Part shown: piece by piece, positions 1 to 64,000 of the stretch
How the letters are laid out: each line of letters starts with the position of its first letter
Position numbering within the stretch: the stretch's first letter is position 1
Assembly (NCBI RefSeq): GCF_900460315.1
Contig: NZ_UHIO01000001.1
Span: forward strand, 396,001 to 460,000
From: Veillonella criceti
GTDB lineage: Bacteria > Bacillota > Negativicutes > Veillonellales > Veillonellaceae
Direction: 5' to 3'
DNA length: 64,000 nt
Made by a program: the position numbers and the translations under genes
The notes under the pieces: generated by a model
The model's database searches: none
What the model saw: the letters and a program-made list of their open reading frames with translations, nothing else
Told to the model about the DNA's origin: nothing

Positions 1-2
1 CA

Positions 3-701
3 GGTGATGTGGATCATCGTGATCGATTAATCGCTTTATTAAAGCAATATAATGTCTCTTCTTTAAAGAATGTTATTATTACACATCCTCATGCGGATCA
101 TATGGGCGGTTTTTATGCATTGATAAAAGCGGGGATTCCTATTGGACATGTGTATGATAATGGTATGGAAGGATCTACTTCAGTATATAAGACCTATTTA
201 AAGAATATTAATAAGAAACAGATTCCTCATAGTGCGCTATATAAAGGGGCAGTCGTGGATTTAGGTCATGGTGCTACGTTTACCGTTTATGCACCAGAGG
301 AAGGAAAGTATCTCTTAGATAATAAAGGTAGGCCAGACCCTAATGACAATAGCATTGTAGGCAAATTAACATTTGGTAAATTTTCTATGCTGTTTACTGG
401 TGATGCGTCTCGGGCTGAAGAGAATCGACTTATTAAAGAAGAAAATACAAAATTAGCAAGCCGTGTTCTTAAAGTTGGCCATCATGGGAGTGCTAGTTCT
501 TCACAAAAAGATTTTATTCGTTCAGTACGCCCTGAATTAGCGGTAATTTCTGTAGGTTTACATAATGATTATGGTCATCCTACTTCGCAAGCACTTAAAC
601 GACTTGCTGAAGAAAAAGTATTAGTCTATCGTACTGATACACAAGGCACAATTCGTATTCACACAGATGGGAACACGTGGAGTGTAACTACGGAACGATA
701 A
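3..701 (+). CDS. ComEC/Rec2-like metallo-beta-lactamase-fold hydrolase (5' end outside window)
   Basis: The reading frame is open from the window edge, so the true start lies upstream. The visible 230 residues carry the metallo-beta-lactamase zinc ligands: a T-H-P-H-A-D-H-M-G-G motif near the left end, F-T-G-D-A (bridging Asp) in the middle, then K-V-G-H-H-G-S and N-D-Y-G-H-P-T. The V-G-H-H-G-S and Y-G-H-P motifs are typical of the hydrolase domain of the DNA-uptake protein ComEC and its stand-alone relatives. No membrane segments remain in the visible part. It could be a free-standing MBL protein or the tail of a full ComEC; the missing N-terminus would decide. Substrate is not known. Confidence 0.85.
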   Translation, partial: GDVDHRDRLIALLKQYNVSSLKNVIITHPHADHMGGFYALIKAGIPIGHVYDNGMEGSTSVYKTYLKNINKKQIPHSALYKGAVVDLGHGATFTVYAPEEGKYLLDNKGRPDPNDNSIVGKLTFGKFSMLFTGDASRAEENRLIKEENTKLASRVLKVGHHGSASSSQKDFIRSVRPELAVISVGLHNDYGHPTSQALKRLAEEKVLVYRTDTQGTIRIHTDGNTWSVTTER

Positions 702-1010
702 ATCTTGTCAAGTAAAAAGTAAAAGTCCTTTAATTAAAACATACGCTCCTATAGGGATTGGAAAGTCCTGTTATATAAAGACTTTCCTACTATGGGAGCG
801 TATGTTTGCTTTGTGAACAGTCTATGAAAATATTGAGCTTTTCAAGATTCTAAGAAATCTTATGTTATAATAAACTAAACATGTCCATATGGTTTACTAA
901 ATTAAATTAGGAAAGTATACGGACTTGTTATAATCTGTGTTATGTAGATAAATTACTTTAAAATTAAATACGAGACTTCATTAGGTCATAGGTTAGTGAT
1001 AGGAGTGAGA
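702..1010. other. Intergenic region before the amidase gene
   Basis: It holds the nested inverted repeat and then AT-rich DNA with two TATAAT hexamers (866-871 and 929-934), neither with a convincing -35 partner at 16-18 bases. One of them probably serves the amidase gene. No coding potential was seen. Confidence 0.5.
737..807. repeat. Nested inverted repeat, possible terminator
   Basis: Outer arms 737-754 and 790-807 are complementary over 18 bases with one mismatch. Inner arms 760-767 (GGAAAGTC) and 780-787 (GACTTTCC) are perfectly complementary. The 71-nt element lies 35 bases after the metallo-hydrolase stop. It is followed by only a few T residues on either strand, so it may terminate transcription but is longer than a normal rho-independent terminator. 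Confidence 0.6.
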
Positions 1011-2207
1011 TTGTTGCGAAAACTATGGTTAGCTCTGTTGTTTACAGTTATAGCATTTCCATTATGGGCTATGTCTGTACGTGCAGCAGATGTAACAGAT
1101 GTTAATTGGGTGACACGAAATGATGCACCTATTCCTTTTGTACGAGTTGTATTAAGTTTAACAGCTCCTGTAGAAGCATCAGCTTCGATTGATAAAGCGG
1201 GGACTACAACAACAGTACAGTTAAAAAATGTAAAATTAAAAACAAAAGACACATCCATTAATATGGATCCTAAAATTGCATCTAAAGCACAGTTAAAACA
1301 AACTGGCAAACATGTAAATGTTGTTTTGAATACTCCAACATCTATAGATGTGGGCGATATTAAAGTATTTTCTTTGAAAAAAGATAAAGTTAATAATAAA
1401 CCAGATCGTATGGTTATTGATATTCAACAAAAAGGAGTAGCTCCACGCAGTGTCTATTATGGTAGTACACCAAAAGTAACGACTCCTAAAACAACAACTA
1501 CAAGCACAGTTAACACCAATAAAAAACCAAATAAAAAAAATACAACTACGACTCAGCCAGTAAAACCGCCAACTGTGGTAGCTACAGCGAGTCAGCCTAA
1601 AGCAGTTACCGTTGATTATAAAACAACAGGTGGCATTGCTGGTAAAGTCATTACTATTGACCCTGGTCATGGTGGTAGTGATCCCGGTGCTATTGGGCCT
1701 ACTGGTTTAATGGAAAAAAATGTAACATTGCCAATTTCTATGAAATTGAAAAAAGCCTTGGAAGCTAAAGGGGCTAAAGTTAATATGACCCGTACGACTG
1801 ATGTAGACGTATATGGGCCTAATGCATCTGGTCCAGATGAATTACAAGCTCGTGTAGATGTGGGCACGGCTAATGAATCAGATCTTTTCATTAGTGTTCA
1901 TATTAATTCATTCAGCAATCCAAATGTAGGTGGGATTTCGACATATTACTATGATAAGACACAATATGATACGCGATTAGCTTCACGAATTCAGGCTAAA
2001 ATAGCGGATGAATCCGGCTTTGGTGGTGATCGTGGTATTCAGCCTGGCAACTTATATGTCCTTCGTCGTTCCTTAATGCCAGCAGTACTTGTTGAATTAG
2101 GGTTTATTTCTAATCCAAGAGAAGAAGCCTTACTAAAAACAGATAAAGTGCAACAGGCATTTGCTGACGAAATTGCTGATGGTATTGAAAACTATTTTAG
2201 GGGGTAA
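1011..2207 (+). CDS. amiC: N-acetylmuramoyl-L-alanine amidase with AMIN domain (AmiC-like)
   Basis: Secreted cell-wall amidase that cleaves the MurNAc-L-Ala bond, probably at division. It has a signal peptide (L-R-K-L-W-L-A-L-L ... A-A-D), an AMIN domain over roughly residues 25-130, a Thr/Lys/Asn-rich linker, and a C-terminal Amidase_3 domain. Catalytic zinc ligands are visible as D-P-G-H-G-G-S-D-P-G, the Glu of G-L-M-E-K-N, S-V-H-I-N-S and the final V-E-L-G-F-I-S-N. The start is uncertain: GTG at 996 is in frame, but AGGAG at 1001-1005 places TTG 1011 or TTG 1014 better, and both begin just before the signal peptide. It abuts the GerMN lipoprotein gene by 5 bases, so they probably share a transcript. 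Confidence 0.9.
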   Translation: MLRKLWLALLFTVIAFPLWAMSVRAADVTDVNWVTRNDAPIPFVRVVLSLTAPVEASASIDKAGTTTTVQLKNVKLKTKDTSINMDPKIASKAQLKQTGKHVNVVLNTPTSIDVGDIKVFSLKKDKVNNKPDRMVIDIQQKGVAPRSVYYGSTPKVTTPKTTTTSTVNTNKKPNKKNTTTTQPVKPPTVVATASQPKAVTVDYKTTGGIAGKVITIDPGHGGSDPGAIGPTGLMEKNVTLPISMKLKKALEAKGAKVNMTRTTDVDVYGPNASGPDELQARVDVGTANESDLFISVHINSFSNPNVGGISTYYYDKTQYDTRLASRIQAKIADESGFGGDRGIQPGNLYVLRRSLMPAVLVELGFISNPREEALLKTDKVQQAFADEIADGIENYFRG

Positions 2208-2212
2208 TAACT

Positions 2213-2782
2213 ATGTTACGTAATGTAAAATTATTGTCTACTACCCTCTTAGCGGTGATGTTATTGGTAGTTACCGGTTGTAGTTCAGTTGCTACTGAAT
2301 CATCAGAGGGGACAAAATCAGCTGTCACATCGACAAGTAGTTCACAAGATAAGAGTACAAATGAAGCTAATGATAAAATGGCTAAAATGGTGGTCTATGT
2401 ACCACGTGATGATGGTAAAGGTGTACGACCTCAGACAATTACCGTAGATAGTGATAAAAAGACGTTAAAATATGCTATTTCGTTCCTCTTTGACGAAGAT
2501 AGCCGTCAAAGTTATCCTGTCTTTCCAAAACAAGTGACCGTTAAAGAGGTAAGTATTAAAGACGGTATCGCTCGCATTAACTTGTCTAAAGAATTTTTAG
2601 AAGGCGGTCAAGTTGATGGCTTAAGTGCTCAACTTCGGTTAGCCTCGATTGTGAATACGGCGACTAGTTTTGATTCCGTAAAGAACGTGTTACTCTTAGT
2701 TGATGGGAAAACACTTGAGACTTATGGTGGCTATGATGTAAGTGAACCGATGAGCCGCATGGAACAGCAGATTGTTAAATAA
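2213..2782 (+). CDS. GerMN-domain lipoprotein
   Basis: 189 residues. A lipoprotein signal peptide ends in the lipobox V-T-G-C (Cys23), so the mature protein should be lipid-anchored. A Ser/Thr-rich linker follows to about residue 60, then a GerMN domain (V-Y-V-P-R-D-D ... L-L-L-V-D-G-K-T-L). GerMN domains occur in spore-germination and cell-envelope proteins. In non-sporulating relatives they sit next to amidases, as here, which suggests a role in peptidoglycan remodelling. An AGGGGG ribosome site lies in the end of the amidase gene. The function itself is inferred from neighbourhood. Confidence 0.85.
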   Translation: MLRNVKLLSTTLLAVMLLVVTGCSSVATESSEGTKSAVTSTSSSQDKSTNEANDKMAKMVVYVPRDDGKGVRPQTITVDSDKKTLKYAISFLFDEDSRQSYPVFPKQVTVKEVSIKDGIARINLSKEFLEGGQVDGLSAQLRLASIVNTATSFDSVKNVLLLVDGKTLETYGGYDVSEPMSRMEQQIVK

Positions 2783-2822
2783 AATACATTGTTTAAAAAG
2801 TCGCAGTTTAACTTGATAACGT

Positions 2823-2854
2823 AAAGGACATACCACTTGTTGGTGTGTCCTTTT
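2823..2854 (+). terminator. Rho-independent terminator after the GerMN gene
   Basis: Stem AAAGGACATACCA (2823-2835) pairs with TGGTGTGTCCTTT with one G-T pair, followed by a short T run. Confidence 0.8.
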
Positions 2855-2920
2855 ACTATTTGCTCTATATAATGAGACACAATTTGAGATGGAAAGAACA
2901 CTGAACCATTCGTTAAAGTA

Positions 2921-2929
2921 TGCTATAAT
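2921..2929 (+). promoter_or_regulatory. Extended -10 promoter for thiL/tsa operon
   Basis: TGC-TATAAT at 2921-2929 is an extended -10 element. The -35 region (around 2901-2906) matches poorly. The element is 43 bases upstream of the thiL start and follows a terminator. Confidence 0.5.
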
Positions 2930-2971
2930 AATAACGATTCATAACTTGTATACTAATAATAGGAGAGGACT

Positions 2972-3952
2972 ATGAAGGTTTCAGACACCGGTGAATTTGG
3001 TTTTATTGATGCTATTAAAACAAATACGCTCTTTGATGAGTCTACCGTAGTAAAAGGAATTGGTGATGATTGTGCCATATATCGGGCGGCCATTGGTTAC
3101 GACCAATTAATAACCACGGATATGATGGTCGCAGGTATTCATTTTTCCTCTCAAACGACAACACCTTTTGATGTGGGGTATCGATTAGGGGCTGCCAATA
3201 TTAGTGATATTGCGGCCATGGGCGGAATCCCGCGACAGGCTGTAGTAGCCGTTGCAATGCCTAAAGATACAGAGGTTAGTTATATAACATCTGTTTTTGA
3301 CGGGCTAAAAGCTATATGCCGTACTTATGCAGTGAATCTTATAGGTGGAGATACAGTTACAACAACAGGGCCATTAACACTAACGGTAACGCTTATTGGT
3401 GAAGTTCCCGCTGGTCAGGCCCTTTTACGCAGTGGTGCCCAAGTAGGAGATATAGTGATAGTCACTCATCATATAGGTAGTAGTGCGGCTGGCTTAGCGT
3501 TGTTGTTGGCGGGCATAACCGATGAACAATTTGCCGTTTGTAAAAAAGCGCATCAACGGCCTGAACCACAAGTCATCTTAGGTCAATGGTTGCGACAACA
3601 AGGAGCGACTTCGTTAAATGATATTAGTGATGGTTTAAGTAGTGAACTTAATGAAATAGCTAAGGCTTCAAAGGTGAATATAGAAATTGATAGTACCGCT
3701 ATCCCAATTCATAAATCTGCAGTACAAGTAGCTCAACAGTTAGGCGTTAATCCTTTGGAATGGGCTTTATATGGTGGTGAAGATTTTCAATTGGTAGGTA
3801 CAATGCCAGCTGCGCTCCATTCTGTGATAGCTAAGGAAGAATCTATTCATTGTATTGGTCGCGTAGTATCTGGTGCTGGACAGGTTATATTAAGAACGGC
3901 AGACGGTGAAACATATCCTTTAGAGGCTAAAGGATATGATCATTTTAAATAA
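2972..3952 (+). CDS. thiL: Thiamine-monophosphate kinase
   Basis: ThiL phosphorylates thiamine monophosphate to thiamine diphosphate with ATP. The 326 residues match the family length. The N-terminal glycine/acidic motif (G-I-G-D-D-C-A), T-T-D-M-M-V-A-G-I-H-F, N-I-S-D-I-A-A-M-G-G and later N-D-I-S-D-G-L-S-S-E-L and G-G-E-D-F-Q-L are the hallmark metal and nucleotide sites of the ThiL/PurM fold. The ATG has a good ribosome site (AGGAGAGG). It leads the tsaE-tsaB-rimI-tsaD run; thiL beside the t6A genes is a common Firmicute arrangement. Confidence 0.95.
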   Translation: MKVSDTGEFGFIDAIKTNTLFDESTVVKGIGDDCAIYRAAIGYDQLITTDMMVAGIHFSSQTTTPFDVGYRLGAANISDIAAMGGIPRQAVVAVAMPKDTEVSYITSVFDGLKAICRTYAVNLIGGDTVTTTGPLTLTVTLIGEVPAGQALLRSGAQVGDIVIVTHHIGSSAAGLALLLAGITDEQFAVCKKAHQRPEPQVILGQWLRQQGATSLNDISDGLSSELNEIAKASKVNIEIDSTAIPIHKSAVQVAQQLGVNPLEWALYGGEDFQLVGTMPAALHSVIAKEESIHCIGRVVSGAGQVILRTADGETYPLEAKGYDHFK

Positions 3953-3978
3953 ATAATCATAAAGGAGACATTACATTT

Positions 3979-4485
3979 ATGATAGATAATAATACGATGA
4001 CGCAATGCTTACATTGTTGTACAGCTACTGTCACAGATACAGAACAATTAGGATATCAATTAGGTAAGTTTTTAAAAACTTTTTCAAAACCACTTTGCAT
4101 GGCTTTAGTGGGGGATTTGGGTACGGGTAAAACCCATTTTTCCCAAGGTGTAGCTCGTGGTTTTGGTGTTACTGATGAAGTAACAAGTCCTACATTTGCT
4201 CTTATGAATACATATGATACAGAAGCTGGTACATTGTACCATTTTGATGTGTACCGACTAGATGATGTATATGAACTAGAAAATATTGGTTTTAGTGAAT
4301 TTACAGAAGATACATTAAGTTTAGTAGAATGGGCTGATAAATTTCCTGATGCACTGCCTTTGGAAGTGTTATGGATAACATTAACGGCACAAGCTGACGG
4401 AAGTCGCCTCAGTGTATGGCAAACTTCAGAGCTTACAGAAGCGGAGCTCTTACAAATAGGAGGACAGTATGTACTTAGGGATTGA
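3979..4485 (+). CDS. tsaE: tRNA threonylcarbamoyladenosine biosynthesis ATPase TsaE
   Basis: TsaE is the small P-loop ATPase that regenerates the TsaB-TsaD complex during t6A37 formation on ANN-decoding tRNAs. Walker A is G-D-L-G-T-G-K-T-H (about residues 45-53). The switch region T-S-P-T-F-A-L and the acidic H-F-D-V-Y-R-L and V-E-W-A-D motifs are family signatures. The 168 residues are slightly longer than usual, with extra N-terminal residues that may mean a later start. The gene overlaps tsaB by 17 bases. Confidence 0.95.
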   Translation: MIDNNTMTQCLHCCTATVTDTEQLGYQLGKFLKTFSKPLCMALVGDLGTGKTHFSQGVARGFGVTDEVTSPTFALMNTYDTEAGTLYHFDVYRLDDVYELENIGFSEFTEDTLSLVEWADKFPDALPLEVLWITLTAQADGSRLSVWQTSELTEAELLQIGGQYVLRD

Positions 4486-5251
4486 AACGAGTAGCGCCGT
4501 ATCAAGTATTGCCTTGATGAATGAAGCTAAATTGGTGGGAGAACTGACTGTGCAAGCAGGACTTACTCACTCAGAACAATTGGTGCCACATATTGAATTA
4601 TTAATGGAACAAACGGGTGTTAATAAAACAGATATTCGAGGAATAGCTGTTAGCATAGGTCCTGGTTCTTTTACGGGACTACGCATCGGGCTAGGTACGG
4701 CTAAAGCCTTGGCGTATGCTTGGAAAGTACCTCTTCTAGGTGTCATGACAATGGATGTATTAGCTCATAATTTTTGGCAATTTGAAGGCTTACTAGCCGT
4801 TATGATTGATGCGCAAAAGAAGAATGTCTACGAAGGTGTATATCGCTGGCTTGATGGGCATATAGAATGTATTCAACCACCAACCGTAAAAGTACGAACT
4901 GAAGCCTTAACCAGATTAGGCGAACAAGAAGAAGCTGTTACCATAATAGGTGATGGCATTGTAAAAGTGGCTTCTTCAGTGAGTGAATATGGCTCTCAAC
5001 TTCAAGTGGGGCCCGCTTCATTGCGGATTCCAAAAGCTAGTAGTTTATTACTAGCTGCGTTACCGCGATTTTTACGCAATGAGCCTGATGAAGCTTCGAC
5101 AATAGCGCCTTATTATATTCGCCAGTCTGAAGCGGAAGTTGTTTGGGCTGCTAAACATCCAGAATTGGCTGCCAAAATGCAAGGCCAAGAGCCTACCGTC
5201 GTAGTCACTGAAGCAGCGTCTGATTTAAGCGACGAGGTGCCTCATGCTTAA
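4469..5251 (+). CDS. tsaB: tRNA threonylcarbamoyladenosine biosynthesis protein TsaB
   Basis: TsaB is the non-catalytic ASKHA-fold partner of TsaD. The N-terminal I-E-T-S-S, H-S-E-Q-L and G-P-G-S-F-T-G-L-R-I-G motifs are diagnostic. The 260 residues include a C-terminal extension of about 30 residues (after A-A-K-H-P-E-L) that is longer than in most TsaB proteins and has no recognisable motif. The gene starts inside tsaE and ends inside rimI by 8 bases, so the cluster is translationally coupled. Confidence 0.95.
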   Translation: MYLGIETSSAVSSIALMNEAKLVGELTVQAGLTHSEQLVPHIELLMEQTGVNKTDIRGIAVSIGPGSFTGLRIGLGTAKALAYAWKVPLLGVMTMDVLAHNFWQFEGLLAVMIDAQKKNVYEGVYRWLDGHIECIQPPTVKVRTEALTRLGEQEEAVTIIGDGIVKVASSVSEYGSQLQVGPASLRIPKASSLLLAALPRFLRNEPDEASTIAPYYIRQSEAEVVWAAKHPELAAKMQGQEPTVVVTEAASDLSDEVPHA

Positions 5252-5699
5252 TTTACGAGTGGCAACCTTAGATGACAAGGATGCTATTTTTGAAATAGAA
5301 AAAGCTTGTTTTTCCATACCGTGGTCTTTAGATTCAATCACTACGGAACTATCAGAAACAGAACAACGATTATACTTAGTAGTTGAAGCCGAGGGCCAAA
5401 TTATTGGTTATGCTGGTGCCTGGCTCGTATTAGATGAGGGACAAATTACTAATATTGCTATTCATCCAGACTTTCGTCGTGAAGGATATGGTGTTATGCT
5501 GACCCGTAAATTAATTCGAGAATTATTTAAGCGGGGGATGAATGAAATATTTTTAGAAGTACGCATTTCTAATGTAGCAGCCCTTACTATGTATCGCCGT
5601 TTAGGATTAACCGTAAAAGGATTACGGAAAAATTATTATACAGCGCCCGTAGAGGATGCGTATATTATGTCAATTATTAGAGAGGAGGCCCTGGTGTGA
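5244..5699 (+). CDS. rimI: Ribosomal protein S18-alanine N-acetyltransferase (RimI-like GNAT)
   Basis: GNAT acetyltransferase of 151 residues. The acetyl-CoA loop is visible as H-P-D-F-R-R-E-G-Y-G (R-R-x-G-Y/I-G), followed by L-E-V-R-I-S-N-V-A-A-L-T-M-Y-R-R-L-G, which is typical of RimI. RimI acetylates the N-terminal Ala of ribosomal protein S18. Its place between tsaB and tsaD is the classic order. It overlaps tsaD by the 4-base GTGA. Confidence 0.93.
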   Translation: MLNLRVATLDDKDAIFEIEKACFSIPWSLDSITTELSETEQRLYLVVEAEGQIIGYAGAWLVLDEGQITNIAIHPDFRREGYGVMLTRKLIRELFKRGMNEIFLEVRISNVAALTMYRRLGLTVKGLRKNYYTAPVEDAYIMSIIREEALV

Positions 5700-6715
5700 A
5701 AGATATTTATACACTAGCCATTGAAAGTAGCTGTGATGAAACATCGGCGGCCGTATTAGTCAATGGTCGCCAAGTATTATCTAATGTTATTTCGAGTCAA
5801 GTACCAATTCATCAAAAATTTGGTGGTGTTGTTCCAGAAATTGCATCACGTCATCATATTGAACAAGTGATTCCTGTAGTTGATCAAGCCTTACTCGATG
5901 CTAAGGTGAATCTAACTGATATTGATCATATTGGCGTAACTTATGGACCAGGTTTAGTCGGTTCTTTATTAGTTGGTGTGGCAGCAGCTAAAGGGCTGTC
6001 TTTTGCTACGGGAATCCCATTAATCGGTGTCCATCACATGGAAGGTCATATTTTCGCTAATTTTTTAGCGCATCCTGAATTAGAACCGCCTTTCTTGAGT
6101 CTTGTTGTTTCAGGTGGTCATACAATGCTTGTGGTTGTTAAAGATTATGAAACTTATGAAGTCCTTGGACAGACGCGCGATGACGCAGCTGGAGAGGCTT
6201 TTGATAAAATAGCGCGTGTTATGGGGTATCCATATCCAGGGGGCCCACAAATTGAAAAAGTAGGTGCTACGGGTAATCCAAAGGCCATTGATTTTCCAAA
6301 AGCATTACAAGAAAAAGGCAATTTTGAATTTAGCTTTAGTGGCTTAAAATCAGCCGTGCTTAATTATTTAAATAGTGCTAAACAAAAAGGGACACCGATT
6401 AATGAAGCTGATGTGGCGGCCTCTTTTCAACAAGCAATTATTGATGTACTGGTGCATAAAACTTGTGAGGCGGCTCATGAAACGGGCCAAACAAAAATTA
6501 CATTAGCTGGTGGAGTATCTGCGAATAAGCATCTTCAAGAGGCGCTCGCTGCTATGTGTGAACAAGAAGGCTTTACTTTTTATCGACCTAGCTCTATCTT
6601 GGCCACTGATAATGCCGCTATGATTGGCTGTCGTGCATATTATATGTCTAAAGCAAACAAATTTACTGATTTACATTTAAATGCAAAACCGTCTATTCCA
6701 TTAGGTCAATCATAA
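5696..6715 (+). CDS. tsaD: tRNA N6-adenosine threonylcarbamoyltransferase TsaD
   Basis: Catalytic subunit that transfers the threonylcarbamoyl group to A37 of tRNA. The start is GTG, overlapping rimI. Metal ligands are H114 and H118 in H-H-M-E-G-H. The nucleotide-binding motifs S-C-D-E-T-S, Y-G-P-G-L-V-G-S-L, L-V-V-S-G-G-H-T and A-G-G-V-S-A-N are all present. At 339 residues it has full family length. A second, more distant homologue lies at 36148-37209. Confidence 0.97.
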   Translation: MKDIYTLAIESSCDETSAAVLVNGRQVLSNVISSQVPIHQKFGGVVPEIASRHHIEQVIPVVDQALLDAKVNLTDIDHIGVTYGPGLVGSLLVGVAAAKGLSFATGIPLIGVHHMEGHIFANFLAHPELEPPFLSLVVSGGHTMLVVVKDYETYEVLGQTRDDAAGEAFDKIARVMGYPYPGGPQIEKVGATGNPKAIDFPKALQEKGNFEFSFSGLKSAVLNYLNSAKQKGTPINEADVAASFQQAIIDVLVHKTCEAAHETGQTKITLAGGVSANKHLQEALAAMCEQEGFTFYRPSSILATDNAAMIGCRAYYMSKANKFTDLHLNAKPSIPLGQS

Positions 6716-6727
6716 GGTGGCGACTGT

Positions 6728-8197
6728 ATGTTTAGGGACCATTTACAGCAATATACTGAGTTATCTGAGTCACAGCAACGTTTATTGCTTCAAGTAGCTC
6801 AATTACTTCCTTTTGGTGCTTCATTGCCACAACAGGATGTGTGTATTTTCACAGCTACCTGTGACAATCAAATTTTGGTCTTTGGGGCTATTAAAGACTG
6901 GCCTGAACAACATATAGATACACAGAGTATCTTATTGAACCGTTATGAAGTCAGTCTTTGGCAAGAACTTTTACAGTCAGGACAAGCTGTTAAAGGATTT
7001 ATGGAACTTCAATATGGGCACTTGGCTAGATTATTAGCATTTCCAATTATAGACAATGGGGGTAAATGTATTGGTGGCTTAGCTATTATTCATAATGGCT
7101 TAGAACCCAATACAGATGCCTTGTTATTAGAAGCTTCTGATGTGCTAGCTGAAACAACGTATATGGCTATGATTGTCCCTCAGCAGAACCAAAATGAACT
7201 GTATAAACCCTTGTCATATCAAGATGGTATTATTATCTTTGATGAAGCTGGCAGTATTTTATATGCAAATGAAGCGGCTGCCCATTTAGTTGACTTACTC
7301 GGCTTTGATCGTCGGTTATTAGGAACTTCTATTTATGGTGGTTCTTTAAAAATGAGCTGGGTCAAACAAGCCATTCGTGAACATCGAGGGGCTATTGCAG
7401 AAGAAATCTACGGTGATATTATTGTTGAACAAACGATTTTACCGGTAACGGGAGGCAGTCGCGCTAAACGAAGCTTTCTATTTTTAAAAGATAAAACAGC
7501 CTTGCGTCGTAAAGAGCAAGAATTATTAGTGAAAAACTCTGTTATTAAAGAGATTCATCACCGTGTTAAAAATAATTTACAAACAGTAGCTGGTTTATTG
7601 CGCATGGAAGCTCGCCGTTCTGATTCTGAAGCGGTAAAAAAAGCATTACAAGAAGGGGTTAGCCGTATTGAGAGTATGGCTTTAGTTCACGAAGTCATTT
7701 CTCATTATGAAGAAGATTATATAGAGTTACGCACTATTGCTGAAGAATTAATTCGACTTTTGAAACGAGCTTTATTACATATTGATGATGTTGTTGTCTG
7801 CGAATACGTAGGGGACTCCATTTTATTGTCATCACAGCGGGCAGGTTATGTGTCTCTGATTTTAAATGAATTGATTTCTAATAGTTTTGAACATGGTTTT
7901 GGTAAAGGTGGTCATATTACAGGGGCCGTACCAAATACTAAGTCATGTCATTGGAATGATGAGCAGGTACCGACTCTTTGTATAACAGCAAAACTTTCAG
8001 CTGGTCAAATTACTCTGACAGTGGCTGATAATGGCTATGGTTTGCCTGAGAATTTTGATTGTAATACTTCAAAACGTTTGGGATTACAAATTATAAAGAA
8101 TTTAGTAACGAATGAATTAGGTGGCACGTTTCAAATTAAAAATGGTGAAACAGGCGGAACTGTAGTAACAATCCAATTTGCCGAAGGTAGCGAATAA
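6728..8197 (+). CDS. Cytoplasmic sensor histidine kinase (HisKA_2 type, PdtaS/EutW-like)
   Basis: 489 residues without membrane segments. An N-terminal sensor region (about 1-150) and a PAS-like segment (D-G-I-I-I-F-D-E-A-G-S-I-L-Y-A-N-E-A, about 166-260) precede a HisKA_2 dimerisation domain with the phospho-acceptor motif I-H-H-R-V-K-N-N-L-Q (His277/278). An HATPase follows, with N-E-L-I-S-N-S-F-E-H-G (N box), A-D-N-G-Y-G-L-P (G1) and G-L-Q-I-I-K-N-L. Kinases with this architecture pair with ANTAR regulators, and one follows 51 bases downstream. The signal is unknown. Readthrough from tsaD (12-base gap) is likely. Confidence 0.9.
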   Translation: MFRDHLQQYTELSESQQRLLLQVAQLLPFGASLPQQDVCIFTATCDNQILVFGAIKDWPEQHIDTQSILLNRYEVSLWQELLQSGQAVKGFMELQYGHLARLLAFPIIDNGGKCIGGLAIIHNGLEPNTDALLLEASDVLAETTYMAMIVPQQNQNELYKPLSYQDGIIIFDEAGSILYANEAAAHLVDLLGFDRRLLGTSIYGGSLKMSWVKQAIREHRGAIAEEIYGDIIVEQTILPVTGGSRAKRSFLFLKDKTALRRKEQELLVKNSVIKEIHHRVKNNLQTVAGLLRMEARRSDSEAVKKALQEGVSRIESMALVHEVISHYEEDYIELRTIAEELIRLLKRALLHIDDVVVCEYVGDSILLSSQRAGYVSLILNELISNSFEHGFGKGGHITGAVPNTKSCHWNDEQVPTLCITAKLSAGQITLTVADNGYGLPENFDCNTSKRLGLQIIKNLVTNELGGTFQIKNGETGGTVVTIQFAEGSE

Positions 8198-8248
8198 AGA
8201 CAGGGCATGGTAAATAGAAAAGAGAATAAAGAGTTTGAGGAGATGGCA

Positions 8249-8824
8249 ATGAAAGTTTTAATTGTAGATGATGAATCCTTAATTCGTATGGATTTACGAG
8301 ATCAATTGGAAGCTGCTGATTATGAGGTTATTGGGGAAGGGCGAAATGGTGTAGAAGCCCTTAAGTTAGCTAAAAAATTAAAACCAGATGTAATTTTGAT
8401 GGATGTCAAAATGCCCGAGTTAGATGGCATTGAAGCGGCCAGACAAATACGACACAATCAGTGGGGCCCCGTTGTGTTATTAACCGCATATAGTCAACAA
8501 GATTTAGTAAAAAAAGCGGGGCAGTCAGGGGTTTATGGCTATTTAATTAAACCTGTTAGAGAAGATCAATTGGTACCGACATTAGAAATGGCCTATCACC
8601 GTTATGCAGAAGAGTTAGCACTAAAATTCAATATTGAAAACTTAGAAAATACGCTGGAAGAACGTAAATTGATTGCAAAAGCGACTGGAATTTTACAAAG
8701 TTTGTATCAGATAACGGAAGATGAAGCTTACAAGCGATTACGTTCTTTTAGCATGGATAAACACATTACGCTTGTTGAAACTTGTCATAAAATTATTAGT
8801 GCTAGTAAAAAACGCAGTGTATAA
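8249..8824 (+). CDS. ANTAR-domain response regulator (transcription antiterminator)
   Basis: 191 residues from ATG 8249, chosen because GAGGAG at 8237-8242 sits 6 bases before it; an in-frame ATG at 8207 lacks a site. The receiver domain has D7-D8, phospho-acceptor D52 (L-M-D-V-K-M-P), L-L-T-A-Y and the conserved Lys of L-I-K-P-V. A coiled-coil linker leads to a C-terminal ANTAR domain (A-K-A-T-G-I-L-Q ... Y-K-R-L-R-S). ANTAR regulators bind paired hexaloop hairpins in nascent RNA and prevent termination. No such paired hairpin was recognised in this window, so the target is elsewhere or unseen. Confidence 0.93.
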   Translation: MKVLIVDDESLIRMDLRDQLEAADYEVIGEGRNGVEALKLAKKLKPDVILMDVKMPELDGIEAARQIRHNQWGPVVLLTAYSQQDLVKKAGQSGVYGYLIKPVREDQLVPTLEMAYHRYAEELALKFNIENLENTLEERKLIAKATGILQSLYQITEDEAYKRLRSFSMDKHITLVETCHKIISASKKRSV

Positions 8825-8838
8825 ACATTGCGTTTTTT
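8810..8838 (+). terminator. Terminator overlapping the ANTAR regulator stop
   Basis: Stem AAACGCAGTG (8810-8819) pairs with CATTGCGTTT (8826-8835) with one G-T pair, followed by a T run. The stem begins inside the last codons of the gene. Confidence 0.75.
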
Positions 8839-8872
8839 TATAAATAAAAAGTCAAAAAATCAAAAATAATAC

Positions 8873-8900
8873 TTGCAATTATTTTCAATTCGGATATAAT
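8873..8900 (+). promoter_or_regulatory. groESL promoter
   Basis: TTGCAA (8873-8878), a 16-base spacer and TATAAT (8895-8900) form a sigma-A type promoter directly upstream of the CIRCE element. Confidence 0.85.
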
Positions 8901-8911
8901 AATACTTGTAG

Positions 8912-8938
8912 TTAGCACTCAAGGTTAGTGAGTGCTAA
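8912..8938. promoter_or_regulatory. CIRCE operator (HrcA binding site)
   Basis: Perfect match to the CIRCE consensus: TTAGCACTC (8912-8920), nine spacer bases, GAGTGCTAA (8930-8938). It overlaps the transcription start region of groES. The heat-shock repressor HrcA binds this element and is itself folded by GroEL, which gives feedback control. hrcA is not in the window. Confidence 0.97.
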
Positions 8939-8983
8939 CAAAATAAAAATTTACAATCCATTAGTACAAAGGAGAGATTGACA

Positions 8984-9265
8984 ATGATGAAACCTTTAGG
9001 CGACCGTGTTATAATTCGTGTCCTTGAAAAAGAAGAAAAAACAAAAAGTGGCATCTTTTTACCAGATACAGCAAAAGAAAAACCTTCCGAAGGTGAAGTA
9101 GTTGCCGTAGGTGCTGGTAAGGTATATGACAATGGTCAACGTGTTGCTCCTGAAGTAGCAGTTGGTGATAAAGTAATGTTCTCCAAATATGCCGGTACAG
9201 AAGTTAAAATTGATGGTGTAGACCATCTTGTAATTAGCGAACGTGATATTTTAGCTATTTTATAA
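8984..9265 (+). CDS. groES: Co-chaperonin GroES
   Basis: The 10-kDa heptameric lid of GroEL. It begins M-M-K-P-L-G-D-R-V and has the mobile-loop region [18 protein letters not shown] and the terminal [15 protein letters not shown] 8984 is chosen because AAAGGAG ends at 8974, 9 bases upstream; an in-frame TTG at 8978 lies too close to that site. It is transcribed with groEL under CIRCE control. Confidence 0.98.
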
Positions 9266-9314
9266 TTCACAATAGCACTAAATATCTAAGATATATTCAC
9301 TAATTTATATATTG

Positions 9315-9332
9315 AGGTTATTTAGATAACCT
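9315..9332 (+). other. Short hairpin just before the groEL ribosome site
   Basis: AGGTTAT (9315-9321), loop TTAG, ATAACCT (9326-9332) is a perfect 7-bp hairpin. It ends one base before the AGGAGG ribosome-binding site at 9334-9339. It could affect mRNA processing or stability between groES and groEL; this is inference. Confidence 0.5.
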
Positions 9333-9345
9333 TAGGAGGTAATAG

Positions 9346-10977
<1,632 letters not shown>

Positions 10978-11043
10978 TTTAATATTTACATAACTCGCTA
11001 AGTCTTATGACTAATTAGTTAGTAATTGGTTCATATATAACCT

Positions 11044-11085
11044 AAAAATGCTCGTATCCGTTGTGATGCGAGCATTTTTATTTTT
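11044..11085 (+). terminator. groESL terminator
   Basis: AAAAATGCTCG (11044-11054) pairs with CGAGCATTTTT (11069-11079), followed by further T residues. Confidence 0.85.
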
Positions 11086-11093
11086 CTATAGAA

Positions 11094-11123
11094 TTGACGA
11101 ACGGTGATTAAATTAAGTATAAT
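11094..11123 (+). promoter_or_regulatory. Promoter upstream of lysA
   Basis: TTGACG (11094-11099), 18 bases, TATAAT (11118-11123). It lies just after the groESL terminator and 91 bases upstream of the lysA start. Confidence 0.75.
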
Positions 11124-11213
11124 CAAACATATACTTAAATTTGAAATTATATATTTATACAAGGGCTGACAATTATTACTAATTGCAAGGTCATTGAGTG
11201 AGGAGAAAGATTG

Positions 11214-12467
11214 ATGAATGAGAAAAAACTACCGATTACGGCGGCCCGTTTAGAAGAAATTATTGCTGAATATCCGACGCCATTTCATTTATATGATGCG
11301 CAAGGTATTGTTACTAATATTCGTAAATTTATTAAAGCCTTTAGCTGGGCTAAGAATTTCAAAGAATATTTTGCTGTCAAAGCAACACCTAATCCTTACA
11401 TTATGCGTTTATTGCAACGTGAAGGGGTAGGTGCTGATTGTTCATCATTAGCAGAGTTAGTATTGTGTGAAAAAGTTGGTATTACAGGGGATAATATTAT
11501 TTTTTCATCCAATGATACACCTTATGAAGAATATGCTAAAGCGATGGAACTAGGCGCCATTATTAATCTTGATGATATTACACATGTGGCCTACTTAGAA
11601 GCTCATGGTACATTACCTAATCGGCTAGCCTTTCGTTATAATCCAGGCTCTTTAAAACATGGCGGTAATACTATTATCGGTTTGCCCGAAGAAGCTAAGT
11701 ATGGTATGACAGGGGATCAGATCATAGAGGCTATTAATTATTGTAAAACTCGAGGTGTGGAACGTTTTGGCTTACACACGATGGTGGTATCTAATGAATT
11801 AGATATTCAAGGATTAATTGGCACTGCTGAATTAATGTTTAATTTAGCTTTACGAGTGAAAGAGGCAACAGGTATTGAAGTTGATTTTATTGATTTTGGT
11901 GGTGGCATTGGCGTTCCATATCGTCCTGAAGAATCAGCCGTTGACTTTGAAGCCTTAAGTGCTGGTATTAAAGCCGCTTATGAACGTTTAATAGAAGGTA
12001 ATGGCCATAGTTCTATTTCTTTGGCGTTTGAATGTGGCCGTATGGTAACGGGGCCTTATGGGTATTTAATAGCAACTGCTATTCATCGTAAAGATATTTA
12101 CAAACACTATATTGGTTTAGATGCTTGTATGGCCAACTTAATGCGACCTGCGCTCTATGGCTCTTATCATCATATTACTGTTGTGGGTAAAGAAACAGCT
12201 CCATTAGACCATGTATATGATGTAACCGGTTCACTTTGTGAAAATAATGATAAATTTGCTATTGATCGTCAATTACCTAAGATTGATATAGGTGATCGCA
12301 TAGTAATTCATGATACCGGGGCCCATGGGCATTCTATGGGCTTTAATTATAACGGTAAATTGCGTTCGGCTGAATTATTGCTAAATGAAGATGGTTCTAT
12401 TACACAAATTCGTCGTGCTGAAACCTTAGATGATTTATTTGCAACATTGGATTTTAGCGATTTATAA
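11214..12467 (+). CDS. lysA: Diaminopimelate decarboxylase-family PLP enzyme
   Basis: Alanine-racemase-fold decarboxylase of 418 residues, assigned to the last step of lysine synthesis (meso-DAP to lysine). PLP lysine is K56 (Y-F-A-V-K-A-T-P-N); the phosphate-binding G-G-G is at 229-231; C342-E343 (C-E-N-N-D) gives the substrate-binding Cys-Glu pair. Several sites are unusual: His188 lies in H-T-M-V-V-S instead of H-I-G-S, E-C-G-R replaces E-P-G-R, and the C-terminal S-N-Y-N-x-R-P region reads F-N-Y-N-G-K-L-R-S. ATG 11214 follows AGGAGA by 7 bases. DAP is the likely substrate, but a different carboxylated amino acid cannot be excluded. Confidence 0.8.
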   Translation: MNEKKLPITAARLEEIIAEYPTPFHLYDAQGIVTNIRKFIKAFSWAKNFKEYFAVKATPNPYIMRLLQREGVGADCSSLAELVLCEKVGITGDNIIFSSNDTPYEEYAKAMELGAIINLDDITHVAYLEAHGTLPNRLAFRYNPGSLKHGGNTIIGLPEEAKYGMTGDQIIEAINYCKTRGVERFGLHTMVVSNELDIQGLIGTAELMFNLALRVKEATGIEVDFIDFGGGIGVPYRPEESAVDFEALSAGIKAAYERLIEGNGHSSISLAFECGRMVTGPYGYLIATAIHRKDIYKHYIGLDACMANLMRPALYGSYHHITVVGKETAPLDHVYDVTGSLCENNDKFAIDRQLPKIDIGDRIVIHDTGAHGHSMGFNYNGKLRSAELLLNEDGSITQIRRAETLDDLFATLDFSDL

Positions 12468-12633
12468 GGAAAAACCTATTAATATAGTCGATAATGTGGT
12501 ATACTTAAAAAGTAATCCTATAATTTACTATTGTATAGAAGATAGTAAGAAGTCAATAAATACCATATTTTTTGATAATTTTCAAAAAATTCGATGATAT
12601 AAACAAATTCATAGTAAAATAGTAGAAATTAAC

Positions 12634-12662
12634 TTGCACTGGATACAGTTAGATTGTATAAT
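12634..12662 (+). promoter_or_regulatory. suf operon promoter
   Basis: TTGCAC (12634-12639), 17 bases, TATAAT (12657-12662). Transcription would begin near 12669 and give a 5' leader of about 165 bases before sufC. Confidence 0.8.
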
Positions 12663-12698
12663 GTTTATTAGGAATAGATGTTGTAAGATTGGCTGTTT

Positions 12699-12765
12699 AC
12701 CGAAGTGGTAGAATATTTTTGCTGTTATAAGCGGTGTTTCACTTTGGTGGGATACCGCTTTTCTT
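12699..12765 (+). promoter_or_regulatory. Candidate attenuator in the suf leader
   Basis: A 14-bp terminator-like stem pairs 12729-12742 with 12747-12760 (four G-T pairs, loop TTTG) and is followed by TTCTT. An alternative 10-bp stem pairs ACCGAAGTGG (12699-12708) with TCACTTTGGT (12739-12748, two G-T pairs). The second stem would break the first, so the two states are mutually exclusive. This is a pattern seen in the sequence; any ligand or factor is unknown. Confidence 0.5.
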
Positions 12766-12833
12766 ATAAAATCTAACAAATACACTATATATGACTTAAA
12801 GACATAATTAATTATAAAAGGAGTGACTGTACT

Positions 12834-13577
12834 GTGTCAGAATTACTTCGCGTAGAGAATCTACACGTGTCCGTTGAGGGCAAAGAAATCTTAAAAGGTA
12901 TTGATTTAACGATTAATAAAGGTGAAATCCATGTAGTTATGGGGACTAATGGGGCTGGTAAATCCACATTAGCTAATGCTATTATGGGGAATCCTGTATA
13001 TGAAGTGACAGAGGGCTCTATCACATTTGATGGAGAAGACATTACGGAAGAAGCTGTTAATGACCGTGCTAAAGCAGGGATTTTCATGTCCTTCCAAAAC
13101 CCAATTGCCATTCCTGGCATTACAGTAGAAAACTTCATTCGTACCTCTAAAGCAACTGTAACTGGCGAAAATGTTCGCGCCTTAGCTTTTAAAAAAGAAT
13201 TAAAAGAAAAGATGGATGAATTATCTTTTGATGCATCCTATGCACAACGCTATGTAAACGAAGGTTTCAGCGGTGGGGAACGTAAGAAAAATGAAATTCT
13301 TCAAATGTCTATTTTAAATCCTAAATTGGCTATGCTTGATGAAACAGACTCTGGTCTTGACGTTGATGCTGTACGTATCGTATCTGATGGTGTAGATCGT
13401 TTCCATACTAAAGATAATGCAGTACTTATTATTACACATCACAATTCTATTTTACAAAAATTAAAACCTGATTTTGTTCACGTTTTAATCAATGGCAAAA
13501 TTGTAAAAACTGGGGACGCATCCTTAGTAGCAGATATTGAAAGTAAAGGCTACGATGCTTATAAGGCGTTAGTTTAG
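12834..13577 (+). CDS. sufC: Fe-S cluster assembly ATPase SufC
   Basis: ABC-type ATPase of the SUF scaffold (SufBC2D). Walker A is G-T-N-G-A-G-K-S-T, the ABC signature F-S-G-G-E-R-K-K-N-E is the SufC version, and Walker B is A-M-L-D-E-T-D-S-G-L-D. 247 residues, full length. The start is GTG with AGGAG 10 bases upstream. It is first in sufCBDSU, with a 9-base gap to sufB. Confidence 0.97.
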   Translation: MSELLRVENLHVSVEGKEILKGIDLTINKGEIHVVMGTNGAGKSTLANAIMGNPVYEVTEGSITFDGEDITEEAVNDRAKAGIFMSFQNPIAIPGITVENFIRTSKATVTGENVRALAFKKELKEKMDELSFDASYAQRYVNEGFSGGERKKNEILQMSILNPKLAMLDETDSGLDVDAVRIVSDGVDRFHTKDNAVLIITHHNSILQKLKPDFVHVLINGKIVKTGDASLVADIESKGYDAYKALV

Positions 13578-13586
13578 GAGGCACTC

Positions 13587-14996
13587 ATGGAAACTAGAAA
13601 GAAAACCTATGTGGAGGATATGGACCGTGGCGTCTATGATATAAAGAATGACTTTGAATATTCTTTTAAATCTGATGCAGGCCTTACGGAAGATATTATC
13701 CGCGAAATTTGGTCTAATAAAAATGAACCGGAATGGATGCTGGACTTCCGTTTAAAATCGTTAAAAATTTACAATGAATTAGATATTCCAACTTGGATTC
13801 CTGATATTAGTGGCCTTGATATGGGCAATATCGTTACCTATGTTAAACCAAAAGTTGACATGAAGGGTGACTGGAATGAAGTACCAGAGGATATTAAGAG
13901 TACTTTTGATCGCTTAGGGATTCCTGAAGCTGAAAAAACATCCTTAGCTGGTGTAGGGGCACAATATGACTCTGAAGTTGTGTATCACAGTATTCAAGAA
14001 GATTTAGTAAAACAAGGGGTTGTATATACCGATATTGAAACAGCTCTTCATGAATATGAAGATATTGTTCGTCAGTATTTTATGACCTTAGTACCGCCAA
14101 CAGATCATAAATTTGCTGCTTTACATGGTGCTGTTTGGTCTGGTGGTTCCTTCGTATATGTGCCAAAAGGAGTGCAAGTTGACATTCCGTTACAGTCCTA
14201 TTTCCGCTTAAATGCGCCAGGGGCTGGTCAGTTTGAACACACCTTGATTATTATTGAAGAAGGCGCTAAAGCTCACTTTATTGAAGGTTGTTCAGCGCCA
14301 AAATATAATGTGGCAAACCTTCATGCTGGTTGTGTTGAATTATTTGTTAAAGATAATGCGACACTTCGTTATTCTACGATTGAAAACTGGTCGAAGAATA
14401 TGTACAACTTAAATACTAAACGTTGTACAGTCGGCAAAAACGGCACGATTGAATGGGTAAGTGGTTCCTTTGGCTCCAAAGTATCTTGCTTATATCCAAT
14501 GAGTATTTTAGCTGGTGAAGGCGCACATTGTGAATTTACCGGTGTTACATTTGCTGGTGAAGGTCAGTTCTTAGATACGGGGGCTAAAGTAGTCCATGTA
14601 GCACCACATACAACATCTAATATTAATTCTAAATCTATTTCTAAGAGTGGTGGCGCTGCTATTTATCGTGGTGTTTTAAATATCGGTAAAAAAGCAGAAC
14701 ATGCAAAAGCTACAGTATCTTGTGAATCTTTGATGTTAGATGAAATTTCTCAATCAGATACGATTCCTTCCATTTCTATTGAAAACGACAACGTAGATTT
14801 AGGTCATGAAGCTAAAATCGGTCGTATTTCAGATGAAGCTATTTTCTACTTAATGACTCGTGGTATTAGTGAAGAAGAAGCACGTGCCATGTTAGTCCGC
14901 GGCTTCGTAGAACCAATTTCTAAAGAATTACCATTGGAATATGCTGTTGAAATGAATAACTTGATTTCCTTAGAGCTTGAAGGCTCTATCGGTTAG
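13587..14996 (+). CDS. sufB: Fe-S cluster assembly scaffold SufB
   Basis: Beta-helix scaffold subunit on which Fe-S clusters are built. 469 residues with the characteristic W-S-G-G-S-F-V-Y-V-P-K-G-V, E-G-C-S-A-P-K-Y and S-G-S-F-G-S-K-V-S-C-L-Y-P segments, and the C-terminal D-L-G-H-E-A-K-I-G-R-I-S-D-E-A-I-F-Y-L region that contacts SufD/SufC. Preceded by a good AGGAGG site. Confidence 0.97.
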   Translation: METRKKTYVEDMDRGVYDIKNDFEYSFKSDAGLTEDIIREIWSNKNEPEWMLDFRLKSLKIYNELDIPTWIPDISGLDMGNIVTYVKPKVDMKGDWNEVPEDIKSTFDRLGIPEAEKTSLAGVGAQYDSEVVYHSIQEDLVKQGVVYTDIETALHEYEDIVRQYFMTLVPPTDHKFAALHGAVWSGGSFVYVPKGVQVDIPLQSYFRLNAPGAGQFEHTLIIIEEGAKAHFIEGCSAPKYNVANLHAGCVELFVKDNATLRYSTIENWSKNMYNLNTKRCTVGKNGTIEWVSGSFGSKVSCLYPMSILAGEGAHCEFTGVTFAGEGQFLDTGAKVVHVAPHTTSNINSKSISKSGGAAIYRGVLNIGKKAEHAKATVSCESLMLDEISQSDTIPSISIENDNVDLGHEAKIGRISDEAIFYLMTRGISEEEARAMLVRGFVEPISKELPLEYAVEMNNLISLELEGSIG

Positions 14997-15005
14997 GAGG
15001 TACTG

Positions 15006-16055
15006 ATGAGTAACGTATTATTTAATGAACTCCCTAGACCTACTTTCCGGTGGTTAAAGGTAAATCATACGGAAGGTGTAGTGGCTACTGGCAATACACC
15101 AGCAGTGGTAACAGTAGAAGCTAATGATGGGGTAGTTACAGAGTTAACGAATAAAGCTTTATTAAAAGCAGATTTTGAAGGTGCTGAAACAACGTCACTA
15201 GCCCTTGTTACTAATGAGTATACAAAAGGGTTGGCAATTAATGTTCCAGCTGGTGCTACTGAAAAAGTAGTTATTACTATTAATGCTGAAGGAGCTAGTG
15301 TAGGTGATAAAACTCGTCTAGCTATCGATGTAGCAAAAGATGCTTCTTTAGACGTATTATATGTAGTTAAAGGAGAGGCTACCGAAGGGGGCTTAAATTT
15401 ATTAACTGAAGTTAATGCAGAAGAGAATGCTAATGTAGTTTTCAAAAAAGTCCAGCTATTAAGTGACGGTGTGCAACAAATTGAGCATCGTTACACGAAA
15501 TTAGCGGCTAATAGTCATGTAGAATTTCTAAATGTTGAGCTAGGTGGCGGTGAAAACTTCTTACATTACACGCAAGATTTAGTCGGTAAAGAAGCGCATA
15601 TTGAACATGATTTAGCGTACTTAGGTGATAATGAACAACGCTTCGATATTTCTATGCTTATGTCTCATGTGGCTCCAAAGTCGGTTAGTGATATTCATGT
15701 ATTAGGGGCTTTAGCTGATAATTCTAAAAAATCTTTCCGTGGTACTTTAGACTTTATCCGTGGCAGTATAGCTGCTGAAGGGGCCGAAGAAGATACTTGT
15801 GTATTGCTTGATCCTACTGTAAAATCTGTATCGTTACCATTATTATTGTGTAAAGAAGATAATGTAGTAGGGAATCATGCAGCCAGTGCTGGTCAATTAG
15901 ATAAAACAAAATTGTTCTATTTAATGAGCCGTGGTTTTAGTGAAGATGAAGCAAAACACATTATTGTAGAATCTATGTTACGCCCAGTGATTGATCGACT
16001 TGACAATGCTGAGTTAGAAGACATTGTATTAGCCACTGTACGTGCAAAAATTTAA
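15006..16055 (+). CDS. sufD: Fe-S cluster assembly protein SufD
   Basis: 349 residues, the second beta-helix subunit of SufBC2D. The N-terminal half is diverged and low in recognisable motifs. The C-terminal half is typical, with L-D-F-I-R-G-S, N-H-A-A-S-A-G-Q-L-D-K-T-K-L-F-Y-L-M-S-R-G-F-S-E-D-E-A. It keeps the His-Ala-Ala segment that corresponds to the SufD metal-site region. Nine bases separate it from sufB. Confidence 0.93.
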   Translation: MSNVLFNELPRPTFRWLKVNHTEGVVATGNTPAVVTVEANDGVVTELTNKALLKADFEGAETTSLALVTNEYTKGLAINVPAGATEKVVITINAEGASVGDKTRLAIDVAKDASLDVLYVVKGEATEGGLNLLTEVNAEENANVVFKKVQLLSDGVQQIEHRYTKLAANSHVEFLNVELGGGENFLHYTQDLVGKEAHIEHDLAYLGDNEQRFDISMLMSHVAPKSVSDIHVLGALADNSKKSFRGTLDFIRGSIAAEGAEEDTCVLLDPTVKSVSLPLLLCKEDNVVGNHAASAGQLDKTKLFYLMSRGFSEDEAKHIIVESMLRPVIDRLDNAELEDIVLATVRAKI

Positions 16056-16093
16056 TTTGTACATACGATGAGATTGAATAGAGAAGGTGTATT

Positions 16094-17323
16094 ATGAAGT
16101 CAGTTGCAGAAGCATATAAAGATTTTCCCATATTACAAAGAGAGCATAAAGGTCACCGCTTAGTATATTTAGATAGTGGGGCTACTACACAAATTCCAAA
16201 TGATGTGATTAATGCGCTTGAAACCCATCTAAAACAGCATAATGGTAACCCTCATCGAGGCGCTCATATATTGGCTGTAGAAGCTTCTGAAGCCTATGAG
16301 ACAGCTCGTGATGCTGTACAGCGTTTTATTAATGCTAAAACACGTGAAGAAATTGTGTTAACTCGTAATACGACGGAAAGTTTAAATTTAATTGCCTTTA
16401 GCTACGGCTTACATAACCTAAAAAAAGGCGATAAAATTGTCATTACTATTGCCGAACATCATGCCAATTTAGTCACTTGGCAACGTGTTGCTCAAACTAC
16501 GGGTGCTACATTAGAATATATGTATTTAGATGAGTCAGGTCATTTAAAAGATGGCGAAATGGATAAAATTGATAGTCAGACTAAAATTGTATCCTTTGCT
16601 CATGTAAGTAATGTATTAGGCATGGAGTTTCCCGTAGAAGAGTTAATTAAACGAGCTCATGCTGTAGGAGCGATTGCTATTTTAGATGGTGCGCAATCAG
16701 CACCACATAAAAAAATTGATGTACAAGCGCTAGATTGCGATTTCTTTGTATTCTCCGGTCATAAAATGTGTGCCTCTCAAGGTATTGGTGTTATGTATGG
16801 TAAACGCCATCTATTAGAAGATATGCCACCATTCTTATTAGGCGGTGACATGATTGAATATGTACAGGAACAAAGCACTACCTACAATGAAGTCCCTTAT
16901 AAATTTGAAGCTGGTACACCAAATGCTCATGGAGCTGTTACACTTAAAGCGGCTATCGAATACTTAGAACAATATGGTATGGATGCTATTAATGCTTATG
17001 AAAAAGAATTAGTATCTTATGTATTGCCAAAATTGTTGGCTATTCCTCATGTTCACGTATTAGGTTCTGAAGATTCAAGTGAAAAACATGGCGTAATTGC
17101 TTTTATGATTGACGATGTTCATCCTCATGACGTAGCTACTATTTTAGATAGTTATGGCGTTTGTATTCGTTCGGGACATCACTGTGCGCAACCATTAGGG
17201 GCATATTACAATGTGCCAGCATCGAGTCGTTTAAGCATGTATATTTACACTCGTAAAGAAGATTTAGATATTTTCTTAGAGGCAGTAAAGCAAGTCCGCC
17301 CAACTATGGGATTTAAAGACTAA
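16094..17323 (+). CDS. sufS: Cysteine desulfurase SufS
   Basis: PLP enzyme that removes sulfur from cysteine and forms a persulfide for Fe-S assembly. The PLP lysine lies in S-G-H-K-M-C-A-S, the catalytic cysteine in R-S-G-H-H-C-A-Q-P-L-G, and the class V aminotransferase motif N-T-T-E-S-L-N-L near residue 95. 409 residues is typical of SufS (group II). It is followed by its sulfur acceptor SufU. Confidence 0.97.
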   Translation: MKSVAEAYKDFPILQREHKGHRLVYLDSGATTQIPNDVINALETHLKQHNGNPHRGAHILAVEASEAYETARDAVQRFINAKTREEIVLTRNTTESLNLIAFSYGLHNLKKGDKIVITIAEHHANLVTWQRVAQTTGATLEYMYLDESGHLKDGEMDKIDSQTKIVSFAHVSNVLGMEFPVEELIKRAHAVGAIAILDGAQSAPHKKIDVQALDCDFFVFSGHKMCASQGIGVMYGKRHLLEDMPPFLLGGDMIEYVQEQSTTYNEVPYKFEAGTPNAHGAVTLKAAIEYLEQYGMDAINAYEKELVSYVLPKLLAIPHVHVLGSEDSSEKHGVIAFMIDDVHPHDVATILDSYGVCIRSGHHCAQPLGAYYNVPASSRLSMYIYTRKEDLDIFLEAVKQVRPTMGFKD

Positions 17324-17384
17324 ATACACCATATCCCTAAGTATTAACTAAGGGGAAATAGCTAGTAAAAAGGAGTTCTTACTT

Positions 17385-17819
17385 ATGGAAATGGATCAGT
17401 TATATACTGAGTTAATTTTAGAACATAATCAAGATAAACGAAATAAACGCTTATTAGATGTGTTTACAGTTTCTGAACATGGTCATAATCCAAGTTGTGG
17501 CGATGATTTAACGTTACAATTAGATGTAGAGAATGGGGTAGTAAAAGATGCTGCTTATACAGGTTCTGGTTGTGCCATTAGTCAAGCATCGGCCTCTATG
17601 ATGATAGATATTGTAAAAGGTAAATCTGTAGAAGAAGCGTTTCGTTTAGTTGATATCTTCTTAGGTATGATAAAAAAAGAAGTGACTGATGAAGCTGAAT
17701 TAGAAGAGTTAGAAGATGCGATTGCACTCCAGAACATTTCTAATATGCCAGCTCGTGTAAAATGTGCCGTATTAGCATGGCATACATTGAAAGAAGCACT
17801 CAAAAAAGAAAATGCTTAA
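17385..17819 (+). CDS. sufU: Zinc-dependent sulfurtransferase SufU
   Basis: 144 residues. SufU accepts sulfur from SufS by zinc-ligand exchange and passes it to SufBCD. The three cysteines of the zinc site are in N-P-S-C-G-D-D, G-S-G-C-A-I-S-Q-A-S and V-K-C-A-V-L-A-W; the Asp after the first Cys completes the site. The insertion between the second and third Cys distinguishes SufU from IscU. Confidence 0.96.
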   Translation: MEMDQLYTELILEHNQDKRNKRLLDVFTVSEHGHNPSCGDDLTLQLDVENGVVKDAAYTGSGCAISQASASMMIDIVKGKSVEEAFRLVDIFLGMIKKEVTDEAELEELEDAIALQNISNMPARVKCAVLAWHTLKEALKKENA

Positions 17820-17852
17820 TACCTAGTTGATTTAAATTGAATCATGTATAAT

Positions 17853-17903
17853 AAAAGGAGTTAACCAATAACAACCAAGTTGCTATGAGTTAACTCCTTT
17901 TTT
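17853..17903. terminator. Bidirectional terminator between sufU and the BFD-like gene
   Basis: AAAAGGAGTTAAC (17853-17865) is perfectly complementary to GTTAACTCCTTTT (17889-17901). T runs flank it on both strands, so it can serve the convergent genes on either side. Confidence 0.85.
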
Positions 17904-17924
17904 ACAAAGCCTATAGAGAATGAA

Positions 17925-18176
17925 TTAATCTTCTTTTTTGGCACCAGGCTTTGGTAATTTGCCCATATCTTGTAGTAGTTTTACTATGCGGACACCACAA
18001 TTCTTGCCACCGCAAGATCCTGTGCCAGCGCCTGTACGTTCTCGAATTTTAGGAATTGTATCACAACCATCATTGATAGCTTCCTTAATCGTTTTGCGAG
18101 AAATGCTACGACAAGTGCAGACTTTAGTATATTTATCTAAGATACTGTCTGGTACTTTTTGTTCTTCGAAATCCAT
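17925..18176 (-). CDS. BFD-like [2Fe-2S]-binding protein
   Basis: 83 residues. Four cysteines follow the BFD-type (bacterioferritin-associated ferredoxin) pattern: C-T-C near residue 20, then G-S-C-G-G-K-N-C near 54-59, with the helical A-I-N-D-G-C-D-T-I-P-K-I-R-E-R-T-G-A-G-T-G between. Such small proteins transfer electrons or release iron from ferritin, but this one is too short to assign a partner. It is convergent with the suf operon and divergent from a HAD phosphatase gene. Start ATG 18176 follows GGGAGG. Confidence 0.8.
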   Translation of the reverse strand: MDFEEQKVPDSILDKYTKVCTCRSISRKTIKEAINDGCDTIPKIRERTGAGTGSCGGKNCGVRIVKLLQDMGKLPKPGAKKED

Positions 18177-18188
18177 ACTATTACCTCC

Positions 18189-18206
18189 CTATACTACTTA
18201 GTATAG
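18189..18206. promoter_or_regulatory. Perfect 18-bp palindromic operator candidate
   Basis: CTATACTA-CT-TAGTATAG (8-bp arms, 2-bp centre) sits between the divergent BFD-like and HAD genes, 13 bases upstream of the BFD-like start codon and next to its ribosome site. It contains a TATACT hexamer on each strand, so it may be an operator or overlapping -10 elements. Confidence 0.45.
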
Positions 18207-18271
18207 CTATTAATATAATATATTGTACCATAGATTTATCATTCTATGTATAGTTAAGAAAGGATTAACTT

Positions 18272-18949
18272 ATGATTTGTGTTTTATTTGATTTAGATGG
18301 CACGTTAACTGACTCTGCAGAAGGTATTAAAAAATCTGTAGTATATGCACTAGAGAAAAAAGGAGTACCCGTACCTGCTGATGATATTCTTACTTTATTT
18401 ATAGGGCCCCCTATTGTAGACTCCTTGCGTGAGCATTGTGGCATGACAGAGGCTGAAGCTGAAGAAACATATGGCTATTTTAAGGAACGTTATCATACAA
18501 TTGGTAAATTTGAAAATAAAGTTTATAAAGATGTGGAGAGCATGTTAGTAACATTGCGACAAACAAATACGTATGTAGCCGTTGCAACGGCTAAACCAGA
18601 ACCTTTAGCGAAAGAGGTGCTAGAACATTTTGGTTTAACTAAGTATTTTGAAATTATCAAAGGCGCTGATACTGCACGGGGAATGGTGCATAAAGAGGAT
18701 ATTTTAAAAGAAGCTTTAAACGATATGAAAGAGATTTCATCAAATCGTACGAAAAAAGAAATTACTGGTTGGTACATGGTAGGGGATCGTAAATATGATA
18801 TGGAAGCTGCTAAAAAATTAGGTTGTCGTGCTGTAGCGGTTACCTACGGCTACGGTACCCAAGAAGAGTTAGAGGCTGCAGGCGCTGATTATATTTGTCA
18901 TACACCATCTGATGTAATTTTAAATATTGCTGTAGATACTTTGTTATAA
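18272..18949 (+). CDS. HAD-superfamily phosphatase (phosphoglycolate phosphatase-like)
   Basis: 225 residues. HAD motif I is F-D-L-D-G-T-L-T-D-S with the nucleophile Asp, motif II lies in A-V-A-T-A-K-P, and motif IV is M-V-G-D-R-K-Y-D-M-E-A-A. A four-helix cap domain spans about residues 15-80, including the G-P-P-I-V-D-S-L motif of the Gph/YcjU-like subfamily. The substrate is probably a small phosphate ester such as 2-phosphoglycolate or a nucleotide, but sequence alone does not decide this. Confidence 0.88.
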   Translation: MICVLFDLDGTLTDSAEGIKKSVVYALEKKGVPVPADDILTLFIGPPIVDSLREHCGMTEAEAEETYGYFKERYHTIGKFENKVYKDVESMLVTLRQTNTYVAVATAKPEPLAKEVLEHFGLTKYFEIIKGADTARGMVHKEDILKEALNDMKEISSNRTKKEITGWYMVGDRKYDMEAAKKLGCRAVAVTYGYGTQEELEAAGADYICHTPSDVILNIAVDTLL

Positions 18950-18950
18950 T

Positions 18951-18996
18951 AAAAGACTATCCTTCTAGGTATATGACTTAGAAGGATAGTCTTTTA
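18951..18996 (+). terminator. Terminator after the HAD phosphatase
   Basis: A perfect 17-bp stem pairs 18951-18967 with 18979-18995, with an 11-base loop and A/T-rich flanks on both sides. It may also stop transcripts from the minus strand. Confidence 0.88.
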
Positions 18997-19073
18997 TAAA
19001 TTACATAGTTAAATGGGGGCTTAAGATTACAGGTTTTACACCAATACTGATTATTAGGGATTTTGCACTGAGA

Positions 19074-19589
19074 TTAATCAAGCGGTTGTTGATGACGGTT
19101 TTTCTTAGAAATCACTTTAAATACTTTAGCGCCTGTAGATTTTAATTTGGTACCAGTTTGTTGTAAACGCATGCGCGTGCGTGTTACACGAGCTAAAGCG
19201 GATAAGGATGTTTTTTTACGTGGTTTCATATCGCGAATGGATCCAAAATCACCACGATTAATACTGGTTGCTTTTACTCGTTCAGCTCCAAACGATTGTT
19301 TTAAAACACGCATAATTAAGGTTGCTTGTAGTGGATTATTAAAGGTATAAATATCGACAGCTACATAGCCCATATCAGGATACGCATGGACGGCAATATG
19401 ACAATGAGGAGACACAGCGAATAACACAACTTCATCATCTAAGACTTGGCAACTAATTTCATCAATTGGCTGTTGTGCAGCCTCTAAGGCATTAGTTACG
19501 CTTTCTTGAATAATAAGCGGTGAGTCCATAACATCTTCCAAACAAGTATATAAATCAATAAGTAAATGGGTTCCAACTGAATTAGCCAC
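19074..19589 (-). CDS. S-adenosylmethionine decarboxylase homologue lacking the pyruvoyl serine
   Basis: 171 residues from GTG 19589, chosen because AAGGAAGG lies 7-8 bases upstream (an in-frame TTG at 19616 lacks a site). Residues 1-110 align with class 1B AdoMetDC: G-T-H-L-L-I-D-L-Y-T-C at the start and H-I-A-V-H-A-Y-P-D-M-G-Y-V-A-V-D-I-Y-T at 64-82. In active enzymes the segment reads S-E-S-H-L-x-I-H and ends F/Y-T-C-G. Here Glu62-Ser63 is His62-Cys63 and the catalytic Cys83 is Phe83; His68 is kept. A strongly basic C-terminal extension (about 115-171) is absent from the known enzyme. It is probably not a normal AdoMet decarboxylase; no spermidine synthase gene is nearby. Confidence 0.7.
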   Translation of the reverse strand: MANSVGTHLLIDLYTCLEDVMDSPLIIQESVTNALEAAQQPIDEISCQVLDDEVVLFAVSPHCHIAVHAYPDMGYVAVDIYTFNNPLQATLIMRVLKQSFGAERVKATSINRGDFGSIRDMKPRKKTSLSALARVTRTRMRLQQTGTKLKSTGAKVFKVISKKNRHQQPLD

Positions 19590-20044
19590 AATGACACCTT
19601 CCTTATATAATATCAATTAATAGGGGATTACTTTTACATAGAAAGATAGAATCTACTAGATAAATAGTAATCCTTTGATGAAAATCAATAGTGATTTATA
19701 AACAACATATAAGATATGAGTTTTAAGTATTTATATATCATATTATTATACCGTGAACTGTCATAATTGTAAAACATCAAATATATTTTTTAATTTAAAA
19801 CTACTAATATTTTAAATATATAGTTTTTATTTTACTTAATGACTCTTCAAAATATAATTGATAAATATGTAGTGTTTATAAGGGTTTATAAGTTTTGTTG
19901 AGAAAATTTATTAATTAGATAAATAATGAGTTTAACGAATTAATGAAGCTCAAAATATAAAATTTATTCAATTCGTGTAATAATTTATGAGAACATAATT
20001 ATCATTTTATTATTTTCTTAGGGATTTAGAGCATATAGAATACA

Positions 20045-20061
20045 TATGACTATAGGTCATA
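20045..20061. promoter_or_regulatory. Candidate operator upstream of dld
   Basis: TATGAC-TATAG-GTCATA is a perfect inverted repeat with 6-bp arms. It ends 13 bases before the -35 element of the dld promoter, a position suited to an activator or repressor. Confidence 0.4.
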
Positions 20062-20074
20062 GACTTTTCCTCAA

Positions 20075-20103
20075 TTTACATGATTACTTCAGTATGCTAT
20101 TCT
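20075..20103 (+). promoter_or_regulatory. dld promoter
   Basis: TTTACA (20075-20080), 17 bases, TATTCT (20098-20103), with TGC directly before the -10 (extended -10). It is 63 bases upstream of the dld start. Confidence 0.6.
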
Positions 20104-20166
20104 AAGTTTATATTAAACCGTACTGTCGTGCTGAGTGGCGCAACAATAGGTAGGAGGTCCTAACAA

Positions 20167-22986
20167 ATGAGCATACAATTGAAACGTGATTTTGATACTT
20201 TTGTATCAGAAGCCAAAAAGATTTCACCCAATCGAGTATTTACTGATTATTTATTGCGCTATGCATATGGGGTAGATGCCTCTTGCTATAGCTATTTACC
20301 AAAAGTTGTTGTTAAAGCAAATACAGAAGCTGAAGTCATTCAATTGGTGTTATTAGCAAATCGCTGTGGTACACCAGTTACCTTCCGAGCAGCTGGTAGT
20401 TCTTTATCAGGACAATGTTCTTCTGAAGATGTACTTATTGTCGCTAATGATGGTTTTAAATTTGCACAAGTCTTAGAAAATGGTAATGCCATTCGTTTGG
20501 CTTGTGGCGTTATTGGTGCTGATGCCAATGAGGCTTTGGCGCCATTTGGTAAAAAAATTGGTCCTGACCCAGCAACAATTACTACTGCTTTAGTAGGCGG
20601 TATTTTTAACAATAACTCTAGTGGTATGTGTTGTGGTACCGCTCAGAACTCGTATAAAACAGTTCGTTCTATGCGCGTTGTCTTAGCTGATGGCACTGTA
20701 CTAGATACAGGTGATGATCAAAGCGTGAATGACTTCATGCGTACCCATGGCAAAATGGTAGAAGATATCCTTAATTTACGAAGCGATATCATGGCAGATA
20801 ATGAATTAGTTGATTTAATTAACCGTAAATACAAAATTAAAAATACAACAGGCTATGGGATTAACTCCTTAGTTGATTTTGAAAACATTGTAGATATTTT
20901 AAATCATTTATTTATCGGTAGTGAAGGGACTTTGGGGTTTGTAAGTGAAGTTACCTATAACTGTGTTGATGATGCTAAATTTAAAGGTTGCGGTCTTTTA
21001 TTCTTTGAAAAATTAAATGATGCTTCGCGTGCCGTTGTTGCCTTAGCTAATATGTCACGTGAAAAGGTAGTGGCTGCTGAAATGATGGACTATTTAAGTC
21101 TTAAGAGTGTACAACAATTACCAGAAGTACCATCTTTTGTACGTGGCGTGCCAGAGGGAACAAGCTGTATCTTATTCCAATCGGAAAGTAATGATGAAGC
21201 TACTTTAGACCAAAACTTAGAATATATTAAAGAACATTTAAAAGATATCCCAACGGTAATTCCAAGTCTATATTCTAAAGAGGCTTCGGAATATAATTCC
21301 TGGTGGATGATTCGTAAAGGCTTATTACCAATTGCTGCTGGTCTTCGTCGTCCTGGTACTACAGTTATTACTGAAGACGTTTGCTTCAAAATTGAAGACT
21401 TTACTGATGGTATTGAAATGATTACTGAACTATTCCACAAATACGACTTTGTAGATAGTGGTATCATTTTTGGTCATGCCTTAAGTGGTAATGTTCATTT
21501 TATTATCACTCCAGATTTTAATGAACAAAAAGAAATGGATAATTTTGCTGCTCTTGTAAAAGAAATGGCAGAACGGGTAGCTGGGGTAGAAGGCTCTATT
21601 AAAGCTGAACATGGTACAGGTCGTATGGTAGCGCCATTTGTAGAATTAGAATGGGGTAAAAAAGCATATGCTGTAAACCGTCGCATTAAAGAAATTTTTG
21701 ACCCTCAACGACTCCTTAATCCAGATGTTATGATTACTGATGATCCAGACGTTTACAAGAAAAACCTCAAAGCCATGAATGATATTGATCCATTATACAA
21801 TATGTGTATGGAATGTGGCTTCTGTGAAAAGAATTGTCCAAGTCGCAACTTAACCTTAACACCACGTCAACGTATTTCATTACTTCGTGAAGAACAACGC
21901 TTGCTTAAGGAAGGCAATACAGCTATGGCAGCAGAACTTAAAAAAGGGTATGAATACTATGGTGTTGATACGTGTGCTGCTTGTTCCATGTGTTCACAAC
22001 TTTGCCCATTAGGCATTGATACAGCACAAATTGCTATTTCTATGCGTAAAATTGATCCAAAAGGCCGTGGCTTAGCACAAGCGATTTACAATAACTTTAG
22101 CACAACGTTAAAAGCCGCTAAGGTAGGGGTAACCTTAGGTGGTGTAGCTGGTAAGGTTGCTACTAAAACATTATTGGCAAAAATCTCTGAAGATGCTCAT
22201 CAGTTAACTGGTTTAACACCATATTTGCCAAAGACAATGCCTAAAGCTAATACGTATAAATTAAGTAATAAACGAAATCCTTTATTCCAAAAGAATGTAG
22301 TATATTTCAGTACTTGTGCTAACCGTGCATTCCGTCAAAACCAAGGGTATGACGATACTCGTAGCTTGCAACAAGTATTTGAAAGTTTATGCGATAAAGC
22401 AGGGTATAATGTAATCTATCCACCACATATCGAAAATCTTTGCTGTGGCTTGAGTTTCGAAAACTATGAAGAAATTGATAAACAAGCGTTAGCTGATTTA
22501 ACAGAGGCTTTAATGAAAGCTAGTGAAGGTGGTGTTTATCCAGTAGTTATTGACCATTCAGCTTGTTTCAATCATGCCTTCAAACATATTAAAGGTTTAA
22601 AAATTCTTGATATTTCAGAATTCTTGTATACAATTTTACCTGATTTAAATGTAACGAAATGCAATGAATCCGTTATTGTTCATAAACAATGTAAGGTAAA
22701 AACTTTACACAAAGGTGATTATATTGAAAACTTAGCACGTGCATGTACTGATAAAGTATTCAATATTAAATCCTTTGCCTGTGATGGATTTGCTGGTCAA
22801 AAAGGTTTCTTTACACCAGAACTTAATAAATGCGCTACTAAAGACTTAGCTGATGAAATTAAAAGTTATGGCTGTACTTTAGGTGTAAGCTCCAGTTCGA
22901 CTTGTGAAATTGGTCTTGGTGAAAATGGCGGTATTCCATTTGTAAGTATTGCGTACTTATTGGACCGTTGTTCTACAAGAAAATAA
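20167..22986 (+). CDS. dld: FAD/4Fe-4S D-lactate dehydrogenase (Dld-II-like fusion)
   Basis: 939 residues joining three modules. Residues about 40-270 are an FAD_binding_4 domain (F-R-A-A-G-S-S-L-S-G-Q, P-D-P-A-T-I-T-T-A-L-V-G-G). A FAD-oxidase C domain follows to about 520 (G-H-A-L-S-G-N-V-H-F, A-E-H-G-T-G-R-M-V). A GlcF/LldE-like part carries two 4Fe-4S motifs (C-M-E-C-G-F-C-E-K-N-C-P and C-A-A-C-S-M-C-S-Q-L-C-P) and CCG-type domains (L-C-C-G-L-S-F). The layout and length match bacterial Dld-II, which oxidises D-lactate to pyruvate and passes electrons to quinone. Glycolate or another 2-hydroxyacid is the alternative substrate. The AGGAGG ribosome site is strong. In a lactate fermenter this would be a central catabolic enzyme. 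Confidence 0.88.
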   Translation: MSIQLKRDFDTFVSEAKKISPNRVFTDYLLRYAYGVDASCYSYLPKVVVKANTEAEVIQLVLLANRCGTPVTFRAAGSSLSGQCSSEDVLIVANDGFKFAQVLENGNAIRLACGVIGADANEALAPFGKKIGPDPATITTALVGGIFNNNSSGMCCGTAQNSYKTVRSMRVVLADGTVLDTGDDQSVNDFMRTHGKMVEDILNLRSDIMADNELVDLINRKYKIKNTTGYGINSLVDFENIVDILNHLFIGSEGTLGFVSEVTYNCVDDAKFKGCGLLFFEKLNDASRAVVALANMSREKVVAAEMMDYLSLKSVQQLPEVPSFVRGVPEGTSCILFQSESNDEATLDQNLEYIKEHLKDIPTVIPSLYSKEASEYNSWWMIRKGLLPIAAGLRRPGTTVITEDVCFKIEDFTDGIEMITELFHKYDFVDSGIIFGHALSGNVHFIITPDFNEQKEMDNFAALVKEMAERVAGVEGSIKAEHGTGRMVAPFVELEWGKKAYAVNRRIKEIFDPQRLLNPDVMITDDPDVYKKNLKAMNDIDPLYNMCMECGFCEKNCPSRNLTLTPRQRISLLREEQRLLKEGNTAMAAELKKGYEYYGVDTCAACSMCSQLCPLGIDTAQIAISMRKIDPKGRGLAQAIYNNFSTTLKAAKVGVTLGGVAGKVATKTLLAKISEDAHQLTGLTPYLPKTMPKANTYKLSNKRNPLFQKNVVYFSTCANRAFRQNQGYDDTRSLQQVFESLCDKAGYNVIYPPHIENLCCGLSFENYEEIDKQALADLTEALMKASEGGVYPVVIDHSACFNHAFKHIKGLKILDISEFLYTILPDLNVTKCNESVIVHKQCKVKTLHKGDYIENLARACTDKVFNIKSFACDGFAGQKGFFTPELNKCATKDLADEIKSYGCTLGVSSSSTCEIGLGENGGIPFVSIAYLLDRCSTRK

Positions 22987-23003
22987 TCTTAACAGCTTAC
23001 TAA

Positions 23004-23036
23004 AAAAAGTCCTCGATGTATGTCGGGGACTTTTTA
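23004..23036 (+). terminator. dld terminator
   Basis: AAAAAGTCCTCGA (23004-23016) pairs with TCGGGGACTTTTT (23023-23035) with one G-T pair, followed by T residues. Confidence 0.88.
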
Positions 23037-23073
23037 TGACTAATGACGATTGAACTCTTTAGGGCTTTATGAT

Positions 23074-23114
23074 ATAATTACTTCCGATAACGATATATTA
23101 TCGGAAGTAATTAT
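23074..23114. repeat. Perfect 17-bp inverted repeat resembling a loxP-type recombination site
   Basis: Arms 23074-23090 and 23098-23114 are perfectly complementary; the 7-base centre is CGATATA. Twelve bases of the left arm (TTACTTCCGATA, 23078-23089) match the inner twelve of the loxP arm (TAACTTCGTATA) at nine positions and would leave a 9-base asymmetric spacer, against 8 in loxP. It lies 98 bases upstream of a Cre-like recombinase gene and after the dld terminator. A simple operator or second terminator is possible, but no T run follows closely. Confidence 0.65.
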
Positions 23115-23212
23115 TTAGTTGTTTTTAGAGGAAATCTAGCTTATATCTTATTTTACCTCTATGTTTACAATTTGAAGTTTTTATATCTACATTTTTATAA
23201 GGAGTTTCTTTT

Positions 23213-24211
23213 ATGAGTTCTAATAAGCATTTCTATTTGCGTGATAATGAAGCTCTTATGGCAAGTAGCAAGCTCTCTCAAAAAGCTAAAGAGAGCATTT
23301 TATTATCTAAGTCTGAAAATACGGTTGATGCTTATGAATCTGACTGGGATGATTTTGTATATTGGTGTGAATCTCGTCATGTGTCTTATTTTCCAGCTTC
23401 ACCAGAAACAATTGTTAACTATATTAATGATTTAGCAGATCATGCTAAAGCTAATACTATTTCTAGACGGATTAGCGCTATTTCTGAAAATTTTAATGCT
23501 TCAGGTTTGCCTGAGAATCCTTGTAAGACGTCTTTGGTAAGTCAAGCTTTACGTGGTATACGCCGTAAAAAAGGAACTTATCAGCAAGGTAAAACCCCTA
23601 TCCTATTAGAAGATTTAGAAGATATTTTTCAGGAAATGGAATCCCTTGGGCTACCTGATATTCAGAAGCTTCGTGATAAAGCCATTCTCTTAATAGGTTT
23701 TATGGGTGCTTTTAGGCGTAGTGAAATTAGCGCTTTAACAGTAGAAGATTTAACGTTTTCACCGCAAGGATTAGAAATCTTTGTACGGTCTTCTAAAGCT
23801 GACCAAGAAGGTCAAGGTGCTGTTGTTGCCATCCCTTATATTGAAAACGCTGAATTTTGCGCTGTAAGGGCCATTAAGGCCTGGCTCCGGTATACTGGTA
23901 TTCAAAGTGGCCCAATTTTTAGAGGTTTTACGAAAAAAATGGATATTCGTAAAAATGCTTTGAGTGATAAAAGTATTGCAGACATTGTAAAAAAATATAC
24001 ATCACTTATTGGTTTAGATCCAGCAATGTATGGTGCTCATAGCTTACGCCATGGATTTGCCACTACGGCAGCCTCCTACGGTGTTGAGGAACGGAATATT
24101 ATGCGTCAAACGCGACATCATAGTGTAAATATGGTACGTCGCTATATCAATGAAGCTAATAAATTCGTTGACAATCCAATTAGTACTATATTTAGTAGTA
24201 AAAAACGATGA
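23213..24211 (+). CDS. Cre-like site-specific tyrosine recombinase
   Basis: 332 residues. The N-terminal SAM-like DNA-binding domain (about 35-125) shares with phage P1 Cre the pattern W-C ... F-P-A-x-P-E ... Y ... T-I ... S-G-L-P ... R-x-I-R-x-K. The catalytic domain has R168 (F-R-R-S-E-I), K195 (S-S-K-A), H276-x-x-R279 (H-S-L-R-H-G-F), H303 and the nucleophile Y311 in S-V-N-M-V-R-R-Y-I, which resembles Cre's T-N-V-N-I-V-M-N-Y-I. All catalytic residues are intact. No phage, transposon or plasmid genes flank it. Single-gene units of this kind may resolve multimers, invert DNA or be remnants of an integrated element. Confidence 0.9.
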   Translation: MSSNKHFYLRDNEALMASSKLSQKAKESILLSKSENTVDAYESDWDDFVYWCESRHVSYFPASPETIVNYINDLADHAKANTISRRISAISENFNASGLPENPCKTSLVSQALRGIRRKKGTYQQGKTPILLEDLEDIFQEMESLGLPDIQKLRDKAILLIGFMGAFRRSEISALTVEDLTFSPQGLEIFVRSSKADQEGQGAVVAIPYIENAEFCAVRAIKAWLRYTGIQSGPIFRGFTKKMDIRKNALSDKSIADIVKKYTSLIGLDPAMYGAHSLRHGFATTAASYGVEERNIMRQTRHHSVNMVRRYINEANKFVDNPISTIFSSKKR

Positions 24212-24252
24212 AAAACGGTGATACCTAGCCGCCTAAGTATCACCGTTTTTAT
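24211..24252 (+). terminator. Terminator after the recombinase gene
   Basis: AAAAACGGTGATAC (24211-24224) is perfectly complementary to GTATCACCGTTTTT (24237-24250), with a T run at the end. The first base overlaps the stop codon. Confidence 0.88.
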
Positions 24253-24321
24253 TTATATTTAATTGTCTATATAAACCCTAGAGTATAAGACTCTTAGTGG
24301 ATCTATCATAAGTTTTATTCT

Positions 24322-24636
24322 TTATTCGTTTTGAGCTAAATAATCAACAGATATTTTATGATTCGGTGTCTTAATTGTCGGTATTTTAATCGTGCTACCA
24401 GGTTCTAAGTTGGCTGTTTCATCTAATTGATTCAAGGCTTTTACAGCATGTACCATTTCACGAACATCTATATTACTATTACTGTGCTTAGTAGCAAGCC
24501 CCCAAACAGTATCTCCAGCTTTGACGGTAACCGTACGTACATTATGTGTATCTAACTCAATCGTTGGTGTATTGACAAAATAACCAATAGTTAGTGTTAA
24601 AAACATACTGAAAACGATTAAAAAATCACGTTTCAT
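24322..24636 (-). CDS. yneA: Membrane-anchored LysM protein, YneA-like SOS division inhibitor
   Basis: 104 residues. One N-terminal membrane segment (F-L-I-V-F-S-M-F-L-T-L-T-I-G-Y-F) is followed by a short linker and a LysM domain (T-V-K-A-G-D-T-V-W-G-L-A ... L-N-Q-L-D-E ... L-E-P-G-S-T-I-K-I-P). YneA of Bacillus has the same size and order, is divergent from lexA and delays division during the SOS response. The same divergent position and a LexA-type box within its promoter support the assignment. The function is inferred from context; LysM proteins of other kinds share this fold. Confidence 0.75.
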   Translation of the reverse strand: MKRDFLIVFSMFLTLTIGYFVNTPTIELDTHNVRTVTVKAGDTVWGLATKHSNSNIDVREMVHAVKALNQLDETANLEPGSTIKIPTIKTPNHKISVDYLAQNE

Positions 24637-24748
24637 ACTATCACCTCATTAACAAACTAATCACAAGTCCCTAACCACACATAGTCATATTATTTTAAAA
24701 TTAATTTCTACGAACATTACAACGGTATGTATGTTTGTTTACAGATTT

Positions 24749-24778
24749 AGTATACCACACGAATAAATGTTCGGTCAA
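24749..24778 (-). promoter_or_regulatory. yneA promoter
   Basis: Read on the minus strand: TTGACC (24778-24773), 18 bases, TATACT (24754-24749). The LexA box at 24760-24773 fills most of the spacer. Confidence 0.7.
24760..24773. promoter_or_regulatory. lexA: LexA (SOS) box within the yneA promoter
   Basis: CGAATAAATGTTCG matches the Gram-positive LexA consensus (CGAACRNRYGTTYG) at all but one position. It lies between the -35 and -10 elements of yneA. Confidence 0.75.
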
Positions 24779-24786
24779 TAGAAAAT

Positions 24787-24800
24787 CGAACAATTATTTG
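24787..24800. promoter_or_regulatory. lexA: Probable second LexA box overlapping the lexA promoter
   Basis: CGAACAATTATTTG has a perfect left half-site (CGAAC) and a weaker right half. It overlaps the -35 element of lexA, so LexA could repress its own gene. Confidence 0.55.
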
Positions 24801-24827
24801 ACAATACTTGTCCTTACGTTCTATAAT
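24798..24827 (+). promoter_or_regulatory. lexA promoter
   Basis: TTGACA (24798-24803), 18 bases, TATAAT (24822-24827): both hexamers are perfect consensus. Confidence 0.85.
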
Positions 24828-24907
24828 AACAATGAAATAGTTTATATTTTTGCGACATTATATTATATTTTATATATTTTTTTAATATAGAATGAGAGGT
24901 TTTAACT

Positions 24908-25591
24908 GTGAGACGTCCCGCTACCGATATTAACTCTAAACAAAAAAAGATTTTAGATTTTATTACTGAATCCTTACAAAATGAATATCGCTGCCCTAGC
25001 GTTCGTGAAATTTGTAATTATATGGGCTTAAGTTCTACCTCAACTGTGCAGAGTCATTTAAATACATTAGAACGTTTTGGCTATATAAAACGAGATGTTA
25101 ATAAAAATCGCTCAATTTCTGTTGTTGGTATGCAACCTAAAGTAATGCCTGAAGTAACTAAATCTGAAGACGGTCAAGTTACCTCATCAGAACCTTTTGA
25201 TTTTATGTCTGTAAAATTGCGTAATGTACCATTAATTGGTACTGTACAAGCTGGCATGCCAGTTACAGCCATACAAAATCAAGAAGCTGAAATTCCCTTG
25301 CCATTAACATTGATTGGTAATTCTGAATGTTTCTTGCTTCGCGTTCGTGGTGAGTCTATGCGTGATATTGGTATGTATGAAGGCGATTTACTTATTGTTC
25401 GTAATCAATCAACTGCTAATAATGGAGATATTGTAGTTGCTCGCATTGAGGATGAAGCTACCGTAAAGCGTTTTTATCGTGAAAGTAATCGTATTCGTTT
25501 ACAACCTGAGAATAGTGATTTTGAGCCTATTTACACAGAATCTTGTGTTATTGAAGGTAAAGTCATTGGTCTTATTCGTGATCATATTTAA
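24908..25591 (+). CDS. lexA: SOS repressor LexA
   Basis: 227 residues, slightly longer than usual because of a linker at about 75-105. The N-terminal winged helix (S-V-R-E-I-C-N-Y-M-G-L-S-S-T-S-T-V-Q-S-H-L) binds DNA. The self-cleavage site is A115-G116 (V-Q-A-G-M-P) and the catalytic dyad is S150 (R-G-E-S-M-R) and K187 (A-T-V-K-R-F). RecA-bound ssDNA triggers cleavage and induces SOS genes. The start is GTG after GAGAGG. Two LexA-type boxes lie upstream. Confidence 0.96.
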   Translation: MRRPATDINSKQKKILDFITESLQNEYRCPSVREICNYMGLSSTSTVQSHLNTLERFGYIKRDVNKNRSISVVGMQPKVMPEVTKSEDGQVTSSEPFDFMSVKLRNVPLIGTVQAGMPVTAIQNQEAEIPLPLTLIGNSECFLLRVRGESMRDIGMYEGDLLIVRNQSTANNGDIVVARIEDEATVKRFYRESNRIRLQPENSDFEPIYTESCVIEGKVIGLIRDHI

Positions 25592-25609
25592 TTAATAATT
25601 TAAAACGAG

Positions 25610-25678
25610 TAATAAAAAACGAACACCTGTTTGATTGCCTTTTTATGGGCTAACTAAACAGGTGTTCGTTTTTTATTA
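25610..25678. terminator. Bidirectional terminator between lexA and dapA
   Basis: A perfect 23-bp stem pairs 25610-25632 with 25656-25678, around ACGAACACCTGTTT/AAACAGGTGTTCGT. A and T runs flank both ends, so it serves the convergent lexA and dapA transcripts. Confidence 0.92.
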
Positions 25679-25689
25679 GTATGTTAGTT

Positions 25690-26571
25690 TTATTTAATAT
25701 ATGGTTTAATAGCCGCATTGACTATAGCAGCTTCTTCTTCAGATGGTTCACACATTGGTAGATGGAAAGGTCCTGCTGGTAAGCCTAATTTGCGAACTGC
25801 ATATTTTACAGGAATTGGATTTGTTGTAACAAACATAGCTTTAAACACGGTATATAATTCTTTATGTAACGATTTAGCTTTAGCTACCTCCCCTGCTTCA
25901 TAAGCTTGAATCATAGCATTCATTTCTTTACCCACTATATGTGCGGCTACAGAAATAACGCCACAACCGCCTACGGCTAACATAGGTAAAGTTAGACCAT
26001 CATCACCACTGTATATCATAAAATCTTCTGGTAATAAATGATATATTTCAGAGGCAACATTAATATCACCACTAGCTTCTTTTACAGCTGCTATATTCGC
26101 GCAAGTTTCACGCAATCTAGCCAGTGTTGCTGGCAAAATTTTGCCACCAGTACGACCCGGTACATTGTACACGATAACTGGCAATGAGGTTGCTTCCGCC
26201 ATGGCTTTAAAGTGAAGAAAAACGCCTTGTTGATTTGGTTTATTATAGTAAGGAACAACCCCCATAACTGCATGAACACCAGTTTTACTAGCTTCTTTGG
26301 TGAGAGCAACAGTTTTAGATGTATCATTTGAACCTGTATTAGCCACGATTGAACCAATATGACCACATTCTTTAGCAATGATTGTAAATAGCTTCAACTT
26401 GTCCTCATTACTGATAGTCGGGCTTTCGCCTGTTGTACCACATACAATAAGACCATCGGAACCATTAGCTAATAAATGCTTAGCTAATACGACAGCGCCT
26501 TCAAAATCTACTGAACCATCTGCTTGGAATGGCGTAATCATAGCAGTTAAAACGCGACCTAAGGTTTTCAT
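25690..26571 (-). CDS. dapA: 4-hydroxy-tetrahydrodipicolinate synthase
   Basis: DapA condenses pyruvate with aspartate semialdehyde. The Schiff-base lysine is in A-A-V-K-E-A-S-G-D, the catalytic tyrosine in I-V-Y-N-V-P-G-R-T, and the N-terminal C-G-T-T-G-E-S-P-T motif is present. 293 residues, full length. It is the last gene of dapB-asd-dapA. ATG 26571 has a strong GAGGAGG site. Confidence 0.97.
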   Translation of the reverse strand: MKTLGRVLTAMITPFQADGSVDFEGAVVLAKHLLANGSDGLIVCGTTGESPTISNEDKLKLFTIIAKECGHIGSIVANTGSNDTSKTVALTKEASKTGVHAVMGVVPYYNKPNQQGVFLHFKAMAEATSLPVIVYNVPGRTGGKILPATLARLRETCANIAAVKEASGDINVASEIYHLLPEDFMIYSGDDGLTLPMLAVGGCGVISVAAHIVGKEMNAMIQAYEAGEVAKAKSLHKELYTVFKAMFVTTNPIPVKYAVRKLGLPAGPFHLPMCEPSEEEAAIVNAAIKPYIK

Positions 26572-26595
26572 AAGAACCTCCTCTAATACATATTA

Positions 26596-27627
26596 TTAAA
26601 AAGATTGTTTTTCAACAAGATATTCCGCAATTTGCAAGGCATTTAGAGCAGCCCCTTTGCGGATTTGATCCCCTACAATCCAGAAGTTCATACCCTTGTC
26701 ATTATATAAATCTTTACGAATGCGGCCGATTTCACAATCATCTTTACCTGATGTATATAATGGCATAGGATATTCTTGTTCTTTAGGATTATCTTTGACA
26801 ATAAGCCCAGGAAAAGCGTCACAAGCAGCTTTAAAATCTGCTACACTTACAGGGGATTCTGTTTCTACTAAAACGGATTCGGAATGGGAGCGAAATACAG
26901 GAATTCGGATTGTTGTTGGTACAACTTGAATTGCATCATCATGAAGAATTTTCTGAGTTTCTAACACCATTTTCATTTCTTCTTTAGTATAATCATTGTC
27001 CATGAATATATCGATTTGTGGAATTACATTAAACGCAATAGGATAATGTTTTGGTAAAGAGGCACTTGGTAAAATATTAGCTTCCATCTCTTGCTCTGCC
27101 ATATGTGCTTTGGTTTGGTTATTTAATTCATCAATTCCTTCTTTACCGGCACCAGATACAGCTTGATATGTACTTACAACAATACGTTTGATGGGTGATA
27201 AATCATGTAATGGTTTTAGTCCTAGGGCCATAATAATAGTCGAACAGTTTGGATTAGCAATGATACCTTTGTGTGTGTCAATATCTTCTGGATTAACTTC
27301 AGGGACTACTAGTGGCACGTTTGGATCCATACGGAATGTGCTGGAATTATCAATGACGATAGCCCCCCGTTTGACAGCTTCTGGTGCTAATGTTTTAGAA
27401 ATAGAACCGCCAGCAAATAAGGCAATATCAATCCCCTCAAATGATTCTGGCTTAGCTTCTTCTACTATATATGTTTTACCACATACTGAAAGTTCTGTAC
27501 CAGCAGAGCGAGCTGAGGCTAGTAATTTTAATTCAGCAAATGGAAATTGACGTTCTTCGAATAAAGTAATAAACTCTTGACCTACGGCACCAGTGGCACC
27601 TAAAATTGCAACATTTGGTTTTCTCAT
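26596..27627 (-). CDS. asd: Aspartate-semialdehyde dehydrogenase
   Basis: Reduces aspartyl phosphate to aspartate semialdehyde, the branch point to lysine/DAP and to threonine/methionine. The NADP-binding G-A-T-G-A-V-G, the catalytic Cys in A-N-P-N-C-S-T-I and the active-site His in I-R-I-P-V-F-R-S-H-S-E are visible. ATG 27627 is chosen (GGGAGAGA 5 bases upstream) over a TTG five codons earlier. Confidence 0.96.
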   Translation of the reverse strand: MRKPNVAILGATGAVGQEFITLFEERQFPFAELKLLASARSAGTELSVCGKTYIVEEAKPESFEGIDIALFAGGSISKTLAPEAVKRGAIVIDNSSTFRMDPNVPLVVPEVNPEDIDTHKGIIANPNCSTIIMALGLKPLHDLSPIKRIVVSTYQAVSGAGKEGIDELNNQTKAHMAEQEMEANILPSASLPKHYPIAFNVIPQIDIFMDNDYTKEEMKMVLETQKILHDDAIQVVPTTIRIPVFRSHSESVLVETESPVSVADFKAACDAFPGLIVKDNPKEQEYPMPLYTSGKDDCEIGRIRKDLYNDKGMNFWIVGDQIRKGAALNALQIAEYLVEKQSF

Positions 27628-27649
27628 GTGTATCTCTCCCAATAAAAAA

Positions 27650-28447
27650 TTATAAATAATGTTCTAAACCATACGTAAGACCAGGTTTTTCACCAATCTT
27701 TTTACAAGCTAACACGACACCTGGCATAAAGGATAAACGACTAAGTGAATCATGGCGAATCGTTAAGGTTTCATCATAACCCCCAAATAAAACCTCTTGA
27801 TGGGCTACATATCCAGGAAGTCGTACACTGTGAATTGTTACCTCATCTACTTTGGCTCCACGCGCACCAGGCAAACTTTCCTTAGTGAGATCTTCTGCAC
27901 CTTTGGCACCAGCTGCTTGCTTTGCTTCATTAATGAGTTTGGCTGTTAATACGGCTGTTCCAGACGGTGCATCATATTTATGATTATGATGTAATTCAAT
28001 AATTTCCACATTTGGGAAATAGGGGGCTAAATTAGCCGCCGTTTTCATCATCATCACAGCACCTAACGAGAAATTAGGGGCTACTAAACAATTTGCCTTA
28101 TGGTCTTTTCCAATAGCCGCTAATTCATCACGTTGATCAGCTGTAAGACCCGTTGTACCGATTACAAGGTGTACCCCAGCGTTTAACACAGTTTTAGCAT
28201 TTTCAAAAATAATAGCAGGATTTGTAAAATCAACGACTACATCAGGCTTTTTATCTGCTAAAGCGGAACTAATATCTTTATATAAAGGTAATCCTAATTC
28301 TTCAATCCCTGCATCCTTACCAGCATCGTCACCTGCTTGTTTTGGATCAATGCCACCAATAAAGGTAAGTTCTGGATCATTATGAACCGCTTTTACTACT
28401 TCTCGCCCCATTTTACCGGTAGCTCCACAAACCATTACTGTAATCAT
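27650..28447 (-). CDS. dapB: 4-hydroxy-tetrahydrodipicolinate reductase
   Basis: DapB reduces the DapA product on the way to diaminopimelate. The nucleotide-binding G-A-T-G-K-M-G-R-E-V, the catalytic E-L-H-H-N-H-K-Y-D-A-P-S-G-T-A and V-D-F-T-N-P are diagnostic. ATG 28447 is chosen: the AGGAGGA site at 28460-28454 leaves 6 bases to it but none to the ATG two codons upstream. The longer open frame runs back into the riboswitch terminator and is not real coding sequence. First gene of the lysine-riboswitch operon. Confidence 0.96.
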   Translation of the reverse strand: MITVMVCGATGKMGREVVKAVHNDPELTFIGGIDPKQAGDDAGKDAGIEELGLPLYKDISSALADKKPDVVVDFTNPAIIFENAKTVLNAGVHLVIGTTGLTADQRDELAAIGKDHKANCLVAPNFSLGAVMMMKTAANLAPYFPNVEIIELHHNHKYDAPSGTAVLTAKLINEAKQAAGAKGAEDLTKESLPGARGAKVDEVTIHSVRLPGYVAHQEVLFGGYDETLTIRHDSLSRLSFMPGVVLACKKIGEKPGLTYGLEHYL

Positions 28448-28460
28448 GTTCATTCCTCCT

Positions 28461-28740
28461 AAAAAAAAGACCAGCGCATAGCTGCCACTGATCTTGGTAT
28501 GATTACCTGAACGAACCATCTTTCTTGGTATACACCAAGACTACGATAGTCAGAACAATGAGCTAGCACTCCATCTAATGATGACAGTCATACACCTATT
28601 CGATGCATAACCAGCGCTGTTTGTTGGCTCAAACAGGCTTCGGCGAAGTCTCCTTTCCTCATAGTTCAACGTGTGCCCCACTCCATATGAATACTCTTAA
28701 CCTTCGCGCCTCTATCTCCAGTTATTCAATTTAAAAACTG
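28461..28740 (-). promoter_or_regulatory. Lysine riboswitch (L box) controlling dapB-asd-dapA
   Basis: On the minus strand the leader contains the conserved lysine-aptamer elements AGAGGCGCGAAGG, A-GAGTA, GGAAAGGAGACTTCG and GCCGAAGCC in the right order. It ends in a terminator whose stem pairs AAGATCAGTG with CGCTGGTCTT and is followed by eight U residues (28468-28461). Lysine binding is expected to favour the terminator and shut the operon off. A promoter and a dapB ribosome site flank it at the expected positions. Confidence 0.95.
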
Positions 28741-28749
28741 ATTACCATT

Positions 28750-28778
28750 AGTATACATTTATTTTTTCATATCGTCAA
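28750..28778 (-). promoter_or_regulatory. Promoter of the lysine-riboswitch operon
   Basis: On the minus strand TTGACG (28778-28773), 17 bases, TATACT (28755-28750). Transcription would start a few bases before the aptamer. Confidence 0.85.
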
Positions 28779-28811
28779 ATGATATTATGTATACATAATC
28801 AAGTAATGCGT

Positions 28812-30488
28812 TTATGACTGTTTTTGTTTAAAATGTAAAATCATTTCTTTAGCTGTAGCTAACGCTGTATGTGAGAAGTTTTGCCCACTCATCATGCGAG
28901 CAATTTGCTGTACATGTTCTTCTTCAGATAATTCTGTAAGAGTAGACACAGTGCGTCCTTCTTCCTCGTGTTTGCTTAGATGATAGTGATGTTTAGCAAT
29001 ACTGGCAGTTTGCGGTAGATGTGTGATACAGAATACTTGCGTACTGTTACTAAGTTGTTGAATTTTAGCGGCTACTTGTAGTGCAATATCACCGCTAATC
29101 CCTACATCAATTTCATCAAATACAAGTGTTTTATAGGTTTTCGTATTGAATACAGATTTAAACGCTAAGGCAATTCGTGAAATTTCACCACCAGATGCTA
29201 CTTTATGGAGTGGTAATAGCCCTTCCCCTGCATTCGCACTAAAAAGAAGTTCAATATGTTTCGCCCCTAAAGGGGTTAATTCTTCGCTTAAATCTAAGGT
29301 AAATTGTAACTCTGCTTTGGCCATCCCTAAATCCGTTAATTGCTCCTTTAAATGCGCGGCAATGGTTGCACTATTGGTTTGACGAATCGTTGTAAGTTGT
29401 AGTAATGCCTCTTTGGCTTTAGCTTCCGCTTCACTAACGGCTTTTTCTAAATCTTCTTTAGCATAGCTCTGCGCTTCTAATTCTTCTAAGCGAGCTTGTG
29501 CTTTTGTTTCGAAATCTAGAATTGCTTGAATGGAGTCTCCATATTTACGTTTTAAACCATAAATTAAAGAATCTCGTTCTTGGCAATATGCATAACGTTC
29601 TTCGTCATAAGAAATAGTGTCACGATATCGATCTAAACCTTGAGCCGCTTCTTCTAACTGAAAATAAGCAGAATTGACTAATTCTGAAAGATCCTTTAAC
29701 TCTTCATCGTAACGTACTAAATCTTGAACTTCTGCTTTTATACTATTAACAGCTTCTAATATAGCATGCCGATCACTGTAAAATGCAGTATAACAAGCAC
29801 CCAGCACTTTGTCTAAGTGCTCAAAACTATCTAATCGTTTTAATTCAGTAGTTAAAGCTTCGTCTTCTCCTATTTTTAATTGGGCCTCTTCAATTTCATC
29901 AATTTGAAACCGTAACATATCTAATTCGCGAGCTCGTTCGGCAGCCATAGCCTCCAAACCATCAAGTTGTTGCTTGGCAGTCTTATAAACTTTATAAGCG
30001 GCTACATAATTTTCAAAGGCTTGTTGGCCCTCTTTGGTATATTCATCTAAATATCGATGATGTACCTCTGGATTCAGTAGCAATTGATTACTATATTGGC
30101 CATGAATATCTGCTAAATAAAGCCCAATTTCACGTAATGCTTTTAAGGGGATTGCCTGATCATTTGCTAAAATAGTAGATTTACCTTGCCGATTAAAAGA
30201 ACGTGATAAAATAAGCTGATTTTCTTCTACCAGGATGTTTTTACTCGCCAACAAAGACAATAAGGCGGTATCTCCTGTTACATCAAAAACGCCTTCAATG
30301 ATAAAAGCATCTTTGCCGTGACGAATAAATTCATTACTAGCACGTTCACCCAGTAAAATGCTGAAAGCATCCATTAATATGGATTTACCAGCCCCTGTTT
30401 CACCAGTAAAAATAGTAATACCATCAGAAAATTGTAAGTTCATCTGTTCAATTAAAGCAAAATTGCGAATCCCCATATGTGTAAGCAT
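28812..30488 (-). CDS. recN: DNA repair protein RecN
   Basis: SMC-like ATPase of recombinational repair, 558 residues. Walker A is G-E-T-G-A-G-K-S-I at residues 32-40, the central third is coiled coil rich in Glu/Leu/Lys, and the C-terminal head has S-G-G-E-I-S-R-I-A-L-A and Walker B V-F-D-E-I-D-V-G-I-S-G. It is last in the long minus-strand run that begins near efp. The argR-recN order is typical of Firmicutes. Confidence 0.96.
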   Translation of the reverse strand: MLTHMGIRNFALIEQMNLQFSDGITIFTGETGAGKSILMDAFSILLGERASNEFIRHGKDAFIIEGVFDVTGDTALLSLLASKNILVEENQLILSRSFNRQGKSTILANDQAIPLKALREIGLYLADIHGQYSNQLLLNPEVHHRYLDEYTKEGQQAFENYVAAYKVYKTAKQQLDGLEAMAAERARELDMLRFQIDEIEEAQLKIGEDEALTTELKRLDSFEHLDKVLGACYTAFYSDRHAILEAVNSIKAEVQDLVRYDEELKDLSELVNSAYFQLEEAAQGLDRYRDTISYDEERYAYCQERDSLIYGLKRKYGDSIQAILDFETKAQARLEELEAQSYAKEDLEKAVSEAEAKAKEALLQLTTIRQTNSATIAAHLKEQLTDLGMAKAELQFTLDLSEELTPLGAKHIELLFSANAGEGLLPLHKVASGGEISRIALAFKSVFNTKTYKTLVFDEIDVGISGDIALQVAAKIQQLSNSTQVFCITHLPQTASIAKHHYHLSKHEEEGRTVSTLTELSEEEHVQQIARMMSGQNFSHTALATAKEMILHFKQKQS

Positions 30489-30500
30489 AGTAAAGTGGCC

Positions 30501-30956
30501 TTAATCTTTCATTAAATCAGAAATACGTTTCAAAATAGGTTGTACGTCTTCGACTGAACGAGCAATCAATAATATAGTATCATCCCCTGCTAAGGTGCCA
30601 ATTAATTCACCCCATTTTGCATGATCGATAGCAAAGGCGACCGATTGAGCTGAACCGGGCAAAGTGTGGAGTACAACCTGATTTAAACTGTAATCTACAC
30701 GCGTAATAGAGTCTTGGAATAAACGACTAATACGATTACCAATCAGTAGTACATTTTCTTCTGGTGATAAAGCATAGCGATAGTGTCCATCACCAGTTGG
30801 AATTTTAATAAGCATCAATTCTTTAATATCACGAGATACGGTAGCTTGCGTTACTTCAATCCCCTCATCAGCTAAAGCGGCTGCGAGTTCTTCCTGTGTT
30901 TCAATAGAGCGGGATTGTACAATCTCTTTAATTTTATTATATCTGTAGCGTTTCAT
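30501..30956 (-). CDS. argR: Arginine repressor ArgR/AhrC
   Basis: 151 residues. An N-terminal winged helix (T-Q-E-E-L-A-A-A-L ... T-Q-A-T-V-S-R-D-I-K-E-L) and a C-terminal hexamerisation and arginine-binding domain (L-P-G-S-A-Q-S-V-A ... L-A-G-D-D-T-I-L-L-I-A) are both complete. It controls arginine synthesis and catabolism in response to arginine. It lies 12 bases from recN. Confidence 0.95.
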   Translation of the reverse strand: MKRYRYNKIKEIVQSRSIETQEELAAALADEGIEVTQATVSRDIKELMLIKIPTGDGHYRYALSPEENVLLIGNRISRLFQDSITRVDYSLNQVVLHTLPGSAQSVAFAIDHAKWGELIGTLAGDDTILLIARSVEDVQPILKRISDLMKD

Positions 30957-30959
30957 AGG

Positions 30960-31538
30960 TCACCGTCCTTTAATAATATATAAAATGGGAGGCTTGTTAA
31001 TTTGATTAACTGGCTTCCACGTTGCCACGTCGTATGTTTTTTGTGGTAACGTTGTTAAAAATGTATGTACTGCTTGTGCTTCTGCTTCGCCCGTTGGTGT
31101 TCCTGGATAAGCAACTATAGTAATCAATCCTTGAGGGGCTAATTGGGAGATCCCTTTTTCTAGAGCTTCTAGTGTGCTCTCAGGTTGAGTCATTAGTTTA
31201 TGAGAACTTCCGGGTAAATAGCCTAAGTTAAAAATAAGTAGATCAATTGGTGCGGATAGCCAATCATTTGTTCCTAATAAAAGCTCATGATGACCTTCGA
31301 TTAAATGATAGTCTAAGTCTGTGCGAGTACATTCTTGCGCTAATTTTGCCTGAGTTGCTTGAATTGCAATAGCTTGTCGATCTAATCCCCATAATGTGGT
31401 ACCTGTCTGACAGTGATTGGCTAAATAAAGAAAATCATGGCCATTACCTACCGTTGCGTCCACAATGGTTTGTGCCTGATTCAACTGATCAAGCCATAAA
31501 GTGCGTTGAAATTGTACGGCGTGATTGAAATTAATCAT
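30960..31538 (-). CDS. mnmM: Class I SAM methyltransferase, MnmM/YtqB-like (tRNA U34 modification)
   Basis: 192 residues. The SAM-binding motif is V-D-A-T-V-G-N-G-H-D-F; a later I-F-N-L-G-Y-L-P-G-S motif is typical of the PF06962 family. Bacillus YtqB (MnmM) of this family methylates nm5s2U34 to mnm5s2U34 in tRNA. It overlaps nadK by 4 bases and abuts argR, so it is cotranscribed. Family membership is clear; substrate is transferred from the Bacillus enzyme. Confidence 0.82.
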   Translation of the reverse strand: MINFNHAVQFQRTLWLDQLNQAQTIVDATVGNGHDFLYLANHCQTGTTLWGLDRQAIAIQATQAKLAQECTRTDLDYHLIEGHHELLLGTNDWLSAPIDLLIFNLGYLPGSSHKLMTQPESTLEALEKGISQLAPQGLITIVAYPGTPTGEAEAQAVHTFLTTLPQKTYDVATWKPVNQINKPPILYIIKGR

Positions 31539-32416
31539 AAGAGTTCATCTCGTCTAGCTGACAATTTGCGGAATAAAGTGGCAAAGAATTTTTGTTCGTA
31601 GAAGCGTACGTAGCGGCTATAAAGTGCACTAGCTTCTATATGTAAGGTATCGTCACTCGTAAATTCATAATCAAAAGTACCATCAATACAAATGTGTAAC
31701 TTTTCTTGACGTTTTGGCATCGTTAAATCGATACGAGCACTTTCTTTTAAGACTAGCGATACACTTTGTAATAAATGTGGTGCTATTGGCGTTACAATTA
31801 TCGAATGATTATCTGGGGCCATAATAGGACCACCGGCCGATAAATTATAGCCCGTAGAGCCTGTAGAACAGGCAACGATTAACCCATCTGCCGGATACAT
31901 TTGCGTATACCCTTCATTAATAGCTAAATTAATGCGAGCCATCCGTCCTGGTTTTTCATGAGTGATGACAACTTCATTGATAATAGGCGTTAATTTCTTA
32001 GCGCCTTCAGCGGTGCGAATTTCAGCAGCTAAGTGAATTCGATTTTCTACACGATAATCACCATTAGCAATCTTCGTAATACGATCCTCCATATCGGCTA
32101 ATTCGATTTGATTTAAAAAGCCTAATTCACCAAGATTAATACCGCAAATAGGTACATCATGCATATAGATTTGACGTGCTAGATGAATTAGTGTACCATC
32201 ACCACCAAAACTAAAAGCAATGTCCAATCGTTTGAAGATTTCTGGTCTTGGTAATACATGTTCATCTGGTACATTAAGTAGTTTAGGCAAATTAAATTCG
32301 TTAAGATCCTCAGGAAGCCAAACTTCAATACCGCACTTGTCGCAAATTCGTTTAGCCTCTTGTAGCACAGAAATTATATTTTCTTTGCCCATATTAGGGA
32401 TAAAACCTACTCGCAT
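31535..32416 (-). CDS. nadK: NAD kinase
   Basis: Phosphorylates NAD to NADP. The diagnostic F-G-G-D-G-T-L-I-H and G-I-N-L-G-E-L-G-F-L motifs, S-T-G-S-T-G-Y-N-L-S-A-G-G-P and the C-terminal C-I-D-G are all seen. 293 residues. The tlyA-nadK-argR-recN order is conserved in Firmicutes. Confidence 0.96.
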   Translation of the reverse strand: MRVGFIPNMGKENIISVLQEAKRICDKCGIEVWLPEDLNEFNLPKLLNVPDEHVLPRPEIFKRLDIAFSFGGDGTLIHLARQIYMHDVPICGINLGELGFLNQIELADMEDRITKIANGDYRVENRIHLAAEIRTAEGAKKLTPIINEVVITHEKPGRMARINLAINEGYTQMYPADGLIVACSTGSTGYNLSAGGPIMAPDNHSIIVTPIAPHLLQSVSLVLKESARIDLTMPKRQEKLHICIDGTFDYEFTSDDTLHIEASALYSRYVRFYEQKFFATLFRKLSARRDELL

Positions 32417-32424
32417 ATCATCAC

Positions 32425-33228
32425 CTACATTTCATGAGCGGCTGCCACTACAGAGTGAACTAATTCCTCAGTAATGGGCAAAGCCCCTTCTGCTGTTTTC
32501 TTAAAAAATCCTAAAAATTCTATATTCCCTTCAGTCCCCTTAATGGGTGAATAAGTAACTCCATGTGGATATAGTCCACAGCTTTCAGCTACTTGCAAAA
32601 TACGAAGTAGCACTTCTTCATGAGTGCTTGCTTCACGGACAATACCACCTTTACCAACTTTTTCACGACCAGCTTCAAACTGAGGTTTAATTAGAGCTAC
32701 TAAAGAACCATTATCTTTAAGTAAAGTCACAGCTACAGGCAATACTTTATCCAGTGAAATGAAGGCTACATCAATGGAAATAAAATCAGAAAGCTCGCCT
32801 AATTGCTCAGGCGTTACAGTGCGAATATTCTGTTTTTCCATGTTAACAACGCGGGAATCTTGCCGTAAAGACCAAGCCAATTGATTATAGCCGACATCAA
32901 TAGCAAATACCTTGGCAGCACCATTTTGTAACGCACAATCTGTAAAACCACCGGTAGAGGCACCAATATCTACCATGACCGCATTGGTTAAATCTATAGG
33001 ATAAAGTTGTAAAGCTTTTTCTAATTTTAAGCCACCACGACTTACATAGGGCAATGTATTTCCTTTAACGGATAAATCAGCATCAATGGGAATTTTAGTG
33101 CCCGCTTTATCAACGCATACGGTGCCCATAAAAATTTGACCGGCCATAATAGCCGTTTTTGCCTTTTCACGGCTTTCAAAGATACCTCGATTCACCAGTA
33201 ATACATCTAAACGTTCTTTTGTACTCAT
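32425..33228 (-). CDS. tlyA: TlyA-family rRNA methyltransferase (S4 domain)
   Basis: 267 residues. An N-terminal S4 RNA-binding domain (R-L-D-V-L-L-V-N-R-G ... S-R-E-K-A-K) is followed by an FtsJ-like SAM methyltransferase (V-D-I-G-A-S-T-G-G-F-T-D-C). TlyA methylates 2'-O-ribose of rRNA nucleotides. Older annotations call it hemolysin A. Nine bases separate it from nadK. Confidence 0.93.
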   Translation of the reverse strand: MSTKERLDVLLVNRGIFESREKAKTAIMAGQIFMGTVCVDKAGTKIPIDADLSVKGNTLPYVSRGGLKLEKALQLYPIDLTNAVMVDIGASTGGFTDCALQNGAAKVFAIDVGYNQLAWSLRQDSRVVNMEKQNIRTVTPEQLGELSDFISIDVAFISLDKVLPVAVTLLKDNGSLVALIKPQFEAGREKVGKGGIVREASTHEEVLLRILQVAESCGLYPHGVTYSPIKGTEGNIEFLGFFKKTAEGALPITEELVHSVVAAAHEM

Positions 33229-33242
33229 AAAACTCCCCTACA

Positions 33243-33710
33243 TTACAGAAAATTATAATAAATGATAGAGGCTACGGCATATCCTAAGATAGCGCCACCA
33301 AATACTTCAAATGGCGTATGACCTAATAGTTCTTTAAGCATTTGACCGCCTTCAATATGAACTGGAATGTTACGTTTTTTAAAATGTTCCATTAACTGAT
33401 TGAGTATTTGCGCTTGGCGACCAGCTTCTCGTCGGACACCTGATGCATCATACATAACAATTAAAGAGAAGGTCAAACAAATAACAAATAAATCTGAAGT
33501 TGGTCCATGTTCATACGCAGTAGCTGTAGATAAGGCCACTACTAAAGACGTGTGTGAGCTAGGAAATCCGCCAGAGCCAATTAGTCGCTCCCATTGTAAA
33601 CGACGAATCTGCCATAGGACGATAACAAATTTTAATGCTTGTGCTAAAAACCAGCCCCAAAAAGCACTAATGGCTATGTAATTACTAAATAATTGATTTA
33701 AAAACTGCAT
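33243..33710 (-). CDS. Divergent PAP2-family membrane protein (YuiD-like)
   Basis: 155 residues with several membrane segments. The W-x-x-A-Q-x-x-K, G-G-F-P-S-S-H-T-S, M-Y-D-A-S-G-V-R-R-E-A-G-x-Q-A and L-G-H-T-P-x-E-V-x-x-G motifs define the divergent PAP2 (DUF212) family. The P-S-S-H and R-R-x-x-G-x-Q elements resemble acid-phosphatase active sites, so a lipid phosphate such as undecaprenyl or polyprenyl diphosphate is a reasonable substrate. Its neighbour ispA makes prenyl diphosphates, which fits but does not prove this. Confidence 0.85.
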   Translation of the reverse strand: MQFLNQLFSNYIAISAFWGWFLAQALKFVIVLWQIRRLQWERLIGSGGFPSSHTSLVVALSTATAYEHGPTSDLFVICLTFSLIVMYDASGVRREAGRQAQILNQLMEHFKKRNIPVHIEGGQMLKELLGHTPFEVFGGAILGYAVASIIYYNFL

Positions 33711-33724
33711 AATAGATTCGTCCT

Positions 33725-34603
33725 TTAATTTGTACGGTGTACTAAATAGTCTACTAATGCTTCTAATATTGTTGTATCACCATCAACATTGGCTAACGCA
33801 ACTTTAGCAGCCTTAGCTGTTTCATTAGCTTTAGTACGAGCGCCTTTTTCCCCTAATTCAGATACATACGTAGATTTATCTTGTTTTTCATCACTACCAG
33901 GCATTTTACCTAAATCTTCTATTGTTCCTGTTACATCTAAAATATCATCAGTAATTTGGAATAATAAGCCTAATTGATCACCATAGGTACGATAACTAGC
34001 TTGTACTTCTGGGGTTGCTTTACTTAAAATAAGACCAATTTCAATTGCTGCTAAAAATAAAGCACCCGTTTTACCGCGATGTAAGACTTGTAATTCTTCA
34101 AGTGGTATATGCCGACCTTCTGACTCTAAATCAAAGGCTTGTCCCCCAACCATACCTTCTGGGCCAGCTGCTTTGGCTAATGCTAATACACATTGCAACT
34201 GTTGACTTGGTGTGGCTACCTTATTTTGACACATTAATTGAAAGGCATAGGTCAATAAACCATCCCCTGCTAAAATGGCAAGGCCATCACCATATACCTT
34301 ATGATTAGTTAGACTACCACGACGATAATCATCATTATCCATAGCCGGTAAATCATCATGTACTAAGGAATAGGTATGAATTAATTCAATAGCGCAAACA
34401 ATTTCTTTATACGGTTCTGGTGAAACCCCTAATGACTCCATAACGGCTTTAGTTAAAATAGGTCGAATCCGTTTGCCACCCATCAATAAGCTATAACGCA
34501 TTGATTCATACAGCTTAGCATATTCTGCATTAGGCGACTCTAATAGGGAGGCCAAATACGATTCAGTCCAAGCTTTACTCGCTTTTAAATATTCTTTTAA
34601 CAT
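33725..34603 (-). CDS. ispA: Polyprenyl (farnesyl/geranylgeranyl) diphosphate synthase
   Basis: All-alpha isoprenoid synthase of 292 residues that elongates DMAPP with IPP. The first Asp-rich motif is D-D-L-P-A-M-D-N-D-D and the second is D-D-I-L-D; G-G-K-R-I-R-P binds diphosphate. ATG 34603 (AGGAGG upstream) is preferred over an upstream in-frame start. It follows xseA-xseB, as in many Firmicutes. Confidence 0.93.
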   Translation of the reverse strand: MLKEYLKASKAWTESYLASLLESPNAEYAKLYESMRYSLLMGGKRIRPILTKAVMESLGVSPEPYKEIVCAIELIHTYSLVHDDLPAMDNDDYRRGSLTNHKVYGDGLAILAGDGLLTYAFQLMCQNKVATPSQQLQCVLALAKAAGPEGMVGGQAFDLESEGRHIPLEELQVLHRGKTGALFLAAIEIGLILSKATPEVQASYRTYGDQLGLLFQITDDILDVTGTIEDLGKMPGSDEKQDKSTYVSELGEKGARTKANETAKAAKVALANVDGDTTILEALVDYLVHRTN

Positions 34604-34721
34604 AGTTCCTCCTACCCTATATGTATGGACCAATATAAAATATTTTTTATTAATACACCGAAACTATATAGTCAGTCTCTATCTTATTATTATACATCAT
34701 TTAGTCTAATTTATACATAGT

Positions 34722-34940
34722 TTATTTCTGCATTTCATCGCCAATTCGCACTTCTTCAATGATTTGCCGAACTTCGCCTTCTACACTTTGTAGCATATCA
34801 GAACACTCTTTAACTAAGGTTAGTCCTTTTTTATATTGCGTAAGCAATTCATTAACTGATAATTCATTAGCATCAAGTGTTCGTACAATTTCTTCTAAAG
34901 CAGCATATTTTTTCTCATAATTTTTTAATGTATTAGCCAT
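34722..34940 (-). CDS. xseB: Exodeoxyribonuclease VII small subunit
   Basis: 72 residues, short helical protein with Y-E-K-K-Y-A-A-L-E-E-I-V and L-L-T-Q-Y-K-K-G-L-T-L-V-K-E-C, typical of XseB. Several copies bind one XseA to form ExoVII, which degrades ssDNA. It starts one base inside the end of xseA, so the two are coupled. Confidence 0.93.
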   Translation of the reverse strand: MANTLKNYEKKYAALEEIVRTLDANELSVNELLTQYKKGLTLVKECSDMLQSVEGEVRQIIEEVRIGDEMQK

Positions 34941-36139
34941 TAGTGTGAAATCTCCTCAATCATAGCTTTTAATATACCATCTTGCATAGTTATATCAATA
35001 GAATCACCTACTGTTACATCGTGGGATGATTGAATAGGCTGACCTTTATGTTCAATTTTAGTATAACCTTTGACTAACAGATGAAGCGGATTCAATAATT
35101 CTAATTGTTGTGCTAAGAGCGCTATATCATTTTGTTTTTGTCCAATCTGGTTAGTCATTGATGCTGTTAATTGATGTTGTAAACTTGTTAATTTACTACT
35201 TTCCTTATGAATTAAGGTCAGTGCTGGAATCCCTAATTTACGATTAAAAATAGCTTGTAAATCTTGTTTTTTTGATTCCAACATTTGCTTCATAAATTGA
35301 TGTAAATATTGTTCTTTGTCTTTAATTTGTTGCCACAATAAGCTAACTGGATAGACTGTTAATTCTGCGGCGTGACTGGGTGTAGCCCCCCGTACATCGG
35401 CTGCAAAATCACATAACGTATAGTCTGTTTCATGACCTACAGCGGACACTATCGGTGTTTTACAATGGTAGACTGCTTCTACAACAGCTCTGTCATTAAA
35501 ACACCAGAGATCTTCCATTGAACCGCCACCACGGCCCACAATAATAAGTTCAATGTCTTTATCCTTATCAGCTCGTTCAATGCCTTTAGCAATGATAGGG
35601 CCGGCTTTATCGCCTTGTACGGGCACGGCAAATAATTTAAAGCGTACCCATGGATTGCGTTGGGCGGCTACATGCAATATATCGTGCAAAACAGCGCCCG
35701 ATTCAGACGTTACAAGACCTATGCAAGTGGGCATGATGGGTAATGGTTGTTTGTGGAGTTCATCAAAATAGCCCAGTGCCGTTAATTCCTTTTTTAGAGC
35801 TTCATAGGCTAATTGATACGGGCTTTTTTGTCCAATTTGCATATCATTACATATTAAACTTAAACGTCCTGTTTTTTCATAGAAATTAATCGTAGCACGC
35901 ATAGTAACAAATAAGCCATTCTCAAGCGCACCGACGAGTCCTTTTTTTTGAGCGGTACCCGCCCAAAGGGCTACATCAATAGAGGCTTCTTCATCCTTTA
36001 AGGAAAAATAGTAATGGCCCGTACTATGACGTTTTAAATTGGAGATTGTTCCTGCTACATAGCAATTTTTTAATATATATTCACGTTCTAATACTCGTTT
36101 AACTAACGTGTTTAAACGGGCAACTGAAAATACATCCAT
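34940..36139 (-). CDS. xseA: Exodeoxyribonuclease VII large subunit
   Basis: 399 residues. An N-terminal OB fold (about 20-100) precedes the catalytic core with I-G-L-V-T-S-x-x-G-A-V-x-x-D-I, I-I-V-G-R-G-G-G-S-M-E-D-L-W-C-F-N and S-A-V-G-H-E-T-D-Y-T-L-C-D-F-A-A-D. A long coiled coil follows and binds XseB subunits. Complete. Confidence 0.96.
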   Translation of the reverse strand: MDVFSVARLNTLVKRVLEREYILKNCYVAGTISNLKRHSTGHYYFSLKDEEASIDVALWAGTAQKKGLVGALENGLFVTMRATINFYEKTGRLSLICNDMQIGQKSPYQLAYEALKKELTALGYFDELHKQPLPIMPTCIGLVTSESGAVLHDILHVAAQRNPWVRFKLFAVPVQGDKAGPIIAKGIERADKDKDIELIIVGRGGGSMEDLWCFNDRAVVEAVYHCKTPIVSAVGHETDYTLCDFAADVRGATPSHAAELTVYPVSLLWQQIKDKEQYLHQFMKQMLESKKQDLQAIFNRKLGIPALTLIHKESSKLTSLQHQLTASMTNQIGQKQNDIALLAQQLELLNPLHLLVKGYTKIEHKGQPIQSSHDVTVGDSIDITMQDGILKAMIEEISH

Positions 36140-36147
36140 ACAAACCT

Positions 36148-37209
36148 CTACTTTCCTAATAAAGAAGCTCCATAAGCTACTCCGGTAGCATTATCTGAAC
36201 TATATTCTGGTGGTGCAAATTGTACAGTTACGCCCTGTTTTTCTCCAAAAGCTAACAATGCTTCTCGTAAATAGCTATTAGCCATAACACCGCCTACAGC
36301 AATTAAACGATTGGCTGGTCGTTGTTGCCATTCATAGGTTAGCATTTTACAGAGGGATTGACAAATACAATGAAATACGGCTAATGCCATGGTTTGTTGC
36401 GTTTCTAACGTATAAGGACTTACCATAGGATCTATCATAGCCTTATCGTGACTCTTTAAATCTTCCTCATTCTTCGTTGTTAGGCGGGCTAAGCGACGCA
36501 TAGCTTCACTACAAGGGCCTCCAAAACTAAGGGCCCCTTGTTTGACGGCCACTGGTAAAGGTATAAATGATTCCTCTTTTACTAACTGTTTCACTGTTTG
36601 TAATAAAGAAGCTGAATCTCTACATAGACCCTTTGCCAATTGTTCTAACTTTGGCCCTGCTGGAAAAGGTAATCCTAAGGCAACGCCAATACGATCAACA
36701 AATTGGCCACCATGCAAATCAATGGCCCCATTAACCAATTCTGCTGTAAAAAAATGATCCTCGTTTGGCTCACAATATAATAATTCCGTTGTGCCCCCTG
36801 ATACATGAAGACTGTAAAAAGGTTCTGCTGGCACCGTTTGTAAGACACGCAAGGCGGCTAAAATATGATTTTCTTGATGAGAGAATTCATATAAGGGAAC
36901 TTGATGTATGTGGCTTAAACTACGTGCTAAACCATGACCTACAAGAAAAGCTGGCATATATGAATTAGCTTCCCGTCTAGGAAACGCACTCACACCAATG
37001 CCAGCAAGGGTATAGTCCTGAGGTAACTGCTCAATTAAACTTGGTAATGCACGAGTATGTTGAAATACCATTTGTGATTGTTGCAAACCTCGTGCACCTG
37101 GTTTTACATCAAGTAATTTTCGTGCTTCCCCTATTAATTCGCCAGATTCTGAAACAAGTGCGCAGGAAGTAGTATAACAACTGGTATCTAACCCTAAGTA
37201 TACTTTCAT
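36148..37209 (-). CDS. TsaD/Kae1-like paralogue (ASKHA-fold, peptidase M22 family)
   Basis: 353 residues, a second member of the TsaD family besides the gene at 5696. It keeps the metal ligand pattern as H111-Q-E-N-H115, plus L-G-L-D-T-S-C-Y-T-T-S, H-V-S-G-G-T-T-E and A-V-G-G-V-M-A-N. The opening D-T-S-C-Y replaces the E-S-S-C-D-E of true TsaD, so the catalytic region is altered. It sits between nusB and xseA in this transcript. Function is not known; no direct evidence links it to t6A, and it may act on another substrate. Confidence 0.8.
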   Translation of the reverse strand: MKVYLGLDTSCYTTSCALVSESGELIGEARKLLDVKPGARGLQQSQMVFQHTRALPSLIEQLPQDYTLAGIGVSAFPRREANSYMPAFLVGHGLARSLSHIHQVPLYEFSHQENHILAALRVLQTVPAEPFYSLHVSGGTTELLYCEPNEDHFFTAELVNGAIDLHGGQFVDRIGVALGLPFPAGPKLEQLAKGLCRDSASLLQTVKQLVKEESFIPLPVAVKQGALSFGGPCSEAMRRLARLTTKNEEDLKSHDKAMIDPMVSPYTLETQQTMALAVFHCICQSLCKMLTYEWQQRPANRLIAVGGVMANSYLREALLAFGEKQGVTVQFAPPEYSSDNATGVAYGASLLGK

Positions 37210-37218
37210 AGCAGCCTC

Positions 37219-37659
37219 TTAATCTTCAGGTAAAGCCGAAGTTTTTACTTTCTGTTTAGCAATGGCATCAAGCACAGCATTGACAAATTTATAGCTCTTT
37301 TCAGCTCCGTAATCTTTAGTTAATTGAATGGCTTCGTTAATAATAATTCGTGGATCGATTGCTTCGTCAGAAATAGTTAATTCCCAAGTGGCTAGCCGTA
37401 ATACATTTCGCTCTACAGCACCCAACTGAGAAATTTTTCGTTTTGGTGAATGACTTTGTAATAAAGCATCAATAGTCATTTTATTAGCTTCTACACCTTG
37501 AATAATAGCTTCTGCATAAGCTACATCCATTCCTTGAGTCGGATTTACTTCTTCAGCTCGAGGTACGGAAATAATGTCTTCTGCTTTATGAAATTCTTTA
37601 GCATATAAACTTTGAAAGGCGTATAAACGGGCTTGACGACGATTACGATTTTGTTTCAT
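37219..37659 (-). CDS. nusB: Transcription antitermination protein NusB
   Basis: 146 residues. The RNA-binding N-terminal helix (R-R-Q-A-R-L-Y-A-F-Q-S-L-Y) and the C-terminal N-E-A-I-Q-L-T-K-D-Y-G-A-E-K-S-Y-K-F-V-N-A-V-L-D are hallmarks. NusB with NusE binds boxA in rRNA leaders. It overlaps the upstream Asp23 gene by 17 bases. Confidence 0.95.
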   Translation of the reverse strand: MKQNRNRRQARLYAFQSLYAKEFHKAEDIISVPRAEEVNPTQGMDVAYAEAIIQGVEANKMTIDALLQSHSPKRKISQLGAVERNVLRLATWELTISDEAIDPRIIINEAIQLTKDYGAEKSYKFVNAVLDAIAKQKVKTSALPED

Positions 37660-38029
37660 TAATGGTCTCCTCTGATTTTTGATTAGGGTCTATAATATTT
37701 TCAAAATGTACGTCAATACGTACATTCTCTAAGTCTAAATTTTCTTTTAATTCCTTGCGTATTTTTTGACGAATTTGTTCCGCCATAGTCATCAAGGGAT
37801 AACCGTAAAGGACATTAATATAAATATTAACTTCCAATCCTTCTTTGCGGTGTTTTACATTAATACCCGGTAAACGTTTTTGACCAAAATTACGAGCAAT
37901 ACCATCAACCATGCCATAGTAAAAATTACTATTTAATGAATGATATCCAGGAATTGAGGTTAACGCACGATTTGAAATTTGTAAAATTACACCATCAGAT
38001 ACATCAACAGATTTATTCTTAGTCTCCAC
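37643..38029 (-). CDS. Asp23/Gls24 family envelope-associated protein (second copy)
   Basis: 128 residues with the Asp23 fold core: V-D-V-S-D-G-V-I-L-Q-I-S near the start, G-M-V-D-G-I-A, and the V-N-I-Y-I-N-V-L-Y-G-Y-P-L strand. It shares low identity with the preceding Asp23 gene, with which it has a 1-base overlap. Such pairs before nusB are common in Firmicutes; the proteins are linked to envelope and alkaline stress, but their activity is unknown. Confidence 0.82.
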   Translation of the reverse strand: METKNKSVDVSDGVILQISNRALTSIPGYHSLNSNFYYGMVDGIARNFGQKRLPGINVKHRKEGLEVNIYINVLYGYPLMTMAEQIRQKIRKELKENLDLENVRIDVHFENIIDPNQKSEETINETKS

Positions 38030-38424
38030 TAAGTATCGCTCCTTTCTTCATTGGTCGTACTTATTACTGTATTGTCAAACGCTATATCTTGAATAAAAAT
38101 ATTAACACCCTCTACGGTAGTGCCAGTAAGAGTTTCAATACCTGTTTTTACATGTTCTTGAACGCGTAAAGCTACATCAGGAATGCGATACCCATAGCGT
38201 GCCACTAAATACAAATCTAATGTAATAGACGTATCGGATACATGTTGTAGTTTTACCCCTTCCCACTGGCTTTTCATGCCAATAAAATTGGCAAAATCAT
38301 CACCAGCAGTCGTACTCATAGAGGCAACTCCTTTAATTTCCAACGCTTTAAACAAAGCAATAGTGCCGTATACAGTATCGCTAATTTTGGTTTTACCTTC
38401 AAAGAATGTAGTCTCTTCACTCAT
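38029..38424 (-). CDS. Asp23/Gls24 family envelope-associated protein (first copy)
   Basis: 131 residues. The family core is seen as K-I-S-D-T-V-Y-G-T-I-A, A-L-E-I-K-G-V-A-S-M-S and T-L-D-L-Y-L-V-A-R-Y-G-Y-R-I-P-D-V-A-L-R-V-Q-E. It has a normal YqhY-like length. It lies downstream of efp, separated by a terminator-like hairpin. Confidence 0.85.
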   Translation of the reverse strand: MSEETTFFEGKTKISDTVYGTIALFKALEIKGVASMSTTAGDDFANFIGMKSQWEGVKLQHVSDTSITLDLYLVARYGYRIPDVALRVQEHVKTGIETLTGTTVEGVNIFIQDIAFDNTVISTTNEERSDT

Positions 38425-38451
38425 AGTACGCCAGCCTTTCTACCATAGCAT

Positions 38452-38496
38452 AAAAGCATTTGCCTCTCACAACATGCGCTAAAGACAAATGCTTTT
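38452..38496 (-). terminator. Hairpin between efp and the Asp23 genes
   Basis: AAAAGCATTTG (38452-38462) is perfectly complementary to CAAATGCTTTT (38486-38496). On the minus strand it ends in TTTT and lies 15 bases after the efp stop, so it is a plausible partial terminator. Confidence 0.65.
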
Positions 38497-38510
38497 AAAT
38501 TTAAATGAAA

Positions 38511-39068
38511 TTACGCACGTTCAATGTACTGACCAGTGCGAGTATCAACGCGAAGTACATCGTCAACTTCGATGAACATCGGTACTTTTACTACATAGCC
38601 AGTTTCAAGCGTAGCTGGTTTATTACCACCAGTGGCAGTATCACCACGGATACCAGGATCAGTTTCAACTACACGAAGTTCTACGGCTACTGGTAAATCA
38701 ATACCAATTACAATACCTTGGAAGAACATGATGCTTACTTCCATGTTTTCAAGTAAGAAGTTTTTAGCATCACCTAATTGTTCAAGTGTCAATTCTACTT
38801 GATCATAAGTTTCGCTATCCATAAATGTATAAGCACCATCAGCTTCATATAAGTATTGCATGCGACGACGGTCTACATGAGCTTTAGGTACTTTTTCACC
38901 AGCGTTAAATGTACGTTCTACAACAGCGCCAGTTTGCAAATTTTTCAATTTACAACGAACGAAAGCAGCCCCTTTCCCTGGTTTTACGTGTTGGAAGTCA
39001 ACTACTTGCCACACGTTGCCATCGAGCTCAACTGTTACGCCCGGACGAAAATCATTACTAGAAATCAT
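38511..39068 (-). CDS. efp: Translation elongation factor P
   Basis: 185 residues, three OB-like domains. EF-P rescues ribosomes stalled at polyproline. The modification loop [10 protein letters not shown] places a lysine at position 32, as in Bacillus, with Pro30 before it. The C-terminal [11 protein letters not shown] and [13 protein letters not shown] signature is intact. Confidence 0.97.
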
Positions 39069-39082
39069 TTAAATCCCTCCGT

Positions 39083-40153
39083 TTAACCTTTTACTTCTAT
39101 TAATTCTTTCGAGGTATGAGTTAATAATTCATAACCCTCGTCAGTAACAATAACACTGTCTTCAATGCGAAGACCAATTTTACCAGGTAAATAAACACCT
39201 GGTTCTACGGTAACAATCATATTAGGTTCTAATATAGTATCAGACTTTGGTGAAGCCACGGGTTCTTCGTGAATATCGAGGCCTACACCATGACCTGTAC
39301 CATGATTAAAATATTCACCATAACTATCCTTGCGAATACTATCACGGCAAGCTGCATCCACAAGCTTGCCTGTTACACCAGACTTCACAGCCGCTAAGCC
39401 TTTCAGTTGTGCATGCAACACTACATCATATAAAGTCCGTTGTAAATCAGAAGCTTGTCCCATTACAATCGTCCGTGTCATATCCGAGTGATAGCCTTTG
39501 TAAACAGCACCAAAATCAAAAGTAACAAAGTCACCTTTTTCAATCACTTTATCAGAAGCAACACCATGAGGCATGCTGGAACGATGACCAGAGGCAACAA
39601 TGGTTTCAAAAGAGGGCTCTTCTGAACCTCGACGCATCATTTCAATTTCTAAAATAACACGTGCTTCCTGCTCTGTCATACCTATTTTTAATTGCGGTAA
39701 CATAGCAGCAAAAGCTTCGTCAGCAATTTGAGCAGCCTTCCTCATTAAATCTAACTCATCTGGCCGTTTAACAGCTCGTAATGAGGTTAAATTAACCGAG
39801 GCAAACTGACTATTGGTAAGTACTTCTGAAATGGTCTGATAGGTGTCTACTGGCACATAATTTCCTTCAAAAGCACAGACAGCTAACGAAATTTGCTGTT
39901 CTTCAATAATATGGGCTATTGTACACCACACGGAAGAAGTATATTGAATTACTTCATAGCCTTCACATTGTTGCTGTGCTTGTTCGGTGTAGCGACTATC
40001 TGTAATTATAAACGCTTGTTTTGGTGTTACAAAACCTACTGCCGTAGTCCCTGTAAAACCAGCAAAATACCTAAGATTGGTCTGGCTAAGCAAGAGTATG
40101 CCATCATACTGGTGCGCAGTCAAATAATCCTGTAGGCGTAATAAGCCATTCAT
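39083..40153 (-). CDS. Xaa-Pro aminopeptidase (M24 family)
   Basis: 356 residues. An N-terminal creatinase-like domain (about 1-130) and a pita-bread metallopeptidase domain are present. The dinuclear metal ligands lie in F-D-F-G-A-V-Y-K-G-Y-H-S-D-M-T-R, H-G-T-G-H-G-V-G-L-D-I-H-E and V-E-P-G-V-Y / L-R-I-E-D-S-V. It removes N-terminal residues before proline. The position just upstream of efp is the usual Firmicute arrangement. Confidence 0.93.
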   Translation of the reverse strand: MNGLLRLQDYLTAHQYDGILLLSQTNLRYFAGFTGTTAVGFVTPKQAFIITDSRYTEQAQQQCEGYEVIQYTSSVWCTIAHIIEEQQISLAVCAFEGNYVPVDTYQTISEVLTNSQFASVNLTSLRAVKRPDELDLMRKAAQIADEAFAAMLPQLKIGMTEQEARVILEIEMMRRGSEEPSFETIVASGHRSSMPHGVASDKVIEKGDFVTFDFGAVYKGYHSDMTRTIVMGQASDLQRTLYDVVLHAQLKGLAAVKSGVTGKLVDAACRDSIRKDSYGEYFNHGTGHGVGLDIHEEPVASPKSDTILEPNMIVTVEPGVYLPGKIGLRIEDSVIVTDEGYELLTHTSKELIEVKG

Positions 40154-40213
40154 GATAAGACTCCCTTGCTATAAATTTTTTCATTTCATGATACCACAAA
40201 TTACGTATTTTGA

Positions 40214-40912
40214 CTATAGTTTTTCCATGTCTTCCGCACTAATATCCGCAAAATCACCCAAATTTTCAAGGCCTTTTAATGTGATAGGACCTACCGTTAG
40301 ACGTTTTAAATAAGTAACTTCACCACCGGCAGCTCCAATCATACGTTTCACTTGATGATATTTACCTTCTTCAATCACAATATGAGCTTTACCAGGCTCT
40401 ACTATTTCAAGCGAAGCAGGCTTACACTGTGTACCATCACCGAGTAAAATGCCCTCAGTAATACGACCTATCCCCTCTTCAGATAATTCACCAGCATATT
40501 CAATATAATAGGTTTTAGGGATATGCTTTTTACCATTAATGATCTTATGTGCCCACACACCATCATTAGAAAGGAGTAAAAGTCCTTCAGTATCTTTATC
40601 AAGGCGCCCTACCGGAACAACCCCCATCGTTAAAAAATCAGGCGGCAATAATTCCATAACCGTAGGATGACGAGCATCTTCTACGGCGCATACATAACCC
40701 GCTGGTTTATTAAGTTTTACATAGTACGTTTGACGACTATCTACTAATTCTCCATTGACCGTAATGGTTTGTTCAGGAATTTGAATGGACATGTCTTTTT
40801 TAGAGGCAACTACACCATCAACCATAACCAAGCCCTGCTTAATTAAATGATAAACCTCTTTGCGGCTGCCAAACGCTTTATTGGCTAAAAATTTATCTAA
40901 ACGTAAACGCAT
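40214..40912 (-). CDS. rsuA: RsuA-family rRNA pseudouridine synthase
   Basis: 232 residues. An N-terminal S4 domain (R-L-D-K-F-L-A-N-K-A-F-G-S-R-K-E-V) precedes the catalytic domain with the Asp of V-G-R-L-D-K-D-T-E-G-L-L-L-L-S-N-D-G, and K-T-Y-Y-I-E-Y-A. The C-terminal G-K-Y-H-Q-V-K-R-M motif is typical of RsuA, which makes pseudouridine 516 in 16S rRNA. RluB or RluE would be the alternatives. Confidence 0.9.
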   Translation of the reverse strand: MRLRLDKFLANKAFGSRKEVYHLIKQGLVMVDGVVASKKDMSIQIPEQTITVNGELVDSRQTYYVKLNKPAGYVCAVEDARHPTVMELLPPDFLTMGVVPVGRLDKDTEGLLLLSNDGVWAHKIINGKKHIPKTYYIEYAGELSEEGIGRITEGILLGDGTQCKPASLEIVEPGKAHIVIEEGKYHQVKRMIGAAGGEVTYLKRLTVGPITLKGLENLGDFADISAEDMEKL

Positions 40913-40924
40913 TCTATTATCCTA

Positions 40925-41560
40925 TTATTTCTGAGTCATTGTTTCTAAATGTTTTGTATAATTCAATAAACTAAGTGTATTATGGTCGTCTTCGGTTACG
41001 CCATAAAATTCAACGCGGCTAATCGAAGTATTTCCTTGGCTAAAGTTCCAAGCAAAGCGAAGGGGTAAATTAAGCATTTTACAAATTAACGTGCGATTAG
41101 TACCACCATGTGCTACGACTAAAATAGTCTTATCTTCCCCAACATGAGTCATTTCATCTTGTAAGGCCGACCAAGCTCGTTCTTGTACATCTTGAAACGA
41201 TTCTCCGTTAGAGATTTTTACTTTATCAGGACTGCGATACATTGTATAAATGGATTGTGGCCATTTAGCTTCAATTTGATCGTAAGTTAAACCTTCCCAA
41301 TCACCAAAGTTAATTTCTCGCAATCGTTCATCAGTTTTAAAAGGAATTTCTCGAGTTCCTAAAATTGTTTCTGCTGTAATACGAGCACGATCTAAATCAC
41401 TCGCAATAATCGAGTCAAAATGAACTGATTGCAGTTCATTGGCTACAGCTTTGGCCTGCCATATACCAGTTTCATTTAAAGGTACATTCGTATACCCTTG
41501 ATAAAAACCAGTGCTATTCCATTCAGTCTGACCATGACGAACTAAATAAATTGTGTGCAT
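40925..41560 (-). CDS. cobC: Histidine phosphatase, probable alpha-ribazole phosphatase
   Basis: 211 residues. The phosphohistidine motif is L-V-R-H-G-Q-T-E-W-N near the start; a second His lies in V-V-A-H-G-G-T-N-R. The start codon lies 38 bases inside the end of cobD, and the whole cobalamin operon ends here, so it most likely removes the phosphate from alpha-ribazole 5'-phosphate or adenosylcobalamin 5'-phosphate (CobC). General phosphoglycerate-mutase-like phosphatases have the same motifs. Confidence 0.78.
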   Translation of the reverse strand: MHTIYLVRHGQTEWNSTGFYQGYTNVPLNETGIWQAKAVANELQSVHFDSIIASDLDRARITAETILGTREIPFKTDERLREINFGDWEGLTYDQIEAKWPQSIYTMYRSPDKVKISNGESFQDVQERAWSALQDEMTHVGEDKTILVVAHGGTNRTLICKMLNLPLRFAWNFSQGNTSISRVEFYGVTEDDHNTLSLLNYTKHLETMTQK

Positions 41561-42659
41561 AGGCGAACTCCTTTACATAAGAGATTAATAATTGATTATT
41601 TGTTCTATCTTTAACAGCTATGCGAAACCAACCAGTTCCTAGACCTTCATAGGCTTCACAATTGCGAATCAGGACATGTTTTGTTTCTAAAAAATTCATT
41701 AAATCTTGCAAACTTGGACTATTTGGCTCCCAATGTAGTAACATAAAATTCACACTAGGTGCGACTGCCTTTATAAAAGGAAAGGCTTTAATAGCACCAT
41801 AAAGCCACTCTTTTTCACGGGCTACTACAGCTCGACTCTTTTGACGATATACTTCATCTTGAAGAGCGGCTCGACCATATTGAGCGGCTAAGTGATTCAC
41901 AGACCAAGCAGGAATATGCTGTTGTATATTCGTTAAGACTTGTGGATGTCCTAAAAGCGCACCTAAGCGCAGTCCTGGGATCGCATAAAATTTAGTCAAT
42001 GAATGTAACACCAATAGATTATCATACTCAGCCAGATATGGTCGTAAACTATGACTTTCATTAGTAAATTCAATAAAAGATTCATCGATTAATAATAAAC
42101 TATTAGATTCATTAGCTAATGTGGCTAATGCTAATACTTCATGGACTGTTTGTAAACTTCCGTCAGGATTATTAGGATTTCCTAAACAAACCAAACTACG
42201 TTGCCCCTTAACGGCTGCTTCGCTTAAATATTGGCGTAACAGTTCATAAGGAACTGTAAAATGAACCTGAGGCTCCAATGCTAAAGTTAGCGGATAAGAA
42301 CGTACATTTAAATCCTGCGCTTTTGCTGCTAGTGCATATTCAGAAAATCCAGGGGCTGGCACTATAACTTGTTGTAACCCCTTTACTTCCATTAACGCAT
42401 ATAACAGTTGGGCCGCGCCATTACCAAATAAAATATATTCATCTGGAACATGTAATACGGTTGAGGCTATATTTAATAAGTCCATATTATTCGGATCAGG
42501 ATAATGAATAATTTCATCCAAATGGCTCAGTATGGCCGCTTGCCCTTTAGCGCTTAATCCTACTGGATTGATATTGGCACTAAAATCAACAATATCTTGT
42601 GGCGAGACACCTTGACTAGCTGCTGTTTTATAAATATTACCACCATGTATATTTTTCAT
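41523..42659 (-). CDS. cobD: L-threonine-O-3-phosphate decarboxylase
   Basis: 378 residues, PLP-dependent class I/II aminotransferase fold. It begins H-G-G-N-I-Y like the Salmonella enzyme, with N-P-N-N-P-D-G in the middle and the PLP lysine in H-S-L-T-K-F-Y-A-I-P-G-L-R-L-G. It makes (R)-1-aminopropan-2-ol phosphate for the nucleotide loop of cobalamin. It follows the threonine kinase that supplies its substrate. Confidence 0.92.
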   Translation of the reverse strand: MKNIHGGNIYKTAASQGVSPQDIVDFSANINPVGLSAKGQAAILSHLDEIIHYPDPNNMDLLNIASTVLHVPDEYILFGNGAAQLLYALMEVKGLQQVIVPAPGFSEYALAAKAQDLNVRSYPLTLALEPQVHFTVPYELLRQYLSEAAVKGQRSLVCLGNPNNPDGSLQTVHEVLALATLANESNSLLLIDESFIEFTNESHSLRPYLAEYDNLLVLHSLTKFYAIPGLRLGALLGHPQVLTNIQQHIPAWSVNHLAAQYGRAALQDEVYRQKSRAVVAREKEWLYGAIKAFPFIKAVAPSVNFMLLHWEPNSPSLQDLMNFLETKHVLIRNCEAYEGLGTGWFRIAVKDRTNNQLLISYVKEFAYAHNLFSSSWSD

Positions 42660-42670
42660 CAGTTAGCCTC

Positions 42671-43579
42671 CTAGCGTTTCATAAAGGTAATTCCTTCATT
42701 AGTTGTCTCTACCGTATCTAAATAATGTAAATTAGGTAATTGCTGTAATACGGCGGCTTTACAATCAGCAAGCGCCGCCCCATCAGAAGGAAATAATAAG
42801 CCCATAATAGTACCACTATGAGCAATGATTGTACCAACACTATTAAAATGACTGCCAATTTCATGCAGTTCATATAACATAGGTTTGTGAAGAATTCGTT
42901 GATTGGCAAAAGCACTCAAAGTAGCCGCTTGACCGATTAAGGACACATCATGTTGGGCAATGCCCTCTTTAAATAAAGCAAGGGATTCTAAAATATACGG
43001 TTCTTTTTCAGCAATTAAATCGCGTAACCCTTGCTGTGCATTAAAGGCTACCGTATCTATTTCGCCCCCTTCATCAAAAATCATAATCTTCATAGGTGGG
43101 CAGTTTCCTAAGGGCTCTGTAATAACCCCTGATATGTAATCAAATTGTACAACGCCTGGATAAAAAGAAGCATCACTTGGTTCAATACTCAAGCAAATTT
43201 CTTTCAATTCATCAAGCGTTAAAGGTCGTCCATAGGCTAATGCAGTTGCCATAGCTGCGACGCTAATATCAGCACTGCTAGAAGCCATCCCCTTGCCTTG
43301 TGCTATATCAGACCGCACATAAACCATTGGTCTTTGTTTGCGGTAAAGCCAAGGCGTAATTTGATTGCCTTCATATCTCATCAATAATTGTTTGACTTGC
43401 TGAGCTGCTAACGCTGCTTTAGGTTGTAAAGAACAGAAATATGGCCTTAACGGTTGTTTCACATCGCTAAGCGCATAAGAATAACGATTAATTGGACAGG
43501 TAACCAAAAACGGTTGACCATCAATGGAACCTTGCAAAAATTCACCGCACGTTCCTGGTGCACGTACATAATATGACAC
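42671..43579 (-). CDS. pduX: GHMP kinase, probable L-threonine kinase PduX
   Basis: 302 residues from GTG 43579, chosen because GGAGGA lies 7 bases upstream; an ATG at 43594 has no ribosome site. GHMP features are A-P-G-T-C-G-E-F-L-Q-G at the start and the ATP loop G-K-G-M-A-S-S-S-A-D. PduX phosphorylates L-threonine and feeds CobD. The A-P-G-x-C-G-E and S-S-S-A-D-I-S motifs and its place between cobS and cobD support this against other GHMP kinases. Confidence 0.85.
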   Translation of the reverse strand: MSYYVRAPGTCGEFLQGSIDGQPFLVTCPINRYSYALSDVKQPLRPYFCSLQPKAALAAQQVKQLLMRYEGNQITPWLYRKQRPMVYVRSDIAQGKGMASSSADISVAAMATALAYGRPLTLDELKEICLSIEPSDASFYPGVVQFDYISGVITEPLGNCPPMKIMIFDEGGEIDTVAFNAQQGLRDLIAEKEPYILESLALFKEGIAQHDVSLIGQAATLSAFANQRILHKPMLYELHEIGSHFNSVGTIIAHSGTIMGLLFPSDGAALADCKAAVLQQLPNLHYLDTVETTNEGITFMKR

Positions 43580-43670
43580 CTGTCGTTCCTCCATACTAAT
43601 ATACAAAAAATAAATAGAAAACACAGTAAATAATTAGTAAAACTCTTGTAAATATAGATAATATAGTATT

Positions 43671-44414
43671 TTATAAAACAGTAAATCCCATGGCAATAGC
43701 CGCTAAAATTAATAATACTTCTGACGACTCAATAACAAAGCCATATGTATCACCAGTGACACCGCCTAGGTGTTTGGAAATATAACTATTTAATATAAAA
43801 TTGATTAAAATACCTATACCTAAAAATACTGCATAATCCCAGCGAAAATATAAGACTGGCAATGTGGCAAATAAGGTAGCCCAAGCAAGGGTGGATTTCG
43901 GCGAATAGACAGCAAACGCTTTACCCATCCCCTCTGGTCGAGCATACTGAAAGAGACGTATACTGAGAACTAAAGAGTAACGACTAATAATCGGTAAAAA
44001 TAAAAGTAACTCCCAAAGAAATTTAGGGTCCACATTGGCTACTAATTGCCATTTTAATAAGGTAAGAAATACAAAACCTACAACACCATTAGAGCCTACA
44101 CGGCTATCTTTCATAATCTCTAGTTTACGTTCTCTATCTCGGCCAGAAAATAAACCATCACAAGTGTCCATAAATCCATCAGCATGAAGGCCACCAGTAA
44201 ATAGAAATTCAAAAATAACGAGTAATAAAGCTAATAATTGTATAGGCAAATAATCAGCTAACAACCAATATAAAGCAGCCATAAAGGCCCCAATAACTAA
44301 GCCTACAAAAGGAAAATAAATTACACTTTTACCAAAATCATGAATATCCCATTCCGTTTGATTCACGATTTTAAGACGTGTTAAAAATTGTAAGCCAATA
44401 AAAAATGCCTTCAT
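43671..44414 (-). CDS. cobS: Adenosylcobinamide-GDP ribazoletransferase (cobalamin synthase)
   Basis: 247 residues, polytopic membrane enzyme that joins alpha-ribazole to adenosylcobinamide-GDP. The conserved G-G-L-H-A-D-G-F-M-D-T-C-D-G and R-D-R-x-R-K-L-E-I-M-K-D-S-R-V-G motifs are complete. It overlaps cbiB by the 4-base ATGA. Confidence 0.96.
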   Translation of the reverse strand: MKAFFIGLQFLTRLKIVNQTEWDIHDFGKSVIYFPFVGLVIGAFMAALYWLLADYLPIQLLALLLVIFEFLFTGGLHADGFMDTCDGLFSGRDRERKLEIMKDSRVGSNGVVGFVFLTLLKWQLVANVDPKFLWELLLFLPIISRYSLVLSIRLFQYARPEGMGKAFAVYSPKSTLAWATLFATLPVLYFRWDYAVFLGIGILINFILNSYISKHLGGVTGDTYGFVIESSEVLLILAAIAMGFTVL

Positions 44415-45388
44415 AATATCACCAAAATTCTAGAAATTAAGGCTGCTAATACAACCCCTAATAAAGAACAAACATACATCATACCAATTGTTTTTTGAAT
44501 ATGAATACCACGCATCGGTACATCTGGATTACCCATAAATTGACGGAATGTCATAGTATCACCATATTTATTATAGCCTCCTAGGCGAATATGTAAGGCA
44601 CCTGCCACAGGTGCTTCTGCATATCCCCCATTAGGACTTGGATGTTTCGCTGCATCGCGTTTAGCAATATACCAAGCATTACGCCAATCATGACGTAAAA
44701 GAAACGCTGTAGCAATATATAGCAATAAAGTAATTCGTGCTGGGATCCAATTAACAACATCGTCAAAACGAGCAGCGACTCTACCAAAGTATAGGTATCG
44801 TTCATTTTTATAACCAAGCATAGAATCCATGGTATTAGCAGTCCGATAAAACAGAGCCCCTAAAGGGCCAAAAACGGCAAAGAATAATAAAGGCGATATA
44901 ATACCATCTACTGTATTTTCAGCTACTGTTTCAATCGTAGCCCGCGTAATTTCACTTTCATTCAATTCCGTAGTATCTCGGCCAACAATCCAGCCCACTT
45001 TGCGACGTGCTTCCGCTAAATTTTTTTGTTGCAATAAACGAGCCAGTTCTAATCCTGCTTCCGCTAAGGAGCGAGGACTAATCGTAATATACACAATGAT
45101 AACTTCGACTGCATAGGCAACCCAAGGATGAATCGTACCGGCAATTAATAATAATACAAAGCCAATCCCCGTTACAGTAAGAAGTGTTAAACAAACGGTT
45201 AGAGCCCCATACGCAATTTTTTTACGAGGGGAATCAGTCGTTCCATACAAAAGATGTTCATAAAAAGAAATGACTTTACCGATAAGAACAACTGGATGAA
45301 ATTTGCTTTTTGGGTCACCCAATAGGCAGTCTAATAAAAACGCCCACAGCGGAATGAAATAATGAGCATTTTGTATGAACCATTCCAT
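44411..45388 (-). CDS. cbiB: Adenosylcobinamide-phosphate synthase CbiB
   Basis: 325 residues, membrane protein that attaches the aminopropanol phosphate to adenosylcobyric acid. L-L-D-C-L-L-G-D-P near the N-terminus, V-G-R-D-T-x-x-L-x-x-x-x-I and E-T-V-A-E-N-x-V-D-G-I-I-S-P-L are diagnostic. One-base overlap with cobQ. Confidence 0.96.
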   Translation of the reverse strand: MEWFIQNAHYFIPLWAFLLDCLLGDPKSKFHPVVLIGKVISFYEHLLYGTTDSPRKKIAYGALTVCLTLLTVTGIGFVLLLIAGTIHPWVAYAVEVIIVYITISPRSLAEAGLELARLLQQKNLAEARRKVGWIVGRDTTELNESEITRATIETVAENTVDGIISPLLFFAVFGPLGALFYRTANTMDSMLGYKNERYLYFGRVAARFDDVVNWIPARITLLLYIATAFLLRHDWRNAWYIAKRDAAKHPSPNGGYAEAPVAGALHIRLGGYNKYGDTMTFRQFMGNPDVPMRGIHIQKTIGMMYVCSLLGVVLAALISRILVIL

Positions 45389-46911
45389 TAGGCTTGTTCC
45401 TCTAATAATGCATCAATATATTCCATATCTAAATGCTTCTCTACAATATCAGCCAATCGATTATAAGCCGCATCTTTGTGTTCAAAATAATGGAAAACCT
45501 CTTCCATAGGAGGGAGGCCTTTTTTAGTACGCAAAGCATTAATTAATTGGCGTCGTAAACTATCATTATCTAAAATACCATGAATATAGGTACCCATAAC
45601 TTGGCCTGATTCATTAGTGAAGCCATCCATTACATTAACGGGTTGTTCACTACGCGATGTAATATTAAAACATTCTGCCACAGCACCCACACCACGAGTA
45701 TCACCCATATGAATTTCATAGCCTCTTAGCTCTTGACCACTATAGTTCATACCTAAGAAGGACAAGTTTTCAGTATTAAAACTAACTTGATGTGTCATTT
45801 TGGTGCCTGTCATTGTCGTTTCAGTAGGCAATAAGCCTAAGCCTTTTAGTTCAGGAATATCTCCTTCGATACCATCTGGATCATGCAGTTTTTCCCCCAG
45901 CATTTGATAACCACCACAAACACCCAAAACTGGTGTACCTTTAGCTACTAAGGCTTGAATATCTTTATCATAACCACGGTCTTGTAAATATTTTAAATCG
46001 GCCAATGTATTTTTAGAACCTGGTAAGATAATTAAATCAGGTTCGCCAATAGCATCGCCAGGTTTTACAAAGCGAACCGATACATCTGGTTCATAGGCAA
46101 GCGCATCAAAATCAGTGAAATTTGAAATTTTAGGCGTCTGCATAACGGCAATGGTAATTTCACGATTAATGGTAGTATGTTTACTTTCAAGAGCTACAGA
46201 GTCTTCTTCATCAATATCTAGGTTTTCAATAGCAGGAATAACACCTACCACCTTACGTCCAGTTCGTTCCTCAATGAAATCTAACGCAGGTTTTAATAAA
46301 TTTATATCGCCACGGAATTTATTAATCACAATCCCTTTGACTAAATCACGTTCTTCTGGTTCTAATAATTCTAAAGTACCTACAATGGAAGCAATAGCAC
46401 CACCACGATCTATATCAGCAATGAGCATAACAGGACAATTAGTCATCTTAGCAACACGCATATTAACAATATCATTAGCTTTCAGATTAACCTCAGCTGG
46501 ACTACCGGCCCCTTCAATGACAATCATGTCAAAATTATGATTTAAAAATTGAAGACTTTCTTTGACTTTATCAAGGGCTGTTAAGGAATATTGAGTGTGA
46601 TATTCTTTAGCGCTATACACCCCTACTGGTTTTCCCATAAGGACTACTTGCGACGATTGATTACCTGTAGGTTTTAATAAGACAGGATTCATTTGTACAA
46701 TCGGATCAATACCCGCAGCTTCTGCTTGTGCTACTTGGGCACGACCAATTTCATCGCCCCAACGAGTTACATACGAATTTAAAGCCATATTTTGTGCTTT
46801 AAAAGGGACCGTCTTTAACCCTCTACGATAAAAAATACGGCACAATGCCGTAGTCAAAATGCTTTTCCCTACATTGGAACTTGTTCCTTGAAACATAATT
46901 TTCTTTGCCAT
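45388..46911 (-). CDS. cobQ: Cobyric acid synthase CobQ/CbiP
   Basis: 507 residues. An N-terminal dethiobiotin-synthetase-like ATPase (M-F-Q-G-T-S-S-N-V-G-K-S, W-G-D-E-I-G-R-A-Q) and a C-terminal class I glutamine amidotransferase (L-G-V-C-G-G-Y-Q-M-L-G) are present. It amidates adenosylcobyrinic acid a,c-diamide on four side chains. The 1-base overlaps on both sides show tight coupling. Confidence 0.97.
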   Translation of the reverse strand: MAKKIMFQGTSSNVGKSILTTALCRIFYRRGLKTVPFKAQNMALNSYVTRWGDEIGRAQVAQAEAAGIDPIVQMNPVLLKPTGNQSSQVVLMGKPVGVYSAKEYHTQYSLTALDKVKESLQFLNHNFDMIVIEGAGSPAEVNLKANDIVNMRVAKMTNCPVMLIADIDRGGAIASIVGTLELLEPEERDLVKGIVINKFRGDINLLKPALDFIEERTGRKVVGVIPAIENLDIDEEDSVALESKHTTINREITIAVMQTPKISNFTDFDALAYEPDVSVRFVKPGDAIGEPDLIILPGSKNTLADLKYLQDRGYDKDIQALVAKGTPVLGVCGGYQMLGEKLHDPDGIEGDIPELKGLGLLPTETTMTGTKMTHQVSFNTENLSFLGMNYSGQELRGYEIHMGDTRGVGAVAECFNITSRSEQPVNVMDGFTNESGQVMGTYIHGILDNDSLRRQLINALRTKKGLPPMEEVFHYFEHKDAAYNRLADIVEKHLDMEYIDALLEEQA

Positions 46912-47486
46912 TATATGTGAACCTCCTTGGATTTTAGTTCTGTTGTAATGCCACTAATTGTAAAATATACTTCATCAGCCTCTTTAGCTACCGCTTGATT
47001 AACTAACCCTGCTATATCACGGAAAAAACGAGCTAACCGATTTTCTGGAACAATCCCTAAACCTAACTCATTAGTTACAAATACAACCGTTTTATTAGCT
47101 TCACGACTTTGGACTAAAATGTGTTTTAGTTCTTCCACTAAAGCATTGGCTATTTCATTACACACCGCTTGTGTGTGTGGTTCTGCTTTTAGCATAGTAT
47201 TGGTGGCATACATAGTTAGGCAATCCACCAAGATAATGTCGCATTGTTCTAAAACCTTTGGCCATGAAGCGGATAAATCGAAAGGAATTTCATAATTATG
47301 CCACACCGAACCACGACGTTCTTTGTGCTTAGCTACTCGATCTTCCATTTCATCGTCAAAAATTTGACTCGTTGCTACATATCCTTTACTGCCTGATAAG
47401 GATAATACTAATTGTTCAGCAAACTCGCTTTTACCACTACGAGCGCCTCCTGTGCAAAGTATAATTTTACTCTTATTATTTATCAT
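46911..47486 (-). CDS. cobU: Adenosylcobinamide kinase/guanylyltransferase CobU
   Basis: 191 residues, bifunctional. The P-loop is C-T-G-G-A-R-S-G-K-S-E-F-A-E at the N-terminus, with the guanylylated His in R-V-A-K-H-K-E-R-R and V-T-N-E-L-G-L-G-I-V-P-E-N as signature. It produces adenosylcobinamide-GDP for CobS. It is the first gene of the cobalamin operon; no cobalamin riboswitch motif was found upstream. Confidence 0.96.
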   Translation of the reverse strand: MINNKSKIILCTGGARSGKSEFAEQLVLSLSGSKGYVATSQIFDDEMEDRVAKHKERRGSVWHNYEIPFDLSASWPKVLEQCDIILVDCLTMYATNTMLKAEPHTQAVCNEIANALVEELKHILVQSREANKTVVFVTNELGLGIVPENRLARFFRDIAGLVNQAVAKEADEVYFTISGITTELKSKEVHI

Positions 47487-47570
47487 GAGTCGTTATACTC
47501 TCCCTACTGTTTAATTCTTGGACTCTACTTGCATTTAGAGCCTTTATAAGTATACAATAATTCATATCGC

Positions 47571-47603
47571 TACTTTTAAGTCATACATTGCTACTTAAAA
47601 GTA
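47571..47603. promoter_or_regulatory. Operator-like inverted repeat between divergent genes
   Basis: TACTTTTAAG (47571-47580) is perfectly complementary to CTTAAAAGTA (47594-47603) with a 13-base centre. It lies in the 186-base gap between cobU (minus) and a small conserved gene (plus), so one regulator could control both. Confidence 0.45.
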
Positions 47604-47672
47604 TAAAACCCGTATATCCCATTATACACCGTTCATAGTATATTGAGGGAATAAAAAGGAGTGTTTTATTGT

Positions 47673-48014
47673 ATGGAAATGAAAAATTTTTATGTTAAAT
47701 TGATGGCTACCCTTTGGGAAAATACATATCGAGCTGTCATTACTGACCAAAATGAGCAATATGCAGCTACAGCCCGTGTAATTGTTAATATTCCCTTACC
47801 ACCAGAAGCATTACCACCAAATGCACCACAGGTTGAAGCACAGTTATTGGTGCTTGTAGAAGATGGCACTATATCACCAGAAGATTTAATCGAATTTGAA
47901 ACGATATTAGCTGCTAAAATTCGCGAAAAATTTCAATATGAAATTAGCACCGTATTCTTCTACTACCCAAGTCCTGAAGATGTATTAAATACTGGCACGA
48001 TTGATCAAAAATAG
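47673..48014 (+). CDS. Small protein of unknown function
   Basis: 113 residues from ATG 47673, which lies 11 bases after AGGAG; a GTG at 47661 falls inside that site. No signal peptide, membrane segment, cysteine cluster or known motif is visible. It has a predicted alpha/beta composition with a Pro-rich stretch (P-L-P-P-E-A-L-P-P-N-A-P) near residue 45 and Y-Y-P-S-P-E-D near the end. Its own ribosome site, normal codon use and terminator mark it as a real gene. Divergent from the cobalamin operon. Confidence 0.75.
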   Translation: MEMKNFYVKLMATLWENTYRAVITDQNEQYAATARVIVNIPLPPEALPPNAPQVEAQLLVLVEDGTISPEDLIEFETILAAKIREKFQYEISTVFFYYPSPEDVLNTGTIDQK

Positions 48015-48024
48015 AATAAAATAT

Positions 48025-48066
48025 AAAAGCTATGTTACCGAATGATTCGCGTAACATAGCTTTTTA
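48025..48066 (+). terminator. Terminator after the small unknown gene
   Basis: AAAAGCTATGTTAC (48025-48038) is perfectly complementary to GTAACATAGCTTTT, followed by T residues. The A run before the stem means it could also act on the convergent strand. Confidence 0.88.
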
Positions 48067-48162
48067 TATGGGATGACCGTATTTCGTATTCACGCGTCAA
48101 GCAAGTATGAAGTTTCTGCCACTTCACCTATGTGAACACAATGAGTACATTGAGATGGCCTA

Positions 48163-48669
48163 TTATAGTTCAAACTCAGCACGAGCTAGCATGTAGCAAC
48201 AATCAGATAAACGATTTAAGTAGCGAATGTTAACTTCGTGAATCGCTTCACCTGATTCAGCCGCACGCAATAAAGCCCGTTCAGCACGACGTGTTACCGT
48301 ACGACATTGATGCAATAAAGCGGAACTTTTTTTATCACCAGGCACGATGAATTTAGTCAGTGGTTCCATTTTAGCATCATAGCTATCAATAATTTTTTCA
48401 AGGTTTTCAATATGAGCATCTGTAATAGTAGGTTCTTGGCCTAAACTTGCTACATCAGCCATCAATTGCCATAATTCTTTCTGAATTCCATAAATAACTT
48501 GTTGTATGTCATCATGTTCAGAGAAAGCACGAGCTACGCCAAGTACAGCTTGTAATTCATCAATAGTACCATAAGCTTCTACACGAAGGGATGCCTTAGA
48601 AAGGCGCTCGCCTGTATATAAAGAAGTAGAGCCTTTATCACCTGTTTTAGTATATACCTTTGCGTTCAT
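48163..48669 (-). CDS. pduO: PduO-type ATP:cob(I)alamin adenosyltransferase
   Basis: 168 residues from ATG 48669 (ribosome site AGAGGTG); a longer open frame upstream runs into ndk and is not used. The ATP-binding N-terminus T-K-T-G-D-K-G-S-T-S-L-Y-T-G-E-R and C-R-T-V-T-R-R-A-E-R, together with N-x-R-Y-L-N-R-L-S-D, are diagnostic. It adds the adenosyl group that makes coenzyme B12, complementing the cobalamin cluster upstream. Confidence 0.95.
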   Translation of the reverse strand: MNAKVYTKTGDKGSTSLYTGERLSKASLRVEAYGTIDELQAVLGVARAFSEHDDIQQVIYGIQKELWQLMADVASLGQEPTITDAHIENLEKIIDSYDAKMEPLTKFIVPGDKKSSALLHQCRTVTRRAERALLRAAESGEAIHEVNIRYLNRLSDCCYMLARAEFEL

Positions 48670-48697
48670 ACTATCACCTCTTGTACTGTAAAAGAAT

Positions 48698-49102
48698 TTA
48701 AAATTCTGGGAACCATAAAGCGACTTCACGTTTTGCTGTGTCTACCGCATCCGATGCATGCACTACATTTTCATTAATTGCTAACCCATAGTCACCACGA
48801 ATCGACCCAGGATTTGCTTTTAATGGATCTGTAGCACCATTTAATTGACGTACAGCAGCCACTGCGTTTTCACCACTTAATACCATGGCAAGAACAGGAC
48901 CAGATGTAATGAAATCAATTAATTCTTGGAAAAATGGTTTTTCTTTATGTTCTGCATAATGTTCAGCCGCTAACTCACACGGTACTTGCATTAATTTTAG
49001 AGCACTAATTGTTAAGCCTTTGCGCTCATATCGAGCTAAAATTTCACCACAAAGTTTCTTTTTTACGCCATCTGGTTTTACGAGTACTAACGTGTGTTCC
49101 AT
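48698..49102 (-). CDS. ndk: Nucleoside diphosphate kinase
   Basis: 134 residues. The catalytic His is in N-V-V-H-A-S-D, with V-L-V-K-P-D-G-V near the start and [11 protein letters not shown]. It balances NTP pools. It lies 28 bases before pduO. Confidence 0.96.
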
Positions 49103-49111
49103 GATTTCCTC

Positions 49112-49975
49112 CTAGCGCATGCGCGCAGCTAATTCTTTTAATTTTTCAATACGAGATGTTGTACTTGGATGCGTACTAAATAAAGAGCTCGTAAAGTCCT
49201 TTACATTACTTAAAGGATTAATAATAAACATATGAGCTGTTGTGCCTACTTGTGATTCACTAGTTGGCAACGCTCCATACTTGGAATAATAATCGATTTT
49301 TCCAAGGGCCGATGCTAAGGATAAAGGTTTACCACTCATTTCAGCGCCACCTTCATCCGCTAAATATTCACGTGAACGTGAAATCGCCATTTGAATTAAC
49401 GCAGCGGCAATCGGTGCTAAAATGATAGTTGCTAACATAGCAATTGGATTACCACCTTCACGGTCATCACTACGACCAAAAATGGCAAAGAACTGCATCA
49501 TATTAGCAATCATCGTAATAACCCCAGCAATACTAGCAGCAATGGTACTAATCAATGTATCACGATGTTTAATATGGGTTAACTCGTGAGCTAATACCCC
49601 TTCAATCTCATCATCTGTTAATAACTCCATAATGCCTGTTGTTACCGCTACAGCCCCATGTTCTGGGTTACGGCCAGTAGCAAAAGCATTAGGTACTTTA
49701 GAATCGATAATATACACCTTTGGCATTGGTAAATTACCACGCTTGGCTAAGCTAGCTACCATATTGTACAAATCAGGATTGTCCGTCGCAGATACTTGGC
49801 GGGCATTGTACATGCTGAGGACAATCTTATCACTATTCCAATAACTGAACAAGTTCATCCCCATAGAAAAAATAAACATCGTTAGAAGACCAGTCTTGCC
49901 CGCGACTAACTGTCCAATTACCATTAATAAACCAGTCATCAATGCCAGTAAAACAGCTGTCTTTACATTATTCAT
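49112..49975 (-). CDS. htpX: Membrane protease HtpX
   Basis: 287 residues from ATG 49975. The upstream part of the open frame reads through the tRNA gene and is not coding. Two N-terminal membrane segments precede the zinc motif L-A-H-E-L-T-H-I-K-H-R-D, and two more follow, with the third ligand in E-Y-L-A-D-E-G-G-A. HtpX degrades misfolded membrane proteins. H-P-S-T-x-x-R-I-x-x-L near the C-terminus is typical. Confidence 0.95.
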   Translation of the reverse strand: MNNVKTAVLLALMTGLLMVIGQLVAGKTGLLTMFIFSMGMNLFSYWNSDKIVLSMYNARQVSATDNPDLYNMVASLAKRGNLPMPKVYIIDSKVPNAFATGRNPEHGAVAVTTGIMELLTDDEIEGVLAHELTHIKHRDTLISTIAASIAGVITMIANMMQFFAIFGRSDDREGGNPIAMLATIILAPIAAALIQMAISRSREYLADEGGAEMSGKPLSLASALGKIDYYSKYGALPTSESQVGTTAHMFIINPLSNVKDFTSSLFSTHPSTTSRIEKLKELAARMR

Positions 49976-50016
49976 AGTTTTTGTTTGCCTCTTTCTTAAA
50001 TATATTGTTTTACACA

Positions 50017-50093
50017 TGGTCGGAACGACAAGATTTGAACTTGCGACCTCTACCACCCCAAGGTAGCGCTCTACCAAGCTGAGCTACGTCCCG
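50017..50093 (-). tRNA. tRNA-Pro (anticodon GGG)
   Basis: On the minus strand the 77 nt fold into a standard cloverleaf. The acceptor CGGGACG pairs with CGTTCCG, the anticodon stem CTACC/GGTAG holds the 7-base loop TTGGGGT with anticodon GGG, and the T arm is GCAAG-TTCAAAT-CTTGT. The 3' end is encoded as ACCA. It lies between thrB and htpX. Confidence 0.95.
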
Positions 50094-50158
50094 ATGAATA
50101 GTATTATATCAACAAATTTGAAAAATATCTATTCACACTCTAATTATATAGTAATTAC

Positions 50159-51085
50159 CTACTTTTGGCAATTTATGTAGCTAGCACCCACCGTATCTGC
50201 TTCTACTATATAAGCATGACAAGCAATGTTATTTTGAACAAATATCTCTGCCATAGCTTCCTTTACTTGGTTTACTGATTGTCTAGAACAATAAGCAATT
50301 AAAGTAGAGCCAGAGCCACTAATAGTAGCGCCATAGGCCCCCTGTTCGAGTGCTACTTTAAATACATCATCACAATAAGGGATTAGCGATTTACGATAAG
50401 GCACATGTAAATAATCTTCAAGAGCTATGCGCAAATAGTCTAACTTATGTTGTAATAAAGCCGTAACAAATAAGGTAGCATGGCTCACATTGGCTACCGC
50501 TTCTTTATGAGCAATTGCCTTTGGTAATACACTGCGAGCATATTCGGTAGACACGATTACGTCCGGTACCACTACAGCAAAAACTAACTCATCTGGCAAC
50601 GTTACTGTCGTATACAATAAACCCTGTTCATGATTAACAGCACAAACTAAATTACCAAGTAACGCAGGCGCTACATTATCAGGATGTCCTTCAATCTCAT
50701 TAGCAAGTAGAAGTAACTCATGTTTACTCAAAGGCGTGGCTAGAGTCGCATTGGCTAATAAAAGACCTGCTACAATTGCTGTAGAACTACTGCCTAACCC
50801 ACGAGATGGAGGAATAGCAGCCTCGCTATGAATAGTGCCATATATAGGACTTACTGCAACTTTAGCAAAAACTTGTTGCATAGCATAACCAACTAGATTA
50901 TTAGCTTGATCTTCCTTGGCTAATAATTCTGCATCAAAGCCGTCAAAAGTATAAGTATTACATGTCGCTGTTTCATCAGGCATAAAGGTAAATGTATTGT
51001 ATAACTCTAACGCTAGGCCTAATGAATCAAATCCAGGTCCACAATTGGCACTAGTAGCAGGCACTTTTACAACAATTGGATTCAT
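50159..51085 (-). CDS. thrB: Homoserine kinase
   Basis: 308 residues, GHMP kinase. The ATP loop is P-P-S-R-G-L-G-S-S-S-T-A; the opening V-P-A-T-S-A-N-C-G-P-G-F-D-S-L-G is diagnostic. It phosphorylates homoserine for threonine synthesis. It follows hom by 9 bases, so they are cotranscribed. Confidence 0.97.
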   Translation of the reverse strand: MNPIVVKVPATSANCGPGFDSLGLALELYNTFTFMPDETATCNTYTFDGFDAELLAKEDQANNLVGYAMQQVFAKVAVSPIYGTIHSEAAIPPSRGLGSSSTAIVAGLLLANATLATPLSKHELLLLANEIEGHPDNVAPALLGNLVCAVNHEQGLLYTTVTLPDELVFAVVVPDVIVSTEYARSVLPKAIAHKEAVANVSHATLFVTALLQHKLDYLRIALEDYLHVPYRKSLIPYCDDVFKVALEQGAYGATISGSGSTLIAYCSRQSVNQVKEAMAEIFVQNNIACHAYIVEADTVGASYINCQK

Positions 51086-51094
51086 TCTTACCTC

Positions 51095-52384
51095 CTAATC
51101 CGCCATAATAGGGATAACGCTCCCCACTTCTCGGACAACGCGTAGATTATTAAAGGCATTGATTACATTTACAATGTAAGAGCGAGGACAGGAAGAAGTT
51201 ACAATGGCAATCGTAGATGTCGTTTCACTTTCGTTACGTTGGGTAACGGCTTGCACGGAAATACGTTGTTCAGCAAGCTTTGTGGCTACTTTAGCAAGAA
51301 CACCAGTGGAATTATCTACTAGAATTCGAATATAGTAAGATGATTCAATTTTACCAGAAGCATATAAGTTTTTTTCTGAGAAATAGAATGGTTGTAAAGC
51401 CCCCAAATGATGGGTTCGAATATTTTTAGCTACTTCCATAACATCGCCTACGATGGAACTCCCCGTTGGCAAACTTCCTGCCCCACGGCCGTAGAACATA
51501 GCATCGTCAATACCATTGCCTTTTACATATAATGCATTATATGAACCACGAACAGATGCCAATGGATGATCGCTTGAAATAAAGGATGGATGCACATTTA
51601 AAGACAACCCTTTTTTTGTCTCCTTAGCAATCCCTAATAATTTAATGGTATATCCAAATTCCTTGCCAAAAGCAATGTCGGTCGCATCAATTTTGGTAAT
51701 CCCTTCAACCGATACATCTTCGAAGAAAATACGACGATTAAAGGCAATAGAAGATAAAATGGCCAGTTTACGTGCTGCATCTAATCCTTCTACATCTGCC
51801 GTAGGATCAGCCTCAGCATAGCCTAAAGCTTGCGCTTCAGCCAACACTTCTTGATAACCGGCCCCTTTTTCCGTCATATTAGATAATATAAAATTAGTTG
51901 TACCATTTAAAATGCCGACAATTTCTGTAATCCGATTGCCCGCTAAGGATTCATACAGTGTACGGATAATTGGAATTCCACCAAGCACACTCGCTTCATA
52001 TCGCAAATCAACTTTATGTTTGGCCGCTAAATCCAATAAGAATGGCCCAGCTTCCGCCAATAAATCCTTGTTAGCCGTAACCACACTTTTCCCTAAGGTT
52101 AATGCTTTTTCTACACATTCACGAGCAAAGGTTGTGCCCCCCATAACTTCAACAACAACTTGAATCGTGGGATCTGTAAATACATCTTCTACAGATTCTA
52201 CAAATTGTGTACCTTCCGGTAAAGCTATATGACTATATTTTGCTTTATTACGAACATAAATCTTAGTCACTTGAAGTGGCGCACCCACTCGATTAGCAAT
52301 TAAATCGCCATTTTTTACAAGTAATTCAAAAGTTCCTTGACCTACTGTACCAAAACCCAGTAGCGCTACTTTAATTGATTCCAT
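51095..52384 (-). CDS. hom: Homoserine dehydrogenase
   Basis: 429 residues. The NAD(P)-binding G-F-G-T-V-G-Q-G-T, G-I-L-N-G-T-T-N-F-I and the catalytic region P-T-A-D-V-E-G-L-D-A-A-R-K are present. The C-terminal ACT domain (S-Y-Y-I-R-I-L-V-D-N-S-T-G-V-L-A) suggests feedback by threonine. It reduces aspartate semialdehyde, the product of asd, to homoserine. Confidence 0.97.
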   Translation of the reverse strand: MESIKVALLGFGTVGQGTFELLVKNGDLIANRVGAPLQVTKIYVRNKAKYSHIALPEGTQFVESVEDVFTDPTIQVVVEVMGGTTFARECVEKALTLGKSVVTANKDLLAEAGPFLLDLAAKHKVDLRYEASVLGGIPIIRTLYESLAGNRITEIVGILNGTTNFILSNMTEKGAGYQEVLAEAQALGYAEADPTADVEGLDAARKLAILSSIAFNRRIFFEDVSVEGITKIDATDIAFGKEFGYTIKLLGIAKETKKGLSLNVHPSFISSDHPLASVRGSYNALYVKGNGIDDAMFYGRGAGSLPTGSSIVGDVMEVAKNIRTHHLGALQPFYFSEKNLYASGKIESSYYIRILVDNSTGVLAKVATKLAEQRISVQAVTQRNESETTSTIAIVTSSCPRSYIVNVINAFNNLRVVREVGSVIPIMAD

Positions 52385-52403
52385 ACTATCCTCTCTCTTT
52401 AAA

Positions 52404-52441
52404 GGAGTGCCCCGGCCTATGTATATAAGTCGGGGCTCTGC
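52404..52441 (-). terminator. Hairpin before hom
   Basis: AGTGCCCCG (52406-52414) pairs with CGGGGCTCT (52431-52439) with one mismatch, and is followed on the minus strand by TTT. It separates the ACT-domain gene from hom and may terminate or attenuate. Confidence 0.45.
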
Positions 52442-52487
52442 CTATATGTGTAATTAATGGTAATAAATTTAAACCACAAGTCATTAA

Positions 52488-52937
52488 TTATGCTTGACCT
52501 AAAATTTCTACACGTAAAATCCCACGAATAGAACGAATATTATTTAAACATTCTTCTAACGATGTAGACAAATCTTTAGTTTCAAAAGCAATTGTTACAT
52601 TCGCAATTCCTTGAAGTGGAATATCTTGATTGATAGTCAAGATACTACCATTACTTTCCGCAATGGTCCGTAAAATACTAGATAACATACCAGCTTCATT
52701 GGACATGGAGATAGTAATAGATACAATCTTACCTTGAGCAATTTCATAAAATGGGAATACATAATCTTTATACTTATAATAAGCCGAACGACTTAAATCC
52801 ATACGTTCTACTGCTTCGTTAATTGTTTTAGCTTCCCCTAATTTTAAAATTTCTTTTACTTTAATCGTTTTTTTAATCGCTTCTGGAAGAATATCTTCTT
52901 GTACCAAATAAAATTTGTCTTTTTTTAACTTAGCCAA
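52488..52937 (-). CDS. pheB: ACT-domain protein (PheB-like)
   Basis: 149 residues from TTG 52937, chosen because GGAGGT lies 7 bases before it; an ATG at 52952 with its own AAGGAG site is the alternative. The N-terminus (F-Y-L-V-Q-E-D-I-L-P-E-A-I-K-K-T) and a helix-turn-helix-like S-R-S-A-Y-Y-K-Y-K-D precede a C-terminal ACT domain. The family was once linked to chorismate mutase and is near hom/thrB in Firmicutes; a regulatory role in amino-acid synthesis is inferred. It overlaps the end of the flippase-like gene. Confidence 0.8.
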   Translation of the reverse strand: MAKLKKDKFYLVQEDILPEAIKKTIKVKEILKLGEAKTINEAVERMDLSRSAYYKYKDYVFPFYEIAQGKIVSITISMSNEAGMLSSILRTIAESNGSILTINQDIPLQGIANVTIAFETKDLSTSLEECLNNIRSIRGILRVEILGQA

Positions 52938-53946
52938 TGTTCTTACCTCCATTTTCTCCTTCAGCTGCCGTCGCGCCAGCAACAAATTGACGGCCGTATA
53001 ATGTAAAGACGGAATACATACCAATAAAAAATGGTAAATATTCAGCTACCACACGCCAACCAACCGCCACGATGCCAACAGTCCCTACCGGCAAGAATGA
53101 AGTAAACAAATAAATAAATAATCCCTCTGCTACGCCTGTACCACCTGGTGTAGGCGCAAAATACAAAATTAAATTTAACAATATCATACGACTGAGGATT
53201 TCCACAATCGGTATATCCCAAGTAAAGGCACACATAAGAGCTGGCGCAATAGCATATAATGCTAACAAGCTTAAACCAGATTCTATGAATACCAATAATG
53301 ACTGAAATGGTTTAGCATATAATAATGAAAACCCCTCATTTAGCTCCGTTAGCTTAGCTAACCACGCCTTAGGGTTTCCTTTTTTTACCCGCTCAGCCAT
53401 AAGATAGACAAACCGTTTCATTAAATTAGTTCGCAGCACATATAGACCAACAATAGTGCAAATAACCAAAAATAGTGAAATTTCTAGCAATGCTTCACGA
53501 CTAATATAAGGAATTGTAATGGAGCTATGTAAAAAAATAACAGGCAACATTACAATTAAAAATAAAATAGAAAATACAGTACGAATTAGTACAATGGGAG
53601 CCCCTTTCATAACAGGCACACCATAACTTTTAAGAATGAGTACTTGAGCAACTGCACCACCACTAGCACCAGGCGTCAACATGGCCATAAAGTAGTTACC
53701 AAAGATAACACGCAAAATAGCTATAATTGGCAAATCATACCCACCAATGTGAACGAGCCGTTGTAACCGTAACCCGTCAAAATACATTCCCACAGCTAAG
53801 GCTAATAATGCTAATAATAAAGAACTAATATTAAAAGTTTCCAATGTTGCTAAAGCCGCTAAATCAATCGTAAAGTAAATGGTAAGCCCTGAGATTATGA
53901 CCAACACTAAACCTAAGAAAAGCCCCCGTTTTACAACTTTATTCAT
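52930..53946 (-). CDS. YbhN/UPF0104-family flippase-like membrane protein
   Basis: 338 residues with about eight hydrophobic segments. The family motif L-T-P-G-A-S-G-G-A-V-A-Q and the C-terminal P-T-P-G-G-T-G-V-A-E-G are conserved in the lysyl-phosphatidylglycerol synthase transmembrane (AglD/YbhN) group, whose members move or modify lipids. It overlaps the adjacent deacetylase by 4 bases, so the two probably work on one lipid-linked substrate. The substrate is unknown. Confidence 0.85.
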   Translation of the reverse strand: MNKVVKRGLFLGLVLVIISGLTIYFTIDLAALATLETFNISSLLLALLALAVGMYFDGLRLQRLVHIGGYDLPIIAILRVIFGNYFMAMLTPGASGGAVAQVLILKSYGVPVMKGAPIVLIRTVFSILFLIVMLPVIFLHSSITIPYISREALLEISLFLVICTIVGLYVLRTNLMKRFVYLMAERVKKGNPKAWLAKLTELNEGFSLLYAKPFQSLLVFIESGLSLLALYAIAPALMCAFTWDIPIVEILSRMILLNLILYFAPTPGGTGVAEGLFIYLFTSFLPVGTVGIVAVGWRVVAEYLPFFIGMYSVFTLYGRQFVAGATAAEGENGGKNIG

Positions 53947-54794
53947 TCACACTCACCATAATTAACTAGCTGAATCTGGTGGAACTGAATAAATTGTTTT
54001 ACTGGTTCTGCACACATTGCGGCCAATTCGCCTTCCCAATGGTAATTCCAAGGATATAACGCATTAAGAATTCTGTCATTATTACCTGGATGTGTCATAA
54101 TTTCATGACTGCCTCTAGTAGTAGCTACGCGCTGAAGAATTTCCATTAATCGTTCTTCCGTCAACTGACCACCAGCCATCATACCCCAAAAGTAACGAGG
54201 AGACCATATCTTCATTTTACTCGATAACGTATACGCCTTATCCGCTACTTCTGCTAACCCGACTTTACCAGCAAATCGCCCCCACTGATTAATGCCATTA
54301 CGGAAAAAACGGTCCTCAGCGGGAATTCTCATTTTTTTAATACCATAACGACGTAATAAAGTAACCATAATTGGTGTAATTTGTGGTAATACATGAAGAT
54401 GTTGATGACCATCTGCATGCGTAATCGGTAAACCAGAGGAAACAACTTTTTCAAATTGTTTGTCCAATTCTTTATACACTTCTTCAAAATTAATTTGCCC
54501 CATCATGGCTTTTTTTACAAATTCAGGATAGGACATGAGAAAGCGCCCGTTTTCTAATAAGGTTGGTACTTCCTCTTCGGCACAGAGAGGTTTTAAACCA
54601 CCTACTAAGGCTGTATGTACACCAATACCTAATTGAGGTGTTGCTTTAGCAAGCGTAACAGCTTGATCAAAAGCATCGCCATTAGCTAGTAAGGATGTAC
54701 TTGTAATAATCCCCTCAGTATGCCCCTTAATGATACCTTCGTTGACAGCTTCATGTAAGCCAAAATCGTCGGCATTAACTATTAATCGAATCAT
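53943..54794 (-). CDS. ChbG/HpnK (YdjC) family carbohydrate deacetylase
   Basis: 284 residues from ATG 54794 (site AAGG 5 bases upstream). The metal motif N-A-D-D-F-G near the N-terminus, H-A-D-G-H-Q-H-L-H-V-L-P in the middle and the late M-T-H-P-G-N are the YdjC signature. These enzymes remove acetyl groups from amino sugars. The gene overlaps the YbhN-like gene, which suggests it deacetylates a lipid-linked glycan. Confidence 0.87.
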   Translation of the reverse strand: MIRLIVNADDFGLHEAVNEGIIKGHTEGIITSTSLLANGDAFDQAVTLAKATPQLGIGVHTALVGGLKPLCAEEEVPTLLENGRFLMSYPEFVKKAMMGQINFEEVYKELDKQFEKVVSSGLPITHADGHQHLHVLPQITPIMVTLLRRYGIKKMRIPAEDRFFRNGINQWGRFAGKVGLAEVADKAYTLSSKMKIWSPRYFWGMMAGGQLTEERLMEILQRVATTRGSHEIMTHPGNNDRILNALYPWNYHWEGELAAMCAEPVKQFIQFHQIQLVNYGECE

Positions 54795-54837
54795 ACGCAC
54801 CTTCTATTCTTTTAATCCTTGTTCATATAAAGAGGAT

Positions 54838-54856
54838 ATATGTTATTTTAACATAT
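54838..54856. repeat. Short A/T-rich palindrome upstream of the deacetylase gene
   Basis: ATATGTTA (54838-54845) and TAACATAT (54849-54856) are perfectly complementary around TTT. The position, 44 bases before the deacetylase start, would suit an operator. Confidence 0.35.
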
Positions 54857-54926
54857 GTCTATTGGTAGTGTATAGTGTTATTTTGTGATTATACTATTAA
54901 TTTTAAGAATAGTTTATAAAATACAC

Positions 54927-55370
54927 CTACATATCTTGTTGTAATTGATGCCAAATACGTTGTTGTAACTCCTTTAATGAAATTTGTAATGCTTTTGAAG
55001 CCTTATACAGATCTTCATACTCCAAAGAGGTATTAACTAGGCGTCCTTTATGATAAGCGCGCTTGATGTGAATAACATGACCTTCATAAGTTAATTCACT
55101 AAATTCTCGATCACAAATAACACGATTTACAGGATAATATCGAAACCCTATGGTCGTTGTATTTTGAAAAATAATATCACTAAGCTCATTCAGTTGATTC
55201 GTAGCCCCTAATACGCTAAGTAAAATAGCCGGTCGGCCCTTTTTCATAATAATAGGTGTTAACCACGCATCATTAGCGCCAGCTTGGAGTAATACATCAA
55301 GTAACGGACCATAAAATTCTGGATTCATATTATCGATATTAGCCTCAATTTGTATTAAATCTGTCTCCAT
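54927..55370 (-). CDS. larC: LarC C-terminal half only (LarC2-like, nickel-pincer cofactor insertion)
   Basis: 147 residues that match only the C-terminal domain of LarC: I-E-A-N-I-D-N-M-N-P-E-F-Y-G at the start, L-T-P-I-I-M-K-K-G-R-P and I-K-R-A-Y-H-K-G-R-L-V-N. LarC inserts nickel into the lactate-racemase cofactor in a CTP-dependent step. In Lactobacillus the protein is made as LarC1-LarC2 by programmed frameshift. Here the N-terminal half is absent: only 52 bases separate this gene from larB. ATG 55370 with GGGGAGGCGG upstream shows it is translated on its own. Confidence 0.85.
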   Translation of the reverse strand: METDLIQIEANIDNMNPEFYGPLLDVLLQAGANDAWLTPIIMKKGRPAILLSVLGATNQLNELSDIIFQNTTTIGFRYYPVNRVICDREFSELTYEGHVIHIKRAYHKGRLVNTSLEYEDLYKASKALQISLKELQQRIWHQLQQDM

Positions 55371-55422
55371 AAAGCCGCCTCCCCTTCTTTCTTATTTAAT
55401 GACAAACAGTCAAAATTGGCTA

Positions 55423-56199
55423 TTACCGCTGACTATTAATCACATGGGCCAATCGACCAGCTCCAAAGCCATTATCAATGTTAACGACACCGACACCAGC
55501 TGCACAAGAATTAAGCATAGATAATAACGCAGCTAGTCCCTTAAAATTTGCACCATAGCCCACACTAGTCGGTACAGCAATAATCGGCTTAGTTACAAGG
55601 CCACCGACTACACTCGCTAAGGCTCCTTCCATACCAGCTACGACAATGACCACGTTAGCAGCCTGAATATCGCTTAAACGATGAAATAGCCGGTGAATAC
55701 CAGCTACCCCTACATCGTAAATACGCTTTACTTCATTCCCCATTAGTTCAGCTGTTAAAGCAGCTTCTTCCGCAATAGGAATATCACTTGTCCCTGCTGT
55801 CACAACAGCAATTGAACGGTCTTCATTTTGTAAGGACCAATCACTACGTCGATATAAAATACGACTAGTTGCATCATATTGTAAATCAGGAATGAATGGC
55901 AACAATGCCTCATAAATACTTTGGCGACCACGAGTGCCCATATAAGTACCATAATGTAAATTCAATTCCTTAAATATTGTAATACACTGTTCATCTGTTT
56001 TACCTTCACAATATACAACTTCAGGAAATCCTTGTCGCTTAGCCCTGTCTAAATCAATAACTGCCTCTTGCAATGTAGATACTGTACGTTCGTCACGAAT
56101 TTCATGACTTACAATATCATTAATAGCTTGTTCACAAGCTGCTAATGATATATGTCCTGCCTTATAGGCCTCTAATAATTCACTAACCGATTTATTCAT
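55423..56199 (-). CDS. larB: Nickel-pincer cofactor biosynthesis protein LarB
   Basis: 258 residues. The C-terminal two thirds resemble PurE (A-V-V-T-A-G-T-S-D-I-P-I-A-E-E-A, V-V-V-A-G-M-E-G-A-L-A-S-V-V-G-G, A-V-P-T-S-V-G-Y-G). LarB carboxylates nicotinic acid adenine dinucleotide, the first step to the lactate-racemase cofactor. LarA and LarE are not in the window. It overlaps the RNA methyltransferase gene by 8 bases. Confidence 0.93.
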   Translation of the reverse strand: MNKSVSELLEAYKAGHISLAACEQAINDIVSHEIRDERTVSTLQEAVIDLDRAKRQGFPEVVYCEGKTDEQCITIFKELNLHYGTYMGTRGRQSIYEALLPFIPDLQYDATSRILYRRSDWSLQNEDRSIAVVTAGTSDIPIAEEAALTAELMGNEVKRIYDVGVAGIHRLFHRLSDIQAANVVIVVAGMEGALASVVGGLVTKPIIAVPTSVGYGANFKGLAALLSMLNSCAAGVGVVNIDNGFGAGRLAHVINSQR

Positions 56200-56992
56200 T
56201 CTTTAACCAACTCTCTCTCACCGCATACATGCATAAAGCACTGGCTACTGCTAAATTCAAAGATTCGATAGGCCCATACATAGGAATTGTAATCCGCTCA
56301 TGGGCAATGTCAAACCAAGGGTCACTTAATCCATTCGCTTCATTGCCCAATAACACTAAAGTGGCTGGTGCAAAATCAACATTTTGAATTGGTTTGGCCT
56401 CATCTAGTGCGGTGGCATACACAGAGACATTGTTTGCTTGTAATAGAGGTAGTACAGTTTCAACAGCTACATTCTCATAAATTGGCAATTTAGTAATAGC
56501 ACTCATGGTACTGCGTACAGTTTTTTCATTATAAGGATCTACACTCCCTTTGGTTAAAAACAACCCGTTAGCACCAGCAGCTACTGCCGTCCGAATAATA
56601 GTTCCTAAATTACCTGGATCTTGTACAGCATCAAGCAGGATGTAAAGACCAACGTCAAAAGTAGCATCAGTAAGCTTATACGCTTGCTTCTTTACGATAC
56701 CTATCAGACCTTGTCCATGAACAGTACTCTCTAAAGATTTTAATACAGAGTCCTTTACTTGATATACTATAGCCCCCATATGCGCTGCTTTCATGGCCAC
56801 TGCATAAGCATCGCTCGTCTCATTATGACAATCACTGATGAATATAGTTGATACCAAACCAGTAGGTACCATATCAGCCACCGTTCGTACCCCTTCCGCT
56901 AAATATTCACCATACTGTTTGCGATATTTCTTTCGCTGCAAGGACTGCGCATATTTTAATGTCTTATTTTCTTTGGATGTAATAAGTTCCAT
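56192..56992 (-). CDS. TrmH/SpoU-family RNA methyltransferase
   Basis: 266 residues from ATG 56992, which has GGAG 6 bases upstream; a GTG at 57004 overlaps that site. An N-terminal substrate-binding domain (L-Q-R-K-K-Y-R-K-Q-Y-G-E-Y-L-A-E-G) is followed by the SPOUT knot with D-P-G-N-L-G-T-I-I-R-T, L-G-N-E-A-N-G-L-S and I-P-M-Y-G-P-I-E-S-L-N-L-A-V-A. It methylates the 2'-O-ribose of an rRNA or tRNA nucleotide; the target cannot be told from sequence. Confidence 0.88.
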   Translation of the reverse strand: MELITSKENKTLKYAQSLQRKKYRKQYGEYLAEGVRTVADMVPTGLVSTIFISDCHNETSDAYAVAMKAAHMGAIVYQVKDSVLKSLESTVHGQGLIGIVKKQAYKLTDATFDVGLYILLDAVQDPGNLGTIIRTAVAAGANGLFLTKGSVDPYNEKTVRSTMSAITKLPIYENVAVETVLPLLQANNVSVYATALDEAKPIQNVDFAPATLVLLGNEANGLSDPWFDIAHERITIPMYGPIESLNLAVASALCMYAVRESWLKNE

Positions 56993-57014
56993 ACGCTTCT
57001 CCACTATAGTAATG

Positions 57015-57054
57015 AATACCGCACAGCAAGTAATAGCATTGCTTGTGCGGTATT
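57015..57054. repeat. Inverted repeat between the ABC exporter and the RNA methyltransferase
   Basis: AATACCGCACA (57015-57025) is perfectly complementary to TGTGCGGTATT (57044-57054). No T run follows on either strand, so it is a weak terminator candidate at best, but its place after the exporter operon is suitable. Confidence 0.5.
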
Positions 57055-57088
57055 AGTTATGTTCACTACATTCTATAATCTTAAATTA

Positions 57089-58879
57089 TTATATCACAAC
57101 TGACCGCGCTTCCCAAAGAGCAAAGAATGAACCTTTTTGAGCAATTAAGGATTCATAACTACCAGCCTCTACAATTTCACCTTGCTTAATTAAATAAATT
57201 TGATTGGCACTACGAATGGTTGATAAACGATGAGCAATGCTAATAATCGTCTTTTCACCACGAATGGTTTTAATTGACTGCTGAATTAATTGCTCGGTAT
57301 GACTATCAATATGAGCCGTTGCTTCATCAAAAATCAGTATTTGACGATTGCGCACTAATACACGTGCCATAGCCAACAACTGCTTTTGTCCAGTCGATAA
57401 TAAAGACCCTAAATAGCCTACAGGTGTATTATAACCTTGTGGCAAACGTTCAATCATAGTATGTAAGTGAGCCTTTTTGGCTGCCTCAATAAGGGCTGAA
57501 TCTGAAATTGTATCATCATAAAGTGATAAATTTTCACGAATCGTCCCCTTAAATAAGTGACTATCCTGGAATACATAGCCCATAACTTCTCGCAATATAG
57601 CGGGCGCATATTGATTCGTATCATGGCCATTAATGCGAATAGTCCCTTTAGTGGGACGATAAAACCCCATTAATAAAGCCATCAATGTTGATTTACCACC
57701 ACCCGAAGGACCTACAATACCAATAAACTGCCCACCATGAATTGTCATAGAAATATCTTTTAAGGCATACGTTTCAGAATTATCATAAGAGAACCAAACA
57801 TGATCAAATTCAATCGTCTCAATAGTTTTAAATTCTTCTGGAATTGTAATAGATTCAATGGCAGTATCGGCTTCTTCATTAATAATCGGTACAAGTCGTT
57901 CAGCACCGGCTAAGGCACTTTGTAAATTATTATACTTTTCGGCAATTTCTTTTAAAGGCTGGAAAAATTTATCCATATATTGAATAAAAGCAAACACCGT
58001 GCCAGCTTCTGTAACTGAGTCAAACCAATTGGTAAAACTAAAAATAGCAATAAAAATAACAAATAACATGCCATCTACAATCGGTCTAAAAATAGCAAAT
58101 GTCTTAACTTCAAATAAACCAGCTTGTAAAAACTCACGACTAATGCGGTCATATTGCTTAGCCATGATGCTTTCCCCAACATAAGACTTAATAACTACGA
58201 TAAAATTAAGCATTTCTTGCACTGATGTATTAGAGGCCGCCAGTTTTGTGCGAACTCCTCTAAAGGCTTTTCGTGCATATTTTTGATAAACAAAAATTAA
58301 AACAGCCATTAATGGTACCAGCAAAGAAACAACGGAGGCTAATTTAACGTTTAAGAAAAACATCGAAATTAAGATGCCAATTATCATCAAGGTACTACTG
58401 CCTAATTTCAAGACCACATCCGTATATAGAGTACGCAATGATTCCGTATCATTCGTTACCCGTGTCACTAAATTACCAATTGGTAATTCACCAAAATGAG
58501 CCGGTGTACGTGCTAGTATCTTAGCAAAAACTGTATTGCGAATTTCAAAGATAATGCGTTGTCCAAACTGCTGCAACGTATAATTGTGTACAAACATAGC
58601 CACAATGCTAAATGTAATCGTCAGAAAATAAAGGCCTGCATATTCTAAAATAATGCCTACATCGCGCTGTGGAAACGCTGTATCAATGACACGTTTAATA
58701 AGCATAGGGCGTATTAATTCAAGACTAAGCGCAAATAATAGAAACAAAGCCGCCCAAATCAGTAAAAATTTATGAGGACTAATATATTGACCTAAACGTC
58801 GCAATAACAAGATGTCTTCATGTTTAGTCAATGTAGTCTCTTCTTGCACGGTATACGAACTCGTATGTTGCTTACTCAT
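57089..58879 (-). CDS. ABC exporter, catalytically complete half (MdlB-like)
   Basis: 596 residues from ATG 58879 (GGAGGTG upstream). Six membrane helices are followed by an ATPase domain with Walker A G-P-S-G-G-G-K-S-T, Walker B I-L-I-F-D-E-A-T-A with the catalytic Glu, and the switch His in S-I-A-H-R-L-S-T. Its signature motif is L-S-T-G-Q instead of L-S-G-G-Q. It overlaps the partner gene by 8 bases. The pair should form a heterodimeric type IV exporter for lipids or drugs; substrate unknown. Confidence 0.9.
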   Translation of the reverse strand: MSKQHTSSYTVQEETTLTKHEDILLLRRLGQYISPHKFLLIWAALFLLFALSLELIRPMLIKRVIDTAFPQRDVGIILEYAGLYFLTITFSIVAMFVHNYTLQQFGQRIIFEIRNTVFAKILARTPAHFGELPIGNLVTRVTNDTESLRTLYTDVVLKLGSSTLMIIGILISMFFLNVKLASVVSLLVPLMAVLIFVYQKYARKAFRGVRTKLAASNTSVQEMLNFIVVIKSYVGESIMAKQYDRISREFLQAGLFEVKTFAIFRPIVDGMLFVIFIAIFSFTNWFDSVTEAGTVFAFIQYMDKFFQPLKEIAEKYNNLQSALAGAERLVPIINEEADTAIESITIPEEFKTIETIEFDHVWFSYDNSETYALKDISMTIHGGQFIGIVGPSGGGKSTLMALLMGFYRPTKGTIRINGHDTNQYAPAILREVMGYVFQDSHLFKGTIRENLSLYDDTISDSALIEAAKKAHLHTMIERLPQGYNTPVGYLGSLLSTGQKQLLAMARVLVRNRQILIFDEATAHIDSHTEQLIQQSIKTIRGEKTIISIAHRLSTIRSANQIYLIKQGEIVEAGSYESLIAQKGSFFALWEARSVVI

Positions 58880-60632
58880 GGGGCACCTCCTTTGTCGCCA
58901 TAATAGCTTCAGTCTCATCTAATGACTCATCAATTTGCTGTGCATACAACCTACAATATTCACCATTAAGCGACAATAGCTCTTCGTGTGTCCCCTGTTC
59001 GACTATAGTGCCATTTTTAAATACCACAATACGATCAGCTTCTTGAAGAGCTTCTAATCGCTGTGAAATAAATAATAATGTTTGTTTTCGGCCTTGCCGT
59101 AATGTTTTAATTATACGTCCCGCACTAATGGTATCGAGCGCTGAAAAACTGTCATCCAATAACAAATAAGGCGCATTTTTATATAAACCACGCGCAATAT
59201 TTACGCGTTGTTTTTGACCACCTGATAAATCAGTACCGCCTTCTTTAAGTCGCTTGGCTGCTGGTGCTAAGCGTTCACTTAAATCACGTGTTAATGCGGC
59301 ACGCTCTGCAGCTTCAGCAAGGACTAAGGTATGATTAGAAGCTTCCCCGAAGGCAATATTTTCCCCTAGCGTAGTACCTAACAAATACGGTTCAGGCGGT
59401 ACGTAGGCAATACTACGACGCAATACTTGAAGCGGTAATTGAGTGATGTCTTCTTCACCAATGTATATACTATGAGCTGGTGTATCATGCAGACGTAATA
59501 ATAATTTAAATAAAGTGGATTTTCCTGAACCAGGCCCCCCTACTATGCCAATAAACTCACCCGGTTTCACAGTTAAATTAACCTCGTGTAGCATAGGCTC
59601 CTTAGTTTCAGGATACGTAAATGTTAAATTTTTTATTTCAATCGTTGAAAGGGATAATTCTCGTTCATCCTGCGTCAATGCCTCTTCTTCAATCATAAGA
59701 AAGTCATAGATACGATCTAATGAGGCTAAGCCCTTTTGTAAAACAGATAACAAAGAACCAATCCCCATAATGGGACCAATAATTAAACTTAGATAGCCAT
59801 TAATCGCTACAAAATCCCCTACAGAAATTTCATTAGCAATAATGAGTCGTCCGCATATAAAAATAGCAATAGCATGACACATAAAAGGTGCCACAAATGT
59901 CAAAGGAGCTAATATAGCGTCTAATAAGGCCACTAGCATATTTTTTTCATAATTAACCTTATTAATATGCTGAAAACGCCATAAACTGCGCATTTCACGA
60001 TTGAACGCACGAATAACAGGCATACCTAGGAATAATTCCTGAGCAAACTCAGTCAAATCACTATAGGTATTTTGGGCTTCTTTTTGACGTTGCCGCATAC
60101 GACGACTTACATAAAGCATACCAAATAAGATAAATGGCATAGGTAATAACGTCATGACAGTTAGTGACACACTTATTTCTTTAGCCATTAAAAAGAAAGA
60201 GCAAATGCCAAAGAAAATGGCATCCACTAAAATCATAACCCCAAGCCCTAATGACACCCGCAATGATGTCACGTCGTTAGTCATCAGCGCCATAACCTTA
60301 CCAGGGCCATTTTTCTCATAATACGCTGTAGGAATATAAAGGGCATGATCAAAAAGACGTCGACGCAATAAAAACTCAAAACGGCGAATCGATCCTAGTA
60401 GTAGATGACGAGAACCAAACTTCAAAATAGTAATGGTAAGACCTAATATAAAAAAGTACCCTATATACGTAGTAAGGCCTTCCTTACCATAATATAAGGT
60501 GTTAATGGCTTCCCCAGTAAGTCGCGGTACATAGAGGAATAATATATTAATTGTTATCAATAGGACAATCCCTAGTAAGTAGATAGGGCCATAGCCTTTG
60601 AAGAACTGTGAAAAAATAGTAAGTTTTTTCAT
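58872..60632 (-). CDS. ABC exporter, degenerate-site half (MdlA-like)
   Basis: 586 residues with six membrane helices and an ATPase domain. Walker A is G-G-P-G-S-G-K-S-T and the signature is the canonical L-S-G-G-Q-K-Q-R. The catalytic Glu after Walker B is Asp (L-L-L-D-D-S-F-S) and the switch His is Gln (F-I-S-Q-R-L-E-A). With its partner this gives one active and one degenerate ATP site, as in TM287/288 and BmrCD. Start ATG 60632 follows GGAG. Confidence 0.9.
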   Translation of the reverse strand: MKKLTIFSQFFKGYGPIYLLGIVLLITINILFLYVPRLTGEAINTLYYGKEGLTTYIGYFFILGLTITILKFGSRHLLLGSIRRFEFLLRRRLFDHALYIPTAYYEKNGPGKVMALMTNDVTSLRVSLGLGVMILVDAIFFGICSFFLMAKEISVSLTVMTLLPMPFILFGMLYVSRRMRQRQKEAQNTYSDLTEFAQELFLGMPVIRAFNREMRSLWRFQHINKVNYEKNMLVALLDAILAPLTFVAPFMCHAIAIFICGRLIIANEISVGDFVAINGYLSLIIGPIMGIGSLLSVLQKGLASLDRIYDFLMIEEEALTQDERELSLSTIEIKNLTFTYPETKEPMLHEVNLTVKPGEFIGIVGGPGSGKSTLFKLLLRLHDTPAHSIYIGEEDITQLPLQVLRRSIAYVPPEPYLLGTTLGENIAFGEASNHTLVLAEAAERAALTRDLSERLAPAAKRLKEGGTDLSGGQKQRVNIARGLYKNAPYLLLDDSFSALDTISAGRIIKTLRQGRKQTLLFISQRLEALQEADRIVVFKNGTIVEQGTHEELLSLNGEYCRLYAQQIDESLDETEAIMATKEVPHE

Positions 60633-60761
60633 TATGTTTATCTCCAGTTGTCATTTTATTTATATTTGTATCTCGTAAGATTACATTATATGCTTCTATT
60701 GTATCATATAAACCACAACATCGAAAATTATCAATTTTTATTTTACTTCTGTCATACAGCA

Positions 60762-60770
60762 TGATATACT
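60762..60770 (+). promoter_or_regulatory. Extended -10 promoter for tpx
   Basis: TGA-TATACT at 60762-60770 is an extended -10; the -35 region is poor. It is 86 bases upstream of the tpx start. Confidence 0.5.
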
Positions 60771-60855
60771 TAATAGTGTCAAGAGAGTGTACATTTAAAC
60801 GCTCTATTAAGAACAGGTATGAATTTTGAAATTAATCTTTAGGAGGTTATTTATT

Positions 60856-61371
60856 ATGGAAAAACGTACTGGCGTAATTACTTTCGCAGGTAACCCAATG
60901 ACATTAGTAGGTAAAGAAGTAAAAGTTGGCGACGCAGCGCCTGACTTTACTGTTTTAGATAATGGTTTAGCAGCAAAATCTTTGAAAGACTTCGAAGGTA
61001 AAGTAAAAATTATCTCTGTAGTGCCTTCCCTTGATACTGGCGTTTGTGACGCTCAGACTCGTTGGTTCAACAAAGAAGCGACTGAACTTTCCAACGACGT
61101 AGTTGTATTAACTATCTCTATGGACCTTCCTTTCGCTCAGAAACGTTGGTGTGGTGCCGCTGGTGTTGAAAATGTAGTAACTCTTTCCGACCACAAAGAT
61201 GCAAGCTTCGGTGAAGCTTATGGTTTCTTAATTGAAGAACTTCGTTTGTTAACTCGTGGTATCGTAGTAATCGGTAAAGACGACAAAGTTGCTTATGTTG
61301 AATACGTACCAGAAGTAACTCAGGCTGTTAACTTCGATGCAGCTGTTGATGCTGTAAAAAAATTAATCTAA
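60856..61371 (+). CDS. tpx: Thiol peroxidase Tpx
   Basis: 171 residues from ATG 60856, which has AGGAGG upstream; an in-frame start at 60826 lacks a site. Atypical 2-Cys peroxiredoxin: the peroxidatic Cys is in D-T-G-V-C-D-A-Q-T-R and the resolving Cys in R-W-C-G-A-A-G. It reduces hydrogen and alkyl peroxides with thioredoxin. Its codon use is biased like that of groEL, which suggests high expression. Confidence 0.97.
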   Translation: MEKRTGVITFAGNPMTLVGKEVKVGDAAPDFTVLDNGLAAKSLKDFEGKVKIISVVPSLDTGVCDAQTRWFNKEATELSNDVVVLTISMDLPFAQKRWCGAAGVENVVTLSDHKDASFGEAYGFLIEELRLLTRGIVVIGKDDKVAYVEYVPEVTQAVNFDAAVDAVKKLI

Positions 61372-61441
61372 TACGTTAATTTTACTTGTTATCCCGTTCT
61401 ACGTTATTTTTTACTAAGGTAGACATGATAATATGTACGCC

Positions 61442-61476
61442 AAAGAGGCTGTAGCATTTGCTACAGCCTCTTTTTT
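61442..61476. terminator. Terminator between tpx and mtaD
   Basis: AAAGAGGCTGTAGC (61442-61455) is perfectly complementary to GCTACAGCCTCTTT (61460-61473) with the loop ATTT and a T run. The convergent mtaD ends 11 bases further, so it may serve both strands. Confidence 0.9.
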
Positions 61477-61486
61477 ATGAAAAAAT

Positions 61487-62821
61487 TTACTTTGCAAATA
61501 TTTCTGTTTTACTCATTACATCATAACGCAATTGTTCTTCGTCAATCGTTAATAATTCACGGTCTTTCATTACGACTTTACCGGCCACAATTGTCGTTTG
61601 CACGTCTGATGAATTAGCCGCATATACTAACGAAGCCACATCATTATAACGTGGTAACCAGTGCATGCCCGTTACATCATATAAACAAATATCAGCGCGG
61701 TAGCCTTCTTTAATAAGACCCAAATCTTGATAATCGAGTACTTTAGCACCTTCCACTGTACCTAATGCTAACGCTTGATGAGCTGGAATAGCTTTAGGAT
61801 CAAAATGTGTTGCCTTATGCAAAGTAGCGGCTAAACGTACTTCTTCAAGCATATCAGCATTATTGTTGCTAGCAGAACCATCAGTACCAAGTCCAACGGT
61901 AATCCCCTTAGCCAACATAGCAGGTACATTGGCAATACCACTAGCTAATTTTAGATTTGATTGTGGATTATGGGCTACACGAACGTTTTTAGCTTTCATA
62001 ATATCTAAATCTTCATCCGTTAGATGAACACCATGAGCCGCTACACAACCCGTATCAAACACACCTAAGTCATTAAAGTGTGCAATTGGCGTTTTACCAG
62101 TTGCTTTAACAACATTTTCTACTTCCCCTTTGGTTTCACAAAGATGAATGTGTATTTGTGCACCAATGTCATGACTCAAATCCATTACTTTACGCATATA
62201 ATCATCTGGACAAGTATAAGGTGCATGAGGTCCTAACATAACTTTAATTCGCTCATGATCAAAGCCATGCCAATGTTCAAATAATTCTCGACTTTCTACT
62301 AAGGCCTGTTCAGCGGTGGGCGCTATCCCAGCCATCCCACGGGATAAAACAGCACGAATCCCCGTTTCTTTTACTACTTTAGCTGTATCTTCCATAAAGA
62401 AATACATATCACTAAAGCATGTAGTCCCACTACGGAACATTTCAGCGACGCCAAGACGAGTTCCCACTTCCACCAAATCATTAGTCAATTTAGCTTCAGC
62501 TGGCCAGATTTCATTTTGAAGCCAATCCATTAGCTCCAAATCGTCAGCATAATTGCGAAATAACCCCATAGCAATATGCGTATGAGTATTAATTAAACCT
62601 GGGGCTGCTACTCGGCCATTACCATCTAATATGTAGGCTGCATTACCGCATTCTTTAGTAATGAGTTCCTGACCAAATGGTGTTTTACTTTCTTCCTCTG
62701 TCAAAATTTTATTAATATAGCCATCTTTGATAATCAATGTTACATTACGTAACATATCTTTGCCAGATTCAGCAGATTCTCCTGTAATACAATCTATATT
62801 GCGAATTACAATATCAGCCAT
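61487..62821 (-). CDS. mtaD: 5-methylthioadenosine/S-adenosylhomocysteine deaminase
   Basis: 444 residues, amidohydrolase. Metal ligands lie in N-T-H-T-H-I-A-M-G, the His of H-I-H-L-C-E-T, A-H-G-V-H-L and the Asp of G-L-G-T-D-G-S-A-S-N-N. The S-N-N-N-A-D-M-L-E-E-V segment is typical of the MTA/SAH deaminase group, which converts SAH to S-inosylhomocysteine. It follows ahcY (gap 122 bases) on the same strand, which supports SAH over guanine or cytosine as substrate. Confidence 0.85.
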   Translation of the reverse strand: MADIVIRNIDCITGESAESGKDMLRNVTLIIKDGYINKILTEEESKTPFGQELITKECGNAAYILDGNGRVAAPGLINTHTHIAMGLFRNYADDLELMDWLQNEIWPAEAKLTNDLVEVGTRLGVAEMFRSGTTCFSDMYFFMEDTAKVVKETGIRAVLSRGMAGIAPTAEQALVESRELFEHWHGFDHERIKVMLGPHAPYTCPDDYMRKVMDLSHDIGAQIHIHLCETKGEVENVVKATGKTPIAHFNDLGVFDTGCVAAHGVHLTDEDLDIMKAKNVRVAHNPQSNLKLASGIANVPAMLAKGITVGLGTDGSASNNNADMLEEVRLAATLHKATHFDPKAIPAHQALALGTVEGAKVLDYQDLGLIKEGYRADICLYDVTGMHWLPRYNDVASLVYAANSSDVQTTIVAGKVVMKDRELLTIDEEQLRYDVMSKTEIFAK

Positions 62822-62943
62822 TATTATCTCCTTATTATGATTTACTGTATGTGGTTCTAATTTATTAAGTGATTCAGTTCTAATCTATATTTCCTATTAT
62901 ATTTTTATTCTACTTTACTTTAAGGCATTTAACTTGCTATATT

Positions 62944-64000
62944 CTACTGTACTTTATGTAAGTAATCATATTGTTCCTGAGTTAATGCATCAATATCGTA
63001 CCCCATAGAATTAAGTTTTACTTTAGCGATACGTACATCTAATTCATGAGGTAAAATATGAACTGTACTTTCCATAGTCGTACCATGATCAAGTAGGTAT
63101 TCAGCAGCCAATGCTTGCATAGCAAAGGATAAGTCCATAATTTCGGCAGGATGTCCATCACCAGCGGCTAAATTAACAAGACGACCGCCGGCTAACAAGT
63201 ATAAAGTCCGGCCATCAGCTAATGTGTAACCTTCAATATTTTTACGAACATTTTTATGAGAAACTGCCATATCCGCTAGTTCGACCCCATTGACTTCACA
63301 ATCAAAATGGCCAGCATTACACATAATCGCTTTGTCTTTCATTACTTCATAGTGCTCTTTGCGAATCACATCTTTACAACCAGTTACGGTAATAAAAATA
63401 TCACCAATTGGCGCAGCTTCAATCATAGGCATAACTTTAAAACCATCAAAAACTGCTTCAATCGCTTTAATAGGGTCTACTTCGGTAACAATAACATGGG
63501 CCCCAAGACCTTTAGCACGCATAGCTACCCCTTTACCACACCAGCCATAACCAGCAACAACTACGTTTTTACCAGTTACAGTTAAATTAGTGGTGCGCAT
63601 AATGCCATCCCATACGGATTGTCCCGTCCCGTACCGATTATCAAAAAGATATTTACAATAGGAATCATTCACCGCAATCATTGGGAACGTTAATTTATGT
63701 TCATTAGCCAACGCATGTAAACGATGTACCCCTGTGGTTGTTTCTTCAGAGCCGCCAATAAGACGTTCTTTAGCATCTGTACGAGTGGTATGTAATAAAT
63801 TAACAAGATCGCCCCCATCATCAATGATAATATGAGGTTTATGATCTAGCGCTTTATTCAAAAACATAAAGTATTCGTCTTCAGTGCAATCATGCCATGC
63901 ATATACAGTAAGTCCCATATCTACTAAGGCTGCTGCCACATCATCTTGAGTAGATAAAGGATTAGAGCCTGTAACAATTACATCAGCACCAGCTTCTTTT
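62944..64000 (-). CDS. ahcY: Adenosylhomocysteinase (N-terminus beyond the window edge)
   Basis: The frame is open to the right edge (the upstream residues read [19 protein letters not shown]), so about 60 to 70 N-terminal residues are missing. The NAD-binding G-Y-G-W-C-G-K-G and [10 protein letters not shown] motifs and the C-terminal L-N-S-M-G-Y-D-I-D-x-L-T-x-E-Q-x-x-Y are clear. It hydrolyses SAH to homocysteine and adenosine. Its length is that of the shorter bacterial/archaeal type. Confidence 0.94.

Follow-up and report, generated by a model that had tools for sequence, protein, structure and literature searches.

The window, by which we mean the whole stretch of 64,000 nucleotides analyzed here, contains a gene whose product is probably a pseudoenzyme derived from the AdoMet decarboxylase (AdoMetDC) SpeD. 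The protein has kept the fold of this enzyme and carries a basic C-terminal tail, through which its conserved work would be done. It very probably neither processes itself nor decarboxylates any substrate; this judgment is based on the sequence.

Results

The gene and its surroundings

The gene is read on the minus strand from 19589 to 19074, a point on which the earlier note was silent; the plus strand of 19074-19589 is crowded with stop codons. It begins with a GTG codon at 19589, which is preceded by a AAGGAAGG-like Shine-Dalgarno sequence, ends with a stop codon at 19076-19074 and encodes 171 amino acids. The features of the gene are collected in Table 1. The candidate promoter precedes the GTG by about 155 nt; the scan from which it comes found 13 sites in the region versus 8.8 ± 2.8 expected. 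A search of Rfam gave no match in positions 17800-20300 around the gene.

Table 1. Positions in the window of the tail-protein gene, of the parts of its product and of a possible promoter.
Feature	Positions	Strand	Basis
Whole gene, probable SpeD-like pseudoenzyme with basic tail	19074..19589	(-)	Open reading frame, Shine-Dalgarno sequence, PF02675, class-wide conservation
AdoMetDC-fold core, residues 1-113	19251..19589	(-)	AlphaFold2 and structure match
H62-C63-H64, aligned with the E-S-H self-cleavage site	19398..19406	(-)	Gapless alignment to 1tlu/1tmi
F83, in place of the catalytic Cys83	19341..19343	(-)	Alignment to 1tlu/1tmi
Conserved basic C-terminal module, residues 114-171	19077..19250	(-)	(RG)DFGxxDMKP, then basic predicted helical segment 131-165
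Possible promoter, TTTACA-17-TATAAT	19745..19773	(-)	Consensus scan only, 11/12 matches

Two other genes in this region may be mentioned. A divergent gene on the plus strand (20167-22986) encodes a fusion of 939 amino acids, which reads like an FAD-linked oxidase joined to a ferredoxin-type Fe-S part and a CCG-rich, heterodisulfide-reductase-like part; the gap between this gene and that of the tail protein is AT-rich and about 550 bp long. The minus strand at 17925-18176 encodes a small Cys-rich protein of 83 amino acids (CTC...GSCGGKNCG), which by eye resembles a BFD-type [2Fe-2S] protein. Its gene follows the SUF cluster (13587-17819) downstream, in antisense orientation.

The core has the AdoMetDC fold and lacks catalytic residues

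Residues 8-113 of the protein match Pfam PF02675 with 77 bits (E 1.8e-21; gathering score 25). The score against the adenosylmethionine decarboxylase equivalog of NCBIfam, TIGR03330, is 66.3 bits, which is under the curated cut-off of 75.65. A phmmer alignment to the AdoMetDC of T. maritima (1tlu/1tmi) runs with no gaps through the active site. This alignment confirms what the earlier note had read from the sequence, namely an AdoMetDC homolog in which His62-Cys63 stand for Glu62-Ser63 and Phe83 stands for Cys83, with His68 kept; His64 is retained as well. Residue 70 is a Tyr and not the Trp, which is invariant in the tail-less homologs. In the AlphaFold2 model most of the core has a pLDDT above 90, and the model matches the structure of the T. 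maritima enzyme (1TLU) with a Z score of 19.6 and an rmsd of 2.1 over 115 residues. Hence the PF02675 domain, His68 and the predicted fold are features that the protein has in common with class 1B AdoMetDCs; Glu62-Ser63, Cys83, Trp70 and a score above the TIGR03330 cut-off are missing.

The tail-bearing proteins form one clade with a variable active site

Of 300 sampled Negativicutes genomes, 283 (94%) contain the tail protein; a few genomes lack the gene altogether (G073, G152). No tail module was found outside the Negativicutes in the sample. The homologs from other classes of the phylum end at model position 113-122 of 162; their frames are mostly about 125-135 amino acids long and have no tail. 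For comparison we used 140 tail-bearing members and 25 tail-less class 1B proteins, five of which are from Negativicutes that carry both kinds. A tail-less canonical class 1B SpeD occurs in addition to the tail protein in some Negativicutes (L222-L226; genomes G109, G129, G061, G168 and G141); most of these genomes also have a class 1A SpeD, which is absent from G061.

The tail-bearing proteins are found on one side of a branch with an SH-aLRT support of 96, in a tree that was built without the columns of residues 63 and 83. All 25 tail-less homologs have E62-S63-H64-H68-W70-P71-C83. In the tail clade (n=140), residue 63 is Ser in 46 members, Gly in 44, Cys in 17, Phe in 14, Ala in 11, Thr in 6, and Val and His in one each. 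Residue 83 is Cys in 69 and Phe in 61 members, with other residues in the remainder. At position 70, 137/140 have Tyr or Phe, and none has Trp. The fewest changes on the tree are 13 between Ser63 and other residues, 4 between Cys63 and others and 9 between Cys83 and others; these counts are approximate, since the tree is a quick one with weak inner branches. The earlier note had asked whether tail and H-C-H motif are conserved in a clade of a PF02675 tree; this holds for the tail, which is conserved in one clade, and fails for the H-C-H motif, which is not clade-wide. The motif and Phe83 are common to all seven species of the genus that were examined, and they occur also in a second genus. A Ser in close relatives, which the earlier note had taken as the mark of a simple mutation, was not found within the genus and the family; Ser63 is seen in other families of the order, without Glu62 and Cys83. 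One member from a distant Negativicutes family (L150, genome G092) has H62-C63-H64 with Cys83 kept, which represents a convergent Cys63.

The residues in question bear on the idea that the protein is a decarboxylase with a new function, which would obtain its cofactor from Cys63 via a thioester, or from another residue, and act on Arg, Orn, Lys or some other substrate. Li et al. found such enzymes by looking for genomes with two SpeD homologs (PMC10407285), His68 is kept and a Cys could, on chemical reasoning, in principle join in an N-to-S acyl shift. Yet Cys63 is not conserved, Glu62 and Cys83 are lost together with Ser63, and it is S63, H68 and C83 that are required for self-processing and catalysis (PMC10407285), which makes this explanation highly improbable. 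The cysteine-derived cofactor of the earlier note finds no support either; Cys63 is one of eight residues seen at this site and arose about four times on the tree, and the site holds Phe or Thr in the sister genera and Gly in whole families. A decarboxylase function may still hold for a part of the clade, since 25 of 139 members keep the complete catalytic set among the residues examined, Trp70 excepted. Because of these members, an enzymatic ancestor or a still-active subgroup is likely.

The basic C-terminal module is conserved

The extension of the window protein (residues 114-171) comprises 58 amino acids with 16 K/R versus 3 D/E, in agreement with the basic extension of about 55 residues in the earlier note. 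It contains the (RG)DFGxxDMKP motif and the basic C-terminal segment, as in the rest of the Negativicutes tail clade. In this clade R112, D120, M121 and P123 reach a weighted conservation of 96-100%, compared to 57% for S63 and 71% for C83; the tail columns with 96-100% identity span about 30 families. The net charge of the tail has a median of +10 and a minimum of +5 over all members. A tail-clade homolog with a scrambled C-terminus is found at L227 (genome G139); it looks like a frameshift, i.e. an assembly error or a pseudogene.

AlphaFold2 predicts a C-terminal helix at 131-165 with low confidence (pLDDT about 57-68). The hydrophobic moment of the best 18-residue window in the tail exceeds that of most shuffles in 30/31 families, with the reservation that related sequences are not independent. 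The amphipathicity of the window protein's own tail is not above that of shuffles (p = 0.18). With a modest signal across the family and no significant one in the window protein, an amphipathic membrane helix was rejected as an explanation of the tail. A sequence search with the tail alone against solved structures gave no match.

The charge of at least +5 in every member would suit a protein that binds nucleic acids or the ribosome, in which the basic tail sits on RNA or DNA, with dimerization as the sole task of the SpeD core, perhaps in order to pass the polyamine level on to translation or transcription. It also fits this idea that loss of pocket residues is tolerated and loss of the tail is not. 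We consider it nonetheless somewhat unlikely, because the tail has no sequence similarity to any solved structure and because the hydrophobic side of the segment, which is present in most families, suits a membrane or a protein groove equally well.

The tail protein persists without SpeD and SpeE

The genome of the window encodes a second PF02675 protein, an E. coli-type class 1A SpeD (436 bits; KSH and TCG motifs; G000:C1:1830970-1831707), and it also has SpeE. The normal step of AdoMet decarboxylation is thus covered elsewhere in this genome, by the class 1A enzyme. Going by its number, the gene Vpar_0438, for which down-regulation in coaggregation has been reported, more likely encodes the class 1A SpeD than the tail protein. 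A different combination occurs in the complete genome G039 (L044), which has SpeE and no class 1A SpeD; here the tail protein, which has Ala63 and Phe83, is the only one with a PF02675 domain.

Over the class, the class 1A SpeD was found in 187/300 genomes versus 283/300 for the tail protein. Twelve genomes, which are 92-100% complete, have neither class 1A SpeD nor SpeE, and all of them retain the tail protein. Residue 63 is Gly in 11 of these and Val in one. Several have also lost H68, Y70 or C83, with the (RGDFG)xxDMKP motif and the basic tail mostly intact; in G104, for example, H68 is lost and the RGDFG-DMKP motif is still there. The persistence of the protein in these near-complete genomes argues against AdoMet decarboxylation, and also against an obligate activation of SpeD in the manner of a prozyme, as the conserved role of the family.

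The same data bear on a prozyme-like regulator, that is a dead paralog which binds its cell's own class 1A SpeD and activates (or inhibits) it. An active SpeD does stand beside a dead paralog in the window genome, as it does in almost all of the Veillonellales that were examined, and the trypanosomatid prozyme with its AdoMetDC is a precedent (PMC5201418). But a regulator of this kind is improbable for a protein that at least 12 near-complete genomes have kept in the absence of class 1A SpeD and SpeE and that is so much more frequent than its presumed partner; moreover, the cores of class 1A and class 1B are distant from one another, and the prozyme has no counterpart of the tail. Three observations give good support to the proposal of the earlier note that the protein has lost decarboxylase activity and gained another role: the loss of Ser63, Glu62, Cys83 and Trp70, the presence of an intact class 1A SpeD in the genome, and the occurrence of the family in genomes that have neither SpeD nor SpeE.

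The gene is under selection and has no constant partner

Pairwise dN/dS values in the Veillonellaceae are 0.02-0.11; they are rough values, since dS is mostly >1. The open frame is intact in all but one of the 140 tail members. Judged from these ratios, the gene is under strong purifying selection and is not decaying. A redundant, functionless SpeD copy, which has been drifting since the class 1A enzyme took over, could account for the many losses of catalytic residues, for the absence of the gene from G073 and G152 and for the disrupted tail frame of the L227 copy; in view of the dN/dS values, the open frames, the near-identical tail columns across about 30 families and the presence in 94% of the genomes of the class, it is extremely improbable. 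Sequencing error, local mutation or chance are likewise excluded as sources of the unusual residues, which are identical in the seven congeners and the second genus and go together with the low dN/dS.

Roughly half of the loci examined (L035, L036, L038, L041, L043, L051 and others) have the genes ctsR-mcsA-mcsB-clpC near the tail gene, from which they are transcribed divergently. An operon partner as a clue to function was rejected, as the neighbors vary by family and ctsR-mcsA-mcsB-clpC points away from the gene; no conserved operon partner that indicates a pathway was found in the loci examined. An exact-consensus scan for a CtsR operator by the tail gene gave one site only, in L142, and this lies beyond other genes. 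Several of the tail-gene loci adjoin an apparent rRNA operon.

Discussion

The explanation that we favor, a SpeD-derived pseudoenzyme, can be put as a sequence of events. In one ancestor in the Negativicutes a class 1B AdoMetDC-type core was joined to the conserved basic C-terminal module. In the descendants the self-processing Ser63 and its partners were lost repeatedly and the tail module stayed; the sequences show both steps. The window protein, with H62-C63, F83 and Y70, would be one of the inactivated forms.

AdoMetDCs are dimeric β-sandwich proteins. The pseudoenzyme, too, is probably folded as a β-sandwich, presumably as a dimer, with the tail as the part that does the conserved work. 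More tentatively, the tail might consist of the DMKP turn and a basic, weakly amphipathic helix, which anchors the dimer to an anionic surface; as this surface the inner face of the membrane is slightly favored over RNA or DNA. The old active-site pocket, in which H64, H68, Y70 and D79 are kept, may have become a sensor for a small ligand such as a polyamine or a nucleoside. That these parts make up a class-wide regulator or docking protein specific to the Negativicutes, in which the pocket senses a ligand (e.g. a polyamine) and the basic tail controls a trait peculiar to these diderm Firmicutes, for example their polyamine-modified envelope or translation, seems to us unlikely. The peptidoglycan of Negativicutes carries putrescine and cadaverine (PMC10628300), so that a regulator which is related to polyamines and restricted to this class would merit attention, if true.

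The findings matter for annotation. Proteins of the tail clade are prone to be annotated as AdoMet decarboxylases; most of those examined lack residues on which formation of the cofactor depends, and predictions of a spermidine pathway from them would therefore be wrong. The family is present almost throughout a class to which such common oral and gut bacteria as Veillonella, Megasphaera and Dialister belong. We seem to be dealing with an enzyme family that turned into a non-enzyme repeatedly and retained an added module.

Dead proteins with the AdoMetDC fold and neofunctionalized active SpeDs are already known. Our literature search found no description of a Veillonella or Negativicutes SpeD of the tail-bearing type, nor of a SpeD lineage that spans a class, bears a tail, has been inactivated repeatedly and is maintained in genomes without SpeD and SpeE. 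Among the closest known systems is the class 1B AdoMetDC (SpeD, PF02675/TIGR03330; T. maritima 1TLU, B. subtilis type), with which the window protein shares the fold, a gapless core and H64, H68, P71, Y75 and D79; it differs in that it is without Glu62, Ser63, Trp70 and Cys83 and has the extra basic module past residue 113. The N-terminal domain of human spermine synthase functions in dimerization. This domain (3C6K) has an AdoMetDC-like fold (Z 12.0) without decarboxylase chemistry and is a precedent for the use of the fold as a scaffold; unlike the window protein, it is fused to an aminopropyltransferase and has no basic DMKP tail. SpeDA and SpeDC are neofunctionalized SpeD decarboxylases, i.e. 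pyruvoyl enzymes that keep S63, H68 and C83 (PMC10407285). They resemble the window protein as second SpeD homologs beside a bona fide SpeD, with the same fold and a new role; in contrast to them, the window protein has C63 and F83 and has lost the processing site, and a tail is not described for them (PMC10407285). Catalytically dead proteins with the AdoMetDC fold, like the window protein, are the trypanosomatid prozyme (PMC5201418) and the C-terminal SpeD domain of the Victivallis SpeD fusions (PMC10407285). These two accompany an active AdoMetDC, whereas the tail family persists also in genomes without SpeD and SpeE.
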